Positions 1 to 64,000 of a stretch of 64,000 nucleotides of DNA are shown piece after piece. How positions within the stretch are numbered: position 1 is the stretch's first letter; each line of letters opens with the position of its first letter. This DNA comes from Exiguobacterium artemiae 255-15 (GTDB taxonomy: Bacteria > Bacillota > Bacilli > Exiguobacteriales > Exiguobacteriaceae). The notes under the pieces were generated by a model that saw only the letters and a program-made list of their open reading frames with translations, searched no databases and had not been told where the DNA came from. The translations under genes were made by a program, and so were the position numbers. The DNA lies in the NCBI RefSeq assembly GCF_000019905.1, contig NC_010556.1:2506001-2570000 (forward strand), written 5' to 3'.

Positions 1-41
1 CGGTGCCACATCCTACAGAATGTTTCATTCTGAGAGATAAG
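1..41 (+). promoter_or_regulatory. SAM-I (S-box) riboswitch, 3' part only
   Basis: The window opens inside an S-box leader. The segment GGTGCCACATCCTACAGAA followed by a short hairpin and TGAGAGATAAG matches the conserved 3' half of the SAM-I aptamer. The 5' half lies outside the window. It precedes an intrinsic terminator and the methionine importer genes, so high S-adenosylmethionine should stop transcription of metNIQ. Confidence 0.9.
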
Positions 42-61
42 TTACGAAATCTTACACTTCG

Positions 62-106
62 TCGCTTTTTTCTGGTTGCTCTTAACTGGAAAAAAGCGAT
101 TTTTTT
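62..106 (+). terminator. Riboswitch expression-platform terminator
   Basis: A perfect 11-bp inverted repeat (62-72 with 89-99, TCGCTTTTTTC/GAAAAAAGCGA) is followed by seven T. It lies between the S-box aptamer and the metN ribosome binding site at 111-117. It is the OFF-state terminator of the riboswitch. Confidence 0.9.
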
Positions 107-126
107 GTATAGGGAGGAAACGACAG

Positions 127-1140
127 ATGATTGAATTTAAAGGAATCACCAAACGGTTCGTTCGTGACCGGACACCAATCTTTGCATTACGCGACGTCAA
201 TTTAACGATTCAGCAAGGTGAAATCTTTGGCATCATCGGTGAATCCGGTGCCGGAAAAAGCACCCTGCTCCGTCTGATCAATGGACTGGAGACACCGACA
301 CAAGGAACGGTTAAAGTATCGGGTATCAATCTGTCGGATCTCTCAAAAGGCAGCTTACGCGAACTGCGATTGAACATCGGGATGATTTTTCAACACTTTC
401 AACTGATTCAATCCCGGAATGTCGCCGACAATATCGCCTTCGCTTTAAAGGCTGCCGGCGTCAAACGGACTGACTTCCCGCAACGGATTAAAGAGCTCGT
501 CTCCCTGGTCGGGCTTGAAGGCTTCGAGACGAATTTCCCGAGTCAGCTCAGCGGCGGTCAAAAGCAACGGGTCGGGATTGCCCGTGCCCTTGCGAATAAT
601 CCGAGCGTCCTGTTATGTGACGAAGCCACGTCCGCTCTTGATCCGGTCACGACGCTGCAAATTCTCGAACTGCTGAAAGACTTGAATGAACGGCTTGGCC
701 TGACGATTATTCTTATCACCCATGAAATCGAAGTCGTCAAACAGATCTGTCACCGTGTTGCCGTCATGGCACAAGGTGAAGTCGTCGAAGTCGCCAGTAC
801 ATATGACCTGTTCAGTCAGCCGGCCCATGATGTCACGAAACATTATGTCGATACGGCACTCCAGATCGAGTTGCCGGAACGGATTTTGCGGACGACACCG
901 GGAAAAATCATCCGCCTGCAATTCACGGGTGAAAAGACCGGTGAAAGTACGTTATCGGAAGCAATCAAACAGTTTGATATCTCCGTCAGCATTCTTCACG
1001 GCAAGGTCGATTATATCCAGAACGTCGCTTTCGGAGTGCTGATCGTCAGTTTGACCGGTCCGACGCTTCACGTGAATAAGGCCCTGACATGGCTCGAAGA
1101 ACAACTTCACACACTTGAGGTGATCCAGGATGTGGCTTGA
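127..1140 (+). CDS. metN: Methionine ABC transporter ATP-binding protein MetN
   Basis: ATPase subunit of the high-affinity methionine importer, acting at the inner face of the membrane. The 337-aa product has a Walker A motif (GESGAGKST, about residues 38-46), the ABC signature LSGGQ near residue 140, and a Walker B with CDEATSALDP. About 75 C-terminal residues fit the NIL regulatory domain that binds methionine in this family. The start at 127 is chosen because AGGGAGG at 111-117 precedes it; an in-frame ATG at 76 lies inside the leader terminator and is rejected. The stop overlaps metI by 11 bp, implying translational coupling. Control by the S-box leader supports methionine rather than another substrate. 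Confidence 0.95.
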   Translation: MIEFKGITKRFVRDRTPIFALRDVNLTIQQGEIFGIIGESGAGKSTLLRLINGLETPTQGTVKVSGINLSDLSKGSLRELRLNIGMIFQHFQLIQSRNVADNIAFALKAAGVKRTDFPQRIKELVSLVGLEGFETNFPSQLSGGQKQRVGIARALANNPSVLLCDEATSALDPVTTLQILELLKDLNERLGLTIILITHEIEVVKQICHRVAVMAQGEVVEVASTYDLFSQPAHDVTKHYVDTALQIELPERILRTTPGKIIRLQFTGEKTGESTLSEAIKQFDISVSILHGKVDYIQNVAFGVLIVSLTGPTLHVNKALTWLEEQLHTLEVIQDVA

Positions 1141-1795
1141 ACGCATTGAAATCATGTTACCGGAGCTTGCGAAAGCGTTAGGTGAGACCGCCTTAATGGT
1201 CGGAATTTCACTGGGCTTTGCTCTCATCGTCGGCATTCCACTCGGGATTTTGTTGTTCATCACGGACCGCGGATTGTTTTTCCAGAACGTCTTCGTTCGC
1301 AGCATCTTGGACTTTTTCGTTAATATCGTCCGTTCGTTACCGTTCATCATCCTGCTCGTCGCGTTGATTCCATTGACACAATTATTACTCGATAACACGA
1401 TTGGTCCGACAGCGGCTTCCGTCAGTCTGAGTGTCGCTGCCATCCCGTTTCTCGCCCGGCTCGTCGAGACATCGCTCCGTGAGATTCCACCGGGATTGAT
1501 TGAAGCAGCGGAAGCATGCGGCGCGACACCGTTTCGGATCATCATCAGTGCACTCTTACCGGAAGCCCTTCCCAGCATTATTCAAGCCGTCACCTTAACG
1601 ACGATCAGCCTGATCGGTTTTTCCGCCATGGCGGGTATCGTCGGCGGTGGCGGTGTCGGTGACCTGGCTATCCGCTTCGGCTATTACCGGTACGATAATG
1701 TCGTCATGATTGTGACAATCGTCGTCCTCGTCATCATTGTTCAAAGTATTCAAGGGCTCGGCAATGTTCTGGCCCGTCGTGCTGATAAACGGTAA
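1130..1795 (+). CDS. metI: Methionine ABC transporter permease MetI
   Basis: Membrane permease of the MetNIQ importer. The 221-aa protein is almost entirely hydrophobic helices. It carries the cytoplasmic EAA loop (EAAEACGATPF, from about residue 125) that docks onto the ATPase. Length is normal for MetI. It starts inside the metN end and is followed 28-34 bp later by the binding-protein gene, so the three genes form one operon. Confidence 0.95.
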   Translation: MWLERIEIMLPELAKALGETALMVGISLGFALIVGIPLGILLFITDRGLFFQNVFVRSILDFFVNIVRSLPFIILLVALIPLTQLLLDNTIGPTAASVSLSVAAIPFLARLVETSLREIPPGLIEAAEACGATPFRIIISALLPEALPSIIQAVTLTTISLIGFSAMAGIVGGGGVGDLAIRFGYYRYDNVVMIVTIVVLVIIVQSIQGLGNVLARRADKR

Positions 1796-1829
1796 CTACA
1801 AATAGAGAACTTCAAGGGAGAGAATGAAG

Positions 1830-2645
1830 ATGAAAAAACGTTATGCCTTTTTAGCAACAGGATTACTCGGTGCCGGAATTCTTGCCGGTTGCGGTGACAG
1901 CAGTGCCAAAGAAGACAATAAATCGATCAAGATCGGCGCAACGAGCGGTCCCTACAGTGACATGGTCAAAGAAGCAATTCAACCCGGGCTTGAAAAGAAA
2001 GGCTACGACGTCGAAATCGTCGAGTTCGGCGATTATATTCAACCGAACATCGCGCTCGGCAGTGGTGATATTGATGCCAACCTGTTCCAACACTCCATCT
2101 ACCTGAAGACGTTTGCCAAGGAAAAGAACCTCGATCTCAAAGGACTGATCACTGTCCCGACGGCACCGATGGGATTGTACAGCAAATCCTACAAATCGCT
2201 GGATGACGTCAAGACAGGAGCGGAAGTCGCGACACCAAACGATCCGACGAATCAGGCCCGAGCACTGAACCTGCTCGCTGACCAAGGTTGGATTGAACTG
2301 AAAGCCGACGTGGATCCACTGACAGTCTCCGAAAAAGATATCGTCAAAAATCCGAAGAAACTGGTCATCAAACCGCTCGAAGCTGCCCAACTGCCGCGTG
2401 CCATTGACAGTGTCGATATTTCTGCCGTTCCGGGAAACTTTGCGTTAGCCGCGAAGTTTGATTTACTGGATGCACTGGCACTCGAAAAAATGGACGAGCA
2501 GTACCGGAATCTGGTCGCTATCAAAACATCGAATGCCGATAAACAACTGGCGAAAGATTTGACGGCTGTCGTCAAATCGGATGACTTTAATAACGTTATC
2601 GAAAAATCATTCAAAGGATTCAGTAAACCGGACTGGGCAAACTAA
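1830..2645 (+). CDS. metQ: Methionine-binding lipoprotein MetQ
   Basis: Substrate-binding lipoprotein of the methionine importer, anchored outside the membrane. The N-terminus is a lipoprotein signal with lipobox LAGC, followed by a NlpA/MetQ-type domain of about 250 residues (for example GDIDANLFQHSIYL and SAVPGNFALAA). Start choice: AAGGGAG at 1814-1820 lies 9 nt from the ATG at 1830 but only 3 nt from the in-frame ATG at 1824. I prefer 1830, a difference of two residues. It is the last gene of metNIQ; a strong terminator follows at 2687. Confidence 0.93.
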   Translation: MKKRYAFLATGLLGAGILAGCGDSSAKEDNKSIKIGATSGPYSDMVKEAIQPGLEKKGYDVEIVEFGDYIQPNIALGSGDIDANLFQHSIYLKTFAKEKNLDLKGLITVPTAPMGLYSKSYKSLDDVKTGAEVATPNDPTNQARALNLLADQGWIELKADVDPLTVSEKDIVKNPKKLVIKPLEAAQLPRAIDSVDISAVPGNFALAAKFDLLDALALEKMDEQYRNLVAIKTSNADKQLAKDLTAVVKSDDFNNVIEKSFKGFSKPDWAN

Positions 2646-2686
2646 CATAACTCTTTTTGTATATCAGTTTATCTAAAAATGATATA

Positions 2687-2746
2687 AAACCCCTGAAACA
2701 GCTGCCTCCCTTTACAAAAAAGAGGTGGAACGGTTTCAGGGGTTTT
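2687..2746 (+). terminator. Terminator of the metNIQ operon
   Basis: A 13-bp inverted repeat (AAACCCCTGAAAC at 2687-2699 with GTTTCAGGGGTTT at 2733-2745) encloses a smaller imperfect stem and ends in a T-rich stretch, 41 bp after the metQ stop. Confidence 0.85.
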
Positions 2747-2776
2747 CCATTGAATGATGACTCTTGGAGAAGTCAC

Positions 2777-2898
2777 GTCTTCCGCTCGACTTCTATGGGA
2801 AAAGGAAGCTTCGCTTCCGTCAGGAACAGGCGAGACCCGGTCATCAAACAGATGACAGCTAGCTTGCGTTCCGCCCGAGAAAAGCGAGCGGAGAAGAC
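2777..2898. repeat. Palindromic intergenic repeat element, copy A
   Basis: A roughly 120-bp element is closed by an imperfect terminal inverted repeat (GTCTTCCGCTCG at 2777 with CGAGCGGAGAAGAC at 2885-2898) and has internal hairpins. Its core resembles the element at 31312-31468: both have GACTYCTAYRGGAAAA, then a GCGC-like hairpin, TCAG, GACCCGG, and end in GAGRAAA before the closing stem. This is the pattern of a small structured repeat family of the Bacilli. It carries no credible gene, and its origin as a non-autonomous mobile element is inference. Confidence 0.6.
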
Positions 2899-2989
2899 AA
2901 GGCTTCGTCAATCAAAAGCCTTCTCTCATTTTTCAAGATAGAATTCAAATCTAGGTGGTGCGTCATCCATCTACAGATTGATCCACACA

Positions 2990-3024
2990 AAAGAACCCCC
3001 ATTCTGCTTTCGCAAAATCGGGGT
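2990..3024 (-). terminator. Terminator of the CAP-domain protein gene
   Basis: Read on the minus strand, ACCCCGATTTTGC pairs with GCAGAATGGGGGT around a short loop and is followed by TCTTTT. It lies 30 bp past the stop at 3054. Confidence 0.75.
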
Positions 3025-3053
3025 GATACTTACACTTCGTTTTAAATGTTGCT

Positions 3054-3932
3054 TCAGGGTGTCCGGAAATTAATCGTAAAGTACGGTGCATTGTCACGGA
3101 ACGCGACACCGGTATCCGCCTGTTCGAAGGTCTTGTTCATGATGTTATCGCGGTGTCCTTTGGAGTTCATCAAGCCCCAGTGCGCTGCAAAGACATTCGG
3201 ATAGCCCATCGACAGATTTTCTCCGGCTGCCGAAAAGCGAATTCCGTTTTCTTTCATCCGGTCAAACGGATCACGTCTTTCCGGATCGGTATGAGAGAAG
3301 AAGTTATTCTTCGCCATGTTTTCACTGTGTGCCCGTGTGACCGGTTTTAAGGGACTGTACGGCGTCAGTGCTCCGAGGTTATAATCGGCCCGGTCCCAGT
3401 TCATCAGACGCAACATCAACTTCTCGTCCGTTGTCCGCAATGCACTGGACGCCTTGCCATAAAATCCACTTTTCTTCGCTTCGACCTCTTTTGGTATCGC
3501 GAGTGTCGCTTTCACTTTGTTGCCGTCGTGCTGGTCAAAGAAGTAGGTCACATACCGGTCCTTTTTTTCATAGACGGCGGCATGATCGAGATTCAGCAAA
3601 TAGTTCGTATTGCCTTTCCGGTACGACTTGACGGCTTTCCAGCCTTTTTTCGCAAGGGTCGTTTCCGTGTCTTTATTTAAGACGGCCCCTTGCGTCGTCA
3701 CACCGTTTTTCGAACGGTACTTTCCGTAATCCTTGCCGTCTTTCGTTAACGCCACGAACTCTTCCGTCGCCGTCCGTCTGACTTCCCAGTCATAACCCGG
3801 ATATTCACTTGTATATCGATCAATCAGCGTTCCGCCGCTTTTCGGATAATCTGCTTCTGCTTGTTCCATCGGGGTATTTTCATAACTAAAGAAAGCGACC
3901 GCTGCTACTCCGAGTACTAACCACTTTTTCAT
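3054..3932 (-). CDS. Secreted CAP/SCP-domain protein (YkwD-like)
   Basis: A 292-aa exported protein. A short hydrophobic N-terminus (residues 1-18) serves as signal or anchor. A central region fits the CAP-associated N-terminal domain. The last ~120 residues are a CAP/SCP domain with the family motifs TRAHSENMA, FFSHTDP, AGENLSMGY and HRDNIMN. CAP proteins of Bacilli are extracellular and of mostly unknown activity; the conserved His and Glu residues (HSENMA, SHTD, AGENL) are present. AGGAGG precedes the start. It is monocistronic, with its own terminator at 2990. The biological role cannot be told from sequence. Confidence 0.85.
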   Translation of the reverse strand: MKKWLVLGVAAVAFFSYENTPMEQAEADYPKSGGTLIDRYTSEYPGYDWEVRRTATEEFVALTKDGKDYGKYRSKNGVTTQGAVLNKDTETTLAKKGWKAVKSYRKGNTNYLLNLDHAAVYEKKDRYVTYFFDQHDGNKVKATLAIPKEVEAKKSGFYGKASSALRTTDEKLMLRLMNWDRADYNLGALTPYSPLKPVTRAHSENMAKNNFFSHTDPERRDPFDRMKENGIRFSAAGENLSMGYPNVFAAHWGLMNSKGHRDNIMNKTFEQADTGVAFRDNAPYFTINFRTP

Positions 3933-4287
3933 CTGCTTGCCTCCTCGGTTCTTCCATTGACTTCATTTTAAAAGAAACCTGTCTGTTCGAACAGTCTAAG
4001 CTATCGTTTCAAGTGAAATCACACGATTCCCTGTTCCGCTTCACAGTTTTGACACATCTCAGATTTTTTGTGCAAAAGAGGTCTGACGTCTTTATTTATC
4101 GCATTCTCACACCATTATCATACATAAAATAAACTATTCTTTCCCTGTTGTTAAAATGTGTGAACATTCTTTTATTTTTATTCCCTTTAAATGTTGTTGC
4201 CGTTCCTGAAAACCCTCGCTATCATTAGAACTCGTAAGGAAAAAATAAGGAAATTCTATATAACCTCTACTTCCAAAGGAGTATGCC
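3933..4287. other. Intergenic region between divergent genes
   Basis: This 355-bp AT-rich region must hold the promoters of the CAP-domain gene (minus) and the small membrane protein (plus). A perfect 12-bp palindrome CTGTTCGAACAG lies at 3983-3994, about 50 bp upstream of the CAP-gene start. No ORF with a ribosome binding site was seen. Confidence 0.5.
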
Positions 4288-4644
4288 ATGATTCTACTTT
4301 ATTTTATCTATGAATCGATTACGTTTTTACCGATTCAACAGTATCTGTTTTCCGGATGGCTCATTTTAGTGTTGTTGACTGTCTCATTCAGTCTCGCTAA
4401 TGCCCATGAAGAAGTCCATATCAGTCAACGGTTCGGTTTCGAACTCCTTGTTCCGGGTGTCGGTCATCTGTTACGCAAACAATTTCTTCCCGGTCTTGCC
4501 ATTATCCTGTTATTGATCATCATTCATTTTACGTACATGTTCCGTGTCATCCCGTTAAACCTCGCGTTACTGCTTACCCTCACGATTAGTCTGCTGTCCT
4601 TTTTCTCTCTCTTTATCCGAATACACAAAAAAGCGGACAATTAA
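4288..4644 (+). CDS. Small integral membrane protein, unknown function
   Basis: A 118-aa protein with a hydrophobic N-terminal segment, a short polar loop containing HEEVHISQR, and two or three further hydrophobic segments ending in a basic tail (RIHKKADN). AAAGGAG lies 6-12 nt upstream of the ATG. It is not recognised as a known family. The gene stands alone, and its last codons overlap the bidirectional terminator at 4627. Confidence 0.65.
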   Translation: MILLYFIYESITFLPIQQYLFSGWLILVLLTVSFSLANAHEEVHISQRFGFELLVPGVGHLLRKQFLPGLAIILLLIIIHFTYMFRVIPLNLALLLTLTISLLSFFSLFIRIHKKADN

Positions 4645-4658
4645 GTCCGCTTTTTTTA
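4627..4658. terminator. Bidirectional terminator
   Basis: AAAAAAGCGGAC (4627-4638) pairs with GTCCGCTTTTTT (4645-4656), giving A- and T-runs on either side. It serves the plus-strand membrane protein and the converging minus-strand nuclease gene that ends at 4669. Confidence 0.9.
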
Positions 4659-4668
4659 ATACAACCGC

Positions 4669-7416
4669 TTAGTATTTCGTTGTTTCTTTTAATTTGTAAC
4701 CATTCGACAGTTCAAGCCAAATCGTTTTGCCTTTTTTCGTTTTTACCTGGATATACGGACGTCCTTGAGAAACACGGAGTTCAAGTAAATCACCTTGTTG
4801 ACCGGCATGTGTTTCGCTCGCTTTGTCCCATTTCCCGGCTAGTTTACGTTCGATGAAGATATGGTTCCCTTTTTGAACGGCACGCCATTTTCCGATTTCC
4901 GCTTTTCCGTTAACGGCGACAGCACTTTCCATCCCTTGAATCGAAATGATGGCTGGATCGTGGTCACTCGCGCTACCGTCTGCTTCCATATAATCCGAGT
5001 TGATGTTGACGATATCAGAAGACGTATACGGCTTCAGGTTTTTTGAAATCAGAACATGGTCGAGAACCTGTGCGTTTCCGTTATAGACGTAAGAATAACG
5101 TTCCGATTTCGGAAGATCTTCCACTGTATTCCAAAGGTTGTCGCCTTTTAAGATATCCAGTGTTTTCGAGAACTGGAAGTCATTCAAGTCACCGAGTACG
5201 ACGACATTTGAATCTTTGACTTCTGTTTCCAGTTCATTAACGAAGTTTTGGACGATTCCGGCAATCGCATGACGCTGTACTTCACTCTTACGAACGACCG
5301 GCTGATTTTTACCAAAGTCTGCTCCATCGCCGCCTTTAGAGTTAAAGTGGTTGACGATGACATGATACGATTCGCCTTTGAAGATGAATTCTCCGACGAG
5401 TGGTTTACGTGAGCTGTCGAAGTTTGGATCGTTCGGCTGAATCCGACCCGGGTTGTTCGTCAGCTTACCGTTTTCGACGGCAACGGCTTGTGTCGCTGTT
5501 CCTTTTACGCCTGGTGCAAGTGAGACGCGCGCCGGATTGTAGAGGAAGCCGACACGGATGTTTCCGCCCGGTTGTCCGCCGTCTTTTTTATCTTCCGGTG
5601 CGATATCCGTATACGCATAGCGGACACCTGTTTTCGCTTCGATGGCTGCAATCAATGTCTCAAACGATTTCGATGCATCGACCGTACCGCTGTCTGTCGC
5701 ACCATCGTTATCCTGCATTTCTGTCAAACCGACGATATCTGGTGTTTTCAGGAATGTCGCGATCCCTTCCGATACACGATCGACTTTTCCGGCATCTGCC
5801 GTCGAAGCAAAGTTTTCCACGTTGTATGAAGCAACTGTCAGACGTGAATCGCCCGTTTCAATGTTCGTCGGTTGACGATCGACTTCACTCGTAATCAGCT
5901 TCGGCAGATCCGCTGCTTTCGCGAGTACTTTATACGCCGAATAGTTATAGCTCATGACCCCTTCGATTGTTCCTTCGAAACGGTCCCCTGATTTCGCACG
6001 GTACGAGCTGCTGCCCATTTCAACGAACAGTCGCTCCGGATTGGCGTTATCTTCTGTCAGGATTGGTGTACCGCGTTTCGTATAGATTTTATCTGCTGTT
6101 TGCGTACGAACTGGAATCGTCCGGTTGGCCTGTGGTCCCGTAACGATGGCATTCGGAAGTGCGACACGCATCCCCTCCACACTTTCGTATAGATCAATCG
6201 CATCTTCAGCCGGATCAAATTCAGCAAATGAATCGTTGTCGATGACTTTCGTCGGAATCAAGACACCGTTTTCCCCGAGAACGATACTTGCCGGCAATCC
6301 TGAGTTCAATGTGCCCTTCACAAGATTGACGGTACTGATTTCCGTCACCGCGAGATCCGTATCAAACTTGTCGCTGTATCCGCCAAGCAACCATTCCTTG
6401 ACGTATCCTGTCGTTGCAACGGTCTGTCCGACGGCTGCGCCGTGGTTCTTCGCATACACTAAAATTCCTTCAGACGTTTTACTGTTGTTATCCGGATTTG
6501 GATCCTGCATGTAGAAGTTATTCGCATCGACGACATAGGTTACGACACCCGTCGTCCGGACAAGTTGATCCGCGTATGGTGATGTATGCGCGATTCCTTG
6601 AATGCTGCTGATTTTCGTGATTGGAGGTGCGATGTAGTATTTGAATGTCGAAACAGCAGACGTTTTTCCGTCTTTGACAGCTACTGCCTGAATCGTCATT
6701 TCTTCATTAATTGTAATCGGACCCGAGTAGACCGGACTCTCAGCAGTCGGTGTTGATCCGTCAACGGTATAATGGATCGTACCTTCTCCGTTTAACGTCA
6801 CTTGATCGCCGCGATCGACTTCTCCGACCGGTGATGCCGTCGGTGCGACTAAAATGTCTCCGGCTTCAGCAGCGTGCGTCCCGAGATTTGTTAACGTGTC
6901 GACCGGGAAGCTTGTCCATTGTGACGGTTCGTATGTTTTCGAACCGGCTGTTACGTTTGAGTTCCGGACAAGTGTCGTATCTTTCGCGAAATCAGCACTG
7001 GAGCCGACCGGACCGATGATATCAAGGACGACATCACCCTTTTTCAAGGCAACCGGATCGTTTCCGTTAAAGTTGAGTGAACCTGTTGTTTGTTGGGCTT
7101 TTCCTTTAATGTCTGCGTTTGCACTTGAATTGGCAATGACAAATGTTTTCCCCGGCTCAAGCGTTCCGGACAGGGTAATTTTTGACTCTGTCGGTCCACC
7201 ATTCGTATATTGAACAAGCGTGTAATCTGAAAGATTGATGATTTGACCCGAACCATTATAAATTTCAATCGCTTTGTTGTTGCTTGACCCCTCTATGTAC
7301 TCGGACAAGATGACGCCTTCGCCTTCTGCCCCGACCGTAATGCCTGCTTGTGGAAGAATTCCTGCTGTTAATGCTCCGACCAATGCCCACTTCCCAAACG
7401 TACTGACGTTCTTCAT
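4669..7416 (-). CDS. Secreted multidomain endonuclease/exonuclease/phosphatase-family nuclease
   Basis: A large extracellular nuclease of 915 aa. Order: signal peptide (about 1-30); lamin-tail-like domain (about 33-150, SEYIEGSSNNKAIEIYNGSG); chitobiase-type Ig-like domain (about 200-262, YTVDGSTPTAESPVYSG); OB-fold-like region (265-385); EEP catalytic domain (about 525-830) with ASYNVENF, LTEMQDNDG, HFNSKGGD, LGDLNDF and SDHDP, the metal-binding and catalytic residues of the DNase I/exonuclease III superfamily; and a C-terminal ~75-residue domain. The layout resembles ExeM/YhcR-type extracellular nucleases, so degradation of extracellular DNA is likely. AGGGGGT precedes the start. A consensus catabolite-response element lies upstream at 7527-7541. 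Confidence 0.9.
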   Translation of the reverse strand: MKNVSTFGKWALVGALTAGILPQAGITVGAEGEGVILSEYIEGSSNNKAIEIYNGSGQIINLSDYTLVQYTNGGPTESKITLSGTLEPGKTFVIANSSANADIKGKAQQTTGSLNFNGNDPVALKKGDVVLDIIGPVGSSADFAKDTTLVRNSNVTAGSKTYEPSQWTSFPVDTLTNLGTHAAEAGDILVAPTASPVGEVDRGDQVTLNGEGTIHYTVDGSTPTAESPVYSGPITINEEMTIQAVAVKDGKTSAVSTFKYYIAPPITKISSIQGIAHTSPYADQLVRTTGVVTYVVDANNFYMQDPNPDNNSKTSEGILVYAKNHGAAVGQTVATTGYVKEWLLGGYSDKFDTDLAVTEISTVNLVKGTLNSGLPASIVLGENGVLIPTKVIDNDSFAEFDPAEDAIDLYESVEGMRVALPNAIVTGPQANRTIPVRTQTADKIYTKRGTPILTEDNANPERLFVEMGSSSYRAKSGDRFEGTIEGVMSYNYSAYKVLAKAADLPKLITSEVDRQPTNIETGDSRLTVASYNVENFASTADAGKVDRVSEGIATFLKTPDIVGLTEMQDNDGATDSGTVDASKSFETLIAAIEAKTGVRYAYTDIAPEDKKDGGQPGGNIRVGFLYNPARVSLAPGVKGTATQAVAVENGKLTNNPGRIQPNDPNFDSSRKPLVGEFIFKGESYHVIVNHFNSKGGDGADFGKNQPVVRKSEVQRHAIAGIVQNFVNELETEVKDSNVVVLGDLNDFQFSKTLDILKGDNLWNTVEDLPKSERYSYVYNGNAQVLDHVLISKNLKPYTSSDIVNINSDYMEADGSASDHDPAIISIQGMESAVAVNGKAEIGKWRAVQKGNHIFIERKLAGKWDKASETHAGQQGDLLELRVSQGRPYIQVKTKKGKTIWLELSNGYKLKETTKY

Positions 7417-7526
7417 GATGTTGACCCCCTATGAATTTTCTGACACTTCTTTATATTATCAGATTAATTCATGAATAGTGTATATTTTATGTAAAAAAAG
7501 ACACTAATATTCGTAAAAGAATTAAT

Positions 7527-7541
7527 TGTTAACGCTTACAA
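7527..7541 (-). promoter_or_regulatory. Catabolite-response element (cre) for the nuclease gene
   Basis: On the minus strand the site reads TTGTAAGCGTTAACA and matches the CcpA consensus WTGNAANCGNWNNCW at every defined position. It lies about 110 bp upstream of the nuclease start. A 12-bp palindrome CTTTACGTAAAG lies just beyond it at 7557-7568. Confidence 0.75.
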
Positions 7542-7597
7542 AAAATAATCATTCGTCTTTACGTAAAGAATGTTAAGATTCATTTGTATATTAATTT

Positions 7598-7634
7598 TAA
7601 AAAAAGGCATAAAAAAAAACGCCTTTTCAGCGTG
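7598..7634 (-). terminator. Terminator of the minus-strand non-coding RNA
   Basis: On the minus strand AAAAGGC pairs with GCCTTTTTTT around a T-rich loop. An overlapping alternative pairs ACGC with GCGT before nine T. Either structure could end the transcript that starts near 8016. Confidence 0.6.
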
Positions 7635-8016
7635 TCTGTTTTTTTAGGTGTCATGAGAATCGAGGATACAGGTGATCAAAACACCTGAAACGACGAAAGC
7701 CCTACCTCTCTTTCGTTGTTACGGCTCCTTGGCCGCGCCAGCTGAATCAAGCGTTTTAGCAAGAATCAAGTTACGCGTTGGGTTGCGTATTTACTGGGAT
7801 TTTTAGAATTTCGCTCGGAAATGAGCTGAAAAGTATCGAATGGAAGGTTTATCTTGCTGGGTCAACTTCTTCTCGTTCAACAGAAGAAGGACAAAATAAA
7901 AGCGATGACTTATGTCTGACTCATTTGTCAGTAAGGTCTAAAAATCCTGACCTGATTATTAAATTGTGTATTTTTGTGATGGATTCTCACATGAGTGATC
8001 ATCCCCGATTCATGAC
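7611..8016 (-). ncRNA. Putative ~400-nt structured RNA, family not recognised
   Basis: The 760 bp between the nuclease and yyaL-like genes has no credible ORF but has the layout of an RNA gene on the minus strand. A promoter (TTGACT, 18 nt, TATATT) ends at 8024. The first transcribed bases (8016 down to 8001) pair with 7667-7650 near the 3' end in a 16-bp closing helix with one G-U pair and one 2-nt bulge. Hairpins lie between, at 7669-7687, 7689-7720, 7772-7789, 7813-7826, 7866-7889, 7916-7931 and 7933-7952, and a terminator follows. I looked for the signatures of RNase P, tmRNA, 6S, SRP and common riboswitches and saw none. Orientation rests on the promoter and terminator: the closing helix fits the minus strand better, while hairpin 7689-7720 fits the plus strand slightly better. 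Confidence 0.6.
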
Positions 8017-8023
8017 AAAATTT

Positions 8024-8053
8024 AATATACCACGTTTCTTTTTATAAAGTCAA
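8024..8053 (-). promoter_or_regulatory. Sigma-A type promoter for the putative structured RNA
   Basis: Minus strand: -35 TTGACT (8053-8048), 18-nt spacer, -10 TATATT (8029-8024). A start near G8016 would put the first base at the edge of the closing helix. Confidence 0.65.
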
Positions 8054-8177
8054 TCTTTTTTAAGAAACTTCTATTTTGGATACGGGTCCTTTTGTTGATT
8101 CATTTCCCGAACACCGGTATCGTTAAGGTTATCAAAAGACGACTGACTATTACTATAGAAGAAACGAGGTTTTAGAG

Positions 8178-10211
8178 ATGGCGACGAATCGACTGATCAA
8201 TGAAAAAAGTCCTTATTTACTCCAACACGCCACCAATCCGGTTGATTGGTATCCATGGGGGGAAGAAGCGTTTGCCGCTGCCCGTTCGGCGAACAAACCG
8301 ATTTTCCTGTCGATTGGCTATTCGACCTGTCATTGGTGCCATGTTTTGGCACACGAAAGCTTCGAAGACGAAGAAACGGCCCGGATGCTGAATGACCGGT
8401 TCATCTCGATCAAAGTCGACCGGGAAGAACGACCGGATATCGATCAGATTTATATGACAGCGGCCCAAATGATGAACGGACAGGGCGGTTGGCCGCTCAG
8501 CGTCTTCATGTCCCCCGATCAGACGCCGTTTTACATCGGCACCTATTTTCCGAAGACCCCGCAGTTCAACCGCCCAAGCTTCCGGCAGGTTCTGTTGCAA
8601 CTCAGTGAACATTACCGGACCGATCCGGACAAAATCAAACGAGTCGGACAAGAAATCATTCAGGCGTTAACGGCGGTCACGACCTTCGACTCAGAGGATC
8701 CACTGGATGAGGCATTGGTCCACGAGACATTTGATCAGGCGATGCGTCAGTATGATGTGGAGAACGGCGGGTTTGGCACAGCTCCTAAGTTCCCATCGCC
8801 TTCGTTGCTGACTTTCCTGCTCGATTATTACCGGTTCGCAGAAGATGAGACCGCCTTGCAAATGGTCATGCGGACCTTAACCGCGATGCGGGATGGCGGA
8901 ATCACCGATCACGTTGGATTCGGTCTTTACCGGTATACGGTCGATGAACGCTGGGAAATCCCGCATTTTGAAAAAATGTTGTATGACAATGCCTTATTTG
9001 CGACATTATGTATCGAAACGTATCAAGTATCGGGCAGAGAACGGTTTAAACAATATGCGGAAGAAATTTTTGCGTACATCGAACGCGATTTGTCCTCTCC
9101 GGACGGTGCCTTTTATTCGGCAGAAGATGCGGACAGCGAAGGTCGCGAAGGTCTTTTTTATACGTTCACATTCGATGAACTGACGGATTTACTCGGACAA
9201 GACGCCGTTTTCCCGCTCCTCTATCAAGCCACGCCTCAAGGAAACTTCGAAGGGCGGATTGTTTTTCGGCGGACCGGTCAATCGATTCAGCAACTCTCGG
9301 CTGATCGAAATACCGCTGTCCAAGATATCCTGATCCAACTCGAGCAGGAGCGCCGGACCTTGTTGCTCTTCCGTAGTCAAAGGACCCGTCCGTTCCGTGA
9401 CGATAAGGTCTTGACGTCTTGGAACGCCTTGATGATTTCTGCCTATGCGAAAGCAGGACGTGTTTTTAACGATGAGCGGTATACAAAGTTTGCCCGACAG
9501 GCTTTGACGTTCCTTGAGACCCATTTGATGGACGACGACCGGTTACACGTCCGGTACCGTCAAGGTCATATTCAAGGAAACGGTTATCTCGATGACTACA
9601 GTTTCTTGACGGAAGCTTATCTCGAGCTGCATCAAACGACACAGCACATCCCCTATCTCAAGCAGGCAATCCGGCTGACGGAACGGATGATCGGGGACTT
9701 CTCTGACGAAGACGGCAGCTTTTTCTTTACTTCATTTGAGGATGAGACGTTACTCATGCGGCCTAAAGATGTTTATGACGTCGTCAAACCGGCCGGTAAC
9801 AGCACGGCTGTCTCGAATCTGCTTCGTTTATCCCAGCTGACAGGCCGGACCGACTACCGGGATCAGGCCCAGCGGAACTTCTCGACGCTTGCTTCCGAAA
9901 TTAAATCTCAACCGACCGGTTTCGCCAGTCTTCTGAGTGTCTACACGCGGACGTTGATGGAACCAAAGGAATTAATCGTGTTAACGGAATCTTACACGGA
10001 CGTCGCCTCGTTTCTGACGCAGCTCCATCAGCGCCGCCTGCCTGAACTTTCACTGCTCGTCGGTTCAAAAACGGACTTGCTCGAAATCGCTCCATTCCTT
10101 GCCACGTACGATGCTCCGACTCAACAGCCGACCGCCTACCTGTGCCATGATTTCCAGTGCGACCGACCGACGACCAACCTGTCCGAACTCCTTCAAAAAA
10201 TCATAATATGA
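8178..10211 (+). CDS. YyaL-type thioredoxin-fold (DUF255) protein
   Basis: A 677-aa cytoplasmic protein of the YyaL/spermatogenesis-associated protein 20 family. The N-terminal thioredoxin-like domain (about 1-165) opens with [20 protein letters not shown] and contains [14 protein letters not shown] with a CxxC pair. The rest is an alpha/alpha toroid resembling N-acylglucosamine 2-epimerases (for example [29 protein letters not shown] and [15 protein letters not shown]). Length is normal for the family. The biochemical function is not established. It is monocistronic and ends at a strong terminator at 10219. The region immediately upstream (8054-8177) contains its promoter. Confidence 0.92.
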
Positions 10212-10218
10212 CTTAATT

Positions 10219-10250
10219 CCCTTCTGTTTCCTAAAGCAGAAGGGTTTTTT
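10219..10250 (+). terminator. Terminator after the YyaL-like gene
   Basis: CCCTTCTG pairs with CAGAAGGG around a short loop, followed by six T, just past the stop at 10211. Confidence 0.85.
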
Positions 10251-10409
10251 AAAAAACTAAACCCCTTTTTTCAAAAAAATTCTAAATATACTGTAGATAA
10301 ATGTTTTATTGTCGATAGTAAGTATAGGCAAATTAATTTCACATCTTAGAATTGACATCCTAGAGCCCGAAACGTCTTCGGACGAATTCTAACTAGGAGG
10401 ATACGATCT

Positions 10410-13400
10410 TTGAACACGACACTATTCACGAAACCCTTGAAGATGCTGGTCAGCTTTATCCTGGTCCTCGGCATATTTGTTTCTTACAGCCCTTCACTCG
10501 AAGCTGCGACGACCAAAGCAACGACCTACCGTCTGTCTGCCGATACTTATCTGTATGACAAGACGACATCTTCACGGAAACGCTTGTTGACGATCAAGAC
10601 CGGAACTATCGTTTCATCCACGTATGAGTCGTCTTCTGGCTATTTCAGAAGAGTAGCATACGGCGGAAAAACGGGATATGTCGCGTCAAAATATCTAACA
10701 GCATTTGATCAGAAAGAAACGATTAAAGGACAACGGTTCCTCGTTTCGAAAAAGACGCCCCTTTATACATCAGCGTCGGCGACAGCTCCTGTCATCGCTA
10801 CTTTAAATGAACAGGATGCGTACTACAGTTCACAAAAAATCACGAATTCGGTTGGCGAAATCTTTTATCGTGTCAAATATGACGGCAAGACGGTTTATGC
10901 CCGTGCCTTAAACGCGACACCGATTGCCTACACGAAAATGTCGAAGACTGCTTTAAAAACGACAGACGGTTACATCCTCCGTCAATATGCCGGTACAGCC
11001 TATCCGCGGCAGATTGTCGTTCCAACAGGGACTTCCCTGCAAACAACCGGACGAATCGGTGACTGGTACAATGTCACTTATGCAGGCAAGTCAGGTTATA
11101 TGCATAAAGGTGCATTCGCCGGCTCTTCTAAACAGGAAGTGACGACGATTCCGGAAACGACGTTCCAAACGAAATCGGCTCTTGTCCTGTACGATACGAC
11201 GGACGGAACGAAACGTCCGCTCGTCACACTTCCAAAAGGAGCAATCGTTAAATCGACTGCAGTTTCGGGTCTCTACCATCGTGTCACGTATGACGGGAAA
11301 ACAGGTTACGTTTTGACTGCTGCTTTGAAAGAGTACACGGCAAAGGTCAAGTTAGCCTCGTCACGCTTCCTGTTGTCGAACTCCGTTGAAATCAAAGCCA
11401 CACCGGCTTCATCCGTCGCGACACTTGCCAGCCTGCAAACGGGAAACGTCTACTATACGACGCAACTCGTGACAAATCCACTTGGCGAGCAGTGGCATAA
11501 AGTCTCAAAAGACGGCAAAACCGGTTATGTCAAAGTCAATCAAGGAAAAACGATCAAGTACTATACGGTCCATGATCTTTCTCTAAAGACGACGACAGCA
11601 ACGGCGTTGCACTCGTATGCCGGTCCTTCGTACGGTGTCATCAAAACGATTCCAAACGGGACCGTCGTCAAAATCCAAGGACAGATCGGCAACTGGTATA
11701 AAGTCTCTTATGACGGAAAATCAGGTTACGCAGCCGGTACGACCTTTACGGATTATGTGACGACACAACCGATTCCGGCGACCGATATCCAACTTGAAAC
11801 GGATGTCGCGATGAAAGCAGCACCGAAAGCCAACGCTGCGACCGTCACGATGTTCAAGACAAAGGATATTTATCAAACGAATCAACTCGTCACGAATGGT
11901 TCGTCTAAATGGCATCGTGTCACAAAAGACGGTCAGACAGGATACATCCCGGTCGATCAAGGGAAACCTGTCGATTACAGTTCAGAGAACATGGCAATGA
12001 AAGCAACAGAAACGACTATACTGCGTACATATGCAGGAAATTCCTATGCGACTGTCGCAACCATCGCGACAAATACGAATGTTCAGGTCATCGGAAAAAT
12101 TCAAGATTGGTATAAAGTATCGGCTAACGGGAAAACCGGTTATGTTGTTGCGGATACGATGACTGAATTGATTACGAAAAAAACACTGCCGGCTTCACGA
12201 TTCGTCTTATCGAAGTCAGTCGACGTAAAGAAATCGCACCACTCGACAGCCGATACGTTGACGACACTCTCGGTAAATGACGTCTACTATACGACACAAG
12301 TCATCACGAACGGTCGTGCGGAACAGTGGCACCGGATGACGATTGATGGAAAAACCGGTTACGTCCGCGTCAACCAAGGAACATCGATTGCCTACGAAGC
12401 CCTACCGGCAACAAAATACAAAACGTCAGCAGCAACACCGCTCCGGTCTTATGCCGGACCATCTTACGCTCCCGTCACGACGATTCCAAACAAAACGGTC
12501 ATCACGGTGACAGGACGAATCGGCAACTGGGTGAAGATCACCTATGCCGGTAAGAGCGGTTATGCAGTAGCGTCTACTTTGACGGAGTTTTCGGAGACGA
12601 CGACGATTGCGGAAGCCCGCTTCCTGCTCGACGCCCCGGTTGCTGTCAAAAGTGATGCGAAAGATACGGCCACAACCATCGCCAACTTAAACAAAGGGAA
12701 TGTCTACACGACGAAAACGCTTGTGACGACATCCGCCAATGGTCAGTGGCATCAAGTCACGGTCAACGGAAAAACAGGTTATATCAAGCTTGGTCAGCCG
12801 ACTTCACCGATCGCTTATGAGCCGATCGAAAAATCGTTTGTCCGGGCAACCGGAACGACTTCGCTCCGCTCTTATGTCGGGGATGCATATCAACTCGTCG
12901 CTTCCATTCCTGTGAATACGGTTTTACCGGTCACCGGAAAAATCGGCAGCTGGTATGAAGTTTCTTATGAAGGGAAGACGCTTTATGCGTATAACGGGAC
13001 AATGGTCATGACATCAGCCAAGCTGAACGTCTATAATTCAGTCGCAACACCGTATACGTTTGACAGCTTCATCAGTGCCCAAATGAAACTGAATCCTCCC
13101 CCACAAACCGATTTGTATGCTTCAAAACTGATGTACGTCAGTGCTGACTACGTTCGCCTCGGCGGTGCCCTCGATCCGGTCAACGGAACGATTGCCACGG
13201 TCACGGCAACGACACCGCTGAACATCCGCTCCGGTGCGACGACGGCCAGTCACGTTTATGGTCAGTTCAAACCAAGCGTGATGATCAAGGTCTATCAAAA
13301 CGTCAGCGGCTTCTACACGACGTATCCGCGCGTCTACACAACGACGACAAAGTATTCAACGATTTACTGGTTGAACGCACTCGAAGCCGATGTCCGGAAT

Positions 13401-13994
13401 GCGGCGGATCCGCTCAAAGTTGATCGTCAATCGTCTGCCTATTACCAGTTCCTTGATTTATCCAAATCAACAGGTGCTTCAGCGGCGACGTTGAACAACA
13501 TCCTCGCGACAAAAGGTATCTTCGGTAAATGTACGACAGGCAGTTGCGGTCAAGCTTTCATCGATGCCGGCGCGAAGTATTCGGTCAACGAAGCGTACCT
13601 GATCTCACATGCTTTACTCGAGACAGGGAACGGGACGTCGAAACTTGCGACAGGTGTCATCTGGAACGGACGAACAGTCTACAACATGTACGGAATCGGT
13701 GCGTATGACTACGATGCCATCAATACAGGTGCTGCGTATGCGTACAGCAAAGGATGGTTCACACCGGAAGCCGCCATCGTCGGTGGTGCGGAATTCATCA
13801 GTACGACATACATCCACAATGCTTACGACCAAAACACGCTCTACAAAATGCGTTGGAGTCCGATGCGTCCGGGTGTTCACCAGTACGCGACGGATATGGG
13901 CTGGGCGGTCAAACAAACAACCCAAATCTACAAGCTGTATGAACAGATGGACAGCTATACGGCCGTCTTTGATATTCCAGTCTTTACGCGTTAA
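10410..13994 (+). CDS. Secreted SH3-repeat autolysin with GH73 glucosaminidase domain
   Basis: A 1194-aa exported cell-wall hydrolase. The start is TTG at 10410, with AGGAGG at 10395-10400 nine nt upstream. Signal peptide about 1-32 (ends SLEAAT). Twelve bacterial SH3 modules follow, each ending in a GKTGYV-like motif; from module 4 they alternate between two types, giving pairs of about 145 residues. An SH3-like segment (NIRSGATTASHVYGQ) follows. The C-terminal ~190 residues are a glucosaminidase of the LytD/GH73 type, with SHALLETGNGTS carrying the catalytic Glu and YNMYGIGAYD. It probably cleaves peptidoglycan glycan strands during growth or separation, with the SH3 array binding the wall. 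Monocistronic. Confidence 0.93.
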   Translation: MNTTLFTKPLKMLVSFILVLGIFVSYSPSLEAATTKATTYRLSADTYLYDKTTSSRKRLLTIKTGTIVSSTYESSSGYFRRVAYGGKTGYVASKYLTAFDQKETIKGQRFLVSKKTPLYTSASATAPVIATLNEQDAYYSSQKITNSVGEIFYRVKYDGKTVYARALNATPIAYTKMSKTALKTTDGYILRQYAGTAYPRQIVVPTGTSLQTTGRIGDWYNVTYAGKSGYMHKGAFAGSSKQEVTTIPETTFQTKSALVLYDTTDGTKRPLVTLPKGAIVKSTAVSGLYHRVTYDGKTGYVLTAALKEYTAKVKLASSRFLLSNSVEIKATPASSVATLASLQTGNVYYTTQLVTNPLGEQWHKVSKDGKTGYVKVNQGKTIKYYTVHDLSLKTTTATALHSYAGPSYGVIKTIPNGTVVKIQGQIGNWYKVSYDGKSGYAAGTTFTDYVTTQPIPATDIQLETDVAMKAAPKANAATVTMFKTKDIYQTNQLVTNGSSKWHRVTKDGQTGYIPVDQGKPVDYSSENMAMKATETTILRTYAGNSYATVATIATNTNVQVIGKIQDWYKVSANGKTGYVVADTMTELITKKTLPASRFVLSKSVDVKKSHHSTADTLTTLSVNDVYYTTQVITNGRAEQWHRMTIDGKTGYVRVNQGTSIAYEALPATKYKTSAATPLRSYAGPSYAPVTTIPNKTVITVTGRIGNWVKITYAGKSGYAVASTLTEFSETTTIAEARFLLDAPVAVKSDAKDTATTIANLNKGNVYTTKTLVTTSANGQWHQVTVNGKTGYIKLGQPTSPIAYEPIEKSFVRATGTTSLRSYVGDAYQLVASIPVNTVLPVTGKIGSWYEVSYEGKTLYAYNGTMVMTSAKLNVYNSVATPYTFDSFISAQMKLNPPPQTDLYASKLMYVSADYVRLGGALDPVNGTIATVTATTPLNIRSGATTASHVYGQFKPSVMIKVYQNVSGFYTTYPRVYTTTTKYSTIYWLNALEADVRNAADPLKVDRQSSAYYQFLDLSKSTGASAATLNNILATKGIFGKCTTGSCGQAFIDAGAKYSVNEAYLISHALLETGNGTSKLATGVIWNGRTVYNMYGIGAYDYDAINTGAAYAYSKGWFTPEAAIVGGAEFISTTYIHNAYDQNTLYKMRWSPMRPGVHQYATDMGWAVKQTTQIYKLYEQMDSYTAVFDIPVFTR

Positions 13995-14001
13995 GAACTA
14001 C

Positions 14002-14049
14002 AAAAAAATCCAGACCTTGAATCCATCGATTCGTGGTCTGGATTTTTTT
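14002..14049. terminator. Bidirectional terminator between autolysin and kdp operon
   Basis: A 15-bp perfect inverted repeat, AAAAAAATCCAGACC with GGTCTGGATTTTTTT, ends the autolysin transcript. On the other strand it lies 65 bp past the kdpD-like stop. Confidence 0.9.
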
Positions 14050-14114
14050 GTGTGCTTTGACCGCCACCATCTGACGGAAGACGTCTCCTGCATTTACGCG
14101 GAAGAGACACCCTG

Positions 14115-15200
14115 TCAGACTTGATCATCAGCGACGATTTGCAAATCAATGCCCCGGTTTTGGCGCATGATTTGATTGACGATCGAACCGCGCCGGATTT
14201 CCTGCCACCGGGTCCGTGCGGATTGACCGAGCACGATTTGTGTGATGCGATGATGTTTTGCGGCTGCCGTGATGGTTTCCGCAATCGAACGTTCCCCTTG
14301 AATCCGAATTAAGACTTCTGCGTCAAACAGGGCTCCACTTTCGCGTAACATCGCCAGTACTTCTTTTTGCGATGCCGTCAACTGGTTTTCCGGTTTGGGT
14401 AGAATCGTCAAAATGTAAAGATCGGCTTTCATCCGGCTCGCCATCCGAAATCCACGATAGATCAACTTTCGCGCATTTTCATTCAACTGGACACAGACTA
14501 AAATTCGTTCCTGTAATAAGGTCGGATCTTTTTCGATCAAGAGACGTGCTTGATACACTTGATCGTCGACTTCATCCGCGACCTGCCGGAGCGATAACTC
14601 CCGTAAGCTCGCTAAGTTTTGCAAGGAGAAAAAAGAATTTAAGCTCTGTTCAATCTTCTCTTTTTTATAGATTTTTCCGTGTTCCAATCGCTCACGCAAG
14701 GTTTGCGGCGTCACGTCCACGAGTAGAATCTCATCCGCCTCCCCGAGGAAGGGATCCGGAATCCGCTCCCGGACTTCGACCCCTGTCATTTCTTTCACCT
14801 TAAACAGCAGGCTTTCGAAATGCTGGATGTTGACGGCCGAATAGACATTGATGCCCGCTTCAAGCAGGACGGAGACATCCTGATATCGTTTTTTCCGAAT
14901 CAATCCCGGCGCATTCGTATGTGCCAGTTCGTCTATCAACACGATGTCCGGTTTGCGGGCAATGATCGCTTCGACGTTCACTTCAAGAAACACTTTCTCT
15001 TTATAGTGGACTTCGAGTAACGGCACCTGTTCGAGCCCCCCGATCATCTCTGCCGTATCCCGACGGCCGTGCGTCTCGATCAAACCGATGACGACATCCT
15101 TGCCTTCCCGGACCAACGCATGGGCATCCGCCAGCATCTTATACGTCTTCCCGACACCGGGAGCCGAGCCGATATACAGCTTCAGCTTTCCGCGTGTCAT
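14115..15200 (-). CDS. kdpD: KdpD N-terminal sensor protein without histidine kinase
   Basis: A 361-aa protein corresponding only to the cytoplasmic N-terminal part of KdpD. It has a KdpD sensor domain with Walker A (GSAPGVGKTYKML, from about residue 9) and the family segments GLIETHGRRDT and ELAHTNAPG, then a universal-stress-protein-like domain (about 230-355). The transmembrane DUF4118 region and the kinase domain are absent, and the protein ends cleanly at a natural stop, so this is a short KdpD form rather than a frameshift. No kdpE or separate kinase is nearby. The SxS...FTAxY motif reported for c-di-AMP binding by S. aureus KdpD is not evident. The start overlaps the kdpC stop by 4 bp (ATGA). 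Confidence 0.88.
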   Translation of the reverse strand: MTRGKLKLYIGSAPGVGKTYKMLADAHALVREGKDVVIGLIETHGRRDTAEMIGGLEQVPLLEVHYKEKVFLEVNVEAIIARKPDIVLIDELAHTNAPGLIRKKRYQDVSVLLEAGINVYSAVNIQHFESLLFKVKEMTGVEVRERIPDPFLGEADEILLVDVTPQTLRERLEHGKIYKKEKIEQSLNSFFSLQNLASLRELSLRQVADEVDDQVYQARLLIEKDPTLLQERILVCVQLNENARKLIYRGFRMASRMKADLYILTILPKPENQLTASQKEVLAMLRESGALFDAEVLIRIQGERSIAETITAAAKHHRITQIVLGQSARTRWQEIRRGSIVNQIMRQNRGIDLQIVADDQV

Positions 15201-15718
15201 GATGGACTCCGATCAAGTTTCAGATTCAACATCAAAACGTTCACATATTGATTATTCCCTGCTTCCTGATCGATTAATCGCTGAACAGCATCACGCGAGA
15301 GATTTCGTTCGGTTGCAATCCGTTTGACCTGTGCCCGCGCATAGTCGAGCGAGATGTGCGGATCGAAGCCAGAACCGGACGTCACGCGGGCATCGTCCGG
15401 AAGCGAAGCGCCGTCCACTTGATTCTGTTTCGCGAATTCCGCCATCTTCTTGCCAAGCTCAGGGTTCGAAGCGGCCAGGTTATCCCCAGCAGATGATCCC
15501 GCTAATTGATCGACTGCTGACGGACGTCCGTGGAAATATTGTTTTGACGTGAAAGGTTGCGCAATCAATTCCGATCCGATGAATTTTCCGTTTTCCTGCA
15601 CCAGTGAACCGGCTGCTTTGTCCGGAACAAGTAATTGACCGAACAAGGTCAGCAAAGCGGGAAAAACAATCCCGCACAACGCAGTGACGAAGACCGTCAC
15701 ACGAATGGCCTGTTTCAT
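15197..15718 (-). CDS. kdpC: Potassium-transporting ATPase subunit C
   Basis: A 173-aa KdpC, the single-span assembly subunit of the KdpFABC potassium pump. One N-terminal membrane segment (VTVFVTALCGIVFPALLTLF) is followed by a soluble domain with KdpC motifs (SGSGFDPHIS and GLN-like NVLMLNLKLD). The start at 15718 follows AAGGAGAACAG, which overlaps the kdpB stop; an upstream in-frame ATG at 15802 lies inside kdpB and is rejected. It is coupled to the kdpD-like gene by an ATGA overlap. Confidence 0.95.
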   Translation of the reverse strand: MKQAIRVTVFVTALCGIVFPALLTLFGQLLVPDKAAGSLVQENGKFIGSELIAQPFTSKQYFHGRPSAVDQLAGSSAGDNLAASNPELGKKMAEFAKQNQVDGASLPDDARVTSGSGFDPHISLDYARAQVKRIATERNLSRDAVQRLIDQEAGNNQYVNVLMLNLKLDRSPS

Positions 15719-15731
15719 GATTCTGTTCTCC

Positions 15732-17795
15732 TTATAGGATGCTTGCGAGCAAGACATCAATGATTTTAATGCCGATGAACGGGACGATGACGCCGCCAAC
15801 ACCGTAGATGAGTAAATTCCGGCCGAGCAGTTGATCCGCTGTCATCGGTTTATACGAGACACCTTTCATCGACAGCGGAATCAGCATCGGAATGATGATC
15901 GCGTTAAAGATCAGTGCCGACAGGATGGCCGTCGTCGGGGAATCGAGACGCATGATGTTCAGCAGTTCCATTTGCGGAATCGCGACCATGAAGATTGCCG
16001 GAATGATCGCAAAGTATTTCGCGACATCATTGGCAATCGAGAACGTCGTCAACGCACCGCGTGTCATCAGCAACTGTTTACCGATTTCAACGACTTCGAT
16101 GATTTTCGTCGGATTGGAGTCGAGATCAATCATGTTGGCTGCTTCTTTTGCCGCCTGCGTTCCGCTGTTCATCGCAAGACCGACATCGGCCTGGGCAAGC
16201 GCCGGTGCATCGTTTGTTCCGTCGCCTGTCATCGCAACCAGGTGTCCGGCGTCCTGCTCACGTTTGATGACACGGATTTTATCTTCCGGCGTACATTCGG
16301 CGACGAAATCGTCGACTCCGGCTTCGCGGGCAATCGTTGCTGCCGTCAATGGATTGTCGCCGGTACACATGACCGTTTTGATTCCCATCTCCCGCAGGCG
16401 GTCAAACTGTTCCCGCATGCCGGGCTTAACCGTATCCTTCAGATAAATGACACCTAAGATTTCCGTATCGATGGCGACGACGAGTGGTGTCCCGCCGAGC
16501 CGTGAAATCTGATCGACTGTTTCCTGCAGATTGCTAGGAATCTCTCCCCCTTGGTCCGCGACCCACTGTTGAATCGCTTGTCCGGCTCCTTTTCGGACCC
16601 GGCGGCCGTCGGCTAAATCAAGACCCGACATCCGCGTTTCCGCCCGAAACGGAATGATTTCCGCCCCGTCCAACTGTTTTTGTTCAATCGGCATGTTTCG
16701 CAGTTCAGCCAGTTCCAGAACCGAACGGCCTTCCGGTGTCTCATCTGCGAGTGACGAGAGTGTCGCACCGGAAAAGACAGTTTCCGTCGTCGCAGCACCG
16801 ACCGGCAGAATGTCGGACGCCATCCGGTTCCCGAATGTAATCGTACCCGTCTTATCAAGAATGATCGTTTGAATGTCTCCCGCTGCTTCGACCGCTTTCC
16901 CGCTCATCGCAATGACGTTAAAGCGGGTCACGCGGTCCATCCCGGCAATCCCGATCGCCGATAACAATCCGCCGATCGTCGTCGGAATCAGACAGACCAG
17001 CAAGGCGATCAGAATCGGACCGGACAAATCAAAGCCTAAATAATTCGTAAAGACAGGTAGTGTCATGACGACGAGTAAAAAGATTAGTGTCAAGCTTGTC
17101 AGTAACGTCGACAGCGCCAATTCGTTTGGTGTTTTTTGCCGGCTTGCTCCTTCGACGAGCGCAATCATCTGGTCGAGGAACGATTCACCCGGGTTACTCG
17201 TAATCCGGACTTCAATTTCGTCACTGACGACTAACGTGCCGCCGATGACAGATGAGAAGTCACCCCCGGCTTCCTTGATGACCGGTGCTGATTCTCCGGT
17301 GATCGCCGACTCATCAATCGAAGCGAGACCTTTAATGATTTCGCCGTCCCCCGGTACATATTCACCGGTCCGGACGAAAACGACGTCACCCTTCCGCAGT
17401 GTCGCCGAGGAGACAGTCTCGATCATCTGCCCGACCCGTTTGCGCGCCATGACATCCGCTTTTGAGGCTTTTAAAGAATCTGCCTGGGCTTTCCCGCGTC
17501 CTTCGGCGATTGATTCGGCGAAATTCGCGAACAGAACGGTCAGGAACAGGATGATGCTGACGGCTAAGTTAAAACCACGCATCTCGTCGATGAAAATCGT
17601 ATAACCGATTGCCAGCAGACAACCGATCCAGACGACGAACATGATCGGTTGTTTGACCATATGCGCCGGATTTAATTTTTTAAAGGCATCCAGTGTCGCT
17701 TGTTTTGCAATTGACGGATTAACGGCTGATGTTGACGCTTTTTCCGGAACGTTCGGTTCCTGCCCAGTAGGTTGATCTTTGATTGGTTCCATCAT
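15732..17795 (-). CDS. kdpB: Potassium-transporting P-type ATPase subunit B
   Basis: Catalytic subunit of the KdpFABC pump, a 687-aa P-type ATPase. It carries the phosphorylation motif DKTGTIT, the actuator-domain TGESAPV, the hinge [10 protein letters not shown] and KdpB-type membrane segments. Length is normal. The start (tandem ATG codons) follows AGGAGATAATGAAAG. It drives ATP-dependent high-affinity K+ uptake together with KdpA. Confidence 0.97.
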
Positions 17796-17812
17796 CTTTC
17801 ATTATCTCCTGT

Positions 17813-19453
17813 TCACATCGTCAGCCAATCCGCGATAGGTCCAAGTACAAGCACTGGCAGGAATGTCAATGCACCGACGAGTACGACCGTACCGAGGAAA
17901 ACTGTACCGAATAGTGGGGTATCTGTTTTAAACGAAAATTCATCTTGCGGAACAGCTGGTTTTGCTTTCAGTGATCCTGCAATCGCCAGCATCAGAATCA
18001 ACGGAATGTAACGACCAAAGAATAAGGCAAATGAAGTCGAGACATTCCAGTAGACATTCGCGTCACCGAGCCCTTCAAAACCGGAACCATTGTTGGCGGT
18101 AGCCGAAGTGAACTCATACAAGACTTGTGACAGACCATGGTAGCCGGGATTTGAAATCGCTCCGACACCCGGTGCCACGTACATTGAAACTGCTGTTCCG
18201 ACGAGAATGAGGAACGGTGGAACGAGTAAGGTAATCGCCATCAGCTTGACTTCAAACGTCTCGAGCTTTTTGCCGAGGAAGGTCGGTGTCCGGCCGATCA
18301 GCAATCCGGTCAGGAAGACGGCGACAAACGCATACAACAACACGTTCAGGAAACCGGCTCCTGTTCCGCCGTAGACGACGTTCAGCATCATGTTGCCCAG
18401 CTGAATCAGCCCGGCAAGCGGATGAAGCGAATCATGCATCGCATTGACAGCACCGGTTTCAGCCGCTGTCGTAATCGAGCTGTATAAGATCGTCCCGATT
18501 TGACCAAACCGGAGTTCCTGACCATGTGCGGTCGGATTTGCGAGGAGACTGCCGGCCATGCCGAACGTCATCATGATAAACAGGAGCGTCATCACGCCGA
18601 GGAACAGACGGCCCTGCTTCGCTGAACCGATCATTTTTCCGTAAGCGACCGGAAGTGACATCGGAATCAGCAGCATCAAAAACATCTGAATGAAGTTAAC
18701 GTACTGGTTCGGGTTCTCAAACGGATGTGCTCCGTTCGCTCCGAAGAATCCGGCGCCGTTGTTCCCAAGCTGTTTGATGACTTCAAACGCCGCGATCGGT
18801 CCACGGTAAATCAGTTGCTTTGCTCCTTCGAGTGTCGTCACGGTCACCGTTCCGCCAAACGTCTGCGGAACGCCGAGTAAAATCAGCAACAATCCAAACA
18901 GGAAGGACACCGGAATTAAGATCCGGAGAATAAAACGAACGAAATCCGCATAAAAATTTCCAAGCGGCTGATTCGCCAGTCCGCGGATAACGGCGATACA
19001 GACCGTGAAGGCCATCGTCGGTGCGACGAACAACATCGTACCGAGGACAAATGTCTGGGACAGATACGATAACGCTTCACCAGAGTAGTGCTGTTGATCG
19101 GTATTCGTCATGAAGCTGATCGTCGTATGCAGAGCAGTCGACCAATCCAGATTGACGGCTCCATTCGGATTCAGCGGCAAACTCCCTTGAAAACGCAGTA
19201 ACAGGTATCCTCCGACAAAAAACAGCAAGTTGACGAGTAACAGACTTTTCGAATACCCGACCCACGACTGGTCTTGTTTTCGTTCATCGACACCGAGCAG
19301 CAACAACAAACGCCGCTCCAGCTTACCAATCCAGTCAGTCTTTCGAATACCTACAGGTGCAAAGACCGTTCCGATGTACCGCCCAAGCAAAACGGCCGCT
19401 CCGAGTGCGATGACCAGTAAAATCCAAAATTGAAGTAAAAATTGAGTCCACAT
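17813..19453 (-). CDS. kdpA: Potassium-transporting ATPase subunit A
   Basis: K+-translocating subunit of KdpFABC, 546 aa with about ten membrane segments and the superfamily-of-K-transporter pore loops. The first filter region reads MTNTDQQHYSGE; a further one contains NNGAGFFGANGAHPFENPN. Other KdpA proteins I recall have TNTNWQ-type residues, so the Asp is a small deviation whose effect is unknown. AGGAG precedes the start, 20 bp after the kdpF stop. Confidence 0.96.
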   Translation of the reverse strand: MWTQFLLQFWILLVIALGAAVLLGRYIGTVFAPVGIRKTDWIGKLERRLLLLLGVDERKQDQSWVGYSKSLLLVNLLFFVGGYLLLRFQGSLPLNPNGAVNLDWSTALHTTISFMTNTDQQHYSGEALSYLSQTFVLGTMLFVAPTMAFTVCIAVIRGLANQPLGNFYADFVRFILRILIPVSFLFGLLLILLGVPQTFGGTVTVTTLEGAKQLIYRGPIAAFEVIKQLGNNGAGFFGANGAHPFENPNQYVNFIQMFLMLLIPMSLPVAYGKMIGSAKQGRLFLGVMTLLFIMMTFGMAGSLLANPTAHGQELRFGQIGTILYSSITTAAETGAVNAMHDSLHPLAGLIQLGNMMLNVVYGGTGAGFLNVLLYAFVAVFLTGLLIGRTPTFLGKKLETFEVKLMAITLLVPPFLILVGTAVSMYVAPGVGAISNPGYHGLSQVLYEFTSATANNGSGFEGLGDANVYWNVSTSFALFFGRYIPLILMLAIAGSLKAKPAVPQDEFSFKTDTPLFGTVFLGTVVLVGALTFLPVLVLGPIADWLTM

Positions 19454-19473
19454 GATTTGTTTCTCCTATGCGA

Positions 19474-19554
19474 TTAGAATTTTTCCGGATAAATTAAACA
19501 ATAGCTCAGATAAAAAAAGACGAGACAACCGACTGCCAACAAAAACCATGTCAT
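19474..19554 (-). CDS. kdpF: Potassium-transporting ATPase subunit F (26 aa)
   Basis: A 26-residue hydrophobic peptide (MTWFLLAVGCLVFFYLSY...IYPEKF) of the KdpF type: a single membrane helix ending in the PEKF tail typical of the family. KdpF stabilises the KdpABC complex. AGGTGACC lies just upstream, and its ATG overlaps the TGA of a 35-aa upstream ORF (ATGA). It is found by position directly before kdpA. Confidence 0.9.
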   Translation of the reverse strand: MTWFLLAVGCLVFFYLSYCLIYPEKF

Positions 19555-19658
19555 TTCCGGTCACCTGCCCGCCATTGAATCCGTTCAATCAGACCGATCA
19601 TCAAAAACGAGCTTCCGAAAAAGAAGACGAATAAAAGAATGCTCCAAATATCCCCCAT
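19551..19658 (-). CDS. 35-aa membrane peptide coupled to kdpF
   Basis: This ORF lies between the c-di-AMP riboswitch terminator and kdpF. Its 35-residue product has one hydrophobic helix (WSILLFVFFFGSSFLMIGLI) followed by a charged tail ERIQWRAGDRK. The ribosome binding site TGGAGGTAA precedes the start by 8 nt. The stop overlaps the kdpF start in an ATGA junction, so it is probably translated and coupled. It may be an extra small subunit or accessory of the pump; small ORFs of similar shape sit before kdpF in some bacteria, but homology cannot be proved here. Confidence 0.65.
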   Translation of the reverse strand: MGDIWSILLFVFFFGSSFLMIGLIERIQWRAGDRK

Positions 19659-19705
19659 GTTGAAATTACCTCCATATTATTCAATATTTTTACAATTAAA
19701 CACGA

Positions 19706-19746
19706 CAAAAAGACGATGCGAGGCAGTAACGGCCCCAGCATCGCCT
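19706..19746 (-). terminator. Riboswitch-controlled terminator before the kdp genes
   Basis: Minus strand: GGCGATGCTGGGG pairs imperfectly with CCTCGCATCGTC, followed by a T-run. It lies between the c-di-AMP aptamer and the first kdp ORF, as expected for an OFF-state terminator. Confidence 0.8.
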
Positions 19747-19785
19747 TAAAAAATGGTAGCACTGAATAAGAGTCGTTCCCTCCTA

Positions 19786-19922
19786 AAACGCCTGCGAGGT
19801 TAGCTGTCGGATTCGGGCATACCTAGGATTTTGCCCTACTTCTCTTGTCTGAGAAGATTCACCCCGTGTCACGTGTCGTGACGGTTGGGTCCCCCGCTTC
19901 AATCATGAACTCGGCGTACTTT
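19786..19922 (-). promoter_or_regulatory. Cyclic di-AMP riboswitch (ydaO/yuaA type) of the kdp operon
   Basis: The minus-strand leader contains the conserved blocks of the ydaO/yuaA aptamer in order: CGCCGAGTTC, CGGGGGACCCAACC, GGGGTGAATC, GTAGGGCA, GCCCGAATCCGACAGCTAA and CCTCGCAGGCG, the last pairing with the first to close the element. In this family binding of c-di-AMP, a signal of potassium sufficiency, favours termination. K+ uptake genes are a classic target. Confidence 0.93.
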
Positions 19923-19964
19923 GAGATCGAAGCATTAACATGTTAGTGTTCGTTGATGAGATGG

Positions 19965-19993
19965 ATATTACTCCGATTATTTGACGTTGTAAA
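19965..19993 (-). promoter_or_regulatory. Promoter of the kdp operon
   Basis: Minus strand: -35 TTTACA (19993-19988), 17-nt spacer, -10 TAATAT (19970-19965). The predicted start lies about 35 nt before the c-di-AMP aptamer. Confidence 0.6.
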
Positions 19994-20076
19994 TAGAATT
20001 TCTAAAAAAAATATAGTCAGACTTTTTGATGACTTATTTTATAAAAATAGTGTTTTTTAGCCTATGCTATAGAAGA

Positions 20077-20130
20077 AAAAAAACCGCAGAAACCGATTCC
20101 TTCAGCAGGAAATCGGACTGCGGTTTTTTT
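20077..20130. terminator. Bidirectional terminator
   Basis: A long stem, AAACCGCAG plus AACCGATT with AATCGGACTGCGGTTT, is flanked by A- and T-runs. It terminates the minus-strand small membrane protein gene that ends at 20144. Confidence 0.88.
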
Positions 20131-20143
20131 GAATCAACACCGG

Positions 20144-20338
20144 TTATGATTGCTCATTCAGTTTGGCCTGGACCGTCAAAGGAGCTAGCATCGTCACCCA
20201 CAGGGCGACCACTCCAGAAACAAGAATCACAATATCACGTTCGAATCCGAGGGTCAGCAGTGTCACAACACTTGCGACCAAGACGAGACAAAGCGTCGCG
20301 ATCATGACAAAACGCGATTGTTTCAACATCTTTCTCAT
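20144..20338 (-). CDS. Small two-helix membrane protein, unknown function
   Basis: A 64-aa protein with a basic N-terminus (MRKMLKQSR) and two hydrophobic segments separated by a short FERD loop, ending in a polar tail (KLNEQS). The start at 20338 is chosen because AAAGGAGAG lies 9 nt upstream; a longer reading frame to 20392 lacks a ribosome binding site. No family is recognised. It is monocistronic between the kdp regulatory region and the peroxidase gene. Confidence 0.55.
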   Translation of the reverse strand: MRKMLKQSRFVMIATLCLVLVASVVTLLTLGFERDIVILVSGVVALWVTMLAPLTVQAKLNEQS

Positions 20339-20509
20339 GTGGCATCTCTCCTTTCCTTCCAAAGTCTTTTGTATTTTATCAAATATCGGCACGATTCAGG
20401 GTGACTGACACCGGATTGTGAAGGGATTGTCATCTTGATAACCGTCATTCAGGCGAAAGCCGGAGGCATTTGCTACACTGGGATTAAGACCATAAGGGGG
20501 AATTCAGAT

Positions 20510-20989
20510 ATGTTACAGGAGCAGACATTTCAACGGATCGACGGTACGGAAGCGACGTTAAAAGATTATCCGGGACAAGCTTGGCTGATCGTCAATACAG
20601 CGAGTAAATGCGGCTTGACACCCCAGTTTGAAGGACTGGAACAACTTCATCAGGACTACCGGAAACAAGGACTCGTCGTCCTCGGTTTCCCCTGTAACCA
20701 GTTCGCCGGACAGGATCCGGGAACAGACGAAGAAATCCAGAGTTTTTGCCAAATGAACTACGGCGTGACGTTCCCTGTCTTCTCAAAAATCGAAGTCAAC
20801 GGGAAAGGGACACATCCGTTGTTCGCAGAACTTAAAGCACTTGCCCCGAACACGACGGGCGAGCAGGACGTCGAATGGAACTTCACGAAATTTTTAGTGA
20901 CGCGTGACGGGGAAGTCACACGATTCGCACCAAAAACTAATCCGACAGATCTTGTCGCAGCTATCGAACGGATTGTCGTTCCGGTTTAA
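20510..20989 (+). CDS. Glutathione peroxidase family protein
   Basis: A 159-aa thiol peroxidase of the glutathione peroxidase family, the usual length. It has the catalytic-site segment NTASKCGLTPQF with Cys34, the second motif GFPCNQFAGQDPG, and WNFTKFLV containing the conserved Trp and Asn. Bacterial members with Cys instead of selenocysteine generally use thioredoxin as reductant to remove hydroperoxides. The start at 20510 follows AAGGGGG; the longer frame to 20435 is rejected. Its own terminator follows. Confidence 0.95.
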   Translation: MLQEQTFQRIDGTEATLKDYPGQAWLIVNTASKCGLTPQFEGLEQLHQDYRKQGLVVLGFPCNQFAGQDPGTDEEIQSFCQMNYGVTFPVFSKIEVNGKGTHPLFAELKALAPNTTGEQDVEWNFTKFLVTRDGEVTRFAPKTNPTDLVAAIERIVVPV

Positions 20990-21030
20990 GATCGATTCGT
21001 ACGAAGCACATCTTTCCATCAAACAGACAA

Positions 21031-21070
21031 AAGGGGGAGCGGATTTAACGTCCGTTCCCCCGTTTTTTCT
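21031..21070. terminator. Terminator after the peroxidase gene
   Basis: GGGGGAGCGGA pairs with TCCGTTCCCCC, followed by a T-run. The minus-strand reading also ends in TTTTG, so it may serve the converging gene ending at 21098. Confidence 0.85.
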
Positions 21071-21097
21071 ATTTTCTTATTGCTGATCCAACGTAAC

Positions 21098-21667
21098 TCA
21101 AGGTGTTCCCGGATCCAAATGCCCTTTAATCATTTCTTCCGCCAATACTTTTACATCTTCGACATCTCGCATTTCCGTAAACGGATGTCCCCAGACATCC
21201 AGCCATTCGATTTCTTCAATCGGCTGGGTCCGGAAACGTTTGCCGGTCGGCTCAAATGATCCGGCAGCCGTTGATTCGAAGGCGGCGTACTTCAGCAACC
21301 ACGGTTTATCAAGCAACAGTTTTGTCGTCTGCTTCGGATTTTTGAACATGACATCGCCGACCAGGACAACAGGATCAAATCGTTCATGAAGCGGATGCGT
21401 GTATTGAACGGACACAATCAGAGCATGATTCAACACTTTTTCATTTTGACGTGTGTAAGACCGGGTCAAAAAATGCGGGACAAGCGATTCGGCGCTGTCC
21501 TTCGTCTGATGAATACTGATGCCGTGTTCTGTCTGGACGACATCCGGTAAAGTCGGTTCGTATCCCCGGTTGGCGAGTTGTTGATCGAGCTCCTTGAATA
21601 ATAATAAGGTATGTTCGACGAGTGCACGGACTTGTCGAAATGACAGTTGAATCGACTGATTGATCAT
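21098..21667 (-). CDS. Conserved-looking hypothetical protein
   Basis: A 189-aa soluble protein with no signal peptide or membrane segment. Composition and codon use match its neighbours, and AGG-rich sequence lies upstream of the ATG. Segments such as PVVLVGDVMFKNP and IEWLDVWGHPFTEMRDVEDVKVLAEEMIKG look like a folded domain, but I do not recognise a family. It stands alone between peroxidase and glycerate kinase. Confidence 0.6.
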   Translation of the reverse strand: MINQSIQLSFRQVRALVEHTLLLFKELDQQLANRGYEPTLPDVVQTEHGISIHQTKDSAESLVPHFLTRSYTRQNEKVLNHALIVSVQYTHPLHERFDPVVLVGDVMFKNPKQTTKLLLDKPWLLKYAAFESTAAGSFEPTGKRFRTQPIEEIEWLDVWGHPFTEMRDVEDVKVLAEEMIKGHLDPGTP

Positions 21668-21773
21668 GAGGTTGACCTGCCTTCCAATTGATAGAGTAAT
21701 ATAGTTTCTTTTACCCTAAGCCCTATCCGTTCATACCTGTTCCTTTCAACTATTCACCTGATTTTAAAAGAAT

Positions 21774-22850
21774 TCACCTGTCTCGCACTGCCGGCAACCT
21801 TCGGACGATTTGTTCAGCACGCCGCGTTAAACGTTGTTTCGTCACGAACGGATCAAGCGTCTTTTCTTCATCCGGATCATGAATCACTTCGCAAATCCAT
21901 GCCTGTTCCATCCTTTCCGTCACTTCACCCGCAAGGACGATACAAGGAACGTCCGCCTGATCCGCTAATGCCATGACCTTTGCCGGGAGCTTCCCCATTG
22001 CAGTCTGACGATCGACCCGTCCTTCCCCCGCCCAGACATAATCGGCTCGTTCCATCCGTTCCCTCGCATTAATCATCGGCAAGATAAAGTCTGCCCCCGA
22101 TTCGATTGAAGCACCAAGCGCGTATGCCGCTCCGCCGAGACCACCGGCCGCCCCTGCTCCTTTGATTTGATTGATATGCAGCCGGTGTCCGATTTCCTTT
22201 AACCGTCCATCCAGTAAAATAATTTCCGATGCAGTCAATCCTTTTTGCGGTCCGAAGACGGACGCGGCTCCCAGTTCACCGGCATATGGAGCCGTGACGT
22301 CTGCCAAGACATGTAAGGGAACGGACATGGCTGGAAGACGGAGGTATTTCGTTTCCATCAACGGGTTTGTTTGCCACGAAATCGGTGCCCCGGTTTCTGT
22401 CATTAAGTCAGCCCCCAGCTCTGCCAAGAAACCAAGTCCGCCATCGGTCGTCGCCGTACCGCCCAAAGCCAAAAATACGTCAGATACACCCGTCGTCAAC
22501 ACCTGCCGGACGAGACGACCGACGCCCCGTGTATGCACCGAAAAGGCCTCATCTTCCGGTCGTTTCAAGTGAAGTCCGCAGACGCTTGCCGCCTCGATGA
22601 CGGCAATCCGGTCTTTTTGCGCATAGGCCACGTCAATCGGACGACCGGCTAAATCGATTGTTGCAGCCCAGATTTTTTCAAAGCCGTTGGCAAATAACGT
22701 ATCAATCGTGCCCTCTCCGCCGTCTGCGACCGGACTCCAGTCAATCGTCGCGTCAGGATCGGCATGCCGGATGCCCCGTTCAATGGCACGCGCTGCATCT
22801 TCCGAGCCGATACAGCCTTTAAAGCTGTCGATACAGATGAAATGATGCAT
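21774..22850 (-). CDS. Glycerate kinase (GarK/GlxK family)
   Basis: A 358-aa kinase phosphorylating D-glycerate for entry into glycolysis. Family signatures: IDSFKGCIGSEDAARAI at the N-terminus, PVADGGEGTIDTL, FLALGGTATTDGGLGFLAELG and GAGAAGGLGGAAYALGA. The start at 22850 follows AGGGGAGG; the longer reading frame to 22964 overlaps the promoter of the divergent gene and is rejected. Monocistronic. Confidence 0.94.
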   Translation of the reverse strand: MHHFICIDSFKGCIGSEDAARAIERGIRHADPDATIDWSPVADGGEGTIDTLFANGFEKIWAATIDLAGRPIDVAYAQKDRIAVIEAASVCGLHLKRPEDEAFSVHTRGVGRLVRQVLTTGVSDVFLALGGTATTDGGLGFLAELGADLMTETGAPISWQTNPLMETKYLRLPAMSVPLHVLADVTAPYAGELGAASVFGPQKGLTASEIILLDGRLKEIGHRLHINQIKGAGAAGGLGGAAYALGASIESGADFILPMINARERMERADYVWAGEGRVDRQTAMGKLPAKVMALADQADVPCIVLAGEVTERMEQAWICEVIHDPDEEKTLDPFVTKQRLTRRAEQIVRRLPAVRDR

Positions 22851-22880
22851 CTTGATTGCCTCCCCTGACTTGTCTTTAAT

Positions 22881-22910
22881 TTGACCATCCAAAAAAAAAG
22901 AAAATATGAT
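22881..22910 (+). promoter_or_regulatory. Probable promoter of the TagF-like gene
   Basis: TTGACC (22881-22886), 18-nt spacer, TATGAT (22905-22910), in an A-rich context just upstream of the divergent glycerate kinase start. Transcription would begin near 22917 and read through the hairpin at 22941. Confidence 0.55.
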
Positions 22911-22940
22911 ATGATAATTGTCATGCACACGACACGTTCT

Positions 22941-22975
22941 GTTTGTTTTCGCCGTCGAAAACAAACGATTTTTTA
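22941..22975 (+). terminator. Terminator-like hairpin in the leader of the TagF-like gene
   Basis: GTTTGTTTTCG (22941-22951) and CGAAAACAAAC (22956-22966) form a perfect 11-bp stem with a 4-nt loop, then GATTTTTTA. It lies between promoter and ribosome binding site, so it could attenuate transcription of the downstream gene. No antiterminator partner or aptamer was recognised. Confidence 0.6.
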
Positions 22976-22992
22976 TGAGGAGGTTCTACCCC

Positions 22993-25900
22993 GTGAGTCT
23001 TTCCAAGACACTTTTACGAATGGCACGATTCGGCAGTTCAGTTTTACCAAAACCCAAAAAGACGATTTCACGTCGCGCTAAGTTTAAACAAACGCTACAA
23101 CTCAGTTCAACATTTCAAGAACATATTTTGAGTGGACGTTTGTCTGATCCTTCAGTGAATGTTGAGTCTCTGATCATTCGTGATAATCGATTGAATGAAG
23201 TAGTTCAATTACAAAATACCCATCCGACAGGTGATGGCCAGTTCTCTTTCTCTCTAACACATGATATCTTGCCTGCTCTCGTTGAACAGGTATTAGAAAA
23301 CAAACTGTTAGCGGAGCAAGAACAACTGTCTCTTGAAGAAGATACGAAAGAGGCTATCTCGATCTTGGAGGCAGATGCTTCGGAAGATTTAGCAGAAACT
23401 GATTCAGAATCCGAAACGGACTTGCCGACCGGTCGATTTTCTTTTTGGTTGAAGTTTTCAAAAAACCTCGAAGATTTTCGTCCAACGACGCTCAAAAAAT
23501 GGGAAACAAAAGGATTACCGAGTCGTTCTTCGATTAACGGTGGACTGTTTACCCGCGAAATTATCTTAGGACGTTTTCTCGAGACTCGAATTTCTTCTCC
23601 TTTAAAGCCGTTGATTGATTCAGAATTTCAAAATTCGGCTCATATCTACACGGATTTAAAAGGGAATTTAAGATTACTGTTAAACAAAGAACCTAAAGTT
23701 AAACCGAAGATGCAAATCGATTCCATCGAGCGTCCTGTTGCGAATCAAACTGAAATTAAAGGGAAAATCTTTACCCGCCATGCTTTTATTCAAAAAGGAA
23801 CATTGCAACTGGTCCACCGGGAAACAGGAGAACAAGTTGCAGTCCCGATCGATTGGATGTATGACAATGCCAAAAGTGCTGAGAAATTCGGACTTTACCG
23901 GTATACCTATCGAGCACTGATTGATTGGACAGATATTTACCATCAGCAACAACTTTTAAAAGAAGGCGTATATGATACATTCGTCTCGCTCGAATACTAT
24001 CATCGTTCAGAGACTACATTGCTCCGTCTCGGTCGTGCTCGTTACATCACCCGCCAATTGATTTCAGAAACAAAAGCCCGAAGCGATCGACACACGATGC
24101 TCATCAATCCTTACTTTACGATCGGACATCGAAATCTCTCGTTCGAAATGACGGAATTCACGAATGAAAACTATGATTATCTGAATCATATGATGAAATT
24201 CGCACCGGTTTACCGGTTGTTTGCTGAAAAGAATACATGGATTGTCGGAGAACGTCCTTATAAGGCACAGGATAACGGTTATCACTTCTTCAAATATATG
24301 CGCGATACCTATCCTGACCGTCCTGTTTATTATGTCATTGACGAAAATTCGCCGGAATTTGAGAAAGTAAATCAACTGGGACATGCCTTACCGTTTAAAT
24401 CCAAAGAACATATCTATCACACGCTTATGGCGAAAAAAGTGATTGGTACGCACCATGGAGATTATTTATATCCTGTTCGTTCAAAACGTTTTGATCACAA
24501 GATGAACGCAGAACATGTTTTCCTCCAACACGGTGTACTCGGAACGAAGAATTTAGAAAATCATTACGGCAAGCATTCACCGTCGTTCCATACTGATTTG
24601 TTTTTCGTCAGTTCCGAACGTGAAAAACGTGTCGTTACAGAAGATATGGGTTATCCGGAACATGAAGTTCGAGTCACTGGACTGGCACGTTTCGATACCT
24701 TGCTCGCAAAGGATTGCGAAGTAAAACGTCAAATTTTAATTATTCCTACATGGCGTACCTGGTTACAGACACCGCTCCAATTCTTTGAATCTGAGTACTA
24801 CGAGCAGTACCGGACCCTGTTATCGAGCGAAAGACTCCATCAGTTCGCTTCGGCTCATGACATGGAAATTATTTTTTGTCTGCACCCGAACATGCAACAA
24901 TATTCGAGTCATTTCGAAGACTTGCCGATTACGGTCATCAATCAGGGAGAACGTGATGTTCAGGATCTAATGAAAGAAAGTATGCTGATGATTACAGATT
25001 ATTCAAGCGTTGCTTTTGACTTCAGCTTCTTGAAACGACCTGTTTTCTATTTCCAGTTTGACAGTCGACGTTTCATTGGACCTAAAGGATCCCATTACGA
25101 TCTGGAAAAAGAATTACCGGGTCCAATCTCCAAAACACCGGATGAAGTACTGGATCAATTGGAACTTTCCGCTGCACGTCAGTTCCAAATGGAAGATGAG
25201 TATGAAAAGCGAGCGGATATTTTCTTGAGACCGGTCAATTCATCCTATGCAGAAACGATTTACCAAAACATTACTGATTTTAAAAAGCAAACCAGCTGGT
25301 TAGAACGTTTAGAGACGAGTGAAGCTGCGAATATTCTATACCGCTTGTATAGAAAAAATCGTTACTACTTCCCGTCGATGAAGCTGGCCTATCGTCTCAT
25401 GCAAAAACTGCCGGTCGATCCGAAACTCGTTGTGTTTGAGAGCGGACTCGGGAAACAGTATTCCGACAGCCCGCGTTATATCTATGAAGAGTTAAAACGG
25501 CGTAACCTCGATTACAAAGTCGTCTGGGTCTACAATAAGCGGCTTTACCTCGGGGATCCGAATGCCAAAGTCATCAAGCGTCTGTCTCCTGCTTACTTCT
25601 ATTACTTGGCGACGGCGAAGTTCTGGGTCAACAACCAAAACTTCCCGCATTACTTCACACGCCGGAAAGAGACAACGTACATTCAGACGTGGCACGGGAC
25701 ACCACTTAAAAAGATGTTGTTCGATTTGGACGAGATTCACGGACGGGACGAAGGGTATGTCGACCGGGTCACGAACTCGATCAAACAATGGAGCGTCCTG
25801 TTGTCTCCAAGTGCTTACGCCTCGACGATCTTTAAAAGTGCTTTCCGGTATGATGGACCGATTTTAGAATCCGGTTATCCGCGGAATGATCTGTTCTTCT

Positions 25901-26550
25901 CGAACAATCAGCCGAAGACCATCGAGAGTATCCGGACGAAACTGCAATTGTCGGATGAGAAGAAAGTCATTTTGTATGCACCGACGTTCCGCGATCATCA
26001 GTCGCTCGGAAACGGAAAGTTCTTCTTTGACTATCCGTTCGATTTCGACCGTGTCGCGGAAGCACTCGGTGACGAATACGTCTTCCTGATCCGGACGCAC
26101 GTTCTTGTGACGAAGAAACCTCGGATTCCTGCTGAACACCGGGAACGTTTCATCGATGTCACGAGTTATCCGGATATTCAGGAACTCTACTTGATCACGG
26201 ATTTATTGATTACCGACTATTCGTCCGTGTTCTTTGATTTCGCGAATATGAACCGCCCGATGTTCTTTTATGCGTACGATCTCGATTTATACCGCGATAC
26301 ATTACGCGGCTTCTATCTTGACTACTACAAGGACTTGCCGGGACCGATTCTCGAGACCGAAGATGCTTTCGTTGAAGCCTTGGCCAACATTCCGCAGTTG
26401 ACGAGCGACTACCGGTCACGACTCGATGCTTTCCGGGAATCCTATTGTGCGATGGAAGACGGGTCGGCGGCATCACGTGTCGTTGACACCTACTTTGCAG
26501 AAGATACACTTGAAATGACCGAGCAGTCGGACGGCAGTTATTCCGTCTAA
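22993..26550 (+). CDS. Two-domain CDP-glycerol glycerophosphotransferase (TagB/TagF-like)
   Basis: An 1185-aa peripheral membrane enzyme of wall-polymer synthesis. A GTG start at 22993 is chosen because AGGAGG lies nine nt upstream. After an N-terminal region of about 380 residues there are two glycerophosphotransferase domains. The first has GTHHGDYL near residue 485, LQHGVLGTKN near 513 and DYSSVAFDF near 670. The second has WHGTPLKKM near 900 and DYSSVFFDF near 1075. Family members polymerise or prime poly(glycerol-phosphate) from CDP-glycerol; two domains suggest a bifunctional enzyme. Base composition changes inside the gene: the first two thirds are AT-richer, and from about 25370 codon use becomes GC-rich like the neighbours. 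Confidence 0.92.
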   Translation: MSLSKTLLRMARFGSSVLPKPKKTISRRAKFKQTLQLSSTFQEHILSGRLSDPSVNVESLIIRDNRLNEVVQLQNTHPTGDGQFSFSLTHDILPALVEQVLENKLLAEQEQLSLEEDTKEAISILEADASEDLAETDSESETDLPTGRFSFWLKFSKNLEDFRPTTLKKWETKGLPSRSSINGGLFTREIILGRFLETRISSPLKPLIDSEFQNSAHIYTDLKGNLRLLLNKEPKVKPKMQIDSIERPVANQTEIKGKIFTRHAFIQKGTLQLVHRETGEQVAVPIDWMYDNAKSAEKFGLYRYTYRALIDWTDIYHQQQLLKEGVYDTFVSLEYYHRSETTLLRLGRARYITRQLISETKARSDRHTMLINPYFTIGHRNLSFEMTEFTNENYDYLNHMMKFAPVYRLFAEKNTWIVGERPYKAQDNGYHFFKYMRDTYPDRPVYYVIDENSPEFEKVNQLGHALPFKSKEHIYHTLMAKKVIGTHHGDYLYPVRSKRFDHKMNAEHVFLQHGVLGTKNLENHYGKHSPSFHTDLFFVSSEREKRVVTEDMGYPEHEVRVTGLARFDTLLAKDCEVKRQILIIPTWRTWLQTPLQFFESEYYEQYRTLLSSERLHQFASAHDMEIIFCLHPNMQQYSSHFEDLPITVINQGERDVQDLMKESMLMITDYSSVAFDFSFLKRPVFYFQFDSRRFIGPKGSHYDLEKELPGPISKTPDEVLDQLELSAARQFQMEDEYEKRADIFLRPVNSSYAETIYQNITDFKKQTSWLERLETSEAANILYRLYRKNRYYFPSMKLAYRLMQKLPVDPKLVVFESGLGKQYSDSPRYIYEELKRRNLDYKVVWVYNKRLYLGDPNAKVIKRLSPAYFYYLATAKFWVNNQNFPHYFTRRKETTYIQTWHGTPLKKMLFDLDEIHGRDEGYVDRVTNSIKQWSVLLSPSAYASTIFKSAFRYDGPILESGYPRNDLFFSNNQPKTIESIRTKLQLSDEKKVILYAPTFRDHQSLGNGKFFFDYPFDFDRVAEALGDEYVFLIRTHVLVTKKPRIPAEHRERFIDVTSYPDIQELYLITDLLITDYSSVFFDFANMNRPMFFYAYDLDLYRDTLRGFYLDYYKDLPGPILETEDAFVEALANIPQLTSDYRSRLDAFRESYCAMEDGSAASRVVDTYFAEDTLEMTEQSDGSYSV

Positions 26551-26566
26551 GAGCTTATGTTTTTAA

Positions 26567-26600
26567 GATTCCTTCCACACGGTGGAAGGAATCTTTTTTT
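26567..26600 (+). terminator. Terminator of the TagF-like gene
   Basis: A perfect 12-bp stem GATTCCTTCCAC/GTGGAAGGAATC with a short loop and seven T. Confidence 0.92.
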
Positions 26601-26738
26601 GGGGTCTGACGAACAACCGTCGGCTTCAGCCAATTGCTTTTTGATTTGATTTCCAATTAATGTTACTCTAAATTAGAATTTCAAAAATATTATTCTCTGT
26701 AAAAAATAATGTGTCATTTCAATTAGGAGGGATGGTTC

Positions 26739-27428
26739 ATGGAACGTTGTTCACTTTGCGGAACACCGTTGGAAACAGAAGCGACAGCATGTTCCTACTG
26801 CAAACATCCTGTCCTCAAAAAACGGCAATTCGATGAAGAATCATCTGTCACACCCGTCAAGTCCAACCGTTACGTCCTATCTTTTATTATCGTTTTTGCG
26901 ATTGCAGTCGGAGCGATCGGGACATGGTACGCTTTAACGCAAACCGACTCGACCCACACGACGCTTGCTGCACCCGTCCAGGCCCTGTCCCTGTCGGACT
27001 GGTCTGACGAGACCTCTGCTTACAATCAAACTTATTCGTCGGAAAGTCCTCCGGCCTCTTACGATATCCTGAAGTTCGTCCGCCAATATACACAAACGGT
27101 TCCGGAAACGGCCAATTATTCCAAAACGACGGATACGCTGGAAACATTCTCCGCGATCCAGTTCGCGACCTTGGATGTCTTCCAGTCAGAAGTCGATGCC
27201 TTACGGACGATTCATGCCGCTTCCGACAGCCCGGTTCCGCCGCGCCTCCAAACCGTTGATTTTAAACGGTTCGTCTCAAAAGGGGATTCTTATCAGGTCA
27301 GAACGGTCGAAACCTATCAACTGCCTGTCAATCAACAGCTCGTCACGTATGATGTCCGCTATAATGTCCGGTTACATACGGATCATCTGCAAATCATCCA
27401 CATCGTCCGGACGGAGGTGGACGCATGA
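26739..27428 (+). CDS. Zinc-ribbon membrane protein with extracytoplasmic domain
   Basis: A 229-aa protein. The N-terminus is a zinc ribbon with two CxxC pairs (CSLCGT and CSYCKHP). One membrane helix follows (about residues 46-67), then an outside domain of about 160 residues. The layout resembles TcaA-type zinc-ribbon membrane proteins of Bacilli, with the ribbon in the cytoplasm. AGGAGGG lies 8 nt before the ATG. The stop overlaps the start of a lipoprotein gene in an ATGA junction, so the two are co-translated and may act together at the cell surface. Function unknown. Confidence 0.75.
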   Translation: MERCSLCGTPLETEATACSYCKHPVLKKRQFDEESSVTPVKSNRYVLSFIIVFAIAVGAIGTWYALTQTDSTHTTLAAPVQALSLSDWSDETSAYNQTYSSESPPASYDILKFVRQYTQTVPETANYSKTTDTLETFSAIQFATLDVFQSEVDALRTIHAASDSPVPPRLQTVDFKRFVSKGDSYQVRTVETYQLPVNQQLVTYDVRYNVRLHTDHLQIIHIVRTEVDA

Positions 27429-28054
27429 GAATTGTCATTCTGCTTCTGTTCTGTAGTCTATTGATGGGATGTTCGCAGGAACCGTCGCGTATCCAGGACG
27501 AGCTGGACCTCGGACAATATACGCAGGCGGTTGATCAATCGTCCCGTAAAGATCCGATGCATGATGCGGCTCAGTTGATGGTGCGGCTCGAAACGCAGTT
27601 CGCGAGTTACCGTTTTGAAGACAGCATCACTACTGCAAGAACGATTGAAAAGTTACCATTGCCTCAGGATAATCCGATCCGCCTGCGTGCGAAGTCGATT
27701 CAGCTGAGTGCTGAAGCGATGCTCGATCGTTTGAAACAGGCAGCGGGTACTTATCAAATCGAGCGCAGCATTCTCGATAATGGGCAGGAAGAAACAACCT
27801 TCCCGGCCACGGGTCAACTCAACATCTCGTTCGGTAAACCGCACACGTTGCTTGCGACGGTTCAGTATCAGCACTTCGGAATGCCCGATGCTCCGCGGAG
27901 TGATACGGAGACAGTCCGCTTCGAACCGGATTTATCAGCCCGCCTCGCCCTCTCCGAATGGCTCGTCAGTTATGTCTTCAGCCGCGCGGGTCTGACCTTA
28001 ACTTTCGAAGGTCCGGGCGGAAAACGGATCTATCAATTAAAAAAAGTCGATTAA
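27425..28054 (+). CDS. Predicted lipoprotein, unknown function
   Basis: A 209-aa exported lipoprotein. The signal ends in lipobox LLMGC, giving a lipidated Cys at residue 16. The mature part is mixed alpha/beta with no recognised domain. It overlaps the upstream zinc-ribbon gene by 4 bp and ends at the terminator at 28056, forming a two-gene operon. Confidence 0.75.
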   Translation: MRIVILLLFCSLLMGCSQEPSRIQDELDLGQYTQAVDQSSRKDPMHDAAQLMVRLETQFASYRFEDSITTARTIEKLPLPQDNPIRLRAKSIQLSAEAMLDRLKQAAGTYQIERSILDNGQEETTFPATGQLNISFGKPHTLLATVQYQHFGMPDAPRSDTETVRFEPDLSARLALSEWLVSYVFSRAGLTLTFEGPGGKRIYQLKKVD

Positions 28055-28055
28055 C

Positions 28056-28110
28056 ACAAAAAAGCGACCGCGTTCTCTCGATGATCGAAGAGGACACGGT
28101 CGTTTTTTCT
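28056..28110. terminator. Bidirectional terminator
   Basis: AAAAAAGCGACCG and CGGTCGTTTTTT form a stem with a further internal pairing. It lies between the lipoprotein stop and the converging oxidoreductase gene. Confidence 0.88.
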
Positions 28111-28122
28111 GTCTCAACTGCC

Positions 28123-29031
28123 TTACAGTGCGTCCAACCGTTTCACGATTTCCGCACAAAGCTCATGGGTTGCCAAGCTGTCTTTTCCCGTGACGGACGC
28201 TGACGGATGACCATGGACGGTCTCAATGAAGGCATCGACCATCTCGACGAATCCGCGGCGTTGCAGGGTCGGTTCCCAGTTATCGAGCGGCAGGCGTAAC
28301 GTACCGGCTTTCGTTAACCGTTCCACAGACGTCACATCTGTCGCAATCCGTTTTTCATTTGGTCCCATCACTTCGACACGTTCTTCCGTCACGCCATTGT
28401 TCCGGTTCATGATACCGATCGCCGTGATGCCGTTCGATTCGAATTGAATCGTCACGTGATGCAGCAATCCGTCGACTTTCTTACCCCGGACTTGCAACTG
28501 TTCGATTTCACCTCGACCGGTCAAGAAACGCAGGGTATCCGCGACATGGATGAAATCATCCAAGATGAATGTCTTGGCATCTTCGATGAAGGATGTCCGG
28601 TTTTTTTGCATGACGACCAGATTCGGTTCTTCGACTTCAAGTAATGCCCGGTGTGCTGATGCAAACCGGCGATTGAAGCCGGTGATGAAATGCAGTCCTT
28701 GTTCTTCCGCCTGTTCTGTTAAGGCCCGGACTTCCTCGACTTCGAGTGAGACCGGTTTATCAATGTAAAGATGGACGCCGGCTGCAAGCAGTTGCTTCGC
28801 CTGTTCCGCGTGGACTTTCGTCGCTGAGTGAATCATCGCGACTTGAATCCCTTCCCGAATGACATCATCCAGTGAAGACAACGTCCCGGCAAACCGGTAA
28901 GCGTTCCGCAACCGTTCTGCCTTGTCCTGATCCGTCGAAACGAGATAGACTTCTAAGTCTGTCCGCTCCGCATAGACTGGTAAATACGCCTTTTGGGCGA
29001 TATCCCCTAAACCAATTATTGCAATCTTCAT
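28123..29031 (-). CDS. Gfo/Idh/MocA family oxidoreductase
   Basis: A 302-aa NAD(P)-dependent dehydrogenase. The N-terminal Rossmann domain starts MKIAIIGLGDIAQKAYLP; HLYIDKPVSLE contains the EKP-like lysine motif of the family; a C-terminal substrate-binding domain follows. These enzymes act on sugars or sugar derivatives; the substrate cannot be told. The start at 29031 follows AGGAGG; a longer frame to 29088 is rejected. Monocistronic. Confidence 0.92.
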   Translation of the reverse strand: MKIAIIGLGDIAQKAYLPVYAERTDLEVYLVSTDQDKAERLRNAYRFAGTLSSLDDVIREGIQVAMIHSATKVHAEQAKQLLAAGVHLYIDKPVSLEVEEVRALTEQAEEQGLHFITGFNRRFASAHRALLEVEEPNLVVMQKNRTSFIEDAKTFILDDFIHVADTLRFLTGRGEIEQLQVRGKKVDGLLHHVTIQFESNGITAIGIMNRNNGVTEERVEVMGPNEKRIATDVTSVERLTKAGTLRLPLDNWEPTLQRRGFVEMVDAFIETVHGHPSASVTGKDSLATHELCAEIVKRLDAL

Positions 29032-29190
29032 CTGATTTCCTCCTTGAACACGTCTTTTGCTCTCATTCCCTATGTTAGCCGGTTTCATGCCGTTCGTGTA
29101 GTGAAAGTATTTTTTTAAAAAAGAAGATAATTTCCTTTTTTTGTTTTATGATAAGAACATATTTTGCAAAAGGAGGGAATGAGTTTTTTT

Positions 29191-30444
29191 ATGAAATCAT
29201 TATTCAGGATTGGTTTGACACTCGTCCTGCTTCTTACCTTATGTCTCCCGACCCTGCCTGCTCAAGCAGCAAGCTATCAGGTCATCGTCACGTCGACGAT
29301 TGGGGCAAACATCCGGTCGAAGCCAAGCACAAGTTCATCTGCAACCATTACCCGTCGTGCCCCGTACAAAGCTAAGTTTACCGCTGTGTCTTATTCGAAC
29401 GGTTGGTACAAGATCAAGGACGGAGGCGCCTATCGTTACCTGTCGAATCAGGTCGCGAAAAAAGTCGGATCCAGCTCCGTCAAGACATATAAGATTATCG
29501 TTTACTCGACGGCAGGCGCGAATGTCCGGACGTCACCAAGTACGGCCTCTTCTAAAAATATCAAACGGCATGCTACATATAAATCAAAGTTCAACGCTGT
29601 TTCCTATTCGAATGGCTGGTATAAGGTCAAAGGAAAAACGAACTACTATTATGTCTCGAACCAGGTTGCGAAAAAGCTGACGACAAGTTCGCCGGCTCCG
29701 GCAAGCGGCAGCTATCCGGTCGCATCGATGCGTTACTTCAAACTCGGTTCGTCCGGCTATGAACTGACGAAAGAAAGTTTTGCCCGCCGTTATCCGGCCA
29801 GTACGACGAAGTTACTGACGGCAATCGTCGCTTATGACGCGGCGGCACAAAAAGGAACGCTCGATCAGACCTTTACGTTGACGTACTCGATGTTAGCCGT
29901 TCCCTCCGGCAGCAGCACCGCCGGTTTCCGTTCAGGTGACAAAGTCACGATGCGCCAACTGTTAAACGGGATGTTGATCCGCTCCGGCAACGATGCTGCG
30001 AAAGCGATTGCCGTTCGGACTGCCGGTTCGGAATCGAAGTTCGTTTCGCTCATGAACAGCCGTGCGAGCCGCATCGGTATGTCGGCCAGTCATTTCATGA
30101 ATCCGCACGGCTTCTATCATCCAAGCCACTATACGACGGCAGCGGATATGCAGAAGCTTGCCAATACGTATGCGAATTACAGTTATCTGATGACGGTCAG
30201 CGGACGTAAATCGTTCCAGACGACCGTCAAAGGACCTTATGCCCGGACGTTGACGTGGTATCATACGAACACGTCACTTCCAGGCGACACACGTGTTTAT
30301 GCGAGCAAGACCGGTTATACGCCGGAATCTGCCTATACACGCGTCTTCTTCATCAAAAAAGGATCGACACGTTACGGTCTCGTTACGTTAAAAGGAACAC
30401 TTCCGCAAACCGAAACGACATTACGTTCCGTCCTCAACCGTTAA
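29191..30444 (+). CDS. SH3-containing D-alanyl-D-alanine carboxypeptidase (peptidase S11)
   Basis: A 417-aa secreted penicillin-binding protein trimming the D-Ala-D-Ala ends of peptidoglycan stems. Signal peptide about 1-28 (ends LPAQAAS). Two SH3 modules follow (ANIRSKPSTSS and ANVRTSPSTASS). The S11 domain carries all three catalytic motifs: STTK (SxxK), SGN (SxN) and KTG. The usual membrane-anchoring C-terminal domain is missing, so attachment may rely on the SH3 modules. Start is uncertain: AGGAGG at 29171 is too close to the ATG at 29179 and rather far from 29191; I prefer 29191 because the signal peptide is better. Confidence 0.92.
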   Translation: MKSLFRIGLTLVLLLTLCLPTLPAQAASYQVIVTSTIGANIRSKPSTSSSATITRRAPYKAKFTAVSYSNGWYKIKDGGAYRYLSNQVAKKVGSSSVKTYKIIVYSTAGANVRTSPSTASSKNIKRHATYKSKFNAVSYSNGWYKVKGKTNYYYVSNQVAKKLTTSSPAPASGSYPVASMRYFKLGSSGYELTKESFARRYPASTTKLLTAIVAYDAAAQKGTLDQTFTLTYSMLAVPSGSSTAGFRSGDKVTMRQLLNGMLIRSGNDAAKAIAVRTAGSESKFVSLMNSRASRIGMSASHFMNPHGFYHPSHYTTAADMQKLANTYANYSYLMTVSGRKSFQTTVKGPYARTLTWYHTNTSLPGDTRVYASKTGYTPESAYTRVFFIKKGSTRYGLVTLKGTLPQTETTLRSVLNR

Positions 30445-30448
30445 GACC

Positions 30449-30498
30449 AGACTCTCGGATTCGCTTTCTGCTGAAAGTGATATCCGGAGTCTTTTTTT
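30449..30498 (+). terminator. Terminator of the carboxypeptidase gene
   Basis: GACTCTCGGAT pairs with ATCCGGAGTC around an inner hairpin, then seven T. Confidence 0.82.
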
Positions 30499-30565
30499 GT
30501 TATTTCCACCTGAAAAATTTCACTTGCAATGGAAGCGAATTCATCATATGGTGGAAGTAACAATC

Positions 30566-30580
30566 AGACGTCTGACGTCT
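30566..30580. promoter_or_regulatory. 15-bp perfect palindrome before the AmiS/UreI gene
   Basis: AGACGTCTGACGTCT is a perfect inverted repeat around a single central base, ending 4 bp before the TGGAGGA ribosome binding site. Its position in the leader suggests an operator; no regulator is known. Confidence 0.4.
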
Positions 30581-30596
30581 TAATGGAGGAATTCAC

Positions 30597-31208
30597 GTGG
30601 GAAATGTAAGTTTGTTATTCGGAGGCGTCGCCCTCTTTTTAAATAGTCTGTCGCTGTTCGGGAAAGTCGATTTGAAGAGCGCCGGTCTTTTTAGTTTGTT
30701 GACCGGTTTATTGCAGACCTTCATCGCGACTTGGCTCGTCATCGGGGCAGCCGGTGATCCGGCGCTGACGTTCGGGTATGCGAGCATCTATTTATTCGCC
30801 TTTACGTACCTGTATGTCGGCATCACGTTTTTGTTTGGTCTCGACGGCAGCGGTGTCGGCTGGTTCTCATTGTTCGTCGCCATCTCTGCGCTGTTTTATG
30901 CCGGTGTCAGCTTCAGTACCGGTGACATCATCGGCGGTGCGACGTGGTTATTCTGGGTCATCCTCTGGGGACTGTTTTTCCTCGGGATGGGATTGAATAT
31001 GAGCCTCGATGCGCTGACGGCTCGTGTCGCGATCGTCCTCAGCTGGTTGACGTTGATCGTGCCTGCCCTCGTCGGTCTCCGGTTCGGGACGACAGGTGCC
31101 AACTACCAGCTCATCTGGAGTGCAGCCGCCATCATGACGGTCTTATATTTCATCTATGCGGCTGTGAAGTTTCTCCCTGTCCGTACAATCGTCCGTTCAA
31201 AAAACTAA
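30597..31208 (+). CDS. AmiS/UreI family channel (urea or short-chain amide)
   Basis: A 203-aa integral membrane protein with about six helices. The N-terminus MGNVSLLFGGVALFLNSL and the segments GDPALTFGYASIYLFAFTYLYVG and GATWLFWVILWGLFF fit the AmiS/UreI family of urea and amide channels. The start is GTG at 30597, after TGGAGGA. No urease or amidase gene is present in this window, so the substrate and partner are unknown. Confidence 0.88.
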   Translation: MGNVSLLFGGVALFLNSLSLFGKVDLKSAGLFSLLTGLLQTFIATWLVIGAAGDPALTFGYASIYLFAFTYLYVGITFLFGLDGSGVGWFSLFVAISALFYAGVSFSTGDIIGGATWLFWVILWGLFFLGMGLNMSLDALTARVAIVLSWLTLIVPALVGLRFGTTGANYQLIWSAAAIMTVLYFIYAAVKFLPVRTIVRSKN

Positions 31209-31229
31209 AAAGCTTCGTTTATTCCGACT

Positions 31230-31480
31230 CAGACGTCAAGAGGCTGACTCAAAAGTCAAATTCTACAAAGAGAAGGGTGGCAGAATTGGAATCTGCCACC
31301 CTTTTCGCGTAAAAAAAGAAACACTCTTTTCACGCGACTCCTACAGGAAAAAGCGCATGTTGCGCTGTCAGAGACAAATAAGACCCGGGTTTTTGCCTGA
31401 TTCAGGCAGGAAAACTGGTGTATGTCTCGCCTGAGGAAAAGGCGTGAAAGAATGAGTGTTTCTTTTTTGAGTCAGCTCCT
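31230..31480. repeat. Nested palindromic repeat element, copy B
   Basis: The outer inverted repeat is GAGGCTGACTCAAAA (31230) with TTTTGAGTCAGCTCC (ending 31479). Inside lie a terminator-like hairpin (31273-31305) and a second large inverted repeat (31312-31327 with 31452-31468) enclosing a core similar to the element at 2777-2898. It looks like a MITE-like structured repeat family without coding capacity. It separates two converging transcripts (the AmiS-like gene and the polysaccharide operon). Confidence 0.65.
31273..31305. terminator. Terminator hairpin within repeat copy B
   Basis: AAGGGTGGCAGA and TCTGCCACCCTT form a perfect 12-bp stem with a 7-nt loop and a short T-run. It probably terminates the AmiS-like gene. 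Confidence 0.8.
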
Positions 31481-31524
31481 TTTCTCGCCTAACAAGAATT
31501 ACGCTTTTCTCAGTTGCTGAACCA

Positions 31525-32448
31525 TCACTTCAGTTCCTTTTTCAACTCGGTCTGGACCTGTTTCAGCGAAGCCGCTGTCGGATGCCAGTAGTAGATGTGA
31601 TCCGATTCGATGCCGCCACTTCCTTCAAGAGACAAGGTCTCGACCTGTTTCAGACTGTCCCGGTAATCGGTCGCAAGCTTCCGGACGACCGGGAACGGAA
31701 TATCGGTTTTGACGTTTTGACCGAGTGCCGTCAACACATCGTTAAAGCGTGTCAAAGAAAAATCATCCGTCAGTTTATCCACGACGGCCTGGACGACCTG
31801 CCGTTGCCGGATTTGCCGTCCGAAGTCGCCCCGCGGATCGTCATGACGCATCCGGGCGTAGGCCAGCGCTTCCTTCGCGTTCAACGAGACTTGACCTTTC
31901 GGGAACTGCATCTCGTAGTAAGAGAAATCAATATCATTTTCAACCGTCACCCCGTCGACGGCATCGACTAAATCGGTGAACCCTTTCAGATTGATTTCGG
32001 CGAAGTAGTCGATATTCAGGTCCAATAAATGCTCGACCGTATCCCGTGCCATTTCCGGACCTCCGAAAGCATAGGCATGATTGATTTTGTCGTTCGAACC
32101 GACGCCGATGATTTCTGTCTTCAAGTCGCGGGGAATGCTGAGCATCTTGCTTTCTCCGGTTGCCGGATTAACCGTGACGACGATGATCGTATCACTCCGC
32201 CCGGCTTCGTTCCCCCGCTGATCGACACCGAGTAATAAAAACGACAATGCCTTTTGCTGATTGGCCGGTTTGCTCTTCGAGGTTTTTGCCGGTTGGGACG
32301 GCGGCGTCGCCTCGACATGTGCCGGATCCGTCACCTCCGCCTGCTTGCCCGTCTGGTGATCCGCCTGTTGGATGTACCCACCTGATCCGAAAAAAACGAG
32401 TAACCCGATACCAACCACTGTTATGATCAGCCACGTCCATTTTTTCAT
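31525..32448 (-). CDS. LytR-CpsA-Psr (LCP) family glycopolymer attachment enzyme
   Basis: A 307-aa membrane-anchored transferase that links undecaprenyl-carried polymers to peptidoglycan. One N-terminal helix and a disordered Thr/Pro/Lys linker (about 30-65) precede an LCP domain with LLLGVDQRGNEAGRSDTI, SIPRDLKTEI and YARMRHDDPRGDFGRQIRQ, the conserved Arg and Asp residues of the pyrophosphate site. The start is ATG 32448 (a GTG one codon earlier is possible) after AAGGGGA. As the last gene of the polysaccharide operon it probably attaches that operon's product to the wall. Confidence 0.93.
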   Translation of the reverse strand: MKKWTWLIITVVGIGLLVFFGSGGYIQQADHQTGKQAEVTDPAHVEATPPSQPAKTSKSKPANQQKALSFLLLGVDQRGNEAGRSDTIIVVTVNPATGESKMLSIPRDLKTEIIGVGSNDKINHAYAFGGPEMARDTVEHLLDLNIDYFAEINLKGFTDLVDAVDGVTVENDIDFSYYEMQFPKGQVSLNAKEALAYARMRHDDPRGDFGRQIRQRQVVQAVVDKLTDDFSLTRFNDVLTALGQNVKTDIPFPVVRKLATDYRDSLKQVETLSLEGSGGIESDHIYYWHPTAASLKQVQTELKKELK

Positions 32449-32482
32449 CACGATATCCCCTTTTCTTTCGGATCAAGTCGAT

Positions 32483-33223
32483 TTACGATTGCTCGTCGGA
32501 GACGATCATCACCGCATTGCTCCAACTGCCGAACAAGGCTGTGATGACACCGATGCTCGGTGCCTCCCGTCCCTCACTGAATCGCTGATAATGAGCAATC
32601 GTCAAGCCATCCATTTCAGCTGCCGCTTCCCGTAAAATGCGTAACACTTCCTCTTCTGTCCAGCGTTTGCGTGGTTGTTCAATCCCGATGATTTCCAGGG
32701 CATTGCTCCACGATCCGTAACGTCTCGCAATCGTCGCCACCGTCGGCCGGTTTTTGCCCGCTGCCCATTTCGTATAAGTCTGGCTCGTCAGGACGGATAA
32801 CGTCTCTTGTGCTTCGAGTAACGATTCGATGATCCGGCGCTCCATCTCCTGCACCCGTTCCTTTAAGATCTCTGCTTCCGATAATGCCTGCTGCCACGAG
32901 TTGAATTGATGGACGATATCGGTCAAGCTCGGCGCCTGATGTTGCTGAGCCCATTCACGATATGTCGCACTTGTGAATGGTTCCAGTTCCTCCTTCGCGG
33001 CCCGTAAGGCCTCGATGATATCCGACTTGGTGAAGGCTACCCGGACGGTACCGATGCCGGCCCGTTCGAGAGCGATCTGCCATGATCCGAATAAAATCAG
33101 GATTTCCGCGACGCTTGGATACTGGGTATTCAGTTGCCAGCGAAAGTAGGTATTTGCCGTCAGTTCATTTTTCCCGTTCGCAGCGAGACGGAGTGCTTCA
33201 ATCGCTTCCTCCAAATCGCTCAT
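32483..33223 (-). CDS. Four-repeat homing-endonuclease-associated-repeat protein A
   Basis: A 246-aa soluble protein made of four ~50-60-residue repeats. Each has a helix, then TYxxW, a basic/polar stretch, PS or PT, an I-rich helix and the closing FGSW..AL. These fit the homing-endonuclease-associated repeat (HNHR) thought to bind DNA, yet no HNH or other nuclease domain is present. It is embedded in the polysaccharide operon between the aminotransferase and LCP genes. A paralogue with the same four-repeat order lies at 47677. I prefer ATG 33223 after GGGAGG; an ATG at 33250 overlapping the previous stop is possible. A regulatory role is inference. Confidence 0.75.
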   Translation of the reverse strand: MSDLEEAIEALRLAANGKNELTANTYFRWQLNTQYPSVAEILILFGSWQIALERAGIGTVRVAFTKSDIIEALRAAKEELEPFTSATYREWAQQHQAPSLTDIVHQFNSWQQALSEAEILKERVQEMERRIIESLLEAQETLSVLTSQTYTKWAAGKNRPTVATIARRYGSWSNALEIIGIEQPRKRWTEEEVLRILREAAAEMDGLTIAHYQRFSEGREAPSIGVITALFGSWSNAVMIVSDEQS

Positions 33224-33246
33224 CACGATGTCTCCCTCCCACACAT

Positions 33247-34401
33247 TCATAACTGAACATTTCGTCGAACATCTTCAACGAGTCCTTGGCGAACAAAACG
33301 AATGACGAGTGCCTGATCCGTAAAGCTCATTTGTGAAGCGGACGGTAAACAGATTCCTTCCTCGAACAGACGACGGCTGACATCTTCTTCATTCGCCGTG
33401 ATGTAAGGTACATCCCGGTAAACAGGTTGCAAGTGCATCGGTTTCCAGGCCGGACGCGCCTCGATGTTTTTTTGCTTCAACTGCTGAATCAACGCATCCC
33501 GTTGCTGCATGCCGCCCGGTAATGTCAGTGCCGTCAGCCAACGGTTCGCGCGGCTTCCTTCGATTTCCTGCTGGTAATGTGACGCGTCGACCGTCTCAAA
33601 GGCCCGGACATACCGTTCGAAAATGGTCCGCCGTGCTTCGACCCGCTCTTCAATCACTTCCAGCTGGCCGCGTCCGATTCCGGCAGAGACATTGCTCATC
33701 CGGTAATTGAAGCCGACTTCCGTATGCTCATAATGTAAGACGGGCTGACGGGCTTGTGTCGCGAGATAAAAGGCCCGTTCGATCAAGCGGGTGTCATTTG
33801 AGACCAACATACCCCCGCCCGACGTCGTGATGATTTTATTGCCGTTAAACGAATAGATACCGAATGTTCCGAACGTGCCTGTCATCCGACCGTTGATCGT
33901 CGATCCGAGTGATTCTGCCGCGTCCTCGATCAGCGGTACATCATACTCCTCACAGATGGCGGCAATCTCTTCGACCTTCGCGACAACGCCGTACAGATGG
34001 ACGACGATGACGGCTTTCGGCAGGCGTCCCCGGGTCGCGGCTTGAATCATCGCCCGTCGCAGTGCTGCCGGTGACATGTTCCACGTCTCCGGTTCGGAAT
34101 CAATCAAAACCGGCCGTGCACCGACATAACGGATCGGATTTGTCGAAGCGATGAAAGTCAACGACTGACAGAAGACATCATCTCCGGCCGTCACGCCGAG
34201 TGTCGCCAGTGCCAAATGGATGGCGGCTGTCCCGCTGCTCGTCGCGAGTGTCGCAGCGGAACCGCTGTATGTTTTCATTGCTGCTTCGAAGGCTTCGACA
34301 TTCGGACCGAGCGGCGCAACCCAGTTCGTTTCCAAGGCTTCCGTGACATAACGCATTTCCTGACCACTGAGATGTGGGATCGATAACGGGATGTGTTTCA
34401 T
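33247..34401 (-). CDS. DegT/DnrJ/EryC1/StrS sugar aminotransferase
   Basis: A 384-aa PLP-dependent enzyme of nucleotide-sugar synthesis. Family signatures: SGTAAIHLALATLGV, EDAAESLGSTINGR and FNGNKIITTSGGGM, where Lys is the PLP-binding residue. It would transfer an amino group to a keto-sugar nucleotide; together with the 4,6-dehydratase-type protein at 43483 it suggests an amino-dideoxy sugar in the polymer. GGGGGGAG precedes the start, which overlaps the upstream stop by 4 bp. Confidence 0.93.
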   Translation of the reverse strand: MKHIPLSIPHLSGQEMRYVTEALETNWVAPLGPNVEAFEAAMKTYSGSAATLATSSGTAAIHLALATLGVTAGDDVFCQSLTFIASTNPIRYVGARPVLIDSEPETWNMSPAALRRAMIQAATRGRLPKAVIVVHLYGVVAKVEEIAAICEEYDVPLIEDAAESLGSTINGRMTGTFGTFGIYSFNGNKIITTSGGGMLVSNDTRLIERAFYLATQARQPVLHYEHTEVGFNYRMSNVSAGIGRGQLEVIEERVEARRTIFERYVRAFETVDASHYQQEIEGSRANRWLTALTLPGGMQQRDALIQQLKQKNIEARPAWKPMHLQPVYRDVPYITANEEDVSRRLFEEGICLPSASQMSFTDQALVIRFVRQGLVEDVRRNVQL

Positions 34402-35465
34402 GATGACTGCTCCCCCCTTGGTGACAGTTGGCGGACAGGTGTCCGGTAGGCCGGAAACCAGTCCTGTGACGACAGGACGTTGTGTGCGAAGTGCTGTTCG
34501 GATAGTTGACGGTACAGTAAAGGGTGAAGCACCGATGTGCCGAGCGTGAATGAGGTCTGACGATTGCTGAAGGAACGTTTGTAGGCGAGCAGGCTGTCGT
34601 CTTCGTTTCGTGTCGTTCCGCCTCCGAGATGCAGGGCTGTTTTTCCGAGTGCTTTGGCACGGCGGATCATTTCCGCAAACAGAAGATGATTCGGGCGGGC
34701 GGACAGTTCTGCCGGATCGGATGCGCCGAGATGATAGTGCGCAAACTGTTGACCGTAGAGAACGATACAGCCGGCGATGATTTTCCCTTCCCGTTCGGCG
34801 ACCAGCAACTCCGCCGGCAGCCGCCCGTCATGAAACTGGCGAAAGTAGTGATCGGTAAAGTAATAGCGGGCATCCGCCTGATGTTTGTCCATCGTCAGCC
34901 GGTAAAGCCGGATGAACTTGGCATACTCCTCCTGTCCGGCGACCCGGACCGTCACGTCTTCCCGCACGGCTTTTCTGATGTTGCGCCGTGTCATCGAAGA
35001 GAACTGACTTTCAATCGCCTCGAACGGTTCGCTCAACGCGACCGTCACCGTCTGCTGCAGGACAGTCGTCGTTTCACACCAGCTTCGCCCGAGCTCATCA
35101 TTTTCAAGAAGCGGATGAAACCGGATCGTTTCGCTGACAATCCGTTCCGCCTGACAATACTCGAGAAAGTGCCGCCGGATGTCTTTGATTTGATCGCTCG
35201 ACCAAAGTCCGACGAAGACCGGTCCGCCGTATCCGTATGGCGTCGTCAAATCCTGAAGCGGTGTCCCGGAGATCCGGCGTTTCAAGTACGGATAAATCAG
35301 AATCCCGAACTCCGAAGGATGAACGTACATCTCCGGCACGGCTTCCGGTTCTTGGGCCAGTTTAAAGTAAGCGTACTCATAATAACAATCGAGTCCGTAC
35401 CGGGCGACGAGCGCATCCCATTCCAACGGATCGTGAATCAGCCGTTCATTGCTTAGCGACATCAT
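34398..35465 (-). CDS. FemAB/GNAT-like aminoacyl or acyl transferase
   Basis: A 355-aa protein resembling the FemAB/peptidoglycan-bridge (COG2348-like) proteins and GNAT acyltransferases. It has the segments MTRRNIRKAVREDVTVRV, LLVAEREGKIIAGCIVLYG and NHLLFAEMIRRAKALGKTALHLGGG, typical of the acyl-CoA or aminoacyl-tRNA binding fold. In polysaccharide clusters such proteins usually modify a sugar amino group. The start at 35465 overlaps the previous gene by 20 bp and follows GGGGGTG; the longer frame to 35546 is rejected. It would act after the neighbouring aminotransferase. Confidence 0.82.
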   Translation of the reverse strand: MMSLSNERLIHDPLEWDALVARYGLDCYYEYAYFKLAQEPEAVPEMYVHPSEFGILIYPYLKRRISGTPLQDLTTPYGYGGPVFVGLWSSDQIKDIRRHFLEYCQAERIVSETIRFHPLLENDELGRSWCETTTVLQQTVTVALSEPFEAIESQFSSMTRRNIRKAVREDVTVRVAGQEEYAKFIRLYRLTMDKHQADARYYFTDHYFRQFHDGRLPAELLVAEREGKIIAGCIVLYGQQFAHYHLGASDPAELSARPNHLLFAEMIRRAKALGKTALHLGGGTTRNEDDSLLAYKRSFSNRQTSFTLGTSVLHPLLYRQLSEQHFAHNVLSSQDWFPAYRTPVRQLSPRGEQSS

Positions 35466-36066
35466 GAGGGACACCCCCGTCAAGGCCTTTAAATTCGCCC
35501 ATGCCTGTTTGGTGATCGGTCGAGTTCCCTTCTGAAGAAATGACAATCTTCACGGTTTTCCACAAGATGTATAGATCGAGTCGGAATGTATGATTCGCAG
35601 CATACCACTGATCCTGTTCCAACCGTTGCTGCCACGTCGTTGCATTTCGTCCGTGGATTTGGGCCCAGCCGGTCAGACCGGGCAGAACGTCATGCCGGGT
35701 CATCTGTTCTTTCGTGTAATGATTCAAATAGCTGACGAGCAACGGACGTGGTCCGACGAAACTCATCTGCCCCCGCAGGATATTAAAGAACTGGGGAATT
35801 TCATCGAGACTCAGACGGCGGATCCATTCAACCGACTTTGGAATCCGGTCGGCGTCCGGCAACAGCTTTCCGTCCGCATCGGTTTCGTTCGACATCGTCC
35901 GGAACTTATAGATCTTAAACAGTTCACCTTTATACCCCGGACGGACTTGATTGAAGAAAAGCGGCCGTCCGAGCTTCGTGTAGATTAATACGGCGACGAA
36001 GGCGTAGACCGGCAACAGGACGATGATGGCGAGTAGACTGACAGTGAAATCGAATGTCCGTTTCAT
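35446..36066 (-). CDS. Undecaprenyl-phosphate sugar-1-phosphate transferase (priming enzyme)
   Basis: A 206-aa bacterial sugar transferase starting polymer synthesis on undecaprenyl phosphate. One N-terminal membrane segment (TVSLLAIIVLLPVYAFVAVL) is followed by the catalytic signatures FFNQVRPGYKGELFKIYKFR, RRLSLDEIPQFFNILRG, SFVGPRPLL and PGLTGWAQIHGRN. The short EpsL/WecA-unrelated form lacks the long N-terminal region of WbaP. The start at 36066 follows AAGGAGG. It is coupled to the downstream gene. Confidence 0.93.
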   Translation of the reverse strand: MKRTFDFTVSLLAIIVLLPVYAFVAVLIYTKLGRPLFFNQVRPGYKGELFKIYKFRTMSNETDADGKLLPDADRIPKSVEWIRRLSLDEIPQFFNILRGQMSFVGPRPLLVSYLNHYTKEQMTRHDVLPGLTGWAQIHGRNATTWQQRLEQDQWYAANHTFRLDLYILWKTVKIVISSEGNSTDHQTGMGEFKGLDGGVPHDVAKQ

Positions 36067-36082
36067 GATGACGTCCTCCTTC

Positions 36083-37192
36083 TCATAAGTTCGAAAAGAG
36101 ATTGAGTTGCCGCTTGATGACATCTGCTTCGTTAAAGTGTTTCATCGCCCGTTCGAATCCGGCCCGCCCCATCTCGGACGCGACGTCCGGCTGTTCGACC
36201 AGTTCGAGCATCCGTCGGGCCAGTTGTGTTTCGTCCTGTACTTCGACCAGGTAACCGGTTTTTCCGTCGACCACTTCTTCCCGACAGCCCCGGATATTCG
36301 TCGCAATGACCGGTTTCGCCGTCGCCATCGCTTCGATGATCGAACGGGGAACACCTTCCCGATGCGACGGTAATACGAACGCATCGACTTGATGCAACAG
36401 TTCCGGTACATCTTCGACGAAACCGAGATAATCGATGTTCGGGATTTCCCGGATCCGTTTCCTGAACGTATGCTTCGTCGTCTGATCGCGTTCGCTTTCC
36501 ATCATCTCACCGGCAATCATCAGCCGGACGTCCGGTTGGACCGAGACGACCTGCTCGAAAGCGGTCAGCAGTTCGAGAATTCCTTTCTCTTCAACAATCC
36601 GGCCGATGAATAAAAACGTGAATGGTCCGGTCGTTTGGCGAGGTCGGGGATAGAACCGGGTCAAGTCAATCCCGTTCCCGAGATGCATCAGACGGGTCGT
36701 ATTTTTAAATCGTTTCCGGTTCGCCAGTTCGTAGTCTTCCTGACTTTGGAGCAACAGATAATCCGTCGCGAACCGTGCCAGCCATTTCTCAACGGAATAC
36801 GTCAGCTGATACGTGACACGTCCCATCTTTTCGTGAAAATAAAAACCGTGTGCCGTATAGACGATGTGTTTCGTTCCCGCCCGCTTCGCCGCGACCCGGC
36901 CAAGGGCCGCCGCGACCGGTGTGTGCACGTGCACGGCATCATACTGTTCGTCTTTTAAAATCTGGACGATCGAGCGAATCGTCTTCCAGTTACTCGTCCA
37001 GTCGATTTTCCGTTCGATCGGAATGTCATGCATCGTAAATCCTTGGGCAGCGAGTTTCGATGCCGCCCCGGTGTCGGCACAGGCAATCCCGACTTCGTGT
37101 CCGGCATTTTGCAAGGCTAGCAGCAACGGTTGCAACATCGTCTCGGCCGTCGTATCGAGGGCGCAGACCTGAAGGATTTTTAAAGTCGCCAT
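36083..37192 (-). CDS. Glycosyltransferase family 4
   Basis: A 369-aa GT-B fold glycosyltransferase. Signatures: the N-terminal DTTAETMLQPLLLALQNAGH, HTPVAAALGRVAAKRAG, the C-terminal IGRIVEEKGILELLTAF and PSHREGVPRSIIEAMATAKP (the EX7E motif). It should add the second or a later sugar to the lipid-linked precursor at the cytoplasmic membrane face. Overlaps the upstream dehydrogenase gene by 13 bp, with AAGGGG as ribosome binding site. Confidence 0.93.
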   Translation of the reverse strand: MATLKILQVCALDTTAETMLQPLLLALQNAGHEVGIACADTGAASKLAAQGFTMHDIPIERKIDWTSNWKTIRSIVQILKDEQYDAVHVHTPVAAALGRVAAKRAGTKHIVYTAHGFYFHEKMGRVTYQLTYSVEKWLARFATDYLLLQSQEDYELANRKRFKNTTRLMHLGNGIDLTRFYPRPRQTTGPFTFLFIGRIVEEKGILELLTAFEQVVSVQPDVRLMIAGEMMESERDQTTKHTFRKRIREIPNIDYLGFVEDVPELLHQVDAFVLPSHREGVPRSIIEAMATAKPVIATNIRGCREEVVDGKTGYLVEVQDETQLARRMLELVEQPDVASEMGRAGFERAMKHFNEADVIKRQLNLFSNL

Positions 37193-38523
37193 AAATGCAC
37201 CCCTTCCGGTTTTTCTGACGGCGTCAACATCCCTTTGATATCGATGACGATGCCGCGACCGACTTTGAGCAGGTGTTGCGCAAGCAGCCAGTTGCCTTCG
37301 ACGTACTCTTCATGCGAGACGGCGAAGATGACGACATCGGCTGGTTTTAAGTCTGCTAAATCGACTAAATCGATGCCGTACTCGCGTTTCGCGTCCCCTT
37401 TTTCGACGAGACGATCCGTCACCTGGACTTCAATTCCGAACTCTTCGATTTCCTTGACGAGGTTCGCAACTTTCGAGTTCCGGATATCGCTGACGTTTTC
37501 CTTGAATGACAGACCAAGCACCGTCACTCGTGCACCAAGAACCGGCATGTTTTGTTTAATCAGATTCTTGACGAGCGACGTGGCGATGAACCGTCCCATC
37601 GTGTCGTTGATCCGCCGTCCGGCGAGGATGACTTCCGGATGATAACCGAGTGATTCTGCCTTCATCGTCAAGTAGAACGGGTCGACACCGATGCAATGAC
37701 CACCGACGAGTCCCGGACGGAACGGTAAGAAGTTCCATTTTGTTCCGGCAGCCTCGAGGACCTCGAGCGTATCGATGTTCATCCGGTCGAAGATGATCGC
37801 CAGTTCGTTCATCAAGGCGATGTTCAGGTCGCGTTGTGTATTCTCGATGATTTTAGCGGCTTCGGCGACTTTGATCGAAGATGCCCGGTGGACGCCGGCT
37901 TCGACGACCGCTTCGTAGACTTCAGCGACGATATCAAGTGTTTCTTGATTTTGGGCCGAGACGATTTTTTTGATCGTTTTAAATGTATGCTCATGATCGC
38001 CGGGATTGATCCGTTCCGGCGAGTAGCCGACGAAGAAGTCGACCCCGGCCTGCAGACCCGATGCTTCTTCGAGGACCGGGATACAATCTTCCTCCGTCGC
38101 TCCCGGGTAGACCGTCGACTCGTAGACGACGATATCCCCTTTGTTCAACTGGCGTCCGACGAGTTGCGACGCACGGAGGAGCGGCGTCAAATCCGGCTGA
38201 TTTTGCGCATTGATCGGTGTCGGAACAGCGATGATGATGAAGTCGCTTGCTCCGAGTGCCGCTGCGTCGGTGACGTATTCGACGTCGGCATTCTTAAGAA
38301 CGAATGGACTAAGTTCAAGCGTCGCATCGATGCCCTCTTTCAGTTCGGCAACCCGCTGTTCTTTGATGTCAAAGCCGACGACTTCCGTTTTTTCACCAAA
38401 GGCGACAGCGACGGGAAGCCCGACATATCCTAGACCGACGACGGCAATCGAACGGTTGGCGATGGGGAGTGATCGTGTTTGGGCTGCTGTCGTATCTACG
38501 ATGTGTTTGACTGCCTTGTTCAT
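37180..38523 (-). CDS. UDP-N-acetylhexosamine 6-dehydrogenase (WbpA/TviB type)
   Basis: A 447-aa NAD-dependent nucleotide-sugar dehydrogenase making a uronic acid. NAD-binding site VVGLGYVGLPVAVAFG, catalytic region GGHCIGVDPFYLTMKAESLG with the active-site Cys, and the NDTMGRF and LSFKENVSDIRNSK motifs. The GHCIGVDP form is typical of UDP-GlcNAc/ManNAc dehydrogenases rather than UDP-glucose dehydrogenase, so an N-acetylhexosaminuronic acid is the likely product, perhaps then epimerised by the enzyme at 39875. AGGAGG precedes the start. Confidence 0.92.
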   Translation of the reverse strand: MNKAVKHIVDTTAAQTRSLPIANRSIAVVGLGYVGLPVAVAFGEKTEVVGFDIKEQRVAELKEGIDATLELSPFVLKNADVEYVTDAAALGASDFIIIAVPTPINAQNQPDLTPLLRASQLVGRQLNKGDIVVYESTVYPGATEEDCIPVLEEASGLQAGVDFFVGYSPERINPGDHEHTFKTIKKIVSAQNQETLDIVAEVYEAVVEAGVHRASSIKVAEAAKIIENTQRDLNIALMNELAIIFDRMNIDTLEVLEAAGTKWNFLPFRPGLVGGHCIGVDPFYLTMKAESLGYHPEVILAGRRINDTMGRFIATSLVKNLIKQNMPVLGARVTVLGLSFKENVSDIRNSKVANLVKEIEEFGIEVQVTDRLVEKGDAKREYGIDLVDLADLKPADVVIFAVSHEEYVEGNWLLAQHLLKVGRGIVIDIKGMLTPSEKPEGVHLWRL

Positions 38524-38535
38524 GATGGATTCCTC

Positions 38536-39885
38536 CTATTTCATCGACTGTTTGACGATCAGTGTTTTTCCATTCGGCTCCTGCTTCATCTGCTGGACCG
38601 GCTCGAGCGTGACTTTCATCGAGGATCCAAGGAGTTTCTGCATCTCCCGCAAGAGGATTTTTTCATGTTTCGGTACGAATCGTTGCTCGTCGGGAATGTA
38701 GCGCAGTGTTACATGATTCAGCTCATGTTGTTCGACCTGCAGGCGTAGAACCGAGTTCGGCAGTTCCCGGGCAATCGTCGTGATGTCGCCTTCAAAAACC
38801 TTGCCGCGTTTCTCACTGACGATATAACTCGTTCCCCGGCCGTCAATCGACTCGATGACCGGACCGTTCAGTCCGCAGGTGCAAGCCTCTTGTCCGAGTG
38901 TCATCCGGTCGCCGATCCGGTACCGGACGAGCGGTGTACCGCGGGTCGTAAAACATGTGACGACGACTTCGCCTCCATCTCCGTACGGTTCGATGATGCC
39001 CGTCTCATGATGGAGATGAAGTTTGCGTTCCCGGCATTCCGAGATGATCGGTGCCCCTTCCGACGAACCGTATTGGTCAAAAACTGGCGCTTGAAACGCC
39101 TCTTCGAGTAAGCGCCGCATTTCCGGCGTCACCGTTTCCGATGTCGGGAAAATCGCAACCAAGGGAAAGTCGAGCCGTAACTCATGTTTCAGAAGATATA
39201 AAGCAATTTCCAGCATCGCGGTTGGTGTCCCATCGAGTGCCGCCGGCCGAAACCGGTTCAACTCTTCGATATAAGCCGGAAAATTTTCTTCTTTCATATG
39301 AAAGATGGATAATAACAATTGATTGAGTGGCCGGTTCTTCCGCCAAAAGATCGGTTTTTTCTGATTGATCGCGGTTAACGTCCGCCCGGTGAAGCTCGCG
39401 CGTCGCATCCCGGAACGAAACCCGTGCAACTCTTTAAAGTAATCAAGATGCGCCATCCGTTCCTGGACGTCTTCCCGCATGAAGGCGACTTGGAGCGATT
39501 TCCCGCTCGTCCCGCCGGTCCGGCCGCGTACCGGCGCATCGACTTCTGACATGAAGGCTTCGTTTTGTTGCCGTAACGTTTCTTTTTCAAGGATCGGAAT
39601 CGTCTGTAGCTGGTCGAGTGACGTAAAAGGAAGACGGATGTCGTGCTCCTGAAACAGCTTCCGGTAATATGGTGTGTGTTCCTGGATGAACAGGAGAAAC
39701 GTATTCAACCGTTCGAGCTGTTCGATGCGGTAATCGACGGTCCGGTCTTTGACCCGTAACTCCTGAAGTTTTTTCTCATATCCCGGACCGTACCGTTCCT
39801 GCATCAGCTTTTTTCCATACATCGATGTCAAAATATTCTGAATAAATATCGGGGAGTTGTAGTAAATCTCTTCTTTAAGCGCCAT
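38536..39885 (-). CDS. CapK/PaaK-like adenylate-forming protein
   Basis: A 449-aa protein similar to phenylacetate-CoA ligase and to CapK proteins found in capsule loci. Adenylation motifs: RTGGTSGKSLQVAF, DQYGSSEGAPIISECR and LVRYRIGDRMTLG; a Cys-containing CTCGLNGP follows. The capsule members have no proven substrate; they are thought to activate an acid for transfer to the polymer. The start lies inside the end of the epimerase gene (11-bp overlap) after AAGGAGG. Confidence 0.88.
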   Translation of the reverse strand: MALKEEIYYNSPIFIQNILTSMYGKKLMQERYGPGYEKKLQELRVKDRTVDYRIEQLERLNTFLLFIQEHTPYYRKLFQEHDIRLPFTSLDQLQTIPILEKETLRQQNEAFMSEVDAPVRGRTGGTSGKSLQVAFMREDVQERMAHLDYFKELHGFRSGMRRASFTGRTLTAINQKKPIFWRKNRPLNQLLLSIFHMKEENFPAYIEELNRFRPAALDGTPTAMLEIALYLLKHELRLDFPLVAIFPTSETVTPEMRRLLEEAFQAPVFDQYGSSEGAPIISECRERKLHLHHETGIIEPYGDGGEVVVTCFTTRGTPLVRYRIGDRMTLGQEACTCGLNGPVIESIDGRGTSYIVSEKRGKVFEGDITTIARELPNSVLRLQVEQHELNHVTLRYIPDEQRFVPKHEKILLREMQKLLGSSMKVTLEPVQQMKQEPNGKTLIVKQSMK

Positions 39886-40912
39886 CCTGGACTTCCTCCT
39901 TCAGCCGGTAATGCTGTTCGTACCAGTCGATGAATGCATGGACACCTGCTTCAATGGTCGTTTGCGGTCGGTAACCAATCGTCTCGAACAACGATTCAAC
40001 ATCAGCAAAACTTTCAGGAACGTCTCCCGCTTGCAGCGGCATTTCATGTTTGATCGCTTTTTTACCAAGCCGCTCTTCAATCAGGGAGACGAATTCGTTC
40101 AGCCGGATCGGACTGTGACTGCCGATGTTAAAGACACGGTATGGAACATTACTCCGGTCGGGCAACGGATTTTCCTGATCAAATGCCGGGTCGGCGGCGG
40201 GTTCTGTCTGCATCAGCCGGTAAATGCTTTCGATGATGTCGTCGACGTAAGTGAAGTCCCGCCCCATCTCTCCGTAGTTGTAAAGATCAATCGGCTGTCC
40301 GTTTGCGATTGCTTCCGTGAACTTGAACAAGGCCATATCCGGTCGTCCCCACGGTCCATAGACACTGAAGAACCGGAGACCGGTCGTCTTGATGCCGTAC
40401 AGGCTGCTGTATGTGTGCGCCATCAGCTCATTCGCTTTTTTCGAAGCCGCATAAAGGCTGAGCGGATGATCGACGGCGTCCGTCGTCGCGAACGGCATCT
40501 TCGTATTCGATCCGTAGACGGAACTCGAAGAAGCATAAATCAATTGTTCAACCGGATGATGCCGGCAGGCTTCGAGGATCGACAGGAATCCGACGATGTT
40601 CGATGTGATGTAGACATCGGGACGATCAATGCTGTACCGGACACCGGCTTGGGCGGCTAAATGGAGCACGAGGTCAATTTGTTCCGTCTCGAAGATCCGG
40701 TTGATCGCCGTCGCATCTTCGAGTGACACCCGGTAAAACGTATACCGATTCGGATCCAGTTCCATCAAGCGGGCTTCTTTTAATGTCGGATCATAATAAT
40801 CGTTGACTTCATCCAGCCCGATGACCCGGTACCCTTCCGCCATAAAGCGACGTGCCGCATGAAATCCAATGAATCCTGCAATCCCGGTAATTAAAATCGT
40901 CTTATTCTGCAC
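39875..40912 (-). CDS. NAD-dependent UDP-sugar 4-epimerase (CapI/UDP-uronate type)
   Basis: A 345-aa short-chain epimerase. NAD motif ITGIAGFIGFHAARR, then LDEVNDYYDPTLKEARL, the NDYYD form of UDP-glucuronate-type 4-epimerases; catalytic SSSSVYG and YAASKKANE (Tyr and Lys). Paired with the dehydrogenase at 37180 it should give a galacto-configured uronic acid nucleotide. A GTG start at 40912 is chosen because AGGAGG lies nine nt upstream within the polymerase gene; a longer frame to 40978 has no ribosome binding site. Confidence 0.92.
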   Translation of the reverse strand: MQNKTILITGIAGFIGFHAARRFMAEGYRVIGLDEVNDYYDPTLKEARLMELDPNRYTFYRVSLEDATAINRIFETEQIDLVLHLAAQAGVRYSIDRPDVYITSNIVGFLSILEACRHHPVEQLIYASSSSVYGSNTKMPFATTDAVDHPLSLYAASKKANELMAHTYSSLYGIKTTGLRFFSVYGPWGRPDMALFKFTEAIANGQPIDLYNYGEMGRDFTYVDDIIESIYRLMQTEPAADPAFDQENPLPDRSNVPYRVFNIGSHSPIRLNEFVSLIEERLGKKAIKHEMPLQAGDVPESFADVESLFETIGYRPQTTIEAGVHAFIDWYEQHYRLKEEVQDGA

Positions 40913-42194
40913 GTTTCTCAACCTCCTCGAAGTGGTGGAGCACTTGATAGCGGATGTAATGAATTGATGTATAAGCAATCAGCAGCATCGGAAACAGTTT
41001 ATACCGGTGGCGGATCGCTGTTCCGACATTCCCTGTCCCGAGACCGAAGATGACGGCGTTGACGATGAAGAGAATCAGCATGAACAGCAGCACACTTCCG
41101 AGCGAATGTTGTTTTAAATACTTCAGATGCATCAGGGTCAAGACGGCTAACAGGAGATAAAAAGCCGCATCGGCGAAGAAAATCGCGATGTTCATCACAC
41201 TCGACCATTGCCATGGAAACGGCGAGAACAGGAAGTAAATCATCCGCAACGGTGCGTACAGGACCATATCCGACGGTCCGGTCACCGACAGCCCGTTCAA
41301 GTAAGCCGACCCTCCGCGGTCATAACTCATTCCGCTGAACAGCTGACCATTTTCCGAGACGTGGGTGAACTTCGCGAACAGCACGTCCTGGAAGCTGTAG
41401 ACGATGAACCCGACGATAACGACTTGGACCAGCAACCGCTGTACTTTCGAAGCTTCAAAATCCATCCGTTGCGTCTCGTGATTATAAAAGGAGAAGTAGA
41501 TGAGGAGGACCAGAATCCCGATTGCGAGACCCGAATGAAACATCGTACTGATCAAATAACCGAGATAGGCGAAAGTCAGACTCGCCACCGATTTATCAAG
41601 CGTCCAGCGCACCATGTAGTAGAGCGTATAGACGATTCCGAGTGCGACGAGCTGATCGCGTAAGAGGATCGGTGATAACAACAGGCCCTGGGCAAAGAAG
41701 GCAAACACACCGGTTGCGATAAGGACGTAATGCATCGGCAGTTTCAAAAGCAGCAACGTTTTCGACAGGATGACGATCGAGACGACGCCGAGAATGACAT
41801 TGAAGTACTGGGCGAGCATCCGCTCCGGACCAAACGCAAGATAAAAGATTCCTAAAAATTTGGAGTAACTTCCCCGGACGACTTCGTTGAACATCGTCGG
41901 GTCGGTATAAATCAGCAGTCCTTCGAGATGAAACGCTTCCGTATCGTCACCGCTGTGCGGCGGGAGCCGAAACAGTTCCAAATCAACCAGCATCAATGTC
42001 AGCCGGATCAGGAACGCCGTCACGAAAATCAGGAACAACGGTGTCGTCTCGGCTTGCCGGAGAAGATAAAACATCAGCAAGACCGAGTTGATGGCAAGAA
42101 CAGTTGCGACGTAACCTTCAGAAGTCAAAAAGAGCGGTCGGACCAATTGGCTGAGCAAGGCTTCGAGAACGACGACAATCAGAATCGGCCGCAT
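40902..42194 (-). CDS. Polytopic membrane protein, probable polysaccharide polymerase (Wzy-like)
   Basis: A 430-aa protein with about ten or more membrane segments and a large extracytoplasmic loop (about residues 265-310). No sequence motif proves function, but length, topology and position between flippase and sugar genes fit a Wzy/EpsG-type polymerase. The start at 42194 follows AAAGGAGGG. A second polymerase/ligase-like protein is encoded at 46356. Confidence 0.7.
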   Translation of the reverse strand: MRPILIVVVLEALLSQLVRPLFLTSEGYVATVLAINSVLLMFYLLRQAETTPLFLIFVTAFLIRLTLMLVDLELFRLPPHSGDDTEAFHLEGLLIYTDPTMFNEVVRGSYSKFLGIFYLAFGPERMLAQYFNVILGVVSIVILSKTLLLLKLPMHYVLIATGVFAFFAQGLLLSPILLRDQLVALGIVYTLYYMVRWTLDKSVASLTFAYLGYLISTMFHSGLAIGILVLLIYFSFYNHETQRMDFEASKVQRLLVQVVIVGFIVYSFQDVLFAKFTHVSENGQLFSGMSYDRGGSAYLNGLSVTGPSDMVLYAPLRMIYFLFSPFPWQWSSVMNIAIFFADAAFYLLLAVLTLMHLKYLKQHSLGSVLLFMLILFIVNAVIFGLGTGNVGTAIRHRYKLFPMLLIAYTSIHYIRYQVLHHFEEVEKRAE

Positions 42195-42207
42195 GCTTTT
42201 CCCTCCT

Positions 42208-43470
42208 TTAGCTGCTTTGTTCAATTGCCAGTGTCAGTTTTCGTGGATAAAGCGAACGATAAAGGGCCGGAATCAACAGCCCGATTTGGGTGACGGCACA
42301 TAATCCGTAAGCTGTCGTCGCTCCGTATAAACCGTACATCGGAATCAGGATGCTGCAGGCGACGATATTGACGATGACACTGCCGAAGATGGCAATCGTC
42401 TGAACCCGGAATTGTTGAAATCCGGTCAACAAGGCTTGGATGACGGTCGAATTATAAAAGAAGAGCGAGGCGACCATCATCAGGACGAAAATCGTATGGT
42501 ACTGGACAAACGAGGCGTTGTAGAAAATCGTCAAGCCCCACTTGCCGAAGAAAATCGACCCGATGATCAACAGGATACCGACCGCATTCGTCATGAGCAG
42601 CATCGACCGGGTCAGCTTCCGCAATTCCGGTAAGCTTTGCCGCTCTCCGCTGTCGGAAGAGAAGTTCGGTAGTAACACGGCGACAAGGGAATGAATGAAC
42701 AGGCTGCCAAGAACCAGGAGATACGCGATGCTCGCATAATAACCGAGTTCTTCCGTTCCGATCGCATGTCCGACGAACAGGCGGGGAATGTTGGCATTGA
42801 GAGCGATCAATAAGGCGACAAATCCGAGCGGGACTGCTTTAAAGAACAATTGCCGTCCCGTTTGATACCGTTCACTCATCTGCTGGTTATCAAATCCGTG
42901 ACCGACACGCCGGACGGTCGGTAAATCGTAAAGGATCAACATGATCAGGTTTCCGGCGACGAGTGCTAAGACGAAGCCGTGAATCGAATGGGTCGTAAAA
43001 AGAATCAAGGCTGCCCCGGAGACGTTGACGAGACTGCGGAAAATCTTGGATAAGGCGACTTCCTTGAACGCCATATGCCCTTGAAGAAATCCGTAGGCAA
43101 GATCAGCGAAGGATTCCATATACTTGTTCAGGTAAACGAGTAACGTCAGCCAGAGGATATCGGCTTCCCCAAAGAAATAATAGACGCCGAGCAGGACGAA
43201 GACTCCGACCGATAATAAGGAAAAGCGGGTCTTGATGAACAGGTTGAAGTTTTTTAAGCCTGACCGTTCTGCCGTCAGGATCGTGCTGGCATTTAACCAA
43301 CAAAACATGACGATCGGTGCCGTTAAGGCGAGCGCGTAATTGAAGTAACCGATGTTGAGCGGTGTGCTCCACTTGATCAGCAGCGTCAAAATCATCCACT
43401 GATGGAGGGAATAGGCCGTATCTGCAATGAAAATCAGATTAAATCGTGACAGTTGCCGAACAGATTTCAT
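42208..43470 (-). CDS. Oligosaccharide flippase (Wzx/MATE-like)
   Basis: A 420-aa integral membrane protein with about twelve predicted helices, typical of the polysaccharide transporter (PST) family moving lipid-linked repeat units across the membrane. Segments such as ALTAPIVMFCWLNASTIL and IALNANIPRLFVGHAIG fit the family. GGGGGAG precedes the ATG. It is followed after 13 bp by the polymerase-like gene. Confidence 0.88.
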   Translation of the reverse strand: MKSVRQLSRFNLIFIADTAYSLHQWMILTLLIKWSTPLNIGYFNYALALTAPIVMFCWLNASTILTAERSGLKNFNLFIKTRFSLLSVGVFVLLGVYYFFGEADILWLTLLVYLNKYMESFADLAYGFLQGHMAFKEVALSKIFRSLVNVSGAALILFTTHSIHGFVLALVAGNLIMLILYDLPTVRRVGHGFDNQQMSERYQTGRQLFFKAVPLGFVALLIALNANIPRLFVGHAIGTEELGYYASIAYLLVLGSLFIHSLVAVLLPNFSSDSGERQSLPELRKLTRSMLLMTNAVGILLIIGSIFFGKWGLTIFYNASFVQYHTIFVLMMVASLFFYNSTVIQALLTGFQQFRVQTIAIFGSVIVNIVACSILIPMYGLYGATTAYGLCAVTQIGLLIPALYRSLYPRKLTLAIEQSS

Positions 43471-43482
43471 CTCGTCTCCCCC

Positions 43483-45354
43483 TCATTCGCGGGCGATCCG
43501 AATCGCCGGTGGAATCGTCTCCGGCATCATGTCGGTCCGGTTCGTCGCTTCAAGTAAATACATCCGTAACGCCTGTTCATCATCCAGCGTCAAGGCGATG
43601 TTCCGTAAATAAGGATCAATGGATCCGAACGGTCGTGTTTTCCCGACAAGAATCTTGTCAAAGACCCGTTCTTCATGTACTTCTTCCGTCGCGAGCAACT
43701 CTTCGTATAACTTTTCACCTTTTCGGATGCCGCTGTAGACGATTGGAATCTGTTGTTCGGTAAAGCCGCTTAAATGAATCAGGTTCCGGGCGAGCGTCGT
43801 GATGTTGACGGGTTCGCCCATGTCGAGGACGAAGACTTCTCCCCCTTCCGCGAGGACACTCGCTTGAATGACGAGCCGGCTCGCTTCCGGAATCGTCATG
43901 AAATACCGCGTCATGGCCGGGTCCGTCACCGTAATCGGACCGCCTTTCGCAATCTGGTCCTTAAAGAGCGGGATGACGGAACCCCTGCTCCCTAACACGT
44001 TGCCGAACCGGACGACAGCGAACGTCGTCTCACTGTTGCGGGCAATCTGCTGGATGACCATCTCGGCAATTCGTTTCGTCGCTCCCATCACACTGGTCGG
44101 ATTGACCGCCTTATCGGTTGAAATCATGACGAATCGGTTGACTCCGGCCGCTTCTGCCGCAAGAGCGACATTCCGCGTCCCGTAGATGTTATTTTTGACT
44201 GCTTCGCTTGGATTGTCTTCCATCAACGGCACATGTTTGTGTGCTGCCGCGTGGTAGACGAGATCCGGTTTAAACCGTTCCATCACATCCATCATCCGGT
44301 CCGCATCCTGGACATCGGCGATGACGGAATGGAGCGTGATTCCTTCTGTGACGGCTTCCAGTTCACGTCGGATCAGATAAATGCTGTTTTCGCCGTGACC
44401 GAGTAAAATCAGATGATCCGGTTTGAACTTAATCAGCTGTCGGCAAATCTCGGAGCCGATTGATCCCCCGGCTCCGGTAACGAGCACCGTTGCTTGACTG
44501 ACACTCTTTTCAATCTCCGTGATATCCAGTTCAACCGGTTCCCGGCCGAGCAGGTCAGCGATTGATACTTCGCGCATCTGATTGACGGAGACCTTGCCGG
44601 AAGCCAGTTCGACAAGCATCGGTAATGTATGGGCTTCGACTTTCGTCTGTTTGATCCGGTTCAGTAAAGCAACCCGGTCCGGATAGGCAAGTGACGGAAT
44701 GGCCAGGACGACAGCTTCAATTTTATGTTCTTCAATGATACATTCGAGTTGATCAATCGTTCCGATGACGGGGACACCGTGAATCATCATTCCTTTCAGT
44801 TCCGTCAAGTCATCGAGCAACCCGACGACGTTCAGAATATGGGCTTTTTTCTGTTTCAGCTCTTTTGTGATCATCTGCCCCGAGGCACCGGCACCGATGA
44901 TTAACGTCCGTTTCCCGAGCGTCCGGTTTTCCCGTTTCAGCTCGAGACTTCGTCCGCGGATCAACAGTCGGACGAACAAGATGCCATTCAGGACTAAACC
45001 GGTCTGAAGGAAGACGGCACGCTCGACGGCAAAATCGAACAGAGCGTACTCGAGTCCGAGAAGAACGAAGCTGCTCGCAACAACGACGACGAGCAGTACG
45101 CCTAAATCACGCAGGCTGGCATACCGCCAGATGATTTGGTAAAAACGCATCCAGTGGGCGACGAGTGTCAAGGCGACCCATTGAATCAAAGCGATTTCGA
45201 TAGCATCCATCAGTTCAAAGTTGGCCGTGAGGTTCAGCGGATTAAAAAAGTAAAAGGTCACGACCGTCGCAGCAATGATGATCGAGGCATCGATCAGTCG
45301 CAATAGACCGATCTTCATATGCCGGCGATATTGCTGGAATGGCGGGGCTTGCAT
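43483..45354 (-). CDS. Membrane nucleotide-sugar 4,6-dehydratase (CapD/PglF family)
   Basis: A 623-aa protein. Four N-terminal membrane helices are followed by a first Rossmann-like domain (IIGAGASGQMITKELKQ, near residue 150) and a catalytic extended SDR domain with VLVTGAGGSIGSEICRQ, MISTDKAVNPTSVMGATKR and VRFGNVLGSRGSVIPLF. The family dehydrates UDP-GlcNAc to a 4-keto-6-deoxy sugar, feeding an aminotransferase such as the one at 33247 to give a bacillosamine-like sugar. The start at 45354 follows AAAGGAGGA. Confidence 0.93.
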   Translation of the reverse strand: MQAPPFQQYRRHMKIGLLRLIDASIIIAATVVTFYFFNPLNLTANFELMDAIEIALIQWVALTLVAHWMRFYQIIWRYASLRDLGVLLVVVVASSFVLLGLEYALFDFAVERAVFLQTGLVLNGILFVRLLIRGRSLELKRENRTLGKRTLIIGAGASGQMITKELKQKKAHILNVVGLLDDLTELKGMMIHGVPVIGTIDQLECIIEEHKIEAVVLAIPSLAYPDRVALLNRIKQTKVEAHTLPMLVELASGKVSVNQMREVSIADLLGREPVELDITEIEKSVSQATVLVTGAGGSIGSEICRQLIKFKPDHLILLGHGENSIYLIRRELEAVTEGITLHSVIADVQDADRMMDVMERFKPDLVYHAAAHKHVPLMEDNPSEAVKNNIYGTRNVALAAEAAGVNRFVMISTDKAVNPTSVMGATKRIAEMVIQQIARNSETTFAVVRFGNVLGSRGSVIPLFKDQIAKGGPITVTDPAMTRYFMTIPEASRLVIQASVLAEGGEVFVLDMGEPVNITTLARNLIHLSGFTEQQIPIVYSGIRKGEKLYEELLATEEVHEERVFDKILVGKTRPFGSIDPYLRNIALTLDDEQALRMYLLEATNRTDMMPETIPPAIRIARE

Positions 45355-45376
45355 GAGCGGCTCCTCCTTTCTCAAA

Positions 45377-46027
45377 TCAAGAACGACTGGGATGACTGAC
45401 AGCTTGCGGGTAAGAGGTTTCTTTCGTTTCTTCAGCGACTGACTTTTTTCCGAGTGCCCGGGAGTAGACGATCAGTAAGCCGAAGAGAAGTCCGAGGATG
45501 CCGCCGATTGCGGTATTCATCAGAATGTTCGGCGAGACCGGTTCTGTCGGAATCCGGGCTGTCGAGAATACTTCGGTGCTGCTCGTTTTGATCAGTTGCG
45601 GAACATAATCCTGGAAGACTTCCGTCATCGTATTCGCCTGGATCGCTGCCTGCTCCGCCGACCGATCTGTGACCGACAAGGCGATAACTTGCGAATCGAG
45701 ATTACTGGCGACGGTCAGACGATTCGTCAAATCGAAAATCCGCTTATCCGTGACGTCCATTTTTTGAGCAACCTGATCGATGACTTCCGGGCTTCTTAAA
45801 ATATCTTGGTAGGTACTGACAAGCGTCGTCGTTGAAGTCGTTTCCGCATTTTGTTGCGGGACAACCAGGATATAGGCAGTCGCTTCATACGTCGGTGGAA
45901 TCACATAGGTGCTGACGGCATATCCGGCACCCGCTAAGAGCAGTGTCAGTAAGCAGAGTACCCACCACCCTTTCTTTAATGTCATCAGATGGTCACCGAA
46001 TGTCTTTTTTTGATGGATGGAATTCAC
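45377..46027 (-). CDS. Polysaccharide chain-length/co-polymerase protein (Wzz/YveK family)
   Basis: A 216-aa membrane protein with two membrane helices (about residues 20-40 and 172-192) bracketing an outside domain, the Wzz/CapA topology. Contains AYILVVPQQNAETTSTTTLV and a proline-rich end to the domain (PTEPVSPNILMN). Members set chain length and usually pair with a tyrosine kinase; none is encoded here, and the C-terminal tail is short. A GTG start at 46027 with AGAGGTG upstream is preferred over an ATG at 46096. First gene of the 13-gene operon. Confidence 0.88.
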   Translation of the reverse strand: MNSIHQKKTFGDHLMTLKKGWWVLCLLTLLLAGAGYAVSTYVIPPTYEATAYILVVPQQNAETTSTTTLVSTYQDILRSPEVIDQVAQKMDVTDKRIFDLTNRLTVASNLDSQVIALSVTDRSAEQAAIQANTMTEVFQDYVPQLIKTSSTEVFSTARIPTEPVSPNILMNTAIGGILGLLFGLLIVYSRALGKKSVAEETKETSYPQAVSHPSRS

Positions 46028-46355
46028 ATGGTTCACCTCTTTCTCGCTACCTGACATGTTGGATGGACACTGGTTATGGTTACACCTTATTTCCAAACGA
46101 CTGCCAAAACAATTAGAGCTTGGTGGAAATGATTATATTTTTTTGAGGAGTCATCATGTTTGCGTGTCGTTAGTTCATCGAAAAAGATTGATTCACAAAA
46201 AAAAGACGATTCACAAAAAAATGATCGCCGTTGTTTCAAAATCATCCGTGAAAACTGCATGAATTTTAGTAAATGAAGGGTAAATACCAATTTGATGATT
46301 AAAATACTGAAAATTCGGTAATAAGTCCTATATGAAGGGTGGATAGATACTAGTA
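46028..46355. other. Divergent promoter region of the polysaccharide locus
   Basis: 328 AT-rich bp between the operon (minus) and the O-antigen-polymerase-like gene (plus), holding both promoters. A TATAAT-like minus-strand box lies in the A-run near 46135. Two adjacent 18-bp copies of GATTCAC plus an A-run lie at 46190-46225. No ORF with a ribosome binding site was seen. Confidence 0.5.
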
Positions 46356-47645
46356 ATGATGTTAAAATCAGACAATATACCTGAATCGATTGGCTTATTC
46401 CTCCTGACTCTCTGGGTCCTGATCGATTTATGGACACGTCCTCTCACCTTCACGGACGAAGTCCTGCCGAGTCATTGGAACATCTGGATTGCTCTGATCT
46501 ATCTGATCCTGTTCGCTGGTCTTTATCTTGTTACCCGTCCCTTGTATTTTCCGCCACGCGCCTTGACCCAACGACTTGTCACTTCGTTTTTACTTTATCT
46601 CACGTTTCACGCTATCATTTTCTTTTTTCGTCCAGCTGTCGATTCTTCGCTTGCCCTACTCCATCTGTTTACGACATGGCTTTTCGTCATCATCGTTCTA
46701 TCACTGACGCTTCAACCTTTCATCCGTTGGTTTCAGCTGTTGAACCTCATCCTTCTCTATCAGGCCTTCTGTCTCGCTGTTTATGCATTCATCGTCTCAT
46801 TCGGAAAACAATACGTTCCGATCGAGAACATTCAGACGCTGCAACTTGGTCCCGTGTCCTTATCCCAACTTTATGTCGGTGAGCAAGGCAGTTTTCTCCG
46901 GTCAGCCAGTCTGACCAATAATCCGAATACGTTGGCGGCATGGCTCGTTCCCGGCGGTCTCATCGCCTGGATGTCTGTCCTGCAGTCGATTGCTCGCCGG
47001 AGTCTCCGGTCATTCGTTCTGTTCGGGATGATCCTGCTTGTGATTTTCATCGGTCTGGTCCTCAGTGCTTCACAGACCGGTCTCTACTCGTTTTGTCTGC
47101 TTGCGCTGTTGACGACGATCTTATTGATCCCGGCCCATCGGTTGCGTTATCAGGTGACGGGGCTTTATCTGATTGGTGCCGCGATTCTCATCGGCTCACT
47201 GTCCCTCAACCAGCCGTTATTCGTAAAGTTGATCAGCCTCAACGGACGGAGTGAGTTATGGCAAGCCGGCCTGACCGCTTCTCTCGACCGGTTTTGGTTC
47301 GGACACGGAATCGGCTCCGCTGTGATCGGCCTTGAACAACAACTCGGACCGAGTACACTGTATACGTTTCACAGTACGCCTATTGTCTATCTGTATGAAC
47401 TGGGATTTTTCGGACTGTTGCTATATGCCGGATCTTTTCTGTTGATCCTCATCCGGTTCATTCAGGATTACCGTCACGACGATCCGTTATCGATCAGCTT
47501 GTTGTTGCTTAGTCTTTGGTTACTGTTGCTTCAGTTCACGGAAAGTGTTTTGATTCGACCGAGCGGATTTTATTTCATCTGGCTCAGTCTTTTGATTTAT
47601 GCGACCCGGCGTCAGACGACCTCACAAGAAAGTACCCACACCTAG
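46356..47645 (+). CDS. O-antigen ligase/polymerase family membrane protein
   Basis: A 429-aa protein with about twelve membrane helices and the Wzy_C/WaaL-type segment GLVLSASQTGLYSF followed by RSELWQAGLTAS and HGIGSAV, where the conserved Arg/His region of the family lies. It would polymerise or transfer lipid-linked glycans. It is transcribed away from the main operon and is followed by a four-repeat protein. Tandem ATG codons at 46356 and 46359 are both possible. Confidence 0.85.
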   Translation: MMLKSDNIPESIGLFLLTLWVLIDLWTRPLTFTDEVLPSHWNIWIALIYLILFAGLYLVTRPLYFPPRALTQRLVTSFLLYLTFHAIIFFFRPAVDSSLALLHLFTTWLFVIIVLSLTLQPFIRWFQLLNLILLYQAFCLAVYAFIVSFGKQYVPIENIQTLQLGPVSLSQLYVGEQGSFLRSASLTNNPNTLAAWLVPGGLIAWMSVLQSIARRSLRSFVLFGMILLVIFIGLVLSASQTGLYSFCLLALLTTILLIPAHRLRYQVTGLYLIGAAILIGSLSLNQPLFVKLISLNGRSELWQAGLTASLDRFWFGHGIGSAVIGLEQQLGPSTLYTFHSTPIVYLYELGFFGLLLYAGSFLLILIRFIQDYRHDDPLSISLLLLSLWLLLLQFTESVLIRPSGFYFIWLSLLIYATRRQTTSQESTHT

Positions 47646-47676
47646 ACGAACACCTACACGAAAGGGGTATGACATC

Positions 47677-48435
47677 ATGAAGAAATGGACAGAACAACAA
47701 GTCATCGACAGCTTAATCGAGGCGAGCATCGCCTATCCTGAGTTGGACGCCAAAACGTATGCCCGTTGGTCGACCGGAAAAGAGATTCCTTCAATCACGA
47801 CGATCATCAATGTGTTCGGTTCTTGGCGCGAAGCCTTGCACGCGGCCGGTCTGTCTTCCATCCGTCCGTACTACTCCGATCAGGAAATTCTTACGTTCAT
47901 CAAAGAAGCTTCGGAACGGCTCCATCCTTTCCACAGCAACAGCTACCGGGAATGGGCCAAGGCGAAACACGGACCTTCCTTGACGTTGATCAACTTACGA
48001 TTCGGGTCATGGTCACGGGCCCTCGAGGAAGCTCACATTGAGATGACACGTTCGATCTGTATGACGGAAGAACGGATCATCAATGCGCTCCTCGAAGCAT
48101 CGGACGTCCTTCCCCGCCTGACGACCCAAACGTATTCAATCTGGGCACAGGAAAACGGACATCCGACGGTCGCGACGATTGCCCGAAAGTATGGTTCGTG
48201 GGTCGATGCACTCACCTGTCTTGATATCGCTCCGCCCCGGCGGAAATGGGTCGAAGAAGATGTCCTCGATGCTTTGAGCCAGGCGCAACGTGAGCTTCCA
48301 TCGCTCAGCATCATCCATTACCGGAAATGGGCGGAAGGACGCTCCGTTCCGAGTACGTCGACCATCAACGCTTTATTCGGGAGCTGGACGTCTGCCGTGC
48401 AGTGCCTCAAACGATCACGGGTTTCGATTTCTTGA
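47677..48435 (+). CDS. Four-repeat homing-endonuclease-associated-repeat protein B
   Basis: A 252-aa paralogue of the protein at 32483, also four repeats without a nuclease domain. The third repeats share TQTYxxW and PTVATIAR(R/K)YGSW, and the fourth share ALFGSW(S/T)(S/N)AV, so the pair came from duplication of the whole gene. AAAGGGG precedes the ATG at 47677. It directly follows the O-antigen-polymerase-like gene, mirroring the placement of paralogue A in the main operon. Role unknown; DNA binding is suggested only by the repeat family. Confidence 0.75.
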   Translation: MKKWTEQQVIDSLIEASIAYPELDAKTYARWSTGKEIPSITTIINVFGSWREALHAAGLSSIRPYYSDQEILTFIKEASERLHPFHSNSYREWAKAKHGPSLTLINLRFGSWSRALEEAHIEMTRSICMTEERIINALLEASDVLPRLTTQTYSIWAQENGHPTVATIARKYGSWVDALTCLDIAPPRRKWVEEDVLDALSQAQRELPSLSIIHYRKWAEGRSVPSTSTINALFGSWTSAVQCLKRSRVSIS

Positions 48436-48525
48436 TTTGTACCCTTCATCGATCAGGTACCGGGGCGGACTGCAAAAGTTCGCCTCTTTGCTTTTAATTA
48501 CTACGGATTTTTCTGCCAAAAGACA

Positions 48526-48570
48526 AATAAGCCGATCTCTCTGTCTGTCGACAGGGAGTTCGGCTTATTC
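48526..48570. terminator. Bidirectional terminator
   Basis: AATAAGCCGATCTCTCTGTC pairs nearly perfectly with GACAGGGAGTTCGGCTTATT. It lies between converging genes, the four-repeat protein B and the ATP-grasp enzyme. Confidence 0.75.
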
Positions 48571-48586
48571 GTTTCCTTCATCTGTC

Positions 48587-49579
48587 TCATCGCTTGATTT
48601 TTTGCAGTTCAGCTGCCGAAATCAAGGTGACGGTATCATGCTTCAGCATGTAGATATCATCGAGGTATTGTCCGATTTGCGGAACGTTGATCTCATGCAT
48701 CAGATTCCGATACAGTTGCGCCGGAAAATTGACACCACATTCATAGGCATGGGGATATCCTCCGCCAAAACGCGGATTGATTTCCGACAGATACAATGTA
48801 CCGGCGACATCAAACAAATCAAAATCAAGAGGTCCGACCAGCCCCGATCCGTCCAAGACATGTTCGACCAGTTCGAAGACATCGTCCCGAAGGACAGAAC
48901 GGCTTTTATCGGTCTCTCCCGCCCGCATCGTCAATTTTTCCTTAATGAAGATTGACGTCACTTTTCCGGAAATTAAGTCGACGTACGCATCGACCCCGAG
49001 CTCTTGACCGACGAGTAATTCCTGGACGATTAAATCGGTGTTCTTTGAGAACAACTGCTCCACTTCTTCGACGGTTTCGACCCGTCGTACTTCGATGCTG
49101 GCACTTCCGTTGCGCGGTTTGACGAAGACCGGCAGCTGTACTTCGCCTGCAGCCAAAGCTTCTTCAAACGACGCCATCGTCGCATATGTTCTTGCATGGG
49201 CAATGCCTTGTCGCAGACAGTACTCATACATCGTATATTTATCGAAGCACAGCTCACAAGCGGCATATGGCGAGACGATGACTGTCACACCGATGGCTTG
49301 AAATCGTTCCGTCGCTTGTGCGAGCAAACCGAGTTCCGGATCAATCAATGTCAGGAGAGCCGTCACTCCCTCGTCCTGACAAAGCGTAAGTAAATGATCG
49401 ATGTACTCGACCTCATCTATCTTTGGTACGATGTAGTGCTGGTCTGCCATATATAACGCCGATGCCAATGGACTACAATCCGCTGTGCTGACACGTCCCG
49501 TCTTAAACTCTTTGACAAAATACTCGACGAGCTTGGCCCGGCGACCGGCGCTCGTAATCAATAGATGAGGTTTCTGCAT
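48587..49579 (-). CDS. ATP-grasp enzyme (CarB-like)
   Basis: A 330-aa ATP-grasp ligase resembling the carbamoyl-phosphate-synthase-like proteins often found beside capsule genes. N-terminal LLITSAGRRAKLVEYFVKEF; ATP-grasp region LPVFVKPRNGSASIEVRRV (Lys), and SEINPRFGGGYPHAYECGV (metal-binding Glu and Asn). The substrate is unknown; such enzymes join a carboxylate to an amine or thiol. ATG 49579 follows GAGGAG; a GTG three codons earlier overlaps the ribosome binding site. It may modify the nearby polymer, but this is inference. Confidence 0.85.
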   Translation of the reverse strand: MQKPHLLITSAGRRAKLVEYFVKEFKTGRVSTADCSPLASALYMADQHYIVPKIDEVEYIDHLLTLCQDEGVTALLTLIDPELGLLAQATERFQAIGVTVIVSPYAACELCFDKYTMYEYCLRQGIAHARTYATMASFEEALAAGEVQLPVFVKPRNGSASIEVRRVETVEEVEQLFSKNTDLIVQELLVGQELGVDAYVDLISGKVTSIFIKEKLTMRAGETDKSRSVLRDDVFELVEHVLDGSGLVGPLDFDLFDVAGTLYLSEINPRFGGGYPHAYECGVNFPAQLYRNLMHEINVPQIGQYLDDIYMLKHDTVTLISAAELQKIKR

Positions 49580-49676
49580 CCGATTCACTCCTCTTAGTTG
49601 TTAATGAGATTAATCTTTTTTTCGACTTCTGTCATTAAAACCCTGCTTTTCCGTAAAAAAAACCAGGACCGAAGAC

Positions 49677-50174
49677 TCACTTTCGTATCCACTGTTCACT
49701 TGGTCTTTTCTTCCAAAATAACCGGTACAATAGAATGCCGATCAAAGCACCTGTCCCGTCCAGCAGGACATCCTGAATCAGCCCCGTCCGTCCTCCAGTC
49801 AAAATTTGATGAAACTCATCAAAGACGGCAACCGTAATCGCGACCGTATACGCAAACAAACCTGCCAAGGCATACGGACGGATTAAGCGATATGTTAAAT
49901 CCACTAAAGCGATTCCGAGAACGATGAAGATCGACAGATGGGCTGCCTTTCGAATGAAAAACTCGACGAAGCCTGAAGCACCAAGCGCTGCGACGCTGAC
50001 TTCCCCGTGATAATCGAACGAAATGAACCGGAGCTGCTCGACGAAACCTAAATCAAAGTACCGCGACAAACCCGGTTTTAAGGACTGTTCTTCGTACGGC
50101 ATCGAACTCGCTATAAACAAGACGACCAAAATCAACAAGGTCACATAACCCGACCATGGTATTTTTCTCAACAT
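49677..50174 (-). CDS. VanZ family membrane protein
   Basis: A 165-aa membrane protein with four helices and the VanZ signatures KAAHLSIFIVLGIAL and DEFHQILTGGRTGLIQDVLLD. VanZ-like proteins are common in Bacilli and can affect sensitivity to glycopeptide antibiotics; most roles are unknown. GAGGAGG lies before the ATG. Transcribed alone, next to the ATP-grasp gene. Confidence 0.9.
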   Translation of the reverse strand: MLRKIPWSGYVTLLILVVLFIASSMPYEEQSLKPGLSRYFDLGFVEQLRFISFDYHGEVSVAALGASGFVEFFIRKAAHLSIFIVLGIALVDLTYRLIRPYALAGLFAYTVAITVAVFDEFHQILTGGRTGLIQDVLLDGTGALIGILLYRLFWKKRPSEQWIRK

Positions 50175-50319
50175 ATAGGACCTCCTCTTCTCACTAACTA
50201 ATAGAATAGCATGTTCTCTTTTCTGATCCTTCCTAAGATTTTCAAATAACCTACGATATTCTGAATTTTCAACCCATTACATACATAATCATGCAATTAT
50301 TTTTTTCAAGACACTTTTT

Positions 50320-50347
50320 TTTACATTTCAAAGGTTTGCGATATAAT
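50320..50347 (+). promoter_or_regulatory. Sigma-A promoter of the XRE regulator
   Basis: TTTACA (50320-50325), 16-nt spacer, TATAAT (50342-50347), 55 bp before the GTG start. Confidence 0.75.
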
Positions 50348-50402
50348 GAAAGTGGTTATTTAGTACTATTAGGCAAGGATGCAAGAATAGGAGTTGAGCC
50401 CT

Positions 50403-50822
50403 GTGAAACGTGCGCTCGGAAAAAAAATCATGCAACTGCGTAAACAACACCAGTACACCCAAAAACACCTGGCTGAACGCTGCGGCGAAACGGTCACTTC
50501 GATTTCAGCTTATGAGCGTGGTCAACGGATGCCGAATACTCAAACATTAGAACGGCTTGCTCTTGCTTTGAATACGACTGTGATCGATCTGATTGATCCC
50601 CAATATGTCCAACATCCTTCGCTGCAGGAGTTTATGGCTCAATCCCTCGAACCGACACAACCGCTCGACTTTAAACTTGTCCTGGAAGATATTCTCGTCC
50701 ACTTGACACTTTCGCCGGAAGTCTACTTCAATGGCCGTCTCCTGACGCAAGAAGTCCGTGATCGCATGGCGACAACCATCAATCAAGCACTTCAACAAGG
50801 CTTACAATCGATTGAGATTTGA
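50403..50822 (+). CDS. XRE-family transcriptional regulator
   Basis: A 139-aa DNA-binding protein. The first ~65 residues are a helix-turn-helix of the Cro/C1 type (LRKQHQYTQKHLAERCG, ISAYERGQRMPN). The remaining ~70 residues have no recognised domain and may mediate dimerisation. A GTG start at 50403 lies nine nt from AGGAG; a TTG at 50394 is too close. It stands alone behind its own promoter, beside the VanZ gene, and is unrelated in sequence to the PlcR-type regulator at 53754. Confidence 0.88.
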   Translation: MKRALGKKIMQLRKQHQYTQKHLAERCGETVTSISAYERGQRMPNTQTLERLALALNTTVIDLIDPQYVQHPSLQEFMAQSLEPTQPLDFKLVLEDILVHLTLSPEVYFNGRLLTQEVRDRMATTINQALQQGLQSIEI

Positions 50823-50825
50823 CCT

Positions 50826-50882
50826 AAAAACACGATGAGAAGCGGACAGGATGTTTCCTGTGCACATCTCATCGTGTTTTTA
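50826..50882. terminator. Bidirectional terminator
   Basis: AAAAACACGATGAGA pairs with TCTCATCGTGTTTTT around an inner hairpin. Serves the XRE gene and the converging hypothetical gene. Confidence 0.88.
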
Positions 50883-50891
50883 CTTGCCGTT

Positions 50892-51200
50892 TCAATCAGA
50901 TTTTAAGACATGGTGAATGTACAATTGACCGTCTTCATATGTCGCTTCCATCATCCGACTGAAGAACGGGGACTCCGGCGTCTTTTCGGCTAGGAAAACA
51001 CGTTCGAAGCGACTATGTGCTTGATCGACAAAACTGAGTTTGAGCTCGCGTTCATCTGATTTAAACGTCAGATGTGTACCGCTCTTGCCAAAGGCATCTG
51101 GAAGAATGGTATGCTCCACAAACTCAAAATGCTCTTCCGGAAATAACGTCTCAATAAAGGATAAACAACTGGCTTTCAGTTTAACTACCTTCTCATCCAT
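50892..51200 (-). CDS. Hypothetical protein, 102 aa
   Basis: A 102-aa soluble acidic protein with no signal, membrane helix or recognised motif (begins MDEKVVKLKASCLSFIETLF). GGAGGATAGG lies upstream of the ATG. Codon use matches the neighbourhood, and it has terminators on its downstream side, so it is probably a real gene. No function is proposed. A 13-bp palindrome CTAGTTAAACTAG lies upstream at 51286-51298. Confidence 0.55.
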   Translation of the reverse strand: MDEKVVKLKASCLSFIETLFPEEHFEFVEHTILPDAFGKSGTHLTFKSDERELKLSFVDQAHSRFERVFLAEKTPESPFFSRMMEATYEDGQLYIHHVLKSD

Positions 51201-51376
51201 AACGTTTACCTATCCTCCGATTTTAGCATGGCATCATCAAACTGATTGATAAGTACTGCTTTTGTTTATTACCCCACCTTTAGACCTAGTTAAACTAGTA
51301 TTAAAAATATTTATATCCAATTTAAGGAATTAATTATCTTCAAACAAGCTACCTTCTTTAATTTTTTTATGATAGC

Positions 51377-51411
51377 AAAAAGGGACAGATCATAAAAAAT
51401 CTGTCCCTTTT
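51377..51411 (-). terminator. Terminator of the peptide-cassette operon
   Basis: AAAAGGGACAGAT and ATCTGTCCCTTTT form a perfect stem with T-runs, 25 bp past the methyltransferase-like stop at 51436. Confidence 0.88.
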
Positions 51412-51435
51412 GATGGTATAAGAAGGATTCTGAAA

Positions 51436-52179
51436 TCATCCGATTTTATCGAACTCCAAAATACTGATGCTTTTCCCGGCGTACAATGTCCGTCCCCGAT
51501 ACCGGGACAGTTTAGCAAACTCAAACAACGTGTCTGTTTCATACAGATGTTCCACTACATAACCAACCTTCTCATCAGAAGCCGATTTCAGATACGTATT
51601 AAAAATCAACCGGTCGCGGTCGACCTTTTGACCGTAAAACAAGGTACAGTCCTCCATACGTCGCGAGGCAATCGGTTGGACGTTTTGTCTTAGATAATCC
51701 GCGTTATGGATACTGATCAGTAATTGACCGTCCGTTGCCAGTAAGTGACGGATATTCCGGAAGAACAACAACAGTTCCCCCCGTGAATACCGTGCAATCG
51801 TCGTACCAGGTAAAATGATTTTATTGAACGCATGGCTTCCCATCACATCGACCACCTCATTGCTGAGCCCGTAGACACGATGCAGGTATGGATCGGCAAT
51901 CCCGGCAATTCGGGTTAATTCCGATTCGACGAGATACAGATCATATCCTTCTGCACACAGTGTGTTAAATAACGTTGCTGAAAAGTTTCCGTGCACCAGG
52001 ACCCGGTCTTCTTTTTGAAGATAACGGCGATACAACATCAGTTCATCGACTTCCGGCAAGATGGCTATTTCCTGATACAGTGCCGTGAACCGGTCGTCAG
52101 CAAACAGATGATCAAAAACCTGAACACGTGAATAACTCCCTTTTCGTGCAAATGGACCGAATAATGGTCTGTCATCCAT
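51436..52179 (-). CDS. SAM-dependent methyltransferase-like protein of the peptide cassette
   Basis: A 247-aa protein. The order of predicted strands and helices resembles class I methyltransferases: DRVLVHGNFSATLFNTL in the place of motif I, YLVESELTRIAGIAD (acidic residue of motif II), KIILPGTTIARY, and LLATDGQLLISIHN before a long loop. Motif I is atypical (HGNFSA rather than a Gly-rich loop), so activity is uncertain. It overlaps the 402-aa gene by 8 bp and follows AAGGAG. As the last gene behind a 48-aa peptide it could modify that peptide. Confidence 0.6.
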   Translation of the reverse strand: MDDRPLFGPFARKGSYSRVQVFDHLFADDRFTALYQEIAILPEVDELMLYRRYLQKEDRVLVHGNFSATLFNTLCAEGYDLYLVESELTRIAGIADPYLHRVYGLSNEVVDVMGSHAFNKIILPGTTIARYSRGELLLFFRNIRHLLATDGQLLISIHNADYLRQNVQPIASRRMEDCTLFYGQKVDRDRLIFNTYLKSASDEKVGYVVEHLYETDTLFEFAKLSRYRGRTLYAGKSISILEFDKIG

Positions 52180-53380
52180 GATAGATCAACTCCTTATACG
52201 TCTGGATCGCCGATTCATAGTCTGTACCAAGCCGCTCCGGTAAGATATCGAACCGTTCCTTTTGATCAGCTTCGAGAATGGCGAGGAATGTCTCATCCGT
52301 TTCAAACAACTGATTCGTCCCCAGTTCGAAGGCGAAACATCCCTCGTTATTTTGAATCCCGATCATCGTCAACGGACCAAGCTTCCCTTCCGTCCGCGGC
52401 AGTTCGAACACGCTGTAAGGCGTCACGAACTGACTTGTTCCTTGAAACGCTGAAGCCAGTTGAAACAGAATCGGATATAAGGCGAGTTGAGTAATCGGAG
52501 CGAGCGCTTCCCATGTCGCCAACTGATTTTGACGTAACTGACAGATACTTAAGTCGAACGCCTCGCTGAGCAATAGCTGCTTTCCATAATCTGCATAGAT
52601 TCCGTCTCTGTGAATGAACAGACGATGGGAGGACGGCATGCCGGTAAGCGTCGCATAATCAAGAATCCCGATCCGCTGTTCCGGATTGGAGACGACACTT
52701 GTCTCATGCCACTTTTTGATGGCAGCATCCAGATCACTGCGCTCAAACGTCGCCAACCGGTCTCTGACACTAAAGGATAACGTATCGGAAAACGCCAGCA
52801 GGACCGGTGTCCGGCTCATCAGTTCGATGACCGGCAAGTCATGCCGGGTCGACTGATCGATGTATAACAAGCTGTTGATTGTCATTTGATCAAACAAAGT
52901 CGGTGTAATCGAGTCGAGCAAATCCGTCGTTTCCACGTAGACGTGACGCAACGGTTGCGGCTGACGCAACGCGGTGTCCGGATAGACACCGGTGAACAAC
53001 GACATCAAGGCATCTTGTAATTCAATCGGTTGTGTATATCCTGTCGTCCCTTCTAACGGAATCGTCTTATCCAAGAAATACGGGTCTCCGAACAAGACGT
53101 CGCCCCGCTCATTAATCAGATGAAACTGAACATGTAACATCCGCTGTTGTAAATACGCGACCAGTCGCAAAGTCCGCTCCCCCGGTCCTCGCAGGACAAA
53201 CAAATAATGTTCGAATTCTTGAAAGTCCATATAGTCGAGTAAATCCAAAAACGTATGTTGATCGTAATCATAACGATCCATTGAGAACCGGTGCTGCTCA
53301 CAAAAAGTCGTGAGGGCATCGGTCGGGTCGAGTTGGTGTAACCAGCCTTCGCTTTCAGAAAGAACCGTTAGTCCGATCAT
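52172..53380 (-). CDS. Unrecognised 402-aa protein of the peptide cassette
   Basis: A 402-aa soluble protein with no signal peptide. I do not recognise the family. Visible features: an N-terminal MIGLTVLSESEGW, a middle region with VLLAFSDTLSFSVRDRLATF and GILDYATLTGMPSSHRL, and a C-terminal TMIGIQNNEGCFAFELGTNQ. It faintly recalls partner proteins of azole-forming (TOMM) peptide clusters, but no YcaO, dehydrogenase or radical SAM enzyme is nearby, so that is only a guess. ATG 53380 lies seven nt after AAGGAG; a TTG at 53401 is an alternative. It follows the 48-aa peptide gene after a terminator hairpin. Confidence 0.6.
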   Translation of the reverse strand: MIGLTVLSESEGWLHQLDPTDALTTFCEQHRFSMDRYDYDQHTFLDLLDYMDFQEFEHYLFVLRGPGERTLRLVAYLQQRMLHVQFHLINERGDVLFGDPYFLDKTIPLEGTTGYTQPIELQDALMSLFTGVYPDTALRQPQPLRHVYVETTDLLDSITPTLFDQMTINSLLYIDQSTRHDLPVIELMSRTPVLLAFSDTLSFSVRDRLATFERSDLDAAIKKWHETSVVSNPEQRIGILDYATLTGMPSSHRLFIHRDGIYADYGKQLLLSEAFDLSICQLRQNQLATWEALAPITQLALYPILFQLASAFQGTSQFVTPYSVFELPRTEGKLGPLTMIGIQNNEGCFAFELGTNQLFETDETFLAILEADQKERFDILPERLGTDYESAIQTYKELIYHG

Positions 53381-53409
53381 ATCCATGCTCCTTTCATCCA
53401 AGTAATATT

Positions 53410-53443
53410 AAAAAAGGCTTCAGACCTGTGACGGAATGAAGCC
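53410..53443 (-). terminator. Terminator between the 48-aa peptide and its downstream genes
   Basis: Minus strand: GGCTTCA, a 14-nt loop, TGAAGCC, then six T. Partial read-through here would give much more peptide mRNA than enzyme mRNA, a common design in peptide natural-product operons. Confidence 0.75.
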
Positions 53444-53459
53444 ACGTCAGCAAGAGACG

Positions 53460-53606
53460 TCATGAAGTTTTCAGTTCTCGTTTCGCCGGCGGTTTGATCC
53501 GGTCCATTTCCCGACTTGCCAAGGGTGCGACCGAGACAGCAGCAGCATTTAAGCACCAGCCGTAAGATGTCATGGTCCGGCGCGATTCTTTAAAGGTGAG
53601 ATTCAT
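53460..53606 (-). CDS. 48-aa peptide, candidate precursor of a modified peptide
   Basis: A 48-residue peptide beginning MNLTFKESRRTMTSYGWCLN, with a small-residue stretch AAAVSVAPLAS and a basic C-terminal tail RIKPPAKRELKTS. AAAGGGG lies eight nt before the ATG and a terminator follows the stop. It has no Sec signal, so it would be a cytoplasmic substrate or leader-core peptide. Its position at the head of a two-enzyme operon, next to a peptide-responsive regulator, suggests a ribosomally made modified peptide. One Cys, one Trp and several Ser/Thr residues are possible modification sites. Function is inferred from context only. Confidence 0.6.
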   Translation of the reverse strand: MNLTFKESRRTMTSYGWCLNAAAVSVAPLASREMDRIKPPAKRELKTS

Positions 53607-53672
53607 AGGAGTTACCCCTTTCATTCGTTTAAAATGGCAGACAACACGTTGACGACTTGTTGAACTAAAAGT

Positions 53673-53702
53673 TTGGTATCCGATCCCGTTCCCTCTTATA
53701 AT
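53673..53702 (+). promoter_or_regulatory. Promoter of the PlcR-like regulator
   Basis: TTGGTA (53673-53678), 18-nt spacer, TATAAT (53697-53702), 51 bp before the regulator start. The divergent peptide promoter must lie in the same 147-bp gap, which also has an inverted repeat CAACA...TGTTG at about 53642-53662. Confidence 0.6.
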
Positions 53703-53753
53703 GGAAAATGGTATCGTTTTCTCAAATCCACTGGACAGAAAGGACAGAACCCG

Positions 53754-54638
53754 ATGGATCAATTCACGTCACCGCAGATTGGTCTGGCCCTTCGCCGCCT
53801 TCGCAAGAAACATAATCTGACGCAGAAGGATTTGGCGAATGGAATTTGCAGCCAAGCGGAAATCAGTAAAATTGAAAGTGGAACACATTCTCCGACCGTT
53901 GATTTGTTATATGCGTTATCACGAAGATTACAAGTTCCTATCAACACGTTTTTGGATCATACCAACTATCGAGAATCCCTAAAAATATTAGATGAGAACT
54001 TATTAGTTCGCTTTCGAAATAGTGAGTTTCAGTCTATTTATCAAGAAACTCAAAAGATGATAAATTCTAGTCCTCTCGATCGCGAATTAAATTTGCTTGT
54101 GAGATACTTTTATTATCTGAGTTCTTATCGTTTGAAAAAAATTGACTATAGAACTTGTATAATTGGTTTACAACAACTTTCAGAATATTATTCTACGTTA
54201 CATTATTCACCAAGTATGATATTAAGAATCAAATCTGCAATCGCAATATTGCACTTCGAAAACAAAAGTTATAAACATAGTAGAACTGTTTACGAAGAAC
54301 TAATGGAACTTGACTTTGATAGTGATGAATTAATAGTTGAACGAATTAGAATTCATTATAATTACTCGAAAATTTTAATGAAGTTAAATGCTGTCGAGAA
54401 AGCATTGCTCGTTGTTGAAGAAGCAATTAAAATAAGTCTATTTGAAAAAGATATGTCTTTATTAGGACAACTCTATTCTCAAAAGGGTGAGTGCCAGGAG
54501 TTATTAAACTTTTCTTTTGATGAAATTTCTAATTCATACACTAAAGCGTTCCTGTTATTTGATCTAATGGAGATAAGAGAATACCGTCAAATAATTTTGG
54601 AAACGAAATTCAAATTTATAAAAAATGCTTTAGAATGA
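53754..54638 (+). CDS. PlcR-type peptide-responsive transcriptional regulator
   Basis: A 294-aa RRNPP-family regulator. Residues about 10-65 are an XRE-type helix-turn-helix (LRRLRKKHNLTQKDLANGIC, EISKIESG). The rest is a TPR array closely resembling PlcR of the B. cereus group, for example LKKIDYRTCIIGLQQL, YNYSKILMKL, and SLLGQLYSQKGECQELL before SYTKAFLLFDLMEI. Such proteins bind an imported short peptide and then DNA. The convergent gene 12 bp downstream encodes a PapR-like precursor. ATG 53754 follows AAAGGA. The first ~200 bp have normal GC; from about 53960 the gene becomes very AT-rich, suggesting a chimeric or transferred origin. Confidence 0.88.
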   Translation: MDQFTSPQIGLALRRLRKKHNLTQKDLANGICSQAEISKIESGTHSPTVDLLYALSRRLQVPINTFLDHTNYRESLKILDENLLVRFRNSEFQSIYQETQKMINSSPLDRELNLLVRYFYYLSSYRLKKIDYRTCIIGLQQLSEYYSTLHYSPSMILRIKSAIAILHFENKSYKHSRTVYEELMELDFDSDELIVERIRIHYNYSKILMKLNAVEKALLVVEEAIKISLFEKDMSLLGQLYSQKGECQELLNFSFDEISNSYTKAFLLFDLMEIREYRQIILETKFKFIKNALE

Positions 54639-54650
54639 ATCATTAGTTGA

Positions 54651-54968
54651 TTAAGCAAGATCACGCTTTACTGAAAACTCGAACGGGATTTCTTTTGCTA
54701 CGTCACGCTTTACTGAAAACTCGAACGGGATTTCTTTCGCTACGTCACGCTTTACTGAAAATTCGAATGGAATTTCTTTCGCTACGTCACGCTTTACTGA
54801 AAATTCGAATGGAATTTCTCTTGCTACGTCACGCTTTACTGAAAATTCGAATGGAATTTCTTTTGCTACGTCAGTTTTAATATTGAGATTTGATGCTCCA
54901 TTAAAACCAAGACTTAATGATAGTGTTGCTACACCTATTAGAATTCCTAATTTCTTTTTTAAGTTCAT
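54651..54968 (-). CDS. PapR-like pheromone precursor with five tandem peptide units
   Basis: A 105-aa secreted precursor. A Sec signal peptide (MNLKKKLGILIGVATLSLSL, cut near FNGAS) is followed by NLNIKT and five near-identical 14-residue units, DVAKEIPFEFSVKR (unit 2 has R for K). The core IPFEF differs by one residue from LPFEF at the C-terminus of B. cereus PapR, the ligand of PlcR. Here the core is internal, so cutting on both sides (perhaps at the KR pair) is needed. AGGAGG lies nine nt before ATG 54968; a longer frame to 55088 is rejected. It is convergent with the PlcR-like gene. Role as autoinducer is inferred from both partners. Confidence 0.85.
   Translation of the reverse strand: MNLKKKLGILIGVATLSLSLGFNGASNLNIKTDVAKEIPFEFSVKRDVAREIPFEFSVKRDVAKEIPFEFSVKRDVAKEIPFEFSVKRDVAKEIPFEFSVKRDLA
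54662..54871. repeat. Five tandem 42-bp coding repeats
   Basis: Five head-to-tail 42-bp units at 54662, 54704, 54746, 54788 and 54830 encode the pheromone units. The two encoding the C-terminal copies use CGAACGGGA, the other three CGAATGGAA; units also differ at the base pair changing CTTTTGC to CTTTCGC or CTCTTGC. The pattern fits stepwise duplication. Confidence 0.95.
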
Positions 54969-55036
54969 AATGAATAACCTCCTAATTTTTTTGTCTAGCT
55001 CTGTATCAACATCATATAACCTTAGACCCCCCTCGG

Positions 55037-55057
55037 ATATTCGAATACGAATATTCG
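55037..55057. promoter_or_regulatory. Double palindrome upstream of the PapR-like gene
   Basis: Two abutting 10-bp palindromes, TATTCGAATA (55038-55047) and CGAATATTCG (55048-55057), also form the inverted repeat ATATTCG-AATA-CGAATAT (55037-55054). They lie about 70 bp upstream of the pheromone start, a likely operator site. They do not match the B. cereus PlcR box. Confidence 0.6.
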
Positions 55058-55065
55058 ATACATTT

Positions 55066-55138
55066 TGCACATTATTTACACTTACCACACCTTTCGTCTT
55101 AGGTCATAGGTCCTGAAACGTGCATATTATTTACATTT
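55066..55138. repeat. Two 18-bp direct repeats upstream of the PapR-like gene
   Basis: TGCACATTATTTACACTT (55066-55083) and TGCATATTATTTACATTT (55121-55138) match at 16 of 18 positions and start 55 bp apart. Each contains half-sites TGCA and TACA seven bases apart, vaguely like the TGnA...TnCA core of PlcR boxes but with wider spacing. Regulatory meaning is inference. Confidence 0.5.
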
Positions 55139-55223
55139 TATCCACCTTTGTGTCGATAAAGTGTATGAAAATAGATTTTTTAGAATATTCACTCACGCTC
55201 GTCTTTATGATTCTTTCGTATAC

Positions 55224-55266
55224 AAAAACCCGCTTCGTCTGCTGCACGCAAACGAAACGGGTTTAA
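55224..55266 (-). terminator. Terminator of the 57-aa membrane protein gene
   Basis: Minus strand: AAACCCGTTTCGT pairs with ACGAAGCGGGTTTTT around a 13-nt loop. It immediately follows the stop at 55268. Confidence 0.85.
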
Positions 55267-55267
55267 T

Positions 55268-55441
55268 TTATTTTGATGAACGGCGCAGTGCAATGAAATA
55301 CCCTACCCCAAGTAAGACGATCAGTCCGAGCAAAATGCTGCTAACCGTCGTTCGGGCAGGTGATTCCGGAATCCACAGACCAATTGCAAGATTGATTGCC
55401 GCAATCAATAAGACAAGCCAGACGATGATTTTAGGTCTCAT
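55268..55441 (-). CDS. 57-aa two-helix membrane protein, unknown function
   Basis: A 57-aa protein starting MRPKIIVWLVLLIAAINLAI, with two hydrophobic helices around IPESPARTT and a basic tail (RRSSK). GGAGGA lies before ATG 55441; a longer frame to 55489 lacks a ribosome binding site. It ends at its own terminator. No family is recognised. Confidence 0.6.
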   Translation of the reverse strand: MRPKIIVWLVLLIAAINLAIGLWIPESPARTTVSSILLGLIVLLGVGYFIALRRSSK

Positions 55442-55571
55442 TACTTCCTCCTCCACTTCGACGTTTCTTGATTTGTTTTTCTTCGTCAAAAACTTACAAA
55501 ATCCCTCTTATTCGAAACATCCTGTTATGATATGTTGACAGAAGACGATTTTTAACAAGGGGGACCTATGG

Positions 55572-56153
55572 ATGAAAAAGTTAGCAGTATTTTGTGGTTC
55601 TAAAGATGGAGCAACACCCATTTTCCGGCAAGCCGCAACAACACTCGGGACGACGCTCGCAGCGCATCAAATCGGACTTGTCTATGGCGGTTCACGTGTC
55701 GGGACGATGGGCGCCGTTGCGGATGCTGTCCTCGCAGCCAACGGACATGCAGTCGGTGTCCTGCCTCATTTCTTGCAGGAAAAGGAGATTGCCCATCCGA
55801 ACCTGACGGAACTTCACCTCGTCGAATCGATGCACGACCGGAAAGCGAAGATGGCCGAGCTTGCGGACGGCTTCATCATCTTGCCCGGTGGTCCGGGAAC
55901 GATGGAAGAGTTTTTTGAAGTTTTTACGTGGGCACAGCTCGGTCTTCACGAAAAGCCGTGTGGCATCTTAAACATTGACGGCTACTATGACCCGCTCGTT
56001 GCCTTGTTTCAGCAGATGGAGACACAAGGTTTCCTGATTCCGGAACACGCGGCGATGCTGATTGTAGAATCGGATCCGGAACGGTTGCTCGAACGATTCC
56101 GGACGTATCATGCGCCGCAGGTCAAGACGTACATGAACACAAAACAAACGTAA
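55572..56153 (+). CDS. LOG-family (TIGR00730) Rossmann-fold protein
   Basis: A 193-aa protein of the LOG family, related to enzymes releasing cytokinin-type bases from nucleoside 5'-monophosphates. Signatures: KKLAVFCGSKDGA, VYGGSRVGTMGAVADAVL and PGGPGTMEEFFEVFTWAQLG, including the conserved Arg and PGGxGTxxE motif. Bacterial members probably act as nucleotide phosphoribohydrolases. AGGGGG precedes the start. Monocistronic. Confidence 0.92.
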   Translation: MKKLAVFCGSKDGATPIFRQAATTLGTTLAAHQIGLVYGGSRVGTMGAVADAVLAANGHAVGVLPHFLQEKEIAHPNLTELHLVESMHDRKAKMAELADGFIILPGGPGTMEEFFEVFTWAQLGLHEKPCGILNIDGYYDPLVALFQQMETQGFLIPEHAAMLIVESDPERLLERFRTYHAPQVKTYMNTKQT

Positions 56154-56211
56154 CACCAAGCAGTTCTCTTTCAATAGGAGTGACGGATTTTCTTCCCGCC
56201 ACTCCTGTTGT

Positions 56212-57093
56212 TCATTCCTGCTCCCAGCTCTCGACATACCGCTTGAGTAACTGCCGGACATCTGCCTGAATCTCTGCGTCTTCAAGCGCAAACGCTAACG
56301 TCGTCTCGACGTACCCCATCTTCTCCCCGACATCGAACCGCTTCCCTTCCACCTCGTATCCGTAGACGTCTTCTTGTCCGTTCAGCCGTTCAATTGCATC
56401 CGTCAACTGAATCTCTCCGCCTGTCCCCGCCTCCTGCGTCGCCAAGTATTCAAAAATCGCCGGCGTCAGGATATACCGTCCGATGATCGCCATATTGGAC
56501 GGTGCCGTTCCCTGGACCGGTTTTTCGACGAACTGCCGGACCTGATAACGGCGTCCCGTCTGGTTCAACGGATCAATGATCCCGTACCGGTGCGTATCTT
56601 CTATCGGGACCTGCCGGACACCGACGACCGACGCATCGAGTTCTTCGTACTGATCCATCAATTGTTTCAGACCTGGTTCTTCCGAGACGATGATATCGTC
56701 CCCGAGCAGAACGGCAAACGGTTCGTCACCGATGAAATGCCGGGCACTCCAAATCGCATGTCCCAGTCCTTTCGGTTCCTTTTGACGGATATAATGTATC
56801 TCCGCCATCGTCGTCGAAGCATCGACCTCTTTCAACAGATCAAGTTTTCCTTTTTGCCGCAGGATATTCTCGAGTTCCGGTGCGTGGTCAAAATGATCTT
56901 CGATTGCCCGTTTGCTCCGCCCAGAGACGATGATGATCTGTTCGATTCCGGACGCCACCGCCTCTTCAACGATGTACTGGATGGTCGGTTTCGTTAAAAT
57001 CGGCAACATTTCTTTTGGCATCGCTTTGGTCGCCGGTAAAAACCGGGTCCCGAGACCGGCTGCCGGGATGATGGCTTTTCTGACTTTCGACAC
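56212..57093 (-). CDS. galU: UTP-glucose-1-phosphate uridylyltransferase
   Basis: A 293-aa nucleotidyltransferase making UDP-glucose for wall polymers, glycolipids and the nearby polysaccharide. Signatures: [20 protein letters not shown] (nucleotide binding), [30 protein letters not shown] and [20 protein letters not shown]. The start codon is GTG at 57093, after GGAGGAGG. It lies downstream of tagGH on the same strand but behind a terminator at 57168. Confidence 0.95.
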
Positions 57094-57167
57094 GTCTATT
57101 CCTCCTCCGCACTGGATCGGTTATAGATAAACATTCGCTTTCTAATCTCTTGTTCCCTGTTTGAGCC

Positions 57168-57200
57168 AAAAAAAGACCAGAGACATCTGTCCCTGGTCTG
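57168..57200 (-). terminator. Terminator of the tagGH operon
   Basis: Minus strand: CAGACCAG, loop, CTGGTCTTTTTTT. It directly follows the tagH stop at 57205. Confidence 0.85.
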
Positions 57201-57204
57201 TCAC

Positions 57205-58158
57205 TCAGAATAATTTGGTTAAGGCTTCCGTGAATGTCGCAAATGACGGTGTCTCATCGATGACCATCAGACTGCCGGCTGCAAGTACGAGTAAGCTGAT
57301 CCCTGACAAGATCCATCCCGGATGTTTGACCGTATCTTCGGCATCCATGTTTTTCTTGCCCGGTTTCGCCTGGGCACCCTGTTCCTTCAGACGATCCCGC
57401 CGGTACTGGTGCTGTTCTTCTTTCGTCAGCTTCTTGTATTCGGTCAGGAACTTCTTGTATTCCGGTACGACTTCCTTCGTCGTCCCGTCGAGCTTGACCT
57501 GTCCGTATTCGAGCCAGATGACCCGCTCACAGAAACTCCGGATCTGGTTCAACGAGTGACTGACGAAGATGATCGTCTTGCCTTCGTTCTTGAACTCGTT
57601 CATCTTATCGATACATCGGTTGTAAAACGTCTGGTCACCGACCGACAACGCTTCATCGACGATCAGGATGTCGGCATCGACATTGACGGCGATCGCAAAG
57701 CCGAGTCGTGACTTCATCCCGCTTGAATATTTTTTGATCGGTTGATCGATGAAATCTCCGATGTCCGCGAAATCGATGATTCCCGGCATCCGGCGTTCGA
57801 TTTCCGCATCGTCCATCCCGAGCATCAGACATTTCAGGTGGATGTTCTCACGACCGGTCAAGACGTTTTTCAATCCTTGGGACACGGCGATGATCGCCAC
57901 TTCCCCGTTGATTTCGACGTCACCTTCGTTCGCGTAGATGATGCCGGAGATCAAGTTCGATAACGTCGATTTCCCGGAACCGTTGATTCCGACAAGACCA
58001 ACGACTTCACCGGATCCGATTTCGAGTGAGACATCCCGGAGCGCCGTGAACGTCTTGACGTTTTTACTTTGATTCTTAAACAGTAACTTAAATTTTTCTT
58101 TTGTCGTCGTGACCATATCAAACCGTTTCGTGACATGGTCGAGTTTTATCATAGACAT
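57205..58158 (-). CDS. tagH: Wall teichoic acid export ATP-binding protein TagH-like
   Basis: A 317-aa ABC ATPase exporting a lipid-linked wall polymer. Walker A GINGSGKST, signature KKYSSGMKSRLGFA, Walker B ILIVDEALSVGD, as in TagH/Wzt-type exporters. Beyond the ATPase domain (about 250 residues) a basic linker leads to a C-terminal membrane helix (ILSGISLLVLAAGSLMVI) and short outside tail, shorter than the extension of B. subtilis TagH. Follows tagG by 14 bp, with AAGGAA upstream. Confidence 0.92.
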   Translation of the reverse strand: MSMIKLDHVTKRFDMVTTTKEKFKLLFKNQSKNVKTFTALRDVSLEIGSGEVVGLVGINGSGKSTLSNLISGIIYANEGDVEINGEVAIIAVSQGLKNVLTGRENIHLKCLMLGMDDAEIERRMPGIIDFADIGDFIDQPIKKYSSGMKSRLGFAIAVNVDADILIVDEALSVGDQTFYNRCIDKMNEFKNEGKTIIFVSHSLNQIRSFCERVIWLEYGQVKLDGTTKEVVPEYKKFLTEYKKLTKEEQHQYRRDRLKEQGAQAKPGKKNMDAEDTVKHPGWILSGISLLVLAAGSLMVIDETPSFATFTEALTKLF

Positions 58159-58172
58159 GGCGATTTCCTTCC

Positions 58173-58982
58173 TTAAACGAGCTCGGTGAATGATTTACGG
58201 AACTTGATGTGTAAAAACGTTCCGGCTGTGAACAAGAGCAATGTCACGCTCCAGAAATAAAGTCCCGTCGGCCACTCTTGCCAGACCCAGGCACCGCCAA
58301 GCAGACTGGCACGGTATCCTTCAACAAGGTAAAAGACCGGGTTCAGACGAAGCACACCATGTAAGACGTCCGGGAACCGTTCGATGTTCCACAGAATCGG
58401 TGTCAGATAAAAGAGCATCCGCATCATTGACTGCAGGAACAATTGAATGTCTTTGACGAGCGTAATCAATGTCGAGAAACAAAGTGAGAACGCATAGACG
58501 AAAATATAAGTCGCCGCCATATAATACGGGAGCTGGAGTAACTTCCATGTAATCGGAATACCATTTAGGATGATGACGATAAAGACAATCAGAAGCATCG
58601 CGAAGTGCTGATACATCCGGGATAAGATGACGTACGAAGGAATCGCACTCATCGGGAACCGCATTTTCGTCACCATCGCCAGGCGGCTGTTGATCGAGTT
58701 CGATCCACGCAACAAGGCATCATTGATGAAGAACCAGACGACGATCCCGCACAGGAGCCAGACGATGAACGGCGTATCGCCTTCGACGTTTCTGTTCCCT
58801 TTCAGACCGACACCAAAGACGAACCAATAAATAAAGATCTGTAAGCCGGGATTGAGCAGCTCCCATAACAGTCCAAGCCGTTGTTCCGCGTGCGCCGATT
58901 TAATCTCATACCGGGCGAGACGGCGAATCAGAGGAAAATTCTCCACTTGTTCGCGGATGATACTTTTCATTTCTTTCCACAT
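58173..58982 (-). CDS. tagG: Wall teichoic acid export permease TagG-like
   Basis: A 269-aa ABC-2 type permease with six membrane helices. The N-terminal RRLARYEIKSAHAEQRLGLL and WELLNPGLQIFIYWFVFG are typical of TagG/Wzm/RfbA exporters. With TagH it moves undecaprenyl-linked teichoic acid or related polymer out of the cell, plausibly the product of the TagF-like enzyme at 22993. AAGGAAA precedes the ATG. Confidence 0.94.
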   Translation of the reverse strand: MWKEMKSIIREQVENFPLIRRLARYEIKSAHAEQRLGLLWELLNPGLQIFIYWFVFGVGLKGNRNVEGDTPFIVWLLCGIVVWFFINDALLRGSNSINSRLAMVTKMRFPMSAIPSYVILSRMYQHFAMLLIVFIVIILNGIPITWKLLQLPYYMAATYIFVYAFSLCFSTLITLVKDIQLFLQSMMRMLFYLTPILWNIERFPDVLHGVLRLNPVFYLVEGYRASLLGGAWVWQEWPTGLYFWSVTLLLFTAGTFLHIKFRKSFTELV

Positions 58983-59218
58983 AATTAATTTCCTTCCGAT
59001 CTGTAAAGGTACATGTATTTTAGTTCCGTTGCATCCACATCAAAATAAAAAACGGACTCCGTTCGCGATTCTTCAAACGAACGACCGACCGCGGACAGGC
59101 AGACGCCTGCACGTTTGTCCATTCCTCCCTTCCCTTTTCAAAACACTCTTCTCCTATTGAAAAAGCAGGCACCGGGTGCCATACACTTAATCAATTCTAG
59201 CTATCGTTAAAATTCATG

Positions 59219-59434
59219 TCAATCGATTGGGCAAACCGACACCAAACTGTAGCTTTCTGACCGGCAAAAAAACCAGTCGGCAGCGGTATGAAGGACGTCG
59301 CTGCTGACTGGTTCCGAATGGGACAGAAGTGGAAATTCAATTGTCGTCGGCGGGGATGACAATCCCCAAATTAATAAAATACTCATCACACATAAAATCA
59401 CCAGTACCATCGTGCCTTGAATCGTCTCTTTCAT
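59219..59434 (-). CDS. Possible small membrane peptide overlapped by a terminator
   Basis: The frame starts MKETIQGTMVLVILCVMSIL, a plausible single membrane helix, and runs 71 codons. Its last ~28 codons pass through a strong minus-strand terminator (59264-59314), unusual for a real gene. GGGAGGAG lies 12-17 nt upstream. It may be a real small membrane protein whose tail overlaps the terminator, or a decayed gene. Confidence 0.35.
   Translation of the reverse strand: MKETIQGTMVLVILCVMSILLIWGLSSPPTTIEFPLLSHSEPVSSDVLHTAADWFFCRSESYSLVSVCPID
59264..59314 (-). terminator. Strong terminator on the minus strand
   Basis: Minus strand: AACCAGTCAGCAGCGAC pairs with CGCTGCCGACTGGTT around an 11-nt loop, then a run of T. 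It would end any transcript from the small frame upstream. Confidence 0.85.
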
Positions 59435-59577
59435 CTTCTCGTTGCTCTCCTCCCGCAGTTTCCTCATTTCTCCATCATACAGAATTCATGCACTGAACTC
59501 CACCAACAGATTATCAATTAATGGAAATGTTTGACGAATTGATGTATGTTTCCGTTTCTTTTTTCATTCAGACAGAT

Positions 59578-59596
59578 TATAATGAAAGCGTTATCA
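59578..59596 (+). promoter_or_regulatory. -10 box and catabolite-response element of the 5'-nucleotidase gene
   Basis: TATAAT at 59578-59583 overlaps ATGAAAGCGTTATCA at 59582-59596, which fits the CcpA consensus WTGNAANCGNWNNCW fully. A cre at the transcription start is placed for direct repression. Confidence 0.75.
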
Positions 59597-59606
59597 TTTT
59601 GTGTGT

Positions 59607-59677
59607 TTAGGTCAAATTAACCAGAAAAACGGACTAAAACGGACGTCTCCTGCTAGTTGTCATGTCGTCCGACCTAA
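59607..59677 (+). promoter_or_regulatory. Structured 5' leader of the 5'-nucleotidase gene
   Basis: The ~215-nt leader contains TTAGGTC (59607-59613) pairing with GACCTAA (59671-59677). Immediately inside, GGACG (59641-59645) pairs with CGTCC (59666-59670). AAACGGAC is also repeated at 59626-59645. No known riboswitch class was recognised, and no terminator follows. The rest of the 59435-59804 gap holds the promoter and ribosome binding site only. Confidence 0.4.
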
Positions 59678-59804
59678 GAATTTACGAATTTTACAAAAGT
59701 TTTATCGCATCATCTGCTCGGAACAACTTATAGTAGAAGAAGAGGTCAACGATCGCATTTCGACCTTGTATTCATACACCCACTTTGAAGGAGGATTTTT
59801 ACGT

Positions 59805-61904
59805 ATGTATAAATCAAAACCGCTTTACGCGGCAGCCGTCGCTGTCGCCCTGACGACATCGGCAATCGTGCCGGTTGCACAGACTACTGTATCCGCAGCA
59901 ACGCATGTCAAAGTCAAAACGGTCAAACTCAAGTCACTCGTCTTCACAAAAGGTGCCCCAGTCAAGTTACCTGCTACATACAAGGGCGAGAAAATCACGT
60001 GGAAAAGTTATGATCGTCATATCTTCAACCGTTATCAGACGGTCAAAGGAACGTATGGCAAGAAGAAATCACCGATCGAAGTTAAAATCCTCATTCAAAA
60101 CTATGCCGTGAAGTTCGTCGAAAGTGTCAAAGAACAGACGATCTATGTCGGTGAAAAACCGGAACTCCCGAAAACACTCGCTGTCCTCTATGCGACAGGC
60201 CGTGTCTATGACAAACCGGTCCGCTGGTCGAAAGTCGATACGAGCGAAGCCGGCGTCAAATACGCTGTTGCAAGCTACACACGTCTCGGCAAAACGATCA
60301 CACTCAAAGCTAAAATCAACGTGCTTGATATCAATAAAGATGATTTCTCAATCGGTTTGATGCACACGAACGATACACACGCCAACCTTGATAAAGCACC
60401 AAAACGCGCAACCGTCATTAAAGAACTTCGTGCCGCGTATCGAGCGGAAGGCAAACCGTCACTTTTACTTGACGCAGGAGATGTTTTCTCCGGTTCTCTT
60501 TACTTCAACAAGTTCCTTGGTCAAGCCGACCTTGAACTGATGAACTATATGAAATACGACATGATGACGTTCGGTAACCACGAGTTTGATCTCGGGGAGA
60601 CAGAGAACAACATCGCACTTAAGAACTTCGTCACAAAAGCCAAATTCCCGTTCATCACGGCAAACGTTGACTTCAGCAAAAATGAACTCTTCAACGGCCT
60701 ACAAAAGAAAACGATTACGTCAGGACCAGAACGTGGAAATATCTATCAAGGGATCATTAAAGAATATAAAGGTCAAAAAATCGGTTTCTTCGGTTTGACG
60801 ACAGAAGAGACGACCGATATCGCAAGTCCGGGAACTGTCACTTTCGCTAACTATATCGCTAGCGCAAAAGCGGCTGTCAAAAAACTCGAAGACCGTGGTG
60901 TCAATAAAATCGTCGCCTTGACGCATATCGGTTTTGATGACAATCCGGCCGTCGATAACGATCAGTTGCTCGCCCGCAACGTCGACGGTATCGATATCAT
61001 CGTCGGTGGCCACTCGCATACGAAACTTGAAACACCAGTTGTCGTAGATGATACCGTCCTGCCGGGTAAAGCAGAACCGACGATCATCGCGCAAGCGTAT
61101 CAATATGGTGATTTCCTCGGAAATCTTGATTTGACATTTGACTACAAAGGGAAGCTAACGGAGTACAACGGTTCGTTGATCGATGTGGCAAAAGCTGCTG
61201 AAGACACACGTGCCGCTGAAATCCTCAAGCCATATGCGGATCAAATTGCAGAACTCAAAAACGAAGAAGTTGGCGCGAATATCGTCAACGAACTTGTTAA
61301 CCCACGTGGTGACGTAACTAGTGTCCGAAGCAGTGAAACAGCACTCGGAAATCTGATTACAGACGGTATGCTTAAAAAAGCGAAAGAGTACAATTCAGAG
61401 ACTGTCATCGCAATGCAAAACGGCGGTGGAATCCGTGCTGCGATTAATGCCGGACCACTCACAGTCGGTGAAGTGTTAACGACCCTTCCGTTCGGTAATA
61501 CGCTTGCAACAGCGAAATTGTCAGGTCAGGAAATCAAAGACTTGCTTGAAATCAGTGTCGGTTTAGCACCAAAAGAAAACGGTGGTTTCCTTCACGTTTC
61601 CGGTATGAAGTTCGAATACAGCAGCAAACTCGCGCAAGGCGACCGTGTCACGAAAATGGAAGTTAAAAACGGCGACACGTTTGAGCCCCTCGATCTTACG
61701 AAAACGTATGTCATCGCGACCAATGCCTTTACAGCTAAGGGCGGCGATGGTCTTACACCGTTCGAAGTTGCGTACAAAGATGGCCGCGTGACGGATCTTG
61801 GTCTTTCGGACTGGGAAAACCTCCGCGACTTCACGAAATCACTCGGCGAAGTCAAGTATTCGATCGAAGGCCGGATCGTTGATACAAAAGCAGAAACAAA
61901 ATAA
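59805..61904 (+). CDS. Secreted 5'-nucleotidase/UDP-sugar hydrolase family protein
   Basis: A 699-aa exported enzyme dephosphorylating extracellular nucleotides. Signal peptide about 1-33 (ends TVSAATH). An Ig-like region with two modules (about 35-180) precedes the metallophosphatase domain with GLMHTNDTHAN, LLLDAGDVFSGS, TFGNHEFDLG and IVGGHSHTK. The 5'-nucleotidase C-terminal domain carries NGGGIRAAINAG and LPFGNTL, followed by ATNAFTAKGGDG. No LPXTG anchor is seen. ATG 59805 follows AAGGAGG. The cre at 59582 and the secreted nuclease at 4669 suggest a shared role in nucleic-acid scavenging. Confidence 0.94.
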   Translation: MYKSKPLYAAAVAVALTTSAIVPVAQTTVSAATHVKVKTVKLKSLVFTKGAPVKLPATYKGEKITWKSYDRHIFNRYQTVKGTYGKKKSPIEVKILIQNYAVKFVESVKEQTIYVGEKPELPKTLAVLYATGRVYDKPVRWSKVDTSEAGVKYAVASYTRLGKTITLKAKINVLDINKDDFSIGLMHTNDTHANLDKAPKRATVIKELRAAYRAEGKPSLLLDAGDVFSGSLYFNKFLGQADLELMNYMKYDMMTFGNHEFDLGETENNIALKNFVTKAKFPFITANVDFSKNELFNGLQKKTITSGPERGNIYQGIIKEYKGQKIGFFGLTTEETTDIASPGTVTFANYIASAKAAVKKLEDRGVNKIVALTHIGFDDNPAVDNDQLLARNVDGIDIIVGGHSHTKLETPVVVDDTVLPGKAEPTIIAQAYQYGDFLGNLDLTFDYKGKLTEYNGSLIDVAKAAEDTRAAEILKPYADQIAELKNEEVGANIVNELVNPRGDVTSVRSSETALGNLITDGMLKKAKEYNSETVIAMQNGGGIRAAINAGPLTVGEVLTTLPFGNTLATAKLSGQEIKDLLEISVGLAPKENGGFLHVSGMKFEYSSKLAQGDRVTKMEVKNGDTFEPLDLTKTYVIATNAFTAKGGDGLTPFEVAYKDGRVTDLGLSDWENLRDFTKSLGEVKYSIEGRIVDTKAETK

Positions 61905-61910
61905 TTCCGC

Positions 61911-61945
61911 AAAAAAAGACCGGGCTTAACAGCCGGTCTTTTTTT
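61911..61945 (+). terminator. Terminator of the 5'-nucleotidase gene
   Basis: AAAAAAAGACCGG pairs with CCGGTCTTTTTTT across an 8-nt loop. Confidence 0.92.
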
Positions 61946-61986
61946 CGTATTCAGGAGGTGGATGATATCCCCTCCTGTTTTTGTGT

Positions 61987-63405
61987 TCATAACGTCTGCG
62001 TCTGATTTTGTTTCAGTAAAACGATGATATCGTCGAGCTCATACTCCTGTGCCATCATCAGCGGCGTATAACCATCACTATTCTTGAGCGAACGGTCGGC
62101 TCCCTTTTCAATCAACAGCTTGACGGTCTGCTTGCCCTCACCTTCAACGGCATGATGGAGCGGTGTGTATTTCTCATCATCCTGCTGATTGATTTTTTCG
62201 CCCTGTTTTAAGTACAACTCAACCAATTCCTTGTTGTTGCTGTAGACCGCGGTGATGAACGGCCGTTCGCCGAACTCATTGACGGCGTCGACGTCGCTCC
62301 CGGCAGCGAGCAATGCTTTAAAGACCGTCTCCAGCCCCTCACTTGACTTGCGGTATCCAAGATAATGCAGGGCCGTATCCCCATCCGCATCGACTGCTTC
62401 CATGTCACTCTTCGGAATCAAGGCTTCTATTTCTGCCAGCGTCCCCTTTTGAATCGCCGCCATCAGTTTCGATTCTCCAAGATCTTCTTTTGCAGTTGTC
62501 TGTTGTTCGACGGAAGAGACACTGTCTGTCAACCACTTAGGCAGTTTAAGCTCTGTCGCAACGAAGACCAGACCGGCCAGTCCCAGACAACTCAGACTGA
62601 CGAGGACAGCACTTGCGACACGGGCAGATTGTTTTCGTTGCGCGTCGAGCCCAGCAAACGTCAATCGGCGGGAAACCGACGATTGGTTTCGGAACAGTTC
62701 GCTGAGTACGGCGGTAAACGATATCGTTTGTCGTTTTTGATCGATGTAAGCCGGAAGATTTAGTGTCTGCCAAGAGACAGGACCGACAACGGACCGGACA
62801 AGTACCGGCACACGTTCCTCTTCCGAAAGACAAGCCAGCGCATGGCGATCTGCCGTCTCCTCGCATGCCCGTATGTAAGCACTTCTCAGGAACGGCACCC
62901 AGCTCCCAAGTAACAGCAGCATCCGTTTTTCTTCATGGTTTTGTTTCAAATGGACGAGTTCACGAATCAGTTCGAAGCGCGTCGTCTCATCGATTGGATA
63001 ATCAGCCGGTAAGACAAGCAGATATTTTTGAAACAAGCCGATCGTTCGCGGACGTTTGATGGTCTTATGGTGTGTCACGATGATTTCCGGCACTTTCCAA
63101 AATCCCAATCGTTCGGTATCCTGCCGAAGTTGTTCATACACGAGCGGCTGTTGCTGTTCGCTCAGCACAATCCCGTCTGCCCGAATCGTCATTACCCGGA
63201 CGAGCTGCCACGTCCAAAGGATGCCGAGTAGAACGAGAACTGTCAGCAACAGGACCAGACCGATTATCCCGAGCGTAAACAACGCCACAATGAGTCCGCA
63301 CACCGTCACTAAGGTACTGATCAATAACAGCGTAAAGAGAACGTGTTCCCGTCTCCCTATACGCATGTGGATGGATTGTCTTTCATGATTTATTTCCTCA
63401 CTCAT
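61987..63405 (-). CDS. Degenerate M48-like membrane protein fused to ankyrin repeats
   Basis: A 472-aa protein. Two N-terminal membrane helices (about 20-70) precede an M48 peptidase-like domain (about 75-245). Where M48 enzymes have HExxH, this reads RELVHLKQNH: the first zinc-binding His is Arg, though the Glu and second His remain, and the downstream ACEETADRHAL matches the third-ligand region. A further helix (about 270-290) leads to four or so ankyrin repeats (GDTALHYLGYRK, GADRSLKNSDGYTPLMMAQ). It is probably an inactive or altered peptidase with a protein-binding tail. ATG 63405 follows AGAGGTG. Confidence 0.82.
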   Translation of the reverse strand: MSEEINHERQSIHMRIGRREHVLFTLLLISTLVTVCGLIVALFTLGIIGLVLLLTVLVLLGILWTWQLVRVMTIRADGIVLSEQQQPLVYEQLRQDTERLGFWKVPEIIVTHHKTIKRPRTIGLFQKYLLVLPADYPIDETTRFELIRELVHLKQNHEEKRMLLLLGSWVPFLRSAYIRACEETADRHALACLSEEERVPVLVRSVVGPVSWQTLNLPAYIDQKRQTISFTAVLSELFRNQSSVSRRLTFAGLDAQRKQSARVASAVLVSLSCLGLAGLVFVATELKLPKWLTDSVSSVEQQTTAKEDLGESKLMAAIQKGTLAEIEALIPKSDMEAVDADGDTALHYLGYRKSSEGLETVFKALLAAGSDVDAVNEFGERPFITAVYSNNKELVELYLKQGEKINQQDDEKYTPLHHAVEGEGKQTVKLLIEKGADRSLKNSDGYTPLMMAQEYELDDIIVLLKQNQTQTL

Positions 63406-63767
63406 CGGTTCACCTCTTTTTCTCACTGCTCTTATCATACCGATAATTCCATAAGAGTTCCAAGGCAATTCTTGTTAATGGATAAAAACATTATTCCCGA
63501 ATATATTTTAGAGATGGAAATGAATCTTTTTAAGGGATGTCTAAAGACCTATCTCTAATATAACTTATACGTAGAAATATTATATTTTTCTGATTTTTAT
63601 CGTGTTATACCAACAACTCTTGTAACATTTGAAATATTAGCGCTATCCTTCTTTTGAACCATATTCCTTTTTGTCACAGGTGAGACGAAAGTCATTTATT
63701 TAAATTGCATTCCACATTTCAATACCATATAATAACTAATAGAATGAAGAATATGGGAGTGAATTTC
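63406..63767. other. AT-rich intergenic region
   Basis: 362 bp between divergent genes. It holds the promoters of the ankyrin protein (minus) and the small plus-strand gene. No hairpin, ORF with a ribosome binding site, or RNA gene was seen. Confidence 0.5.
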
Positions 63768-63962
63768 TTGGGATTTCTCGGAATGTTTAACAAAGAATAT
63801 ACCGTTCAGTACCACGTCCTTGAACAGGAAGAAGTCGTCGACACCGACCGCCTAATCATTAAAGCCGGTGACCACACCGCTGCACGTAAAAAAGCAGACA
63901 CGATGCTCCGCAAACAATTTGGTCGGACACAATACAAAATCGAATGGGTACAACGGTTTTAA
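63768..63962 (+). CDS. Small conserved-looking soluble protein, 64 aa
   Basis: A 64-aa protein beginning MGFLGMFNKEYTVQYHVLEQ, with the pattern of a small beta-rich domain followed by a basic helix (ARKKADTMLRKQFGR). A TTG start at 63768 is chosen because GGGAG lies eight nt upstream; ATG codons at 63705 and 63744 lack spacing support. No family is recognised. The window ends shortly after its stop. Confidence 0.6.
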   Translation: MGFLGMFNKEYTVQYHVLEQEEVVDTDRLIIKAGDHTAARKKADTMLRKQFGRTQYKIEWVQRF

Positions 63963-64000
63963 TCGTTGAAATACCCGATCGCCTCAAGCTTGCTGAGACG

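Follow-up and report, generated by a model that had tools for sequence, protein, structure and literature searches.

A precursor array facing a PlcR-like receptor gene

The window analyzed here is a 64,000-nucleotide stretch of Exiguobacterium artemiae 255-15 (contig NC_010556.1, positions 2,506,001 to 2,570,000), and all coordinates are positions within it. The locus of interest holds two convergent genes, a PlcR-like receptor and a putative pheromone precursor, with the following features.

53754..54638, plus strand: PlcR-like RRNPP receptor of 294 aa, running toward the precursor
53787..53948, plus strand: receptor HTH domain, nearly invariant across the genus
54000..54623, plus strand: receptor RNPP_C (TPR) domain, predicted to sense the peptide, hypervariable
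54639..54650: 12-bp gap between the convergent stop codons, no terminator-like site called
54651..54968, minus strand: putative precursor gene of 105 aa for a multi-copy pheromone, with five EIPFEF units
54675..54689, minus strand: core copy 5, IPFEF, then the tail SVKRDLA
54717..54731, minus strand: core copy 4, IPFEF
54759..54773, minus strand: core copy 3, IPFEF
54801..54815, minus strand: core copy 2, IPFEF, in a unit with AREIPFEF
54843..54857, minus strand: core copy 1, IPFEF
54861..54968, minus strand: precursor leader, 36 codons, Sec-like signal sequence by inspection, within the exchanged block
54978..54983, minus strand: AGGAGG ribosome-binding site ahead of the precursor ATG
55011..55016, minus strand: TATGAT, -10-like by inspection, about 20 bp past the operator, with no good -35, the operator occupying that place
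55037..55054: perfect palindrome ATATTCG-N4-CGAATAT, the proposed operator, whose 16-bp core ends 69 bp from the precursor ATG

The precursor frame runs on the minus strand from an ATG at 54968-54966 to a stop codon at 54653-54651, and an alternative GTG start would extend it to 55088. All 19 aligned loci (our own locus counted) retain both this ATG and the AGGAGG. A sequence-only reading of this stretch had described five 14-residue EIPFEF units in exactly this frame, and they are there: TRF called a repeat at 54661-54873 with a period of 42 nt, 5.1 copies, and 95% matches, and each of the five 14-residue units carries EIPFEF. The spacers between the five IPFEF cores read SVKRDVA(K/R)E, and the fifth core is not C-terminal because its tail comes after it. 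The leader, MNLKKKLGILIGVATLSLSLG, resembles a Sec signal on inspection, as the same reading had proposed. The terminal KR that it noted in each unit does not extend to the whole genus; of the 18 genomes in which one spacer or more can be read, 8 have KR in every readable spacer and the other 10 have it in none, and spacers without it carry KN, KQ, KP, or RT. With KR so restricted, a role for it as a dibasic signal like that of yeast alpha-factor is not supported. Yeast alpha-factor also has several pheromone copies in one secreted precursor; the array here differs in having no conserved dibasic site and no homology to it, and import and an intracellular receptor are expected.

Within its own genome, the precursor was the sole match in the precursor search. 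Two Pfam matches, OSR1_C (1.8e-5, 25.2 bits at a cut-off of 22.4, with no single stretch passing) and Rho_GDI (0.0075), were set aside as repeat artefacts, and the match to Bacillus_PapR stayed under its cut-off (E 0.099). Rfam yielded no match within window positions 53300-55600. No terminator was called between receptor and precursor, the sole hairpin being the operator palindrome, which was not above shuffles. In 6 of the 17 loci that hold both genes (L003, L004, L008, L013, L014, and L018), the stop codons of the facing genes touch (gap 0) or overlap. As no terminator was called in the window gap either, the two transcripts may overlap as antisense RNAs.

In domain searches, the receptor matched RNPP_C (E 1.4e-38) and HTH_3. 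PlcR was its best PDB match by sequence (1.6e-37), and a fold search with an AlphaFold model (pLDDT 86.7) returned 3u3w, the PlcR-PapR7-DNA complex, as the best hit (8.3e-15, TM 0.63-0.66). The order typical of RRNPPA receptors of the HTH and five-TPR kind, an HTH and then a TPR-type RNPP_C domain, was recovered by domain search, model, and PDB fold search. In a mapping through the alignment to PlcR from the PDB, all 18 receptors keep residues Q237, Y275, and N201 and have Ser for N159; K87 is replaced by R or Q, and K89 is not conserved. We take N159 and N201 of PlcR to be peptide contacts. According to PMC6568020, Pro4, Glu6, and Phe7 of PapR7 are required, Glu6 contacts Lys89, Gln237, and Tyr275 of PlcR, and K87 is a peptide-contacting residue. 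The genome also encodes seven SBP_bac_5 matches, one of them partial, and five S8-peptidase matches.

Upstream of the receptor and divergent from it lies a 48-aa ORF (MNLTFKE...YGWC...; 53460-53606, minus strand), and a simple pattern found related ORFs in 9 of 18 loci. Beyond it are two genes without family assignment (51436-53401, minus strand), one of which, of 247 aa, matches a daptide-type RiPP methyltransferase, though below the threshold (E 2.8e-4). The ORF and its two neighbors possibly form a RiPP cluster.

Conservation of the array, its copies, and its proposed operator

The precursor was present in 19 of 19 Exiguobacterium genomes and 0 of 19 genomes of the sister genus, the other genus of the family. 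RNPP_C matches were distributed in the same way (19 of 19 versus 0 of 19), and among the matches listed for the sister genus, the receptor profile found only HTH-type ones (best E 1.9e-9). Every one of the 17 loci holding both genes had them tail-to-tail, with a small precursor, secreted by inspection, adjoining the receptor. The arrays of G006 and G012 are broken at contig ends; each of the 17 unbroken arrays has 2 to 9 copies of the predicted mature peptide, at least two in one precursor throughout, and in each of them the last core is followed by a tail instead of being C-terminal. Copy numbers are possibly too low in several genomes because these are drafts, in which arrays can collapse. 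The longest of the 17 unbroken precursors has 170 aa.

The core types across the genus were IPFEF, LPFEF, IPLEY, LPLEY, LPTEF, LPAEF, LPPEY, LPPEH, and LPYEY, so that the Pro and Glu required in PapR7 are found in these cores as well. Both residues are invariant in the three core copies common to all 12 aligned precursors. Across the 19 precursors, Glu is kept in 96 of 97 cores, the exception being LPPKH in G004; the search pattern itself demanded Pro.

To compare copies within an array, we counted the distinct codons at each of the five core positions and at the next six spacer positions. Over 18 arrays (G006 omitted), core variants were 57 silent and 3 amino-acid changing, versus 20 and 24 in the spacers. 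With one of two near duplicates dropped (G016, the near duplicate of G010) and the broken G012 piece kept, the 17 remaining arrays gave 51:2 for the core and 17:17 for the spacer (silent:amino-acid; Fisher p 4.8e-7). The copies look selected because their core codons differ almost solely silently, and the counts in core and spacer indicate copies old enough for silent drift whose cores have been held. Present in all 19 genomes of the genus and with this pattern of core variation, the precursor repeat is beyond chance.

The operator proposed upstream of the precursor, a perfect ATATTCG-TATT-CGAATAT, was found in 19 of 19 loci, 68 or 69 bp from the ATG. Exact TATTCG-N4-CGAATA occurred twice in 17 of the 19 genomes and three times in the other 2, and a reversed-pattern control was absent from all 19. 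The second conserved dyad lies 77-80 bp before a 265-aa gene, which we refer to as orf265, in every genome; orf265 itself was found in all 19 genomes of the genus and in none of the 19 from the sister genus. Neither third site is conserved: that of G015 falls inside a CDS, and that of G014 just before or within a 172-aa frame (L077:4208), where it is possibly a species-specific target. In the sister genus, one exact match was seen in 2 of 19 genomes, which is chance level because the reversed pattern was equally frequent (one match in 2 of 19). At up to two mismatches, our own genome has 143 dyad places versus 106 for the reversed pattern. Among the one-mismatch sites listed, 9 of 10 lie inside longer ORFs, three of them being copies of one repeated gene, and for this reason such sites were not taken as targets.

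About 20 bp past both conserved dyads, inspection found a conserved -10-like stretch and no clear -35, an arrangement that would fit activation. A promoter scan called 9 sigma-70-like sites versus 6.1 (sd 2.4) in shuffles, none of them at the proposed -10. The site counts suggest a predicted regulon of two sites, the promoters of the precursor and of orf265. For orf265, the only Pfam match was SPDY at E 0.13, and NCBIfam and PADLOC gave nothing; searches of the PDB found no sequence match, profile matches above E 0.5 only, and, with a model of pLDDT 76.9, no fold match at E 0.001.

The recognition stretch of the receptor HTH in chromosomal Exiguobacterium is QAEISKIE. It also occurs, as CSQAEISKIE, in orphan PlcR-like paralogues, which are for that reason candidate binders of the dyad as well. 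These orphan regulators, often in tandem and without an obvious precursor, are found elsewhere in the genus (G000:C1:1691842-1693618; L091-L099), beside a gene that we take to resemble an azoreductase; in our own genome, they lie about 17 kb from the second operator site.

Sensor and signal travel together

Across 19 genomes, the mean pairwise amino-acid difference was 0.062 for the HTH, 0.460 for the sensor, and 0.206 for orf265. The edges of the variable block were read from four chosen pairs with different cores (L010-L009, L015-L018, L006-L005, and L001-L005). Nucleotide identity in these pairs was 0.85-0.99 over the HTH codons, fell to 0.53-0.63 across the sensor, 0.27-0.71 across the array, and 0.52-0.61 across the leader, and rose again to 0.96-0.99 over the 130-bp promoter and 0.91-0.96 in the next gene. 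Averages upstream of the receptor were 0.68-0.96, the low values including a stretch that one locus lacks coverage of, and the covered 60-base windows there were mostly above 0.9. The block of sensor, array, and leader measures about 1.0-1.1 kb, and a same-core control pair (L010-L011) gave segment values of 0.957-1.0. Since this block of roughly 1 kb differs between close relatives while both edges, the HTH and the promoter, are similar, signal and receptor appear to switch together.

The nearest neighbor of a genome carried the same core in 14 of 19 cases when chosen by sensor and in 2 of 19 when chosen by orf265, with Spearman correlations of 0.47 (sensor-core), 0.00 (orf265-core), and -0.03 (sensor-orf265). 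Of 5000 permutations, 0 gave a partial rank correlation as high as this (1 of 5000 with another seed). Without near duplicates, 17 genomes gave 11 of 17 versus 1 of 17, at 5 of 5000 permutations; with the neighboring LOG-family gene as the marker, 15 genomes gave 10 of 15 versus 0 of 15, at 30 of 5000. Collectively, these data show that sensor and signal travel together, apart from both markers, orf265 and the LOG gene. The sensor-core correlation is no proof of specificity by itself, because physical linkage alone yields correlation.

Related systems and a proposed mechanism

Single-copy relatives of the system were found outside the chromosomal loci of the genus. Of 28 plasmid records with receptor relatives, nine were examined; three had a convergent single-copy precursor, and a simple filter found none in the other six. 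The precursor ends in LPFEN in Planococcus versutus, IPFEH in P. maritimus, and LPFEH on the plasmid of Exiguobacterium sp. Helios. All three have a PlcR box upstream, which is exact in both Planococcus loci and deviates at one position in Helios. A further locus from the class (L194) has a convergent single-copy LPFEF and an exact PlcR box. With L193 and L110 counted once as the same P. versutus locus (99.9% over 1700 bases), there are four independent convergent single-copy systems, with PlcR boxes 57-65 bp before the ATG (61 in L110). They share with the Exiguobacterium arrays the receptor type, the tail-to-tail order, a PapR-like core, and the distance of the box. They differ in having one C-terminal core, the canonical PlcR box, and the recognition stretch QSEISRIE, so that the HTH differs with the box: QSEIS-RIE goes with TATGnA and QAEIS-KIE with TATTCG. 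These systems suggest that the convergent order may be older than the array and that operator and recognition helix probably changed together on the chromosomal lineage. They also bear on the proposal, made in the sequence-only reading, of a PapR-type multi-copy pheromone precursor beside a PlcR-like receptor; conserved Pro and Glu in the core, Q237, Y275, and N201 in 18 of 18 receptors, and sister precursors that end at the core behind a PlcR box all argue in its favor at the level of sequence.

Across 398 genomes of the class, the precursor profile had matches in 23, 19 of them Exiguobacterium. One match (G143) was dropped because its frame lies within a long repetitive ORF of surface type or on the strand opposite to it; there were three further precursor-like matches outside the genus. 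Precursors with six copies of VPEPW (L154:1492-1836) and seven copies of IPEPW (L155:1492-1878) sit beside HTH proteins of 443-445 aa, the size of NprR. At L215:2224-2811, a precursor of 195 aa that repeats DLPSQHS or DLPSKHS 12 times comes after a PlcR-like receptor on the same strand. A survey of 40 loci from the class is no census; it recognized the regulator in 35 of the 40 and missed the 12-copy L215 system. At L200:2436-2609, in another bacterial family, a convergent precursor with two copies of AGTLPDIY lies near a PlcR-like receptor. Among 600 pattern stretches in viral contigs, there was no relative.

Multi-copy precursors are not new in kind. PMC9765709 gives up to six peptide copies per precursor for AimR, NprR, PlcR, and Rap, and PMC11343458, which also shows that internal copies are processed in phage Rap-Phr systems, gives up to eight for Phr; the sequence-only reading had taken a five-fold PapR-type precursor as new, and this is not supported for multi-copy precursors as such. 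The 12 copies at L215 exceed both figures. As in Phr105, Phr3T, and the NprX- and PlcR-type multi-copy precursors, several copies of the mature peptide are predicted here, and the internal ones would need cuts on both sides, which agrees with what had been expected of the array. For Phr105 and Phr3T peptides, processing has been shown, in the case of Phr105 as release of internal copies by extracellular proteases, with synthetic pieces and culture supernatants (PMC11343458); here it is predicted, with five S8-peptidase matches in the genome. The Exiguobacterium arrays differ further in spanning a whole genus sample, with up to nine copies, none C-terminal in the 17 unbroken arrays, core-specific selection, and apparent exchange of the block.

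The comparison with PlcR-PapR of the Bacillus cereus group is close in several respects. Shared features are a receptor of HTH and RNPP_C with PlcR as the best PDB match by sequence and fold, an adjacent secreted precursor that keeps the Pro and Glu of PapR7 (ADLPFEF), a 6-4-6 dyad before the pheromone gene, and several pherotypes, of which PMC3171730 describes four for PlcR-PapR. In contrast, the PlcR-PapR precursor lies downstream on the same strand and has one C-terminal copy, where ours is tail-to-tail (17 of 17 loci with both genes) with 2-9 internal copies (17 of 17 unbroken arrays). The PlcR operator is TATGnA-N4-TnCATA (consensus from PMC2464732), and its box, TATGnAnnnnTnCATA, does not precede the pheromone gene here; all 19 loci have TATTCG-N4-CGAATA instead. 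The PlcR regulon comprises 45 genes by the account in PMC2464732, versus two conserved exact sites in Exiguobacterium. We file the pair under RRNPPA on its HTH and five TPRs and not under strict PlcR-PapR, because the box, the strand order, and the single C-terminal peptide of the latter are not found. What looks new is the tail-to-tail exchange block of about 1 kb, the dyad replacing the PlcR box, and the second conserved site before orf265.

The polymorphic region of comQXP has constant flanks, and its products include a membrane kinase and a modified peptide, proteins unrelated to the cytoplasmic receptor and array described here. The likeness is in the arrangement, comQXP of Bacillus subtilis being a polymorphic signal-plus-sensor locus that gives pherotypes (PMC4408185). 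We found no publication announcing the Exiguobacterium system in a search that left most subscription literature outside. The genus is unnamed in the main texts of PMC9765709, PMC11343458, PMC10075063, and PMC12700828, whose supplements may contain it, and where PMC3171730 names PlcR-PapR, it does so for the B. cereus group only.

The best explanation of the locus, and in our judgment a highly probable one, is a PlcR-like RRNPP quorum-sensing pair whose precursor holds several pheromone copies in tandem; the homology is firm, and the function is what we infer from it. The precursor would be exported by Sec, and extracellular proteases would trim both sides of each core to give peptides of 7 to 9 residues ending in (I/L)PxE(F/Y/H). 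An oligopeptide permease would re-import the peptide, which is predicted to bind the TPR groove, whereupon a receptor dimer would bind ATATTCG-N4-CGAATAT at the usual place of the -35 and activate its own pheromone gene, a positive feedback, together with orf265. The tail-to-tail order makes neighbors of the sensor domain and the pheromone, with the constant HTH at one end and the constant promoter at the other. Recombination in these constant ends could then swap signal and receptor jointly and leave DNA binding and targets untouched, while repeat turnover and purifying selection on the core would keep the copies of an array alike.

If the array were a neutral by-product of repeat slippage, one copy, such as the last, would yield the pheromone; tandem repeats do expand and contract readily, and copy number runs from 2 to 9 among related species. 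The codon variants (51:2 in the core against 17:17 in the spacer), at least two copies in all 17 unbroken arrays, and a last core that is C-terminal in 0 of 17 make this very unlikely. A secreted repeat protein acting as a bacteriocin, an adhesin, or another structural product, and not as a signal, we consider extremely unlikely. Repeats and secretion alone would fit it, as would the candidate RiPP-like ORF upstream of the receptor, but the gene faces a PlcR-like receptor tail-to-tail in every one of the 17 loci with both genes, and its core is the PapR core that stands once at the C-terminus in the sister systems and changes together with the sensor. It is also unlikely, though less so, that the dyad is bound by an orphan PlcR-like paralogue or another regulator and that the receptor of the pair has other targets. 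The CSQAEISKIE of the orphans and their distance of about 17 kb from the second site in our own genome speak for such a binder; against it, the dyad in all 19 loci shares its 6-4-6 geometry and its place before the precursor gene with the PlcR box of the sister systems, and the HTH changes with the box.

The history of the pherotypes can be read in two ways. We lean, with limited confidence, toward a purpose-shaped exchange block, in which sensor and array sit between constant HTH and promoter/operator ends, so that one recombination would swap both and leave DNA binding and the two-promoter regulon as they are; the operator would have moved away from the PlcR box in step with the recognition helix, and orf265, confined to the genus in our sample (19 of 19 genomes versus 0 of 19 in the sister genus), would be the output. 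The other reading, that the classes are old lineages under long-term balancing selection, a trans-species polymorphism without recent exchange, is possible but somewhat doubtful. Receptors that share a core across distant species have diverged as far as other genes have, which speaks for old pherotype classes: G000-G003 gave 0.705 for the sensor, 0.693 for orf265, and 0.729 for the LOG gene. Some blocks, on the other hand, look recently moved. In G006-G009, the sensor stands at 0.986 and orf265 at 0.838, which may reflect a recent move of the block, a reading weakened by the adjacent LOG gene at 0.948 and by the chance that orf265 itself recombines; a second such pair, G010-G011, has 0.558 for the sensor, 1.000 for orf265, and 0.955 for the LOG gene. 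Balancing selection and recent exchange may both act.

The exchange-block reading would supply a simple reason for the tail-to-tail order, namely, the joint exchange of signal and sensor. More broadly, Exiguobacterium would offer, outside Bacillus, a system of the PlcR type whose predicted regulon is small (two promoters) and whose signal varies naturally among otherwise close relatives; such a system lends itself to direct tests of specificity, of what copy number is worth, and of how internal copies mature. Systems of this kind can also slip past detectors. The default precursor length in RRNPP_detector is 10-100 aa (PMC10075063), and the limit stated in PMC9765709 is 20-120 aa, so that long arrays can be missed; the precursor described here has 105 aa, and the longest from an unbroken array in the genus exceeds both limits.
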